Below are positions 1 to 26,567 of a DNA stretch of 26,567 nt, piece by piece. The position numbers and the translations under genes were made by a program. The notes under the pieces were generated by a model. It made no database searches. It was not told where the DNA came from and saw nothing but the letters and a program-made list of their open reading frames with translations. This stretch comes from a virus. The stretch spans positions 1 through 26,567 of IMG/VR virus record IMGVR_UViG_3300047552_000493, one strand, 5' to 3'. The number at the start of each line of letters is the position of its first letter. The stretch's first letter is position 1.

Positions 1-161
1 AGGGACGGGGCACCAGCTCTCGCCAGCTCCGTCACCCAGCATGCACCAGGGACGGGGCACCAGCTCTCGCCAGCTCCGTCACCCAGCATGCACCAGGGAC
101 GGGGCACCAGCTCTCGCCAGCTCCGTCACCCAGCATGCACCAGGGACGGGGCACCAGCTCT
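1..161. repeat. 47-bp tandem repeat array, 3.4 copies
   Basis: Units start at 1, 48, 95 and 142 and are identical where they overlap; the last is cut after 20 bases (142-161). Each unit runs from AGGGACGGGG to a GCATGCACC end and holds two AGCT motifs. There are no unique spacers between units, so it is not CRISPR. The array touches the window edge and may continue to the left. Its function is unknown; an iteron, partition or assembly-end repeat are all possible. Confidence 0.9.
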
Positions 162-200
162 ATTCCAAAAGCGCCCACGATATAGGCGCTTTTGGAATAG
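160..200 (-). terminator. Perfect 16-bp hairpin, likely terminator of the leftward genes
   Basis: The arms 160-175 and 185-200 are perfectly complementary around a 9-nt loop. The core is GCGCC/GGCGC flanked by AAAA on one side and TTTT on the other, the layout of a bidirectional intrinsic terminator, although the T-run is only four bases and is followed by GG. It lies 55 bp beyond the stop of the leftward gene ending at 256, so ending that transcript is its most likely job. Confidence 0.5.
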
Positions 201-217
201 CCGGAACTATCCGGCTA
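198..217. repeat. 8-bp hairpin overlapping the terminator-like stem
   Basis: Arm TAGCCGGA at 198-205 pairs perfectly with TCCGGCTA at 210-217 around the 4-nt loop ACTA. Its first three bases are also the last three of the larger stem at 160-200, so both hairpins cannot be fully formed in one transcript at the same time. Confidence 0.6.
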
Positions 218-255
218 CCGATGATCAATGACGTGAAACAGTGGCTAGGCAGGCG

Positions 256-1026
256 TTAGGTCAGCGCCAGCACTTTTGAAGATTGCACTTCTCGGGCCTC
301 GACATCGACGACGCGATCCGCATTTGCAGCTCGATTCATACGCGCCAGTTCCCGAGCTGCGGCGATCTCCCGCTTCAGCGCGACGGATGCGATAAGCGCT
401 TGCAGCGCCTGAAATTCGGAATCGCTGAAATCACGCTCATCCGCGATCGTATGCACGGCGCCGATGAGCTCATGGACGGTCAAATCAGTGACCAGCGTGA
501 CGGAATCCCGAGGGATAAGATCGCCTTCCGCGACAAGTTCGGCGCGGATGCGGGCCTTTTCTTCAAGCCGCTTTTCTTCCTTGTCGGCTTCGCGCTTCGC
601 CTTTTCGGCCTTCTTCTCTTCGTCGGTCTTTGCAGGCGTATCTACCCAGCCTTTGACGCCTGCCAAAGTGGCTTTGAACGCCTCAACGGCCGCGGCATGG
701 GCGGCCAAGTAGGGCAGGCGCTTTTCACGGTCGGCGCGCTTGAAGCTTCCCATCTTCCCGCCGTCCCAACCGCGGCCGTCGGGCAGGTGCTTGCGCAGGG
801 TATCCATTGCCATGCTGATCGCATGGCCCAAACCTTTGTACATCTCCCCAGTGATCCGGGGATTGCGGCCCTTCGTGGTAGGAAGGGCGGCGATTGCTGC
901 CATGATCTCTTGGTCAGAAGAGCTCGTAACGAAACACATTGCATCGCTGGCGAACTCACCAGCGAAAAGATCCGCTAAGGCGCCGCCGGTCAGAGTGCGG
1001 GCAAGAATCAGGGATTTAAGAGACAT
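256..1026 (-). CDS. Hypothetical 256-aa protein with charged coiled coil
   Basis: I do not recognise the family. The start at 1026 (MSLKSLILAR) is chosen because AAAGGA lies 8 nt upstream; a longer reading frame to 1125 has no such site and would overlap the upstream gene. Residues about 132-165 are almost entirely K, E, R, D and A and should form a charged helix or coiled coil. The N-terminal 30 residues are hydrophobic/alanine-rich but not a clear signal peptide. There is no visible catalytic motif. It is the second gene of a leftward pair, 19 nt after its partner. The DNA is clearly richer in G+C than the rightward structural genes, which suggests separate ancestry or a strongly host-adapted early gene. 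An early or accessory phage role is only an inference from its orientation. Confidence 0.7.
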   Translation of the reverse strand: MSLKSLILARTLTGGALADLFAGEFASDAMCFVTSSSDQEIMAAIAALPTTKGRNPRITGEMYKGLGHAISMAMDTLRKHLPDGRGWDGGKMGSFKRADREKRLPYLAAHAAAVEAFKATLAGVKGWVDTPAKTDEEKKAEKAKREADKEEKRLEEKARIRAELVAEGDLIPRDSVTLVTDLTVHELIGAVHTIADERDFSDSEFQALQALIASVALKREIAAARELARMNRAANADRVVDVEAREVQSSKVLALT

Positions 1027-1045
1027 GATGATGATCCTTTCAGGG

Positions 1046-1405
1046 TTAGAACGAAACGGCCGCGACACGGCGGCGGCGACCATTGCAGGCCACCGCATGG
1101 GCGATACGCGAGACGACGCCCACATGCTGATGGTACGCCATCACATGGGAGTCACGGTCAGACCAAGCCGTGGCCTTCACGGCCACAGCTTGGGCGACTT
1201 CGGCGATGGCTCCAAAATCCGTGCCGATATAGTCCGTGCCGTGGATTTCAGACAGTCGCGCACGGTCGAGGACCATATTCCAGCATGCACGAAACATGGA
1301 AGTAGTGTCCGGAGTGACCTCGAGGTCACGCATGCACGTGACCTGAGCATGAGCATCAAACGGACCACGATGAGCAGTGATCCAAGAAGAGACGCGATTC
1401 AGCAT
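1046..1405 (-). CDS. Hypothetical 119-aa protein
   Basis: This is the first gene of the leftward pair. The ATG at 1405 follows AAAGGA with 8-nt spacing, the same arrangement as the next gene, which is the main support for it being real. A 6-bp hairpin lies directly upstream of the ribosome-binding site. The protein starts MLNRVSSWIT, has several Cys, His and Asp residues and an arginine-rich tail near residues 110-114. I see no membrane segment or known motif. G+C content and codon use match the downstream leftward gene and differ from the rightward genes. Plus-strand frames across this region lack comparable start signals and are treated as shadows. Confidence 0.65.
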   Translation of the reverse strand: MLNRVSSWITAHRGPFDAHAQVTCMRDLEVTPDTTSMFRACWNMVLDRARLSEIHGTDYIGTDFGAIAEVAQAVAVKATAWSDRDSHVMAYHQHVGVVSRIAHAVACNGRRRRVAAVSF

Positions 1406-1413
1406 AATATATA

Positions 1414-1438
1414 TCCTTTCGGCGTCTTTCTTGACGCC
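1414..1438 (-). promoter_or_regulatory. Hairpin abutting the AAAGGA ribosome-binding site
   Basis: On the minus strand, GGCGTC-AAGAAA-GACGCC (1438 to 1421) forms a perfect 6-bp stem with a 6-nt loop, and AAAGGA (1419 to 1414) begins one base later. It lies in the 5' leader of the gene starting at 1405. There is no T-run, so it is not a terminator; a role in message stability or translation control is inferred. Confidence 0.5.
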
Positions 1439-1460
1439 ATGAGTGAGTGAATGAGACTAG

Positions 1461-1469
1461 ATTCTATCA
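1461..1469 (-). promoter_or_regulatory. Candidate extended -10 promoter for the leftward genes
   Basis: Reading leftward, TGATAGAAT matches the extended -10 pattern TGnTATAAT with one mismatch. No good -35 element is found 16-18 bp upstream, which is tolerated by extended -10 promoters. It would give a leader of roughly 50 nt containing the hairpin and AAAGGA site of the gene starting at 1405. Confidence 0.3.
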
Positions 1470-1546
1470 CAAGTCTAGCCACTAGATCAGCAAAAAGATT
1501 TTAGCTGGACCCAGATCGGACAATGAACTTCATCCGATGTAGTCGA

Positions 1547-1774
1547 TTATGCACTGTTTTCTTACACGAAACTGACATGTAGAAAAATTTTTGAGGCTTC
1601 AAACCCTAGACATGATGCATGCACGCATGCGCTAGTATCACACAATAGCGAGATTGTCAAGTATTGAGTTATGCACAGGGTTGTTAATAATACTTTTTGA
1701 GTATGTGCATATGTGGACAATACTCAAATGGTATAGAAACGCCTGTGGATAACTGCCGTTTGAGATGTGGATAA
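1547..1774. promoter_or_regulatory. DnaA-box-like cluster, candidate replication origin
   Basis: Nonamers matching TTWTNCACA lie at 1669-1677 (TTATGCACA, plus strand), 1744-1752 and 1766-1774 (both TGTGGATAA, that is TTATCCACA on the minus strand). One-mismatch copies lie at 1547-1555, 1704-1712 and 1712-1720. Three elements are preceded by TTGAG at 1664, 1697 and 1760, giving an iteron-like unit. An 8-bp inverted repeat (TTGAGTAT/ATACTCAA) spans 1697-1727, and 1681-1700 is AT-rich, as expected for an unwinding element. The cluster lies in the non-coding region between divergent gene blocks. DnaA boxes of this form are established; origin function is inferred. Confidence 0.5.
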
Positions 1775-1795
1775 CTTAGTTGTCAGAATCATCGT

Positions 1796-1882
1796 AAGGC
1801 CCTATACGCGCTCCAAATCAAGTGCATAAGGGGTAGATATGCCCTAAGATTTGAAGCGCCCTATTGGGCTATAAATGGCCTT
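1796..1882. other. Structured non-coding segment with alternative hairpins
   Basis: Arms 1808-1819 and 1848-1859 pair over 12 positions with one mismatch (a G-U pair if read on the minus strand). A competing small hairpin GCCC-TATT-GGGC covers 1858-1869, and an outer pair AAGGCC/GGCCTT joins 1796-1801 with 1877-1882. It lies between the origin-like cluster and the first rightward gene. A TATAAA at 1870-1875 could be a -10 element but lacks a -35. From 1883 to 2140 I see no further clear element apart from AT-rich sequence. Confidence 0.4.
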
Positions 1883-2140
1883 CCTGCACATTTGTCTATA
1901 TTGCTAACGATTTTTCGTATATTTGCTTAAACGGGAAGCATGCGGTTGATCAAGGTAGGCAGCTGTCATATTGATGACGTATACCGTTTTAAGCAGCAAA
2001 AGCCGCAGGCGCTGCTTACCTCCCTTCGGCATCTGGAAAATTTTTCAAAACTTTCCTCCGACATCCAAACACAACCCACAAAACAACAAAGCCATCAACG
2101 AACATGCCAAAATCCACAAATTAACAACTGGAAGCCTCAG

Positions 2141-2524
2141 ATGCAGATGCCTGACTTTGAAACCCTCCTACAGACCCAAGCTAAACCTAAGGGCTTGCTG
2201 AAAACGAAGAAAGAGCCAGAAAACACCAAGGAAGCCATCACACACAAGGACTTGAAAGACTTAGACCTTGAGCATGAGTTACTGAAGCAGTATCAGAGAG
2301 CGCAAGAGTTGCTTGAGTTCAGTGATGACGAACCACTGAACCAACGGGCACAGACACTGAACTCTATTACAAGTATCTTGCAAGCTATAATAAAACTGCA
2401 GCAAGACCTGTACAACATGGAAAGACTAAAGACCTTGGAGAACACCTTGGTAAACACCTTGCAAGAGTTCCCTCAGCTCAAGGAAAAGTTCTTGGACTCA
2501 TATAGAAAGAACTTAAAGGTATGA
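2141..2524 (+). CDS. Hypothetical 127-aa helical protein, possible packaging accessory
   Basis: The start is placed at 2141 because GGAAG lies 6 nt upstream. An earlier ATG at 1940 has GGGAAG only 1 nt away and would add 67 glutamine/asparagine-rich residues that do not look like protein. The N-terminal third is lysine-rich and polar. Residues about 70-125 (LNSITSILQAIIKLQQDLYN and onward) form amphipathic helices like those in the oligomerisation part of some small terminase subunits. It sits 45 bp before a helix-turn-helix gene and the large terminase. It could be the small terminase itself, or an accessory with the next gene as the true small subunit; the sequence does not settle this. Confidence 0.6.
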   Translation: MQMPDFETLLQTQAKPKGLLKTKKEPENTKEAITHKDLKDLDLEHELLKQYQRAQELLEFSDDEPLNQRAQTLNSITSILQAIIKLQQDLYNMERLKTLENTLVNTLQEFPQLKEKFLDSYRKNLKV

Positions 2525-2551
2525 GTTTAACTAGCATGTGGTTAATTTGGT

Positions 2552-2567
2552 TTTACATTGGTGTAAA
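2552..2567. promoter_or_regulatory. Palindrome before the helix-turn-helix gene, possible operator
   Basis: TTTACA (2552-2557) and TGTAAA (2562-2567) are perfect inverted repeats around TTGG and end 2 nt before the ATG at 2570. There is no Shine-Dalgarno sequence here. A palindrome touching the start codon of a DNA-binding protein gene is a plausible autoregulatory site; this is inference. Confidence 0.3.
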
Positions 2568-2569
2568 TT

Positions 2570-2881
2570 ATGGCAAACGTAAAAGACAAGCTGACTAAGC
2601 AGCAGCTGTTCGACCTTGTAAATAGGCGAAGAAAAATAAAAGACATTGCCAATGAGCTTGGCGTCACCCCAAACTACCTTGGCAAAGTTGTAAAGGAAAG
2701 GGCACCTAAAGTAGATGCAAAAAATCTACGAAAAGTACGCATGCTTTTTCAGCATCAAGTTGCTAAAGAAGTCTGTGAAGGAAAGCACACAGTAAAAGAA
2801 GGTGCTAAAATAGCGTGCGTGTCTGAAAGAACGATGTTTAGACGTATGTCAAAGGTAAGAAATGCTATTAGACCACTTTAA
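2570..2881 (+). CDS. Helix-turn-helix protein, probable terminase small subunit
   Basis: A 103-aa basic protein with two helix-turn-helix-like segments, at about residues 22-42 (IKDIANELGVTPNYLGKVVK) and 73-94 (TVKEGAKIACVSERTMFRRM). It overlaps the start of the large terminase gene by 20 bp, the usual place for the small subunit that recognises the packaging site and loads the motor onto DNA. The ATG has no good Shine-Dalgarno sequence and is preceded by a palindrome, so its translation may be coupled or regulated. The alternative is a transcription regulator; position makes the packaging role more likely. Confidence 0.6.
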   Translation: MANVKDKLTKQQLFDLVNRRRKIKDIANELGVTPNYLGKVVKERAPKVDAKNLRKVRMLFQHQVAKEVCEGKHTVKEGAKIACVSERTMFRRMSKVRNAIRPL

Positions 2882-4529
2882 TCGCGTAAAAGACGGCGCA
2901 AACAACGTCTACAACCTGCACAATCTAAGTGCGTTTGTAGAAAAAAATATATATTTAGAAGGTAAAAAGTACACCTTTGGTGACAAATATGGCTTCCAAA
3001 AGCACATCATAAACGACACAGAAAGAGTCACAAATGTAGTAAAAATAGCCCAAATTGGCATGACTACAGCAACTATGGCTTATCTACTTGCTGCGGTCAG
3101 CACACAACCAAGATTTAATGCGATATACGCATTACCTACGGCTTCTGACGCTAACAAACTTACAGTCACAAAGCTTAACCCACTCATAAATGACTCACCT
3201 GAAGTACGCAGACTTGTAGATGTTGACGTAAACAACAACGAACTTAAAAAGTTTGGAAACAACTTTGTATTCATTCGAGGGAGCAAGTCTGAAACAGCAG
3301 CCTTGTCTATCTCTGCTGACTGTCTCGTTGCTGACGAAATAGACCGCTGCGACCCTGATACGCTGAGGCAGTTTAGAAGTCGCCTGCAAGCTTCAAATTT
3401 GCAGATCATCAAACAATTCAGCACACCCACTGTTCAAGGCCTTGGGATATCGAAGGAAGCTGAAACCAGCAAACGCCACCTTCACATGGCAACGTGCTCA
3501 CATTGTAAGCACACTTGGCTACCCAGTTACCATACAGATATCATAGTACCAGGTTTTGACGGAAGCCTGGAAGAGATAAACAAAACAAACATCAAGGATG
3601 TAGCTTGGAAGGATTCTAGGTGGAACTGCCCGAACTGTGGAAAAGACCCTGAATTACATCCAGACAGGTTGCAGTGGGTGTGTGAAAACCCTTCGGATTC
3701 TTATGATGCTAACACTTACTATGTTAGCCCTGTCACGGCCTGTTTGGTACTTCGCCCTTCGTACCTGGTGAGAACATCGACAGAGTTTAACACTAGGTCG
3801 GAGTGGAAAAACCAAGTCCTTGGAGAGACAAGCGAAGAACAAGATGAGCAGCTTACACTGCAGGACATTGAACGAGCCGAATTACAAGGGAACTTTACAA
3901 GCTCTAACGTCCACTACTTAGGCTGCGACATGGGCTTACTCTGCTCTGCAGCGGTAGGTAGGTTGACCGAGACAGGTGAAATGCTTGTTGTGCATCGAGA
4001 AGAAATTCCTATTACCATGTTTAAGCAGAGAGTTGCAGAGCTTAAACGAGAGTACAAGATTGCTAATTCTGTTTTTGATACCTTTCCGTATGTGCCGACC
4101 ATTACGGAAATGTGCGATAACGATCCTAACGCTTATGGCGCTATTTTCACGACTGGAAAATCTCCTGAACTGTTCACTTTGCAAGAAAAAGAGGAGAATA
4201 AGGAAGAGGGCAAGCTTAACTTGAGGTTGCTTAAAGTTAATAGAACCGCAGGAATGGATAGCATAAAAGATATGTTCAAGAAAGGTAAGGTAATTCTTGC
4301 GGAATGTAAGCTTAGCCCTAAAGCTAAGCCTCAGTACCTTAGCCTTAAGCGCGTATCAAAGTTTATAAACGACGAGCTGACTTACGTCTATGACAAAACC
4401 GATGGGCAGGACCACGCACACTTTGCACTGCTGTACCTTCACCTTGCTATTCAGTTACGAGGAAAGGCTGCAGGTTGGACGCAAGTTGGCGCTGTACCGT
4501 TATTAAAGAAGTTCAGGCTTAAGCAGTAG
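2862..4529 (+). CDS. terL: Terminase large subunit, GpA-like ATPase/nuclease
   Basis: A 555-aa packaging motor. The N-terminal ATPase has a deviant Walker A, K61-IAQIGMTT, with the lysine at the front as in lambda gpA, and a Walker B CLVADE with D158 and E159. A coupling motif STPT follows at 187-190. Cysteine pairs C212/C215 and C256/C259 fit the zinc ribbon seen in GpA-type terminases. The C-terminal RNase H-like nuclease is marked by D356 (YLGCDMG), D406 (VFDTFP) and the D517-H518 region (DGQDHAHFALLYLH). AAGG lies 7 nt before the ATG. It overlaps the upstream gene by 20 bp. It cuts concatemers and pumps DNA through the portal. Length is somewhat shorter than lambda gpA (about 640). Confidence 0.92.
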   Translation: MLLDHFNRVKDGANNVYNLHNLSAFVEKNIYLEGKKYTFGDKYGFQKHIINDTERVTNVVKIAQIGMTTATMAYLLAAVSTQPRFNAIYALPTASDANKLTVTKLNPLINDSPEVRRLVDVDVNNNELKKFGNNFVFIRGSKSETAALSISADCLVADEIDRCDPDTLRQFRSRLQASNLQIIKQFSTPTVQGLGISKEAETSKRHLHMATCSHCKHTWLPSYHTDIIVPGFDGSLEEINKTNIKDVAWKDSRWNCPNCGKDPELHPDRLQWVCENPSDSYDANTYYVSPVTACLVLRPSYLVRTSTEFNTRSEWKNQVLGETSEEQDEQLTLQDIERAELQGNFTSSNVHYLGCDMGLLCSAAVGRLTETGEMLVVHREEIPITMFKQRVAELKREYKIANSVFDTFPYVPTITEMCDNDPNAYGAIFTTGKSPELFTLQEKEENKEEGKLNLRLLKVNRTAGMDSIKDMFKKGKVILAECKLSPKAKPQYLSLKRVSKFINDELTYVYDKTDGQDHAHFALLYLHLAIQLRGKAAGWTQVGAVPLLKKFRLKQ

Positions 4530-4569
4530 AATACAGTTAAGAAACTTCTTCCAGTAACCGAAAGATATC

Positions 4570-6039
4570 ATGAGCTTCTTTTCTACAGTCAGAACCAAAG
4601 TCTTTGGTTCCTCACTCACACCGCCTCCGCTCCCAAAAGCTCCTAATAGAGCTGTGTCAGTTCCTAGCTACAGAAGTCAGGTCACAACTTCTAAGGCCGC
4701 TTTACAGAAGCCATCTGTTCAATCGGCAACTTTAGATAGAGTTGTTGACGCAAAAACACAGACTAACGACTACCTTGCGTTAAAGCGACTGTCTAAAAAC
4801 AGCCCTGAGCTATCTGCCGCTATTAGTCTCAAGCTAAGGACAGCGATAACTGAACGGTTCAAGATTTTTGGAAGAAACCTTGATGGGCAGGTCGATGCTA
4901 ACGTCACTGCAATGGCTCACGAACTGCTCCGGCGTTTAACGTTCTTGGGCAGCCCTGACGGCAGCTACGGGGCACAACAGACGATCCAATCGCTAAGCGA
5001 GACCCTTGGGCAAGAGTTGATGCTTACAGGAGCTGCGTGCTTGGAAGTAGCCCTTGATAAGCAAAGAGTGCCTGCTAGCATGAACGTGATTGCTGTAAGC
5101 ACCTTGCTGATGTACGAAGAGGACAACAACATTAGACTTGTACAGAAGATTGGCGGTACAGAGATATCGCTTGACCTGCCTACGATAATCTACACTGCGT
5201 TAGACCAAAACCCTACTGATGCTTATGCTACAAGCCCACTTACAGCCAGCATTCAGGCTATCCTGTCAGACCTTGACTTCAATAACGACATCAGAAAAGG
5301 TCTTAAGAGGGCTGTGCTTCCAAGGTTGAAAGCTACAGTGAACAGCGAAAGACTGAAAAAGCTGGCTCCTCCTGAAGTTTTGGCTGACCCTGAGAAATTT
5401 GCTGAGTTCCAGAACAGCGTTATTGACCAAGTTGAAGGTACTATCAACGGATTGAATCCTGAGGATGCGCTGGTCGGTCTTGACATCATCGACTACGCCT
5501 ATATTGATGGAGGACATGACCCAAGCACCATCATAGAACGGGTCCAAAAAGTTCTTAACGCTAAGGTTGTAGCAGGTGCTAAGACTATGCCTGTAACACT
5601 TGGCTTTACCTCATCTTCTAGCGCGTCAAGTGCTGAGTCCTTACTTTTCTTGAAGGAGTGTGACGCTATTCGTAGAAAGCTTAATGAGATTTACTCACGA
5701 GCTTTGACTGTTGCAGTACGTTTAAGCGGATTAGAAGGCTATGTGGAATTTGTTTACGATGCACCAGACCTCAGACCGAGCCAAGAACTTGAGGCTTACA
5801 GGGCGATGGAGCAGAGTAGGATTCTGCAACAGCTGTCACTTGGGTTCATTAGCGACGAGGAAGCTTCGATCCACCTGACAGGCCATTTACCACCTCCAGG
5901 CGCTCCAAAGCTGTCAGGAACCCTGTTCATGTCTGCTAACCCTACGGTGGATTCTGGTGCAGCTGCAAACCCTTCTAGCGGCACCAGCACAATGAATCCT
6001 AAGACGCCTACGCAGCCGAAGTCGGCTAAACAGGTGTAA
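4570..6039 (+). CDS. Portal protein
   Basis: A 489-aa protein directly after the large terminase and before the head protease, the fixed place of the portal ring through which DNA enters and leaves. The start has only a weak GAAAG upstream. The N-terminus is proline- and serine-rich (to about residue 60), and the central part is mixed alpha/beta with long helices near 370-440, as expected of the stem and wing. The C-terminal about 45 residues are serine/proline/threonine-rich and likely disordered. The LSLGFISDEEASIHLTGHLPP segment near 422-442 resembles the late-region motif of many siphovirus portals. Assignment rests on synteny and general character more than on a diagnostic motif. Confidence 0.8.
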   Translation: MSFFSTVRTKVFGSSLTPPPLPKAPNRAVSVPSYRSQVTTSKAALQKPSVQSATLDRVVDAKTQTNDYLALKRLSKNSPELSAAISLKLRTAITERFKIFGRNLDGQVDANVTAMAHELLRRLTFLGSPDGSYGAQQTIQSLSETLGQELMLTGAACLEVALDKQRVPASMNVIAVSTLLMYEEDNNIRLVQKIGGTEISLDLPTIIYTALDQNPTDAYATSPLTASIQAILSDLDFNNDIRKGLKRAVLPRLKATVNSERLKKLAPPEVLADPEKFAEFQNSVIDQVEGTINGLNPEDALVGLDIIDYAYIDGGHDPSTIIERVQKVLNAKVVAGAKTMPVTLGFTSSSSASSAESLLFLKECDAIRRKLNEIYSRALTVAVRLSGLEGYVEFVYDAPDLRPSQELEAYRAMEQSRILQQLSLGFISDEEASIHLTGHLPPPGAPKLSGTLFMSANPTVDSGAAANPSSGTSTMNPKTPTQPKSAKQV

Positions 6040-6093
6040 GTGATAGATATGAACTGACAATAAGCCTGACACCTTTAGTTATGATATCTTTTG

Positions 6094-6128
6094 CAGGTTG
6101 GTGGAAATACAATTCCACCAACCTGGAG
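6094..6128 (+). promoter_or_regulatory. 13-bp hairpin ending in the GGAG ribosome-binding site
   Basis: Arms 6094-6106 and 6113-6125 are perfectly complementary around the loop ATACAA. The final G of the stem is the first base of GGAG (6125-6128), which is 6 nt from the ATG at 6135. No T-run follows, so it is not an intrinsic terminator. It lies in the 95-bp gap after the portal gene and isolates the membrane-protein cassette translationally. Possible roles are translational control, message protection or a processing site. Confidence 0.65.
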
Positions 6129-6134
6129 ATTGTC

Positions 6135-6416
6135 ATGCCTATTCTAGACTTATTACCTGTCGCACTCGCTGTAGTTGCTGTAATTCTTTGCGGATTACGT
6201 TACAGCGCTGAATGCAAAGTATCTGTTCGCATTCCAATGCTTGCTGGAGCTGTGTCAGGATTGCTCCTGATAGCTGCACAAACAAGTTGGTGGACTTCTA
6301 TAAAAGTAGAAGGTGTTCCGTTTGGGACTGCCTTTGCCGATGCTCTTTGGACAGTGTTTAACTGCATCGTCATGCTTTGCTTTATCTACATGGCCTTACC
6401 TAAAGATGTTGAATAA
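6135..6416 (+). CDS. Small three-helix membrane protein, holin-like
   Basis: A 93-aa protein. I chose the ATG at 6135 because GGAG lies 6 nt upstream; an ATG at 6081 would place a 13-bp hairpin inside the reading frame. Hydrophobic segments lie at about residues 5-21, 34-50 and 66-87, with a short charged end (LPKDVE). The size and three helices fit class I holins, but no family motif is visible, so a holin role is inference. It overlaps the next membrane-protein gene by 11 bp. A place between portal and head protease is unusual for lysis genes. Confidence 0.65.
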   Translation: MPILDLLPVALAVVAVILCGLRYSAECKVSVRIPMLAGAVSGLLLIAAQTSWWTSIKVEGVPFGTAFADALWTVFNCIVMLCFIYMALPKDVE

Positions 6417-6765
6417 CTTACTTCCTCAAGATAGCAGAGCTGTCGAACTAGCCTCTGCAGGTGCTATGGTAGCTACAGCTATTTACGTTATTTGCGGATG
6501 GGGAGACTACTCAGAGCTGTTTAAGGTACACAGATACCAGTTTTGGGTCATTGTATTTTCTTCGTTCGGTATGCTGCAGTTCGTCTCTCTGCTATTTCAT
6601 GAAAAGCTAGCTCTGCTGCAGTGTATCTTAGCGCTTGTTAATGGAACTCTTTGGGTGTGGCTTTCAGCTCTTCAGCAGACTCCTAGTGCGTTTTTTCTAG
6701 GAGTTTCTAATCTGTATGCATTCTCAGTCGGCTTTCTATTTCTTAAAAAATCATGGCAGAACTGA
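6406..6765 (+). CDS. Small four-helix membrane protein
   Basis: A 119-aa hydrophobic protein with predicted membrane segments near residues 18-33, 46-64, 68-87 and 95-114 and a short KKSWQN end. The start at 6406 overlaps the previous stop by 11 bp and probably uses re-initiation, as no clear Shine-Dalgarno sequence is seen. A longer frame from 6313 would overlap the upstream gene by about 100 bp. It overlaps the next gene by 13 bp, so the three membrane genes are translated as a unit. I do not recognise the family; membrane remodelling, holin/antiholin pairing or superinfection exclusion are all possible. Confidence 0.6.
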   Translation: MLNNLLPQDSRAVELASAGAMVATAIYVICGWGDYSELFKVHRYQFWVIVFSSFGMLQFVSLLFHEKLALLQCILALVNGTLWVWLSALQQTPSAFFLGVSNLYAFSVGFLFLKKSWQN

Positions 6766-7142
6766 TCCAACTGTTAGGCATTCTAAAGGATAATCCTACA
6801 CAGCTTACAGCAACACTTACCGCCCTATTTGTAGCAGGTACTTTGTGGTTGAACAGCAGGAAGGCAAACTTAGACCTTATGACTTCTATAAATAAGTCAC
6901 AGAGCGACAGTCTGGCGTCTATGACTGAGCAGAACGAAAAGCTGACAGAAAAGCTGTTCGAGATGCAGCGCCAGCTAGTGCAGCAGCTCGAAATTGTTGA
7001 TAAACTCGGAGATGAGTTGCGTAAGACTCGCAACGAGCTTCACGATACGAGGAAACACATACTTCAGCTTGAAGGCCTCGTTAAAAAGTACCAAGAAGGT
7101 TGCGTAGGCTGCTCACACATGAACAAAGAGGAAATTTTATGA
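6753..7142 (+). CDS. Membrane-anchored coiled-coil protein, i-spanin-like
   Basis: A 129-aa protein with one membrane segment at about residues 17-34 and then an almost unbroken coiled coil from about 48 to 114 (repeats such as KLTEKLFEMQRQLVQQLEIV). It ends with a CVGCSH pair of cysteines. A single N-terminal anchor plus a periplasm-length helix is the plan of Rz-type i-spanins, but no nested Rz1 lipoprotein frame was recognised. Together with two preceding hydrophobic proteins it resembles a lysis cassette in an unusual place. The ATGA at 7139-7142 couples it to the protease gene. A structural or assembly role is the alternative. Confidence 0.6.
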   Translation: MAELIQLLGILKDNPTQLTATLTALFVAGTLWLNSRKANLDLMTSINKSQSDSLASMTEQNEKLTEKLFEMQRQLVQQLEIVDKLGDELRKTRNELHDTRKHILQLEGLVKKYQEGCVGCSHMNKEEIL

Positions 7143-8560
7143 GCGATATTTGGTTAGGTACTGAAGAAAGCTACATGCAGGCACTGTCGTCTCTGCAAAA
7201 GGTTGAAGCTTATCAGCTGCAGCATGGAGTCAAAGCTTCTGTTGGCAAAGAAGATGACGAAGACCTGGCAGACTACCTGCAAGTTGTCGACGGTGTAGGC
7301 GTAATCACTGTAAGCGGAGGCCTTGTTGAGGGTTCTTTAGGCTGGCTAGGTAAGCACTATAACGTTACTGGCTACGGTGACATACAAAAAGCTGCTATCG
7401 CTGCAGTAAGTGATCCTGAAGTTGAAAGCATTTTACTGAACATCAAGTCAGGAGGTGGTTCTGTTGCAGGAGTCAAAGAGACTGCAGAACTTCTGTCTAA
7501 TATTGACAAGATCAAGCCAGTAACAACTTATTCCCCAACTTACATGGGGTCTGCAGCCCTGTGGCTTGGTCTGTCTGGTAGAGAGATTGCTGCATCAGAG
7601 ACTGCCATTGTAGGTTCGATTGGTGCTTTGATAGTCATGACTAGCAAGCACCGAATGCTGAAAGATGGTGGCGTTGACGCGGTTGTCGTAAGGTCAGGCA
7701 AGTACAAAGCACTTGGTCATCCTGCAGAGCCTATTACAGACGAAGCCTTAGCTTCTGCTCAAGAAAAGGCAGATTACTTAGGTAACATTTTTTTAGATTA
7801 CGTGGCTTATCGTCGCGGTGTTTCAAAGGCTGCTGCGGATAGCAAATTCGGTCAAGGTAGAGAGTTTATAGGTCAGCAAGCCAAGGCAGTTGGCCTAGTA
7901 GATAAGATTTCTACGTACCCAGAGGCTTTCACCCGTTCAAAGGCGCTTGTGCCTAGTGACAATCGCAGTCGAATCTTCAGTGCTACAATGGCAACAGATA
8001 ACACTGATACCTACAATTCGGTTAAACCCAAAGGACAAAATACAATGCACATCCCTACACCTGAAGAGCTGGCTACGATGGCAGGTGTTGACCTGACCGC
8101 TGACGCAGCTATTGCTTCTGCCGAACCTGAAGCAAACGCTTCACAAGAGGCTCAATCTGCAGTTTCTGACGCAGGTCTGGCTGCTCTGCAGGCCGAGCTT
8201 CAGGCAGCCAACGAAGCAGTCGCCGCAGTGACTTCAAAGTTTGAAGCTGCTCAAGCGGAGTTGGCTCAGGCTAAGGCTTCGGCAGAGACTGCCTCTGCCC
8301 AAACTGAAGCTCTGGCTGAAATTGTCTTGGCGTCTGTCAAAGCTATGACGCTCTCTGTCGAAGGCTCTACTGTGTCGGCTTCAGCAGTTCCAGTTCAAAA
8401 CCTTGCAGCTAAGCACGCCGAAATCAGTGCCAAGTTCAAAGCAAAATATCGTGCAGGTGGTATCACTGCCTCAGCACAAAAAGCAAGTGCTCCTGCACCT
8501 GCAGCAGCAATGCCGCCTGTCTTCTCAGAGCTGGCAATGTCCCTCCCTGGTGCCAAGTAA
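7139..8560 (+). CDS. S49 (SppA/ClpP-fold) head maturation protease with scaffold tail
   Basis: A 473-aa protein starting at 7139 with AGAGGAA upstream; the stop of the previous gene overlaps the start as ATGA. Residues about 50-260 form an S49 peptidase: the NIKSGGGSVAG loop (102-111), the candidate nucleophile S138 in YMGSAAL, and a candidate lysine base in SGKYKALG (K188 or K190). The section from about 303 to 473 is alanine/glutamine-rich and helical and has its own ribosome-binding site. This is the plan of lambda gpC with nested Nu3. The protease cuts scaffold and itself during prohead maturation. It ends 18 bp before the decoration gene. Confidence 0.85.
   Translation: MSDIWLGTEESYMQALSSLQKVEAYQLQHGVKASVGKEDDEDLADYLQVVDGVGVITVSGGLVEGSLGWLGKHYNVTGYGDIQKAAIAAVSDPEVESILLNIKSGGGSVAGVKETAELLSNIDKIKPVTTYSPTYMGSAALWLGLSGREIAASETAIVGSIGALIVMTSKHRMLKDGGVDAVVVRSGKYKALGHPAEPITDEALASAQEKADYLGNIFLDYVAYRRGVSKAAADSKFGQGREFIGQQAKAVGLVDKISTYPEAFTRSKALVPSDNRSRIFSATMATDNTDTYNSVKPKGQNTMHIPTPEELATMAGVDLTADAAIASAEPEANASQEAQSAVSDAGLAALQAELQAANEAVAAVTSKFEAAQAELAQAKASAETASAQTEALAEIVLASVKAMTLSVEGSTVSASAVPVQNLAAKHAEISAKFKAKYRAGGITASAQKASAPAPAAAMPPVFSELAMSLPGAK
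8045..8560 (+). CDS. Nested in-frame scaffold protein (Nu3-like)
   Basis: The ATG at 8045 is in frame with the protease gene and follows AAAGGA (8030-8035) with 9-nt spacing, better than most gene starts here. The 171-aa product begins MHIPTPEELATMAG, then is an alanine/glutamate/glutamine-rich helix (about residues 45-115), and ends with an alanine/proline linker and a short tail (PPVFSELAMSLPGAK) suited to binding capsid subunits. Independent production of a scaffold from the 3' part of a head protease gene is established for lambda C/Nu3. The capsid protein here has no obvious N-terminal scaffolding domain, which fits. An ATG at 7988 is less well placed. Confidence 0.65.
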   Translation: MHIPTPEELATMAGVDLTADAAIASAEPEANASQEAQSAVSDAGLAALQAELQAANEAVAAVTSKFEAAQAELAQAKASAETASAQTEALAEIVLASVKAMTLSVEGSTVSASAVPVQNLAAKHAEISAKFKAKYRAGGITASAQKASAPAPAAAMPPVFSELAMSLPGAK

Positions 8561-8578
8561 TTCTTAAAGGAGTATCAA

Positions 8579-9061
8579 ATGGCAAAATTTCAAATTTCTG
8601 AGACTATTCACTCGTACCCTGTGAAGGCTGTTCGTGGTGGCACTACTGCCACGAAATATGGCTACGCAGACAACGGCAAGGCTGTAAAACTTGCAGCACT
8701 GGACAACTATGTTTTGTGCGCTGCTGGCGATGCAATTGAGGCTGTTCAAGTGACTTCAAACCTTGAGACCCAAGGTACTGTTGACGGTTACGCTATTGTC
8801 GGTATCGTTGATAAAGGCTACAAAGCTGTAACTTTTGACGGCCTGCAAGCTACCCCTGGTACTGGTGTCATCGCCGCCGGTGATTACGTCGTCACAGGTA
8901 CTGTCGTTACTTCTGGTACAGCCCTGACAGGCCCGCTGAAGGTCACGAAGGCCACTGACCAAGCTGCAGCCAAAACTGCACCGTTCCGCGCTCGGGTGGT
9001 CAGCTTGGGTTCTGCAGGTACTGGCGCTGTTGGCACTACTGGCATCATCGAACTTTTCTGA
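8579..9061 (+). CDS. Capsid decoration (cement) protein
   Basis: A 160-aa protein with AAAGGAG 7 nt before its ATG, a strong start fitting an abundant virion protein. It is rich in glycine, alanine, threonine and valine and reads as a small beta protein (for example DGYAIVGIVDKGYKAVTF and AAGDYVVTGTVVTSG). It sits between the scaffold/protease and the major capsid gene, the place of lambda gpD and other cement proteins that stabilise the expanded shell. The family assignment is by position and composition; no diagnostic motif is claimed. Confidence 0.7.
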   Translation: MAKFQISETIHSYPVKAVRGGTTATKYGYADNGKAVKLAALDNYVLCAAGDAIEAVQVTSNLETQGTVDGYAIVGIVDKGYKAVTFDGLQATPGTGVIAAGDYVVTGTVVTSGTALTGPLKVTKATDQAAAKTAPFRARVVSLGSAGTGAVGTTGIIELF

Positions 9062-9079
9062 AACTAGAGGTTTAACAAA

Positions 9080-10249
9080 ATGGCTCAACAAATCGGCGTT
9101 ATTGACCAACACGGTCAAGTCCATCAAGTTTCTGTCGGTATGGAAGCACTTGCAGAGGCTAGAGCTGGCGGCTTCAAGCACGTTCCGGCTATGTTTAATG
9201 CTCGTTTCCCTACCCGTAAGGATCAGCCGTCTGCATCGCAGCAGATGTATGCTCAAATGGGTGCTGGTCAAAAGAACCTGAAGCTGAACTATGTCCTGCA
9301 AGGTCAAGGTTTCTCAGCAGGCGCTGTTACTGAAGATAGCTCTATCGCTGGTCGTCTGGTGGCATTGCCGTACCTCATGGACACGCTGGAGAACAAGCTT
9401 ACCTCCAGCGACTACGGTATCCAGGCCTTGTTCAACCGTAAGGCTGCGGCTATTGATACCATCAACGGCACCAAGTTTGATCGTCCGTTCCTGAACTTCT
9501 CTCGTCCTGAGAGTGCTCGTAGTCGAGCTGTTACCCAACTGGGTGAGCCGGCTTCGATGCTGACCCTGACTACCAGTGACAAGTCGTGGAAGATCGCTGG
9601 AAGCTCTATCGGTATGGAGATTTCAGACGAGGCGGCTGCTGCTACCTCCCTGGATATCGTCTCCCTGTCGATGACACGGCAAGCGGAAGTCGAAGCCTTG
9701 GAGCGCATTGAAGGGCAGCTCCTGGCCTTCCTGAGCGGCGATTCCGACCTGGACATGGCAGCCCTGTCAACGGTCTCAGGTGCCGTCAAAAACGCCAAGA
9801 CGGCCTTCGATTCCAGCCTGACGGTTGCCGGCACTCTGAGCCAAAAGGCCTGGGTCAACTGGCTGTTCTACGGCTCCCGCGTCCGTCGCATCGACACGGT
9901 AATCACAGACCTGGCGGGCGCTCTGGCTATCGAGAATCGCTCTGGCCGCCCTGTCGTCGTCGGTGACAACGCAACCTCGAAGCGCATTGACACGCTGGAC
10001 ACAGTGGTTAACCCTTCTTGGCCTGACCAAGTTGATGTCATCATCAGTCAAGACCCGAACTGGCCTGCTAACACTATCGTCGGCTTTGACAGCCGTTACG
10101 CATACCACATCGTCAACTCTACTACTTTGTCGTACACTGCGATGGAGCAATTTGCTATTCGTAGATCGACAAAGCTTAGAGTGGATACTGGCTCTATTGC
10201 CTACCGCCTTTTTGATGATGCCTGGCAGGTTCTAACTCTTACTGTCTGA
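9080..10249 (+). CDS. Major capsid protein, HK97-fold
   Basis: A 389-aa protein following the decoration gene, with AGAGG about 9 nt upstream. Length, position and the C-terminal segment (RRSTKLRVDTGSIAYRLFDD, about 360-379) fit HK97-fold capsid subunits. It lacks an extra N-terminal delta domain, in line with a separate scaffold. Codon use is richer in G+C from about 9500 to 10030 than in neighbouring genes, as expected for a very highly translated gene or an exchanged segment; the last 150 bp return to the phage-like style. A strong terminator follows within 20 bp. Confidence 0.82.
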   Translation: MAQQIGVIDQHGQVHQVSVGMEALAEARAGGFKHVPAMFNARFPTRKDQPSASQQMYAQMGAGQKNLKLNYVLQGQGFSAGAVTEDSSIAGRLVALPYLMDTLENKLTSSDYGIQALFNRKAAAIDTINGTKFDRPFLNFSRPESARSRAVTQLGEPASMLTLTTSDKSWKIAGSSIGMEISDEAAAATSLDIVSLSMTRQAEVEALERIEGQLLAFLSGDSDLDMAALSTVSGAVKNAKTAFDSSLTVAGTLSQKAWVNWLFYGSRVRRIDTVITDLAGALAIENRSGRPVVVGDNATSKRIDTLDTVVNPSWPDQVDVIISQDPNWPANTIVGFDSRYAYHIVNSTTLSYTAMEQFAIRRSTKLRVDTGSIAYRLFDDAWQVLTLTV

Positions 10250-10266
10250 TACACAGTCTCATCAGT

Positions 10267-10296
10267 AAATAAACCCGCTGCAGCGGGTTTATTTTT
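10267..10296 (+). terminator. Intrinsic terminator after the capsid gene
   Basis: A perfect 28-nt palindrome (arms 10267-10280 and 10281-10294) with core AACCCGC/GCGGGTT and TGCA loop runs into a T-tract (10292-10296). It is 18 bp after the capsid stop. Only 25 bp separate it from the next gene and no promoter is visible there, so partial read-through is expected. Confidence 0.85.
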
Positions 10297-10321
10297 GAAA
10301 ACTTACGAGCTTAAGTGACTT

Positions 10322-10807
10322 ATGCTTACAGATTACACAACATACGACAATATTAGGGCAACTCTCGGAGTCTCTGAGACTGAAATCGAGGATTCAGACC
10401 TAGGGCTAGAAGTCTGGTCAAGCGTACTCGCTACCGCACTCGACGAGTTTAGCGCAGTGCTTGTAACTACGTATGAGTCTATTGCTGAAAAAGCAGAAAT
10501 AGACAGATCAGCTAACGAACAAAAAGTATACATTTCTACTAGACTTTTTGCTACTTATGCTGTAGCTAATGAGCTGCTAGCTTCTTTGCCTATGTTCAGC
10601 TTTAAGAGACTTACTGACGGAAAAGCTGAGACAGAGAGATTTGACGCATGGAAAGACACTAAAGCTGGTGTTCAGTCAAGCTTGGCAGCAGTTAGGCTTA
10701 GACTTCAGTTAGCATTGTCTAATGTTTCAGACTACACTGCCCCAACACGTAGCTCATTTAAATTTGTAACATCAACAGGTTTAGCTGTAAATCCGGTGAC
10801 AGAATGA
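10322..10807 (+). CDS. Head-tail connector / adaptor protein
   Basis: A 161-aa, mainly helical acidic protein (for example LGLEVWSSVLATALDEFSAV) directly after the capsid terminator. In siphophages this slot encodes the adaptor that docks under the portal (HK97 gp6 or SPP1 gp15 type). I see no unique motif, so the call is by order and helical character. No good Shine-Dalgarno sequence precedes the ATG. Its stop overlaps the next start as ATGA, coupling the two. Codon use here is rich in AGA, AGG, CTT and TTA, unlike the capsid gene. Confidence 0.6.
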   Translation: MLTDYTTYDNIRATLGVSETEIEDSDLGLEVWSSVLATALDEFSAVLVTTYESIAEKAEIDRSANEQKVYISTRLFATYAVANELLASLPMFSFKRLTDGKAETERFDAWKDTKAGVQSSLAAVRLRLQLALSNVSDYTAPTRSSFKFVTSTGLAVNPVTE

Positions 10808-11643
10808 GGCTAAAAAATGTAGCTAGGTATTTCGATACCTGCCCAATTTACGACGGATACTCAGGTGCTTTTTTATTTAAAGCACAGACCTCTACTTTTA
10901 TGGAGTCTTCTGCTGAAGGTTCCGTGTCAGTTAGAAGGACTATTTCTATAGACCCTTTAACAAGCATACCTAACCATAGAGTTATAGACGTACTTTCAGA
11001 AAAGTACGTCGTAGGTGAGGTGAACTACGACGAGTGGGCTGGAGGGGTTATTAGGGCAACTTGTTGGGTAAAGAAGGCTGCAGGATTGTTTAGTTCAAAA
11101 ACTCCGCATGAGTTCTTATCTGGCACTGTTGTTCCAGGTCAGTACGGTCAGCTAAGGTTTAGAAATCTAGTTAAGGACTCAAGCTCTAGTAACATTGAAC
11201 CCTATTGGGAGGCGTACTTTTCAGCTACAAGCAGTGTTGCCAAAGGTTCTATTGTTACGTATGCATCTAAAAGGTATAGAGTATCTTCGACCTATACCGA
11301 CGTTGATGGTTTCCTTACAGCTGAGATGCAAGAACTTAGGTACGGCATTGAGTTTGCCAGCTTTGACGGAAGCAAGACTTATGACCCTATCTCAGATACC
11401 TATACAGGCTCTAGCACTGTGGTTTCCGCATTACCTGTAGATTGCAAGCAACTCTACGATATAAAAACTCAAGCAGACCATAACGTAGAGGTAGGTGATA
11501 TCCAGCTACTGGCTACATCTGGCACTGTTGCAAGTGTAGGAACCAGTGTAGAGTTCTCTAGCGGAGAACTTAAGGGTTCGTGGAGAACCTTGAGTGTTGG
11601 CTCAGAAATAGATGCAGTTAGCTTACATATTAGGCGTATATGA
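10804..11643 (+). CDS. Head closure / neck protein, possibly two-domain
   Basis: A 279-aa protein starting in an ATGA overlap and ending in another. Two stretches look alike in plan: about 56-92 (DPLTSIPNHRVIDVLSEKYVV and onward) and about 146-182 (GSIVTYASKRYRVSSTYTDVDG). Both read as a small beta-barrel with an IVxxxSxRYxV-type core typical of head-closure (stopper) proteins. A tandem of two such domains would explain the length, more than twice the usual 100-120 residues. Its place between the adaptor and the tail completion protein supports a neck role. The domain duplication is inference. Confidence 0.5.
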   Translation: MRLKNVARYFDTCPIYDGYSGAFLFKAQTSTFMESSAEGSVSVRRTISIDPLTSIPNHRVIDVLSEKYVVGEVNYDEWAGGVIRATCWVKKAAGLFSSKTPHEFLSGTVVPGQYGQLRFRNLVKDSSSSNIEPYWEAYFSATSSVAKGSIVTYASKRYRVSSTYTDVDGFLTAEMQELRYGIEFASFDGSKTYDPISDTYTGSSTVVSALPVDCKQLYDIKTQADHNVEVGDIQLLATSGTVASVGTSVEFSSGELKGSWRTLSVGSEIDAVSLHIRRI

Positions 11644-12152
11644 GTGTAAAAATCAGCGGAATCGAGGCTTTAAGGAAAAGGATCTTAAACGTCTCTACCA
11701 AAGCAGAGGTATCTGCAACAAAAGTTTTGCAGATACGGACTGAGAAGGTACTAAAAGAGCTTGTACTTAACACTCCACAATGGAGTGGCTCAACTGCGGC
11801 AAGTTGGAATGTAGAGATTGCCGCGTATCCGGCCAGCAAAGCTCTTTACAAAGTGGTCTCAAGAGAACTTACGTCAGAAAAAGCTATTACAGGAGCTTGG
11901 AGGGAACAGAGTCCTGTTAGGTTTAAAGGAGATGCAGATGCTTATGCAGTATCGGCTTACTGGAATGCTTCTAGAATAAAGAGCATAAGGTACAACAGTA
12001 AAGTATCTATAGTTAACGTATCTCCAATTTCTGACGAACTTGCAACGAATCCTGACTTTAAGTTGAGACCAGGAAACTTTATTCCAGGAGACTACCTTGC
12101 GATACAGCACACCATCAATAAGTTTAAGCACCTGAGGACAGACATAGTATGA
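11640..12152 (+). CDS. Tail completion protein, HK97 gp10-like
   Basis: A 170-aa basic protein, coupled on both sides by ATGA overlaps. It has an N-terminal helix (GIEALRKRILNVSTKAEVSA), then a motif NTPQWSGSTAASW at about 44-56. This matches the TPVDTGxxxxSW signature common in HK97-gp10-type neck/tail completion proteins. The family joins the finished tail to the head or closes the tail top. Function is assigned from motif plus position between closure protein and tail terminator. Confidence 0.7.
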   Translation: MSVKISGIEALRKRILNVSTKAEVSATKVLQIRTEKVLKELVLNTPQWSGSTAASWNVEIAAYPASKALYKVVSRELTSEKAITGAWREQSPVRFKGDADAYAVSAYWNASRIKSIRYNSKVSIVNVSPISDELATNPDFKLRPGNFIPGDYLAIQHTINKFKHLRTDIV

Positions 12153-12562
12153 CTATAGAAGCGTTAAGGCAAAACTTTACAGAAGCAGTTCTGGTTGCAA
12201 AATCAGGTTTTTCTGAGTTTTCAGTCAATGTTTTAGCTGAAAACAGAGGTACTATAGACCTAGCAAAACAGTCAAACCCTTTTCTGGAAATAGAGGTTGA
12301 GTTAGGCTCTGGCTGGCAAGCCGACATTAGCTCGAACCCTAGGCACAGGATCGCAGGCTTATTGGTACTCACGGTTAAAGCTCGTGAAGGTACAGGGTCA
12401 GCTCAAGTAAACAGACTGTTAGACTTTATCTACCCAAAACTGCAAAGAAGAAGGATAGGTACAGCCTTGACAGAAGTTGCTAGCTTCCCTAAGCCGTTTT
12501 CTGCTTCAGGTTTGTATGCCAAGAGTGTTGTTATACCCTTTCATGCCGATGCGTTTTACTGA
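12149..12562 (+). CDS. Tail terminator protein
   Basis: A 137-aa protein beginning in an ATGA overlap. It sits just before the tail tube gene, where the gpU-like terminator that caps the growing tube is found. The middle (RHRIAGLLVLTVKAREGTGS, about 65-84) fits the conserved strand plus GTG loop of this family, and the end (LYAKSVVIPFHADAFY) fits the last strand. Assignment is from position, size and this pattern. Confidence 0.65.
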   Translation: MTIEALRQNFTEAVLVAKSGFSEFSVNVLAENRGTIDLAKQSNPFLEIEVELGSGWQADISSNPRHRIAGLLVLTVKAREGTGSAQVNRLLDFIYPKLQRRRIGTALTEVASFPKPFSASGLYAKSVVIPFHADAFY

Positions 12563-12590
12563 CTGCCACGAACAAGGTTTTCAGCTGTCT

Positions 12591-12630
12591 ACGCTGACAC
12601 CCGTGCAGTATTCAACACATGTGTCAGCGT
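12591..12630. other. 10-bp inverted repeat before the tail tube gene
   Basis: ACGCTGACAC (12591-12600) and GTGTCAGCGT (12621-12630) are perfectly complementary around a 20-nt loop in the 120-bp gap between tail terminator and tail tube genes. No T-run follows. It may be an RNA structure upstream of a highly expressed gene or a protein site; no promoter could be identified in this gap. Confidence 0.4.
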
Positions 12631-12682
12631 TGGTACAACATATGCTAATAAACTAAAGCAAGTCATTTTCTAAGGAGTAACT

Positions 12683-13900
12683 ATGGCTCTCGCTAACACA
12701 AGCCTTGTCAACATTGCCTACGTCAAGGAGGCTGCCTTTGGTGTTGTGCCTACAACTGGTAATCACAAAAAACTCAGGGTTACTGGTGAATCTCTGGACT
12801 ACACAATTAACAAAGAAGCTTCTGAGGAAATCAATTCTTCAAGAACCTCTTCAAGCATGATTCCACTGTCAGGGTCTGCTTCTGGAGGTATTGAGACGGA
12901 AGTTTCGTACCTTGAGTACGATGATTTCCTTGAGTCTACCCTCCAAAGTGAGTTCTTAGAGTACGGTACTGGTGGCGTTGGTGCAACATTTTCTGCCACG
13001 TTTGCTGCCAATACTATTACCGCAGCTGTAGCACCTACAGGCACTTCAGCTTTTACAAACCTGAAGAAGGGTCAGTTCTTTACAGTATTGGGTTCAGGTA
13101 CGATAAACGATGGCAAGATTTTCCGCGCAAGTCTTGTTACTGCTCCGACGAGCACTGTAATTACCCTTGACAGCAGCACTCCGGCTTCTGTTGGTACTGG
13201 CGCTGCGACAACGGTTAGCTCTAGTCGGTTAGTCAACGGAACTGCTCAAACATCGTTCAGCATCGAACGTCAGAGTTCTGATATCGGAGAGTATTGGGTC
13301 TATCGCGGCATGACCCCATCATCTCTCGATATCAGCATTAGTGCAGGTGCAAGGTCTACGTTTAGTTTTAACTTTATGGGTAAGGGTCTTACTCGTAAAG
13401 AAAGCTCTACGAACCTTTCAGGCACTGCTGCTGAATCTAATTCTTACGAGATTCACAGCGGTGTTACTGGACCTTCTTGTGTTTTGTGGGTTGACGGAGC
13501 GCCGCTTGACGGAACTTACGTCCAGTCTGTCGGCTTCAACTATGACAATGCTTTGCGAGAGCAAACGGCCATCTGCAGCCTTGATGCTGTAGGTATCGGG
13601 TCTGGCACCATCTCTGCAACAGGAACACTTGAAGTGTACTTCAACAGCGGTGAACTGTATGAAAAGTTCAAACTTAACGAAAACGTGTCAGTTATTTTCT
13701 CTACCACTGACACGTCAGGAAATGGGTATGTCTTTACTTTGCCTAAGTGTAACTTCTCAAAAGTTGGTACTGGTGCAGGAGGCAAAGACTCTGACATGAT
13801 GTTGAGTTTGGAGTTTACTGCGTTGCGCGACAACACCAACGCAGATACTGCACTGCGAAACCTTATTCAGATCGACAGAATAGGCGCTGCTTCAGCTTAA
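12683..13900 (+). CDS. Major tail tube protein
   Basis: A 405-aa protein with a strong TAAGGAG site upstream. It starts MALANTSLVNIAYVKEAAFG, a pattern common to tail tube proteins (NTTLVRIAYVEEXXFG). It is beta-rich and Gly/Ser/Thr-rich, with a NAxxxLRVTGESLDYxI-type early segment and an SRLVNGTAQTSFSIERQSSD section that starts the second half. The length is larger than a minimal tube protein (about 200) and suggests an extra domain in the middle (residues about 95-180). It is isolated from its neighbours by a 120-bp leader and a terminator, in line with very high expression. Confidence 0.8.
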   Translation: MALANTSLVNIAYVKEAAFGVVPTTGNHKKLRVTGESLDYTINKEASEEINSSRTSSSMIPLSGSASGGIETEVSYLEYDDFLESTLQSEFLEYGTGGVGATFSATFAANTITAAVAPTGTSAFTNLKKGQFFTVLGSGTINDGKIFRASLVTAPTSTVITLDSSTPASVGTGAATTVSSSRLVNGTAQTSFSIERQSSDIGEYWVYRGMTPSSLDISISAGARSTFSFNFMGKGLTRKESSTNLSGTAAESNSYEIHSGVTGPSCVLWVDGAPLDGTYVQSVGFNYDNALREQTAICSLDAVGIGSGTISATGTLEVYFNSGELYEKFKLNENVSVIFSTTDTSGNGYVFTLPKCNFSKVGTGAGGKDSDMMLSLEFTALRDNTNADTALRNLIQIDRIGAASA

Positions 13901-13933
13901 GGCACTCCTGGCTAGGTGGGTTGCTTAGCTTTG

Positions 13934-13965
13934 CCAGGTCGGACTGAAATCCGACCTGGTTTTTT
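13934..13965 (+). terminator. Intrinsic terminator after the tail tube gene
   Basis: A perfect 10-bp stem, CCAGGTCGGA (13934-13943) with TCCGACCTGG (13950-13959), loop CTGAAA, followed by six T (13960-13965). This is a textbook Rho-independent terminator 34 bp after the tail tube stop. A TACAAT at 13999-14004 could restart transcription, but no -35 is seen. Confidence 0.92.
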
Positions 13966-14045
13966 ACGCTCGCCGATGCTTAGAAGGTGTACTGCAGTTA
14001 CAATAACAGGCAGGCAACCCGCCGTAACACCTCATAGGAGAAAAC

Positions 14046-14444
14046 ATGACAGACTTTTTCAAGCAATTCGCCAGCGACGAAAAGATGGAAATCGAAGGCC
14101 GCTGGGTCGATCACGACACCGAAACTTCGTTCCTCGTTGCACGTTCTGGCAACAAGCACTTCAACCGCCTGTTTACGAAGCTGTACCAGAAGAACAAGGT
14201 TGTTCTGGAGTCGAAGGGTGACGCTGCTGAAGCGAAGTCTGACGAGATCATGATCGAAACCTTTGCCAAGACAATCTTGCTGGGTTGGAAAGGTAAGGTC
14301 GAGTTTGACGGCAAGGATTTGTCGTACTCGGTCGAGAATGCCAAGAAGCTGCTGGCACTGAAGGACTTCCGCCGTGTCATCGCTTCGTATGCTGACGACT
14401 TTGACTCGTTCAAGGTTGTTCAGGAAGTCGAACAGGGAAACTGA
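14046..14444 (+). CDS. Tail assembly chaperone, gpG-like
   Basis: A 132-aa protein with AGGAG 5 nt upstream. It lies between tail tube and tape measure, the place of lambda G/T. It ends EQGN followed by TGA, with the slippery heptamer GGGAAAC immediately before the stop. The product binds the tape measure during tail assembly and is not kept in the virion in known systems. Codon use is GC-rich (CTG, CGC, AAG) compared with flanking genes, suggesting strong expression. Assignment is strong because of the frameshift arrangement. Confidence 0.85.
   Translation: MTDFFKQFASDEKMEIEGRWVDHDTETSFLVARSGNKHFNRLFTKLYQKNKVVLESKGDAAEAKSDEIMIETFAKTILLGWKGKVEFDGKDLSYSVENAKKLLALKDFRRVIASYADDFDSFKVVQEVEQGN
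14435..14441 (+). other. -1 programmed frameshift site GGGAAAC
   Basis: In the zero frame the heptamer reads G-GGA-AAC, exactly the X-XXY-YYZ pattern, and TGA follows at once. Slipping back one base continues in an open frame from CTG at 14441 to 14806. GGGAAAG-type sites are established in lambda G/GT; GGGAAAC is a close variant. Confidence 0.85.
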
Positions 14445-14806
14445 TTCGTGAAATCCTGGAATGGCAGCTGGAGTGGGGAGGAAAACTTGACACTCTACTT
14501 GCCTTCCAAGAGACGTCAGGGATAACACCAAAGGCTCTGCAAAACAGGCCAACTGTTCCAATAGAGCTGCAGCTTGCTTGGTCGATATTCTCAGAGTTAA
14601 GCTCGTATAGGCTACCATCTAGTATGGGTGGTATTGCAGCAATACAGCTATCAGAGTTTTTAGCTTATGCAGCTCTTTGGCAATTCTCAAGGATTGAGAC
14701 CCAGGACACCTGGGATACGGTTCACAAGATAGACTCGATATGGCTTGACGTAGTAGCTAAACGACAGGAAACCGAGGCAAAAACAAAACAAAAAGCCAAG
14801 AAGTGA
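14441..14806 (+). CDS. Tail assembly chaperone C-terminal (GT-like) frameshift extension
   Basis: This frame has no start of its own near its 5' end and opens directly at the slippery site. It adds 121 residues (LIREILEWQLEWGGKLDTLL and onward) to the 132-residue upstream protein, giving a 253-aa fusion. The middle (PTVPIELQLAWSIFSELSSY and the AIQLSEFLAYAALWQF helix) fits the T domain that bridges tape measure and tail tube. The end is a lysine-rich helix (residues after VVAKRQETEAKTK) whose coding sequence also forms half of a terminator. An ATG at 14624 is internal and not needed. Confidence 0.82.
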   Translation: MIREILEWQLEWGGKLDTLLAFQETSGITPKALQNRPTVPIELQLAWSIFSELSSYRLPSSMGGIAAIQLSEFLAYAALWQFSRIETQDTWDTVHKIDSIWLDVVAKRQETEAKTKQKAKK

Positions 14807-14829
14807 CAGCCTTCTTGGCTTTTTGTTTT
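14785..14829 (+). terminator. Intrinsic terminator after the chaperone genes
   Basis: The arms 14785-14803 and 14811-14829 are complementary over 19 bp with a 7-nt loop; the core AGCCAAGAAG/CTTCTTGGCT is followed by TTTTGTTTT. The left arm is inside the last codons of the frameshift extension, whose TGA is in the loop. It stands 42 bp before the tape measure start, where no promoter is recognisable. Confidence 0.88.
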
Positions 14830-14870
14830 CTTAGATAGCTGCATTGTGCAGTAGACATGAAGGAGCTAAT

Positions 14871-17800
14871 ATGAGTGAAAGTACGCGGTTAGACTTAGAA
14901 AGCAACATCCCGCAGCAAATGGATAAGATCGGCAAGGCCGCCGATGACGCTGCAAAGAAAATCAGTAAGGTCGGCTCCAACTCTGCACTTGCAGAGTTGG
15001 AAAAGACGATGAAGCTTGTCAACGATGACTTTAGAAAGCTTGGAAAAACTGTTGACGACTCGTTTGGTAAGGCTCTTGAGAGCTTGAAGAAGTCTAACAT
15101 ACCTGACAGTATTAGAGATGTATATAATAGGGCGCTAGTCTCCACCAGAGCTGGTACTAGAGCTTTTGAAAGAGATTTCAAATCCGCAGCTAGAGCTTAC
15201 AAAAACGCTACCGATGACATTGCGGCAGCTAAAGCAAGGCTTGATAAGGTTAGGTTGGGGCGTAAGCCGACAAAGGCAGACAGCGTTGAGCTCAATTCTG
15301 CTTTGAAAGCTCAAAAAGCAGCTGAGACTGCAATGGAAAAGGCTAGAGTTCACTCTAAGAGTCTGGAGCTGTTTCACCTCAACCTCCGTAATGCGCTTAA
15401 TAGGGAGTACAACGATTTCTACATTAAGCGTCAAGCTACTCAAAAAACAGCCTCACTAGCAGAACTACAGGCATTCAAAGACCTTGGTGTTAAGCTGCAA
15501 GGTGAGGACGCAGCACTTTACAAGAAACTTACGGCTTCCGATAAGACAGCTGCAGCAGATGAGTTGGCTAGGTACCGTCAGAAGCTGCAAAGTATGGCAG
15601 CGCAGCAGAAAGAGTCTGACTCTCGCCTGCTGGCCCTTCGGCAAGATAGCCTTGCAAGAGGTAAAGCCCTGATACTGCAGGCAGCAAAAGACGACTTGTC
15701 TGCGCAACAGGCTTCCGATAAGACAGCTGCAGCAGATGAGTTGGCTAGGTACCGTCAGAAGCTGCAAAGTATGGCAGCGCAGCAGAAAGAGTCTGACTCT
15801 CGCCTGCTAGCCCTTCGGCAAGATAGCCTTGCAAGAGGCAAAGCCCTGATACTGCAGGCAGCAAAAGACGAACTTATTAAGTTTAAGTCTGCAGAAACAT
15901 CCTCAAAGAGTGCTAAGAATGTCTTAGCAGACCTAGCTAAGAAGGACCAAGAGTTCCTTAACCGATACAAGAACGCAACACAAGACCTTGTAAGCCTCAA
16001 TTCTACAAGAGCTGAGAGCTTGCTAGACTACATGAGTGTTGTGCGTGCTGTCTACGACAAATCCCCAGATTTTGCAACTAAAAAATTTGGCAGCGCAGCA
16101 GTCGGAAGTGCTACAGGTGCGGATTTCGATGCGTTGAAGTCAAAGCTCCAAGACACTAACAAGCAAATACCACCTCTGCTGCAGGGCTTTAAAGCTCTTG
16201 GTGGGCGCCTGATTGACGTGCATTCAGCTACCAGAGGGTTGGCTTCAGGCTTCAACCTTCTTTGGCTCACATGGGGTCAGCTAGGCCCTCTGTTTGCTGG
16301 TGCAGCTATCTCTATGGGCACAAAGAGTATCTTGACGCTAGGTGCCGAAGTTGGTCATCAACTTGAGACCGTTAGGGTACTTTCCCAAGAAACCGACACA
16401 GCAATCCAAGGTTTGAACGCTTCTCTGCTTGCTACGGCAAAGTCAGGACCTCACGGCCCGTTAGAAGTTGCCAAGGCTATGAAAACCTTGTCACTTGCAG
16501 GTCTTGAGGCTTCTCAGGTTCAGTCAGCCTTACCTCGTGTCATGCAGTTCGCTGTTGCAGGCACAACTACGATTGACAAGGCTGCAGAAGTCATGACAGG
16601 TGTGGCTACAGCTTTCGGTTATACAGCTGAGAACTTTGACATCGTTGGTGACGCTATTACTAAGACAGCCGCAGCGTCTAAGGCTGGTGTTGAGGATATG
16701 GGTGAAGCTTTTAAAGCTGCTTCAGTCGTAAGTTCGCAATTTGGTGTAAACCTTAAAGACGTTTCTCTCTTACTTGCGCTGCAGGCTAACTTAAACATTA
16801 AGAACTCCGCAGCAGGTACTAACGTCAGAAATATGTACACTGACCTGTCAGGTCGAAGCAAGGAGTCAAGAAAACTTTTAAAGGAGTTCAATCTTGAGCT
16901 TACAGATTCTGAAGGAAACTTCAAAGATGTAATCTCTATTGCAAGAGAGCTTGACAAGGTTTTTTCAAATCTTTCCGGTAAGTCTGCTAAAGCTTTTAAG
17001 CTTCAGTTGGCAAGTGAGCGCGGAGGTAAGCCTATTACTGCGCTTTACGAGGCTTATAAGACTGAGATTAGAGAATTTTCAGTTGTTAACGGCCAAGTTG
17101 TAGAAACTGTAACTAATCAACTTGAGCAGCTTAAGAAGAGAACAGAAGACGCCTCAGGCTTCATGGCTGTGTCTGCAGCCAAGCTCGCTATGACTCCGCT
17201 TTCTCAAATGCAAAGCGTAGTAGCAACACTTCAGTCTTCTTTGCTTAACGCTTTTAGCGGTATGGAAGATGACGTAATAGTGTTTTCAGCAAGGTTGAAG
17301 GATTTATTCAATAGCAAAGAATTTGAAAATACACTTAGCAACCTTATACGTGGAGTAGCTAGCTTCACAGAAGCCTTGCTAGAAAACTTAGACGTTGTTG
17401 GTAAGGTCATCCTAGGTTACGCAGGCTTTAAAGTTTTAGCCACTACGGCAAGCCTGTTTATCGGTCTCGACACCTGGGTGAAGTCAACAACGGCAAGCCT
17501 TGTTGCCTATAAGACTGCTCAAGGTGCTGCGGCTGGTGCTGACTTTGCCGCAGCTGCTTCAGCAAGTGCTGCAGCGGCAGCAACCGCCAGAGTTGGCGGA
17601 ACCCTTGTAAAAGCGATTCCTGTTATCGGTACAGTTGTTTCTATCGGGACCGCTGCATGGTCTATGTGGGAACTTTATAACCTGACCCAAAGCAAGACTG
17701 CTGAAGCATCGAAAACTGCTGCTGACGGTCTCAGAAAGTCCGGAATCATCTCCGCACTTGAGGAAGAGACTAAGGCACTTGACAAGCAGAACAAAATCCT

Positions 17801-20800
17801 TGCTATGAGTCTTACGCTTAAGCGTAGGGTATCTGAAGCTGAGTTCAACGCTAGAAACTTAGCAGAAGATAACGCTGCTGCACAGGCTAAGCAGCTGAAC
17901 GATGCCGAAGCTCAAGTCAAGGCATCTATTAAAAAAGAAGCAGCTATTAGACAGGTTGCAGCTAATCTGTCTGCAACTCTTTACAAGTCTATGGGTGCTA
18001 AGGCAGCTGAGTCTCCAGCTGTAAAAGCCTTGCTTGAGCAAGCAGACAGAGAAGCGGAAGCCCGTAAAAAGGTTAACAGTGCAAAAGCTAAAGACGAAGT
18101 AGATGCTGCTCTTGAAGCTAGGCAACTAGCTGCAAAACTTAGAGATGAGCAAGGAGCTGCGATGAAAAAGTACGAGCTTAAGTCTTCAGGCACTCAGACT
18201 TTTGATCCCGATGCTAAAAATACTTCTGACAGATCAGCTAAAGCCGAAGCATCTGCTATAGCTAGGCAGATTTCTGCAGTAGAAAAGGCAGGTGCTAGCA
18301 GAGTTGCAGCACTTAAGTCTTCATACGACATGGAGGTTGCAGTTCTTGAGAAGAGTAATTCAGTTAAGCTCATCTCAGACGGAGCGTACCAATCACAGCT
18401 TACTGCTTTGACAGAGAAGTCTGAAGCTGAAAGGCTTGCTGAGATTTCAAACACTGATAAGCTTGTCGAAGCTCTGTACGTTAAAGAACTTTCACGCTAC
18501 AAGGCAGGTACTGAAGAGTATAAGGCTATCGAGGATAAACGTACCGCCTATTTAGAAAGTTCAACTTCGAATCGTACAGCAATAGAGACTGAAGCAAATA
18601 AGCGCAGGCTTGTCGCTGAGATAGAGCACCAAGGTCGCCTGAAGAAAATTCAGAGTGACACAGAAGAGTACCTAGCAGATCTTAAAGGCGAACGCGCTAA
18701 GGAAGCAGCGCTAACGGCCTTGAACAGAAAGTATGAGGACGTTAACGAATCAAGTTCTGTATGGCTACAAGCCGAGAAAGCTTCAGCCTTTGCTACAGTC
18801 GAAGCCGCAGCAAAGCATGAGGCTAAGCTTAGGGAACTTGAGAAGGCTTACGAAGCTGTTAAAAAAGACGCAGATGCTTTGAAGGACTCTGCTGTAGAAA
18901 ACCTGATGTCAGGAAACACTACAGAAGGTGCTTATGCTTCATGGCAAAAGCTTAACGAACAAAAAATTGCTCTAGAAAAAACACTTGGAACATTCAGAGC
19001 CTCTGTCGAACAAGACATAGCTAATCAAAGCGCTATCGCCTATGAGGAAGCGTTTAGAAAGAGGGCTTCAGAGTTCAAGAACTCTCTGTCTGAAGCCCTG
19101 TCTACGGCCTTGATTGAAGGCGGAAAAGACGGCAGCAAATCGCTTAGGAAGCTGATCGAGAACGAGCTGAAGTCTCCCTTCACCGTCTTGTTCCGCATGA
19201 GCATTGACGCTCTCATGAGTGCTTTCGATGGGTCAGGGAGCGCAGGCGGTTCTGGCGGCTCTGGAGGCCTCTCAGGCGTCATGAGCAGCTTGAGTTCGGT
19301 GTCAACACTGAAGACGGCCTACGAAGCGCTCAGCGGCGCTATCGAGGGCAGCATCGGCAAGAGCTTCGAGAACTTTGCTAAGAGTAGCTGGGGTGAAAAG
19401 TTAGGTCTCAGCCAATCGTCTAATGCTGGATACACGCTTCCAAGCGACCTCCCTGGGACGATGGCCGAGACCTCTGAGGCCTTTACGGCAGCTACAAATG
19501 AACTTACCTCAGTGGGTAAAACATTTACCAACGTTGGTACGAATATAGCTGCTAACTTCGCAGGTCAGGCACTTCGTAAAGGTATCAGCGGTGGCTACTC
19601 TGTTGGCGGCACTGGAGAGAAGTTGATGGATGTAGCTGCGATTGCCTCAAACTACTTCCCAGTAATCGGTCCTATAGTAGCTGGTGCAGTCTCCGGCATT
19701 ATCAACATAGCTTTCGGCCACAAGTTTGAGCGTTCTGGCTTAAGAGGTACATTTGCCAACAGCGGGTTCAGCGGTCAGTCGTATCAGAACTACGAAGGTG
19801 GTTGGTTTAGTAGCGATAGAACTGACAGACAAAATCTTGACAGCTCTACAGTAAATCAGTTTACAAACTCTTTCAGAGCTATTCAGGCGTCAACTGCTGT
19901 ACTCGCAATCAACATGGGCCTTTCTGCGGATGCGGCGTTAAACTTTAGAAAGAATGTAGACGTTAGGCTTGACGGTCTTAGCGCTGACGAGCAAAAGAGC
20001 AGGCTTACTGAAATGTTCACTGCCATACAAGAGGACATGGCAAAGGCAACGCTTGACGCTTGGGGTGATTGGTCGGCTATATCTAAGTACGGCGAAACCG
20101 CGTCTCAGGTTTTGACTACAGTCAGCAACAACTTGACAGGCTTTAACGGCATGCTTGACATGCTCGACTTAAAGCTGGTCAAACTCAACTTGTCTAGCGC
20201 AGCTGCAGCGTCTAGCGTTATAGAAGCCGCTGGAGGCATTGACGCGCTTACAGGGGCTTATGGTTCGTACTACGAGAATTTCTACTCAGATTCTGAGCGC
20301 AACAGCAAGGTAATTGAGACAATCGGCGAGAAGTTTGCTTCTCTGGGCGTGACGATGCCTGCGCTGGTTAGAGACGCTGAAGGATTCGTTACGAATGGAG
20401 AGCAGGCAAGAGATACTTTCAGATCGCTAGTAACAGCAATAGCTGACGCTGGTGATATCGCACTAACTACAGAACTTGTAAAGCTTTCTAAAGACTTTGC
20501 GGCAGTAGCTACAGTAAGCGACAAGCTTGAAGGGTTCAGAGGCAGGACTGCTGAGCTACAAGCCGAACTGCTCAAAGCTGAAGGCAACACAAAATCTTAC
20601 GAAAGTGCTGTTGTAGCTCTTGAGAAGAAAGGGCTAACTCCAGCAGAGGGGGCAGTGTATGACTTTAACAAAGTTTTAGAGTCTAGCATAGTATCTCTAG
20701 ATAAGGTTACTGCAGCTAGAGAAACAGCATCTTCCGCTGAAATCAGACTTCTTGAAGCCCAAGGGCTTAAAGCGGAAGCACTGGCTAAGCAGAGGGAGCT

Positions 20801-23800
20801 TGACATCAAGGGGATGTCTGAAGTTGAAACTGCAGCTTACGACTATTCAGTTGCGGTAGACCTTGTAATTGAAAACCTGCAGAAAGAAGCTGACTTTAAA
20901 AAGTCATTGGTAGAGGCTGACGTAAGACTACTGGAGGCGCAAGGTAACGCTGCACTCGCAGCCGCAAAGCAGCGCGAAAAGGAAATAAAAGGCCTGTCAA
21001 GAGCTGAAATTGCAGCTTACGACTACGGTGTCGCTGTCGATAAACAAGTTAAAAGCCTTGAAAGAGCTGCAGGTATCGTTTCTAAGTTGAGTACAGTGTC
21101 TGGAGACATCGCAGAATACTTGAAGCAGTTTAATACTGACAGCGGCGCTAGCTTTGCTAGGACAATTTCTGATGCTTTATCTGGAGACCTTAATGCTATG
21201 GGAAAGGTAACAGACGAGGCTGATAAGGCTATAGAAAAGGCTAAGGCCAGTTCAAAGTCTACTTCTGAGTTTTTACTGAGTAGAGCAGGCATTTTGTCTA
21301 AAGTGCTAGATGTAAAGCAGTTTGCTGACACACTTACGGCTGAGACGGATACTGACAGGCTTATCGCAGCTATCCGAGGTGATACGAACACTTCCACAGC
21401 TGTCGATGAACTCGGCACTAGGCTGAGTAGCAACGACATTGCTGTGTCGCTTAATGCAACACTTGAGACAGTGCAAAGGTCAGGACTAGCTGCAACAGAG
21501 ATTGAAACTATACAAGGTTTGTTCTCGGATATGCATGCAAGCGTGTCAAGCATGGCACTTGACACACAGGCTTCGGTTAGCGGCCAAACGATACTCGGCA
21601 TGTTTGACAGTATGAGAGCTACGGTTTTGACAGTAGCTATGAACGCTTCAGAAGCTGAGCTAGAGAAAGTTACGGATACCTTCAGTAATTTGACGGCTTT
21701 TGTTACTCAGGTGTCTTCTGCTGGACTCTCGGAAACAAGCTCGCAAATTGCGATTGGCACAGCTGCTAACATAACCGCAGCTATTACATCGATTAATGCA
21801 GGAAATAATCTTACTGAAGTTAGCGCACAAACAGCTCTCAGCAGCTTAGCGAACATTTCAGCTTACATTAGCTCTATACAAGTTAGTCCTGGAGAGGACA
21901 TTTCTGGCAAAACGCAGGCAGCACTCGGAGCTTTAGCCTCAGTCTCTGCGAATATCTCAGAAATTCAGGTAGCTTCTGGTACTGTTGAAGCCAGGAAAGC
22001 CTCTTTGCAAAGTTTATTTTCTTCTATTGCGGCTAACATAGCGTCTATTACACTAACTGAAGGTCTTTCTGATGCAACAGCCGCAGACCTTGTCTCTGAG
22101 CTTAGTAACATTTCAGCAAGGGTTTCTGAAGTTAACACCTCCACACTGGTTACTGACGCCACGGCTGCCAATATAAACGGAGAGCTTGACTCTTTGCAGG
22201 CCTCTGTCAGCAGTATTGCGATAACAGCTCCTGAAAGCAACCTAACACGGTTCTTGAGCCAATCAACTTCCTCTATTGCCAGCGCTCTTGCAGTGTCAGC
22301 AGCTTTGGTAAACGGTACAGGCTCATTCGGACTTACAGCTGAACAAGCTTCAAGCCTCGTGGAGCAAACATCGACTATACGTAGATATGTTAGCGTAGCT
22401 GCAGGTACAGCGTCAACTCTTACAGACGTGCAACTTAGGGCTCTGCTTTCGGAAAGTTCTGAAATAGTTAGAACTGTAAGTGCAGTATCAGGTAGTAATA
22501 CGCTGTCTACAGAGCAGAAGCAGGCTTTGACCGAAGCAAGCGAGACAATAACAAAGACTATTTCTGCAACTAGCGGTACTGGAGTCATAACAGCTGACGA
22601 AAGGCTTGCACTTACTTCTGCGTCAGCTACTGTAGAGAGAACTATTAGTGCTGCTAGGGGTCTTGATACTGTAACCGCTAACCAATTGCTAGCTCTTCAG
22701 ACAGCTTCCGGTACTGTTGTTAGAACAATAAATGCTGCGTCAGGGTCCAACACCTTGACAGCCACACAGCTAGCTGCTCTGCAGGCTGATACAGCTACAG
22801 TGACCAGAACCATAAACGCTATAGGTGGCAGTAATACGCTGTCTACAGAGCAAAAAAACTTACTGAATGTGCTCACAGGTGCTTCTGGAAGTAACTTGAC
22901 TGTTGGAGGTTCTGTAGCTTACACACCTGCCAGAAGCCTTAGCGACCTGTACTCTGACCTTGAATCAGCTATAGGTGATATGACCGATGAGATAAAGAGG
23001 TCTACAGACATCGCCAATGCTAGATCACAAGCTGAGCAACTACTTTCTGCAAGGGCTTCTGCAGTTTCTGACGTAAGAGCTAGACTTGCTACTTTGGATG
23101 CTATAGCGAAGGCTTATGGTATTGAGCGTTTAGACGCTCAAGGTAAGGCTGCGACTACTTACGTTACGTCTGAGGGTGCTTTCTACTCAAGCGACAAGAC
23201 TGCTAGAGCTATTTCTGGTAGCTCTTTGGATCTTTATAGATTTTACTATGAGCTGACAAAAGCAGGCATACCTGCTGTAAATGTAGGTACGGAAGCTGCA
23301 CCTAACTATGAGTTAAGAGTCTACAAAGGGTCTTCGGAACAGGCTGAAATTGCGAGCATAAACCGTGACCTTGACGCAGCTAGAGCGGCATTAGTCGAGT
23401 TAGGCGTAGTCCCAGGATTCTCCACTGGCGGCTATACCGGCCCAGGTGGCGTCAATGAAACTGCCGGTATCGTCCACAAGGGCGAAGTCGTCTGGAGCCA
23501 ATCAGACATTGCTCGCGCTGGTGGCCTGAGTATCGTCGAGGCTTTGCGGACTGGCAGCATGGAGATTCCTGCTGGAACACCTGCTCCGGCAGTGACCTAC
23601 AACGGCGTCCAAAGTACAATCAACTTTGACGACAGCGCTTTGCTTGAAGAGCTGCAAGCTCTCAGAGAAGAAGTTGCTAACCTGAGAGTTGAGGCGAGAG
23701 CTTCAGCAGTCAGCAACAACAAGACTGCGAAACTCTTGAAAGAGTTCGACGAGCGGGGTGTGAAGGTTAAAAACGTGCCTTCTGAGACTCTTACAGTAAC

Positions 23801-23810
23801 ATCTTGGTGA
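14871..23810 (+). CDS. Tape measure protein, 2,979 aa
   Basis: The start at 14871 follows AAGGAG by 6 nt. The protein scaffolds the tail tube, sets tail length and is later ejected with DNA. Residues 1-480 are charged, helical coiled coil, including two nearly identical 59-residue units (222-274 and 281-333). Residues about 490-710 match the TP901-type tape measure core (SLAGLEASQVQSALPRVMQF; AGTNVRNMYTDLSGRS). Hydrophobic segments lie near 846-870, 897-940 and 1590-1615. Further repeat blocks occur near 1895-2075 and 2200-2670. The C-terminus carries STGGYTGPGGVNETAGIVHKGEVVWS, split here as GGYTGPGG and GIVHKGEVVW, a motif widely shared by tape measures. No lysozyme or peptidase domain is evident. 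It is more than three times lambda gpH. Confidence 0.93.
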   Translation: MSESTRLDLESNIPQQMDKIGKAADDAAKKISKVGSNSALAELEKTMKLVNDDFRKLGKTVDDSFGKALESLKKSNIPDSIRDVYNRALVSTRAGTRAFERDFKSAARAYKNATDDIAAAKARLDKVRLGRKPTKADSVELNSALKAQKAAETAMEKARVHSKSLELFHLNLRNALNREYNDFYIKRQATQKTASLAELQAFKDLGVKLQGEDAALYKKLTASDKTAAADELARYRQKLQSMAAQQKESDSRLLALRQDSLARGKALILQAAKDDLSAQQASDKTAAADELARYRQKLQSMAAQQKESDSRLLALRQDSLARGKALILQAAKDELIKFKSAETSSKSAKNVLADLAKKDQEFLNRYKNATQDLVSLNSTRAESLLDYMSVVRAVYDKSPDFATKKFGSAAVGSATGADFDALKSKLQDTNKQIPPLLQGFKALGGRLIDVHSATRGLASGFNLLWLTWGQLGPLFAGAAISMGTKSILTLGAEVGHQLETVRVLSQETDTAIQGLNASLLATAKSGPHGPLEVAKAMKTLSLAGLEASQVQSALPRVMQFAVAGTTTIDKAAEVMTGVATAFGYTAENFDIVGDAITKTAAASKAGVEDMGEAFKAASVVSSQFGVNLKDVSLLLALQANLNIKNSAAGTNVRNMYTDLSGRSKESRKLLKEFNLELTDSEGNFKDVISIARELDKVFSNLSGKSAKAFKLQLASERGGKPITALYEAYKTEIREFSVVNGQVVETVTNQLEQLKKRTEDASGFMAVSAAKLAMTPLSQMQSVVATLQSSLLNAFSGMEDDVIVFSARLKDLFNSKEFENTLSNLIRGVASFTEALLENLDVVGKVILGYAGFKVLATTASLFIGLDTWVKSTTASLVAYKTAQGAAAGADFAAAASASAAAAATARVGGTLVKAIPVIGTVVSIGTAAWSMWELYNLTQSKTAEASKTAADGLRKSGIISALEEETKALDKQNKILAMSLTLKRRVSEAEFNARNLAEDNAAAQAKQLNDAEAQVKASIKKEAAIRQVAANLSATLYKSMGAKAAESPAVKALLEQADREAEARKKVNSAKAKDEVDAALEARQLAAKLRDEQGAAMKKYELKSSGTQTFDPDAKNTSDRSAKAEASAIARQISAVEKAGASRVAALKSSYDMEVAVLEKSNSVKLISDGAYQSQLTALTEKSEAERLAEISNTDKLVEALYVKELSRYKAGTEEYKAIEDKRTAYLESSTSNRTAIETEANKRRLVAEIEHQGRLKKIQSDTEEYLADLKGERAKEAALTALNRKYEDVNESSSVWLQAEKASAFATVEAAAKHEAKLRELEKAYEAVKKDADALKDSAVENLMSGNTTEGAYASWQKLNEQKIALEKTLGTFRASVEQDIANQSAIAYEEAFRKRASEFKNSLSEALSTALIEGGKDGSKSLRKLIENELKSPFTVLFRMSIDALMSAFDGSGSAGGSGGSGGLSGVMSSLSSVSTLKTAYEALSGAIEGSIGKSFENFAKSSWGEKLGLSQSSNAGYTLPSDLPGTMAETSEAFTAATNELTSVGKTFTNVGTNIAANFAGQALRKGISGGYSVGGTGEKLMDVAAIASNYFPVIGPIVAGAVSGIINIAFGHKFERSGLRGTFANSGFSGQSYQNYEGGWFSSDRTDRQNLDSSTVNQFTNSFRAIQASTAVLAINMGLSADAALNFRKNVDVRLDGLSADEQKSRLTEMFTAIQEDMAKATLDAWGDWSAISKYGETASQVLTTVSNNLTGFNGMLDMLDLKLVKLNLSSAAAASSVIEAAGGIDALTGAYGSYYENFYSDSERNSKVIETIGEKFASLGVTMPALVRDAEGFVTNGEQARDTFRSLVTAIADAGDIALTTELVKLSKDFAAVATVSDKLEGFRGRTAELQAELLKAEGNTKSYESAVVALEKKGLTPAEGAVYDFNKVLESSIVSLDKVTAARETASSAEIRLLEAQGLKAEALAKQRELDIKGMSEVETAAYDYSVAVDLVIENLQKEADFKKSLVEADVRLLEAQGNAALAAAKQREKEIKGLSRAEIAAYDYGVAVDKQVKSLERAAGIVSKLSTVSGDIAEYLKQFNTDSGASFARTISDALSGDLNAMGKVTDEADKAIEKAKASSKSTSEFLLSRAGILSKVLDVKQFADTLTAETDTDRLIAAIRGDTNTSTAVDELGTRLSSNDIAVSLNATLETVQRSGLAATEIETIQGLFSDMHASVSSMALDTQASVSGQTILGMFDSMRATVLTVAMNASEAELEKVTDTFSNLTAFVTQVSSAGLSETSSQIAIGTAANITAAITSINAGNNLTEVSAQTALSSLANISAYISSIQVSPGEDISGKTQAALGALASVSANISEIQVASGTVEARKASLQSLFSSIAANIASITLTEGLSDATAADLVSELSNISARVSEVNTSTLVTDATAANINGELDSLQASVSSIAITAPESNLTRFLSQSTSSIASALAVSAALVNGTGSFGLTAEQASSLVEQTSTIRRYVSVAAGTASTLTDVQLRALLSESSEIVRTVSAVSGSNTLSTEQKQALTEASETITKTISATSGTGVITADERLALTSASATVERTISAARGLDTVTANQLLALQTASGTVVRTINAASGSNTLTATQLAALQADTATVTRTINAIGGSNTLSTEQKNLLNVLTGASGSNLTVGGSVAYTPARSLSDLYSDLESAIGDMTDEIKRSTDIANARSQAEQLLSARASAVSDVRARLATLDAIAKAYGIERLDAQGKAATTYVTSEGAFYSSDKTARAISGSSLDLYRFYYELTKAGIPAVNVGTEAAPNYELRVYKGSSEQAEIASINRDLDAARAALVELGVVPGFSTGGYTGPGGVNETAGIVHKGEVVWSQSDIARAGGLSIVEALRTGSMEIPAGTPAPAVTYNGVQSTINFDDSALLEELQALREEVANLRVEARASAVSNNKTAKLLKEFDERGVKVKNVPSETLTVTSW
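15534..15871 (+). repeat. Near-identical 161-bp direct repeat in the tape measure gene
   Basis: 15534-15694 and 15711-15871 differ at only two positions, both silent, with a period of 177 bp (59 codons, in frame). The unit encodes a helical coiled-coil segment beginning ASDKTAAADELARYRQ. The near identity points to a recent duplication or ongoing gene conversion. Confidence 0.95.
20552..21090 (+). repeat. Three diverged about 60-residue repeats in the tape measure
   Basis: Units share the pattern LLxAxGxxxxxxAxxREKxIKGLSxxExAAYDYxVAVD, for example RLLEAQGLKAEALAKQREL and RLLEAQGNAALAAAKQREK; the first unit (LLKAEGNTKSYESAVVALEK) is most diverged. Similar LEAQG repeats are common in proteobacterial phage tape measures. 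Confidence 0.75.
21500..22290 (+). repeat. About eight degenerate 30-40-residue repeats in the tape measure
   Basis: Units share a core like ALSSLANISAYISSIQV, ALGALASVSANISEIQV, LQSLFSSIAANIASITL and LVSELSNISARVSEVNT, separated by short polar linkers. They precede and grade into the tighter 28-residue repeats downstream. Confidence 0.7.
22320..22880 (+). repeat. 28-residue (84-bp) tandem repeats in the tape measure
   Basis: Six and a half units of the form SNTLTxxQLxALQxASxTVxRTINAxSG, e.g. SNTLSTEQKQALTEASETIT and SNTLTATQLAALQADTATVT. At DNA level a 23-bp stretch recurs exactly at 22494-22516 and 22830-22852, which is 336 bp, or four units, apart. Confidence 0.85.
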
Positions 23811-23816
23811 ATTAAG

Positions 23817-23844
23817 TAGGGTGGCTGACGCCACCCTAAAGGAT
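23817..23844 (+). promoter_or_regulatory. 9-bp hairpin flush against AAAGGA, deciding a GTG start
   Basis: TAGGGTGGC (23817-23825) pairs perfectly with GCCACCCTA (23830-23838) around TGAC, and AAAGGA begins at the next base (23839-23844), 6 nt before GTG at 23851. A GTG at 23821 lies inside the stem and has no ribosome-binding site, so 23851 is preferred as start. Confidence 0.65.
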
Positions 23845-23850
23845 TTCAAA

Positions 23851-24894
23851 GTGCGAGTAATAAAACCAAAGCCTTTCGTACCTAGTATGCTTGTATCAAC
23901 AAATGCTGTAGAAAAGTACGCTAACTTTTCTATGACTACTTCTTATAGCAAGGGAGCTAGAGTTGTATGCCCTCAGACGTATAAGATATATGAAAGCATC
24001 GTAAACTCAAACTTAGGGAATCAACCTTGTTGGTCATGGGGTGTTGGTCTCTACCCTGTGTATTCGGCAGGTACGACCTATGATGCGGACGATAAGGTAG
24101 AGCACGACACTAAACTTTGGAGAGCTAAGGTTTCTGGTGCTCTAGGAATACCAGTCTCAGGGTCAGAGTGGGAGCTTGTTGTTACAGACTACTCTGAGCA
24201 AAAGTGGCAAGAGGTAGGCCCAAGCAATAAGTACGCAATGTTTGATAGCCAAACTAGCACACAGACGGAGAGCGGTTCACCTCTTACTGTGGTGCTAGAT
24301 ACTGGTATGATCAACAGCCTAGCTCTTGTCGGGCTTAAAGGCACTAAAGTGACGGTTGTGGCTGCCTCTAATGGGACTGAGATGTTTAGACAAATTGTTG
24401 AACTGGACGCTGCAGTTATTACAGATTGGTACCAATACTATTTTGAGGAGTCAGCGCAGGTTACTGAAGTCGTTATGGAGGGTGTGCCACCATACAGCGT
24501 AACTAGGGTAACTGTCACGCTCGAAGGTTCTGGAAATGTGTTGCTTGGAGGAATACTATTCGGAACTCTGTACACTATTGGCGATACAGAGTACGGAGCA
24601 ACTGCAGGCATTACTGACTATTCAGTCAAAGAAACAGACGAGTTCGGAACGACTACCTTTGTTAAACGCGATTTTGCAAAGCGAATGTCAGCTCGGATGA
24701 TGCTGGATAACGTACAATTGCGGAAGGTTCAAAACGTACTTTCCGAACTCCGAGCAACCCCGTGCGTGTGGGTCGGAACTGACGATGACACATACTCTCC
24801 ACTTGTTGTCTATGGGTTTTACAGAGAGTTTTCTCTTGAAATCTCCTACCCAACAAAGTCTTATTGTTCTTTGGACATCGAAGGTCTGACATGA
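23851..24894 (+). CDS. Tail tip / central straight fibre-like protein
   Basis: A 347-aa protein starting at GTG 23851. The C-terminal half (VKETDEFGTTTFVKRDFAKR, then RATPCVWVGTDDDTYSPLVV and YGFYREFSLEISYPTKSYCS) matches a family commonly encoded right after the tape measure in proteobacterial siphophages and often labelled central tail fibre or distal tail protein. The N-terminal part holds two segments resembling chitin/carbohydrate-binding modules of the CBM5/12 type: about 26-60 (TTSYSKGARVVCPQTYKIYE) and 65-105 (YSAGTTYDADDKVEHDTKLW then SGSEWELV). Sugar binding is inference. ATGA couples it to the next gene. Confidence 0.7.
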   Translation: MRVIKPKPFVPSMLVSTNAVEKYANFSMTTSYSKGARVVCPQTYKIYESIVNSNLGNQPCWSWGVGLYPVYSAGTTYDADDKVEHDTKLWRAKVSGALGIPVSGSEWELVVTDYSEQKWQEVGPSNKYAMFDSQTSTQTESGSPLTVVLDTGMINSLALVGLKGTKVTVVAASNGTEMFRQIVELDAAVITDWYQYYFEESAQVTEVVMEGVPPYSVTRVTVTLEGSGNVLLGGILFGTLYTIGDTEYGATAGITDYSVKETDEFGTTTFVKRDFAKRMSARMMLDNVQLRKVQNVLSELRATPCVWVGTDDDTYSPLVVYGFYREFSLEISYPTKSYCSLDIEGLT

Positions 24895-25352
24895 CAGTAA
24901 CTATACCAAGTGTACCTACACCCGTGCCTTCGAGGGCTGACCCTGTTAACTTTGCAGCACGCGCTGATTCTTATCACGCAGCATTGCCAGGTATCGTCAC
25001 GGCTATGAACAGCCAGAACGAGGAGAACAATACTATCAACAGTAATGTTAATGCATTGGCTCTGCTAACTGCTTCTGACAAGGCAGTGTGTTCTGCAGCC
25101 GTAACAGCTGTTAACGCTCAAAGCCCTGTGGCTAATGCAGCTGCTGCAGCAGCTAGTGCCGTTGAAGCAGCTGCTTACGCAAGCCAAGCTCAAGCAACAA
25201 ACCCAGATTCTCCTATTAGGTTGAATCCTAAACAGATATCTGCGAACTTTACGGTTCCTTCTGGCTATAACGCAGGTTCCGTAGGTCCTATCTCCATTCA
25301 AGACGGCATCACCGTAACAGTTTCTGATCACTCCACCTGGAGCATTCAATGA
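24891..25352 (+). CDS. Small tail tip / fibre-associated protein
   Basis: A 153-aa protein beginning in an ATGA overlap and ending in another. The N-terminal segment (PSRADPVNFAARADSYHAAL) resembles the start of proteins next to siphophage tip genes. The middle is an alanine-rich helix (about 85-105). The end, LNPKQISANFTVPSGYNAGS plus GPISIQDGITVTVSDHSTWSI, is a short beta cap found at the C-terminus of many phage fibre and tip proteins. I infer a small fibre or connector that seats the receptor-binding protein encoded next. Confidence 0.65.
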   Translation: MTVTIPSVPTPVPSRADPVNFAARADSYHAALPGIVTAMNSQNEENNTINSNVNALALLTASDKAVCSAAVTAVNAQSPVANAAAAAASAVEAAAYASQAQATNPDSPIRLNPKQISANFTVPSGYNAGSVGPISIQDGITVTVSDHSTWSIQ

Positions 25353-26567
25353 GTAATTTATCAGTCCGCAACATCACTACACCTGACGGTTCTCCGGTAA
25401 GCTTTCCTAACGGAATCCGTGTTGGTACTGACACAGGAGCGGGTAACGTTAACCACATTGGCATTCCAGGTCAGCAAGGATTTGGCCTTGGTATTGCTCC
25501 AGAAATCCCTTTTGGTTTTTCAAAGCTGTACGGCACCGACGATCCTGCAAGTGATAATTACGGCAATTACGTCTATAGTGACGGTTCTGTTATGGTGTAT
25601 GTGCCAGCTTTTTTCTACAAGTACGGTACAGGCAGTAACGGACTTCCTGTTAACTCTGTAAGTGTTAAATCTTTTAGCACTTACGCAGGTGTAGCAGATG
25701 CAAACGCGGATGGATACGCATTGCATCGCGCGTTCTACAACGCTGGCAGCATTCGTCAAGGAGTTTTTGTTGATAAGTACCTGTGCTCTAACAATGGTGG
25801 AATAGCCAGTTCGATTAAGAATGGTATTGCGATGTCTAGCGCAGTGCGCGGCTCGCTGTCGTCAGCGGTGTTTTCTGCGCTCAATGGCGTGTCGGCCAAC
25901 AATTACGGCGGTGCCCTGGCCGCAGCCAAGACGCGCGGCAGCCGATTCTTCTGCAACACGCGCTTCATCTTCGCGGCGCTCGCGCTGCTGTCTGTCGCGC
26001 ACGGCCAGGCGTCTACTGGCACGGCGTTCAACGCCTGGTACAGCGCTGGCTCGACCAACTTCCCCAAGGGTTGCAACAACGACGCGCTGGGCGATGCCAA
26101 CGACGCGACCATTGCCTACACCTCGGACGACAACGGCTCCTACAACTGTGGTCGCACCGGATCAGCCAACTTCTTTGCCCGCACCACGCACAACGGCCAG
26201 AACTGCGGCGTGGCTGACCTGAACGGCCTGCTTTGGGAGGTCAACACGGGCCTGACCAGCAACGGCACCAACTACTACCTGCTCAAGACGGCGACCGATG
26301 CTGCCGCCCTCACCGGCGGCAACACGCTGGCGACCGACGGCTGGGGTGCCACCGGCATTGCAGCCCTGTACGACAGCCTGGGCGCGACCTACGAGTCGAT
26401 GACCGCGTCCAGCACTACCAAGACTTTCGGCAATGCGGCGCAGGTGCTGAGCCACGCCACCAGCGGTACGGCCTGGGCGGCAGCCGGCGCCGGCATTCCG
26501 CTGGTCGGCGGCACCGGTGGCTCCAACCTGTTCGGCAACGACTATCTGTCCGACTACCGTCCGAATG
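25349..26567 (+). CDS. Receptor-binding tail protein with FGE/C-type-lectin-like domain (3' truncated by window end)
   Basis: The frame opens at the ATGA overlap at 25349 and stays open for 406 codons to the window edge, so the end is missing. Residues 1-160 form a virion-attachment part (MSNLSVRNITTPDGSPVSFP; VMVYVPAFFYKYGTG). From about residue 161 the DNA becomes strikingly GC-rich. This part looks like a formylglycine-generating-enzyme/C-type-lectin fold: FARTTHNGQNCGVADLNGLL with WEV (about 277-299) is close to the family's DLNGNVWEW signature, and GNDYLSDYRPN is the last visible segment. Proteins of this fold are known variable targets of diversity-generating retroelements, with the variable part at the extreme C-terminus. 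A role in host recognition is inferred. Confidence 0.78.
   Translation, partial: MSNLSVRNITTPDGSPVSFPNGIRVGTDTGAGNVNHIGIPGQQGFGLGIAPEIPFGFSKLYGTDDPASDNYGNYVYSDGSVMVYVPAFFYKYGTGSNGLPVNSVSVKSFSTYAGVADANADGYALHRAFYNAGSIRQGVFVDKYLCSNNGGIASSIKNGIAMSSAVRGSLSSAVFSALNGVSANNYGGALAAAKTRGSRFFCNTRFIFAALALLSVAHGQASTGTAFNAWYSAGSTNFPKGCNNDALGDANDATIAYTSDDNGSYNCGRTGSANFFARTTHNGQNCGVADLNGLLWEVNTGLTSNGTNYYLLKTATDAAALTGGNTLATDGWGATGIAALYDSLGATYESMTASSTTKTFGNAAQVLSHATSGTAWAAAGAGIPLVGGTGGSNLFGNDYLSDYRPN

What the first reader, a model, noticed from the sequence alone, without database searches (positions are those of the whole stretch)
25349..26567. Receptor-binding protein with a variable-protein-like fold; possible diversity-generating retroelement just off the right edge
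The gene is the last of the tip series and carries an FGE/C-type-lectin-like domain (DLNGLLWEV near residue 290). It is cut by the window at GNDYLSDYRPN, a segment that in related proteins stands just before the C-terminal hypervariable stretch. Phage C-type-lectin receptor-binding proteins with this layout are typical retroelement targets. No reverse transcriptase or template repeat is inside the window, so the system itself is not shown here.
Basis: partly seen in the sequence, partly recalled or inferred. Interest (0 to 1): 0.75.

Follow-up and report, generated by a model that had tools for sequence, protein, structure and literature searches.

The report
Phage tail protein hypermutated by retroelement
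The last gene on this phage DNA fragment is a receptor-binding-type tail protein that stops, cut by the contig end, just before the patch that a self-mutating cassette rewrites in nearly all of its relatives; this is a known kind of system, made slightly unusual because the back two-thirds of the gene appears to come from a different, GC-rich phage.

Summary
The finding holds, as far as the fragment allows. The window is a whole 26,567-base IMG/VR contig, so nothing lies beyond its right edge to read. The last ORF (25349 to the end, 406 aa, open) belongs to a family of which I fetched 102 relatives. Where they are not cut, nearly all continue for about 42 residues into a variable region (SGGxWxxGSxAGVWALxLxxxRGxSxxxxGFRAASYL). 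In 73 relatives a near-copy of it was found, usually 410-530 nt downstream; 57% of its adenines, but at most 1.1% of its other bases, differ from the variable region. Avd and a DGR-type reverse transcriptase accompany it. Of the 20 closest relatives with at least 1.8 kb downstream, 19 have all three parts. The predicted fold of a full-length relative matches TaqVP, a known DGR variable protein (Z 31). The contig ends two bases before the repeat starts. RT, Avd and TR are therefore inferred for this phage, not seen. New detail: the gene is a mosaic. Third-position GC jumps from 0.38 to 0.84 at 25838-25844. Another pair of relatives shows a clean natural swap nearby. Some relatives have lost the cassette. 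Verdict: new member of a known kind; interest modest.

The parts
25349..26566 (+). DGR-target-family tail / receptor-binding protein, 3' end missing (406 of about 448 residues)
   Evidence: phrog_20912; predicted fold of relative L002 matches TaqVP Z 31
25838..25844 (+). mosaic junction inside the gene: low-GC codon usage before it, high-GC after it
   Evidence: change-point at codons 163-165, gain 227 log units against at most 59 in relatives; third-position GC 0.38 versus 0.84; DNA identity to L003 rises from about 0.67 to 0.86
26216..26242 (+). DLNGLLWEV segment, conserved in the family (coordinates from residue numbering, 290-298)
26534..26566 (+). GNDYLSDYRPN, last conserved segment before the variable region; the TR/VR-shared block of relatives starts 2 bases after the contig end
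24864..25352 (+). 162-aa gene next to the target; its C-terminus is like that of tail fibres; also present beside the target in relatives
   Evidence: phrog_5342 and others
23821..24894 (+). 357-aa gene (phrog_6278) upstream in the tip series; linked to the same target family in several other contigs
14844..23810 (+). very long ORF (2988 aa); its first 1000 residues match tape measure proteins, which places the target gene in the tail module

Best explanation
The gene encodes a tail receptor-binding-type protein with an FGE-type C-type-lectin fold, and it is the target of a diversity-generating retroelement whose Avd, template repeat and reverse transcriptase lie just beyond the contig end. 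The reverse transcriptase would copy the template RNA, misreading adenines. The cDNA would then replace the last roughly 110 bases of the target gene, rewriting about 11 surface residues encoded by AAY codons. Shown: membership of the gene in this target family, and the complete DGR in most close relatives. Inferred: that this phage carries it, that it is active, and that the protein binds the host. In this phage the C-terminal part of the target from codon about 164 is foreign, high-GC DNA, most simply explained by recombination within the gene that could bring the cassette along.
For: 102 relatives, 40-85% identical in the best segment. Uncut ones end in a variable region. TR/VR pairs in 73 loci: 57% of TR adenines changed, against 0.3% of C, 0.4% of G and 1.1% of T. 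All three of RT, Avd and TR are present in 19 of the 20 closest relatives and in 54 of 61 viral relatives with at least 1.8 kb downstream. The RT's best solved relative is 8ub7 (E 4e-50); I recognise it from memory as the BPP-1 DGR enzyme, the table says only 'Reverse transcriptase'. Avd by PF22296, phrog_3206 and NF033474, the last below its cut-off. Fold matches TaqVP at Z 31 over 295 residues, and Mtd at Z 13. TR codons are mostly AAC/AAT. Contig ends are enriched at the variable region among relatives, excluding this window: 5 seen, 1.1 expected, P about 0.006.
Against: No RT, TR or VR is in the record itself. Some relatives keep the target gene but lack TR and an intact RT. The gene's 3' two-thirds has foreign composition, and an assembly chimera is not excluded. 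The recombination of this gene is shown by DNA composition and identity, not by a protein tree: the N-part tree does not reject window + L003 + L016 as one clade (p-AU 0.39). No reads were available to show activity.
Confidence: 0.88

Rival explanations
1. The target gene is of the DGR family, but this phage has lost the cassette: the variable region is frozen and the protein is now an ordinary receptor-binding protein.
For: Such losses exist among relatives. L008 against L012 is a clean deletion of about 1.6 kb with flanks 94-98% identical, leaving the Avd start joined to the RT end; L040, L072, L073, L086 and L092 also keep only part of Avd or the RT 3' end.
Against: 19 of the 20 closest relatives with enough sequence have the full system. 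The contig stops two bases before the repeat, as expected if a second copy or population variation disturbed assembly there.
Confidence: 0.09
2. The contig is a misassembly: a low-GC phage joined at about 25,840 to the homologous gene of a high-GC phage from the same sample, so the high-GC back part, and whatever DGR follows it, belongs to the second phage.
For: Abrupt change of composition in one gene, unmatched in 102 relatives; no other contig carries the junction; the contig's left 1.4 kb is also GC-rich and begins with a perfect tandem repeat.
Against: The junction is in frame, at the homologous position, in a stretch where the closest high-GC relatives differ at most third codon positions, so a long shared k-mer is unlikely. 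A natural swap at almost the same position exists between L043 and L065, with 3.5 kb upstream about 95% identical. Even if chimeric, the low-GC part (codons 1-164) is itself a member of the DGR target family.
Confidence: 0.28
3. The protein is an FGE-like or ergothioneine-synthase-like enzyme rather than a binding protein.
For: Fold resemblance to formylglycine-generating enzyme, PvdO and EgtB.
Against: TaqVP and Mtd match better (Z 31 and 13, against 10-11 for FGE); the C-terminal face is rewritten by the DGR in relatives; position in a tail module.
Confidence: 0.02

Closest known systems
TaqVP, Thermus aquaticus DGR variable protein (PDB 5VF4; PMC6328139)
   Same: Same FGE-type C-type-lectin fold over residues 55-448 of the modelled relative (Z 31, 3.0 A, 295 residues); C-terminal variable region.
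   Different: Only about 23% identical over the aligned residues; the family here has some 50 extra N-terminal residues and sits in a phage tail module.
Mtd of Bordetella phage BPP-1 and its DGR (PDB 1YU0-1YU4)
   Same: Phage tropism protein with a C-terminal C-type-lectin variable region; Avd, TR and RT on the same strand in relatives; RT closest to 8ub7 among solved structures.
   Different: Mtd matches much more weakly (Z 13) and has different N-terminal domains; the host here is unknown.
DGR targets of metagenomic phages (Roux et al. 2021, PMC8144416)
   Same: C-terminal variable region, modular targets, wide occurrence in environmental phages. That paper suggested that intragenic recombination may build chimeric targets.
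   Different: Here a swap within the gene is located to the base in a natural pair (L043/L065) and to within 7 bases in the window.

Membership tests
Diversity-generating retroelement (DGR) target gene | C-terminal variable region with a near-identical template repeat, differences at template adenines | tested here: inconclusive
   Met in 73 relatives; the window's own contig ends 2 bases before the region.
Diversity-generating retroelement (DGR) target gene | DGR-type reverse transcriptase nearby | tested here: inconclusive
   None in the record, which ends at the relevant place; present in 40 of 50 relatives' records, best solved hit 8ub7.
Diversity-generating retroelement (DGR) target gene | Avd accessory gene between target and template repeat | tested here: inconclusive
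   Off the contig here; met in relatives.
Diversity-generating retroelement (DGR) target gene | Homology to members of one target family over the pre-variable part | tested here: met
   Homology along the whole 406 residues, 70% or more identity to members with complete DGRs.
C-type-lectin (FGE subtype) DGR variable protein fold | C-type-lectin fold matching TaqVP, Mtd or TvpA | tested here: met
   Model of full-length relative L002 (pLDDT 88): TaqVP Z 31, Mtd Z 13, TvpA Z 11. The window's own truncated protein was not modelled.
Phage receptor-binding protein | Exposed on the tail and binds the host | not testable with these tools
   Only position in the tail module and fold support it.
Active DGR | Adenine-directed variation among reads or isolates | not testable with these tools
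   No reads. Otherwise identical relatives differ in the variable region (for example L005 and L006), which suggests activity in the family.

The most novel reading that the evidence does not exclude
In this phage family the C-type-lectin part of the tail protein and its DGR cassette act as one exchangeable unit: phages swap it by recombination at a conserved stretch within the target gene (about codons 154-165), even between phages of very different GC content, and can later freeze a variant by deleting the cassette.
Probability: 0.45. Interest if true: 0.5.

Novelty: new member of a known kind. Interest (0 to 1): 0.35.

Why it matters
It adds a large and apparently little-annotated family of DGR-diversified phage tail proteins, with relatives also in genomes of Betaproteobacteria, Zetaproteobacteria and other proteobacteria. 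It gives concrete, base-level examples of exchange within a DGR target gene and of cassette loss; such exchange had been suggested from protein modularity. It also indicates that metagenomic contigs tend to break at variable regions, so DGRs are probably under-counted at contig ends.

Tried and rejected
Exact search for the last 28 bases of the contig in viral contigs, to extend it: no hit. Exact search across the mosaic junction: no hit. Megablast of the last 2.5 kb against phage records: none; tblastn found only remote Campylobacter and other phages (about 35% identity or less). Relatives of the left-end gene 256-1125: none. Relatives of the terminase (54-57% identity) did not show this target family, and four of them checked showed no RT, but most records are short. 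A protein-tree test of recombination for the window's own gene was not significant (p-AU 0.39), whereas it was for L043 (p-AU 0.002). Rank correlations of distances between gene parts gave only weak support for the C-part and RT travelling together. The enzyme reading was rejected on fold ranking and context.

Full report
OBSERVATION. The last ORF of the window starts at 25349 and is open at the end (406 codons). The record is a whole virus contig of 26,567 bases, so there is no more sequence to the right. Pfam finds nothing in the protein; PHROGs gives families of unknown function. The surroundings are a phage head and tail module: terminase, portal, major head protein, tail tube, and a 2988-aa ORF whose first third matches tape measure proteins.

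RELATIVES. A search of viral contigs gave 80 loci and a search of genomes gave 22 more. Where the gene is not cut, nearly all continue about 42 residues past the window's last residue and end in a typical DGR variable region. In 73 loci a near-copy exists elsewhere in the locus, usually 410-530 nt downstream on the same strand. Comparing template with variable region, 57% of template adenines are changed, but 0.3% of C, 0.4% of G and 1.1% of T. Template codons at these places are almost all AAC or AAT. Between the variable region and the template lies an Avd gene (PF22296, phrog_3206), and after the template a reverse transcriptase whose best solved relative is 8ub7 (E 4e-50). The table names it only 'Reverse transcriptase'; that it is the BPP-1 enzyme is from memory.

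HOW LIKELY IS THE SYSTEM HERE. Of the 20 nearest relatives with at least 1.8 kb downstream, 19 have RT, Avd and TR; among all viral relatives with that much sequence it is 54 of 61. In the closest loci the block shared by template and variable region starts two bases after the point where the window ends, and the first adenine in it some twelve bases after. Other contigs also end there: L026, L049 and L079 within about 12 bases of the equivalent position, L024 and L044 inside the variable region. Leaving this window out, 5 contig ends fall in the 139-base stretch where 1.1 are expected from the density further downstream (P about 0.006). The set is small and the density is only a rough yardstick. 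It fits assembly breaking at a repeated or hypervariable stretch.

FOLD. A model of the full-length relative L002 (74% identical; mean pLDDT 88) matches TaqVP, a DGR variable protein with an FGE-type C-type-lectin fold, at Z 31 over 295 residues. Mtd of BPP-1 follows at Z 13, TvpA at Z 11 and formylglycine-generating enzymes at Z 10-11 (PMC6328139).

MOSAIC GENE. Composition changes sharply inside the gene: about 45% GC before 25838-25844 and 65% after, with third-position GC of 0.38 against 0.84. No relative shows anything similar (change-point gain 227 against at most 59). DNA identity to the nearest relatives L003 and L016 rises at the same place. The gene is thus a join of a low-GC front, matching most of the contig, and a high-GC back from a close relative of L003/L016. 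A natural parallel exists: L043 and L065 are about 95% identical for 3.5 kb upstream and 100% identical for the first 459 bases of the gene, then about 62%. The tree of the C-part rejects them as one clade (p-AU 0.002) while the N-part unites them (support 99). Their cassettes also differ (about 70% identity). For the window's own gene an assembly chimera is not excluded, and the protein-tree test was not significant. The junction lies within the region that aligns with the C-type-lectin fold, not at a clean domain border.

CASSETTE LOSS. Several relatives lack the template and most of the RT. In L008, against L012, about 1.6 kb is cleanly missing, with flanks 94-98% identical; the start of Avd is joined to the end of RT. 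L040, L072, L073, L086 and L092 keep only fragments. The RT 3' end overlaps the start of a 141-aa gene, which may be why it is kept (inference).

MECHANISM. Most likely, as in known DGRs, adenine-directed mutagenic copying of the template and replacement of the 3' end of the target gene diversify the host-contact face of a tail protein. The chemistry and the receptor role are established for BPP-1 (established knowledge) and are inferred here.

COMPARISON AND NOVELTY. This is a member of a well-known kind. Roux et al. 2021 (PMC8144416) survey DGR targets across metagenomes and suggest intragenic recombination. What is added is a specific family, precise swap points and cases of cassette loss.

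Noticed in passing
window 25838-25844: Third-position GC jumps from 0.38 to 0.84 inside the target gene; the back part is closest to high-GC phages L003/L016.
   Followed up: yes
L043 8001-8460 versus L065 3676-4135: Identical first 459 bases of the target gene and about 95% identity upstream, then a sudden drop to about 62%: a natural swap of the C-part and cassette.
   Followed up: yes
L008 5454-5700; also L040, L072, L073, L086, L092: DGR cassette deleted between Avd start and RT end, or reduced to fragments, leaving a probably frozen variable region.
   Followed up: partly
window 1-161: Perfect 47-base tandem repeat, 3.4 copies, at the very start of the contig; possibly an assembly stop or artefact.
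   Followed up: no
window 1-1400: GC about 55-70% against about 45% for the following 24 kb; no relatives of the minus-strand gene 256-1125 were found in viral contigs.
   Followed up: partly
window 15533-15871: Near-perfect (98-99%) tandem duplication with a 177-base period inside the tape-measure-like gene.
   Followed up: no
L016 4122-4547; L083 11038-11463: A 141-aa gene of unknown family overlaps the RT 3' end and stays next to the target even where the cassette is lost (L008); a candidate tail-fibre partner.
   Followed up: no
L112 12483-14005: DGR Avd and RT downstream of a relative of the 357-aa gene, but no relative of this target was found there: another target may use the same slot.
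   Followed up: no
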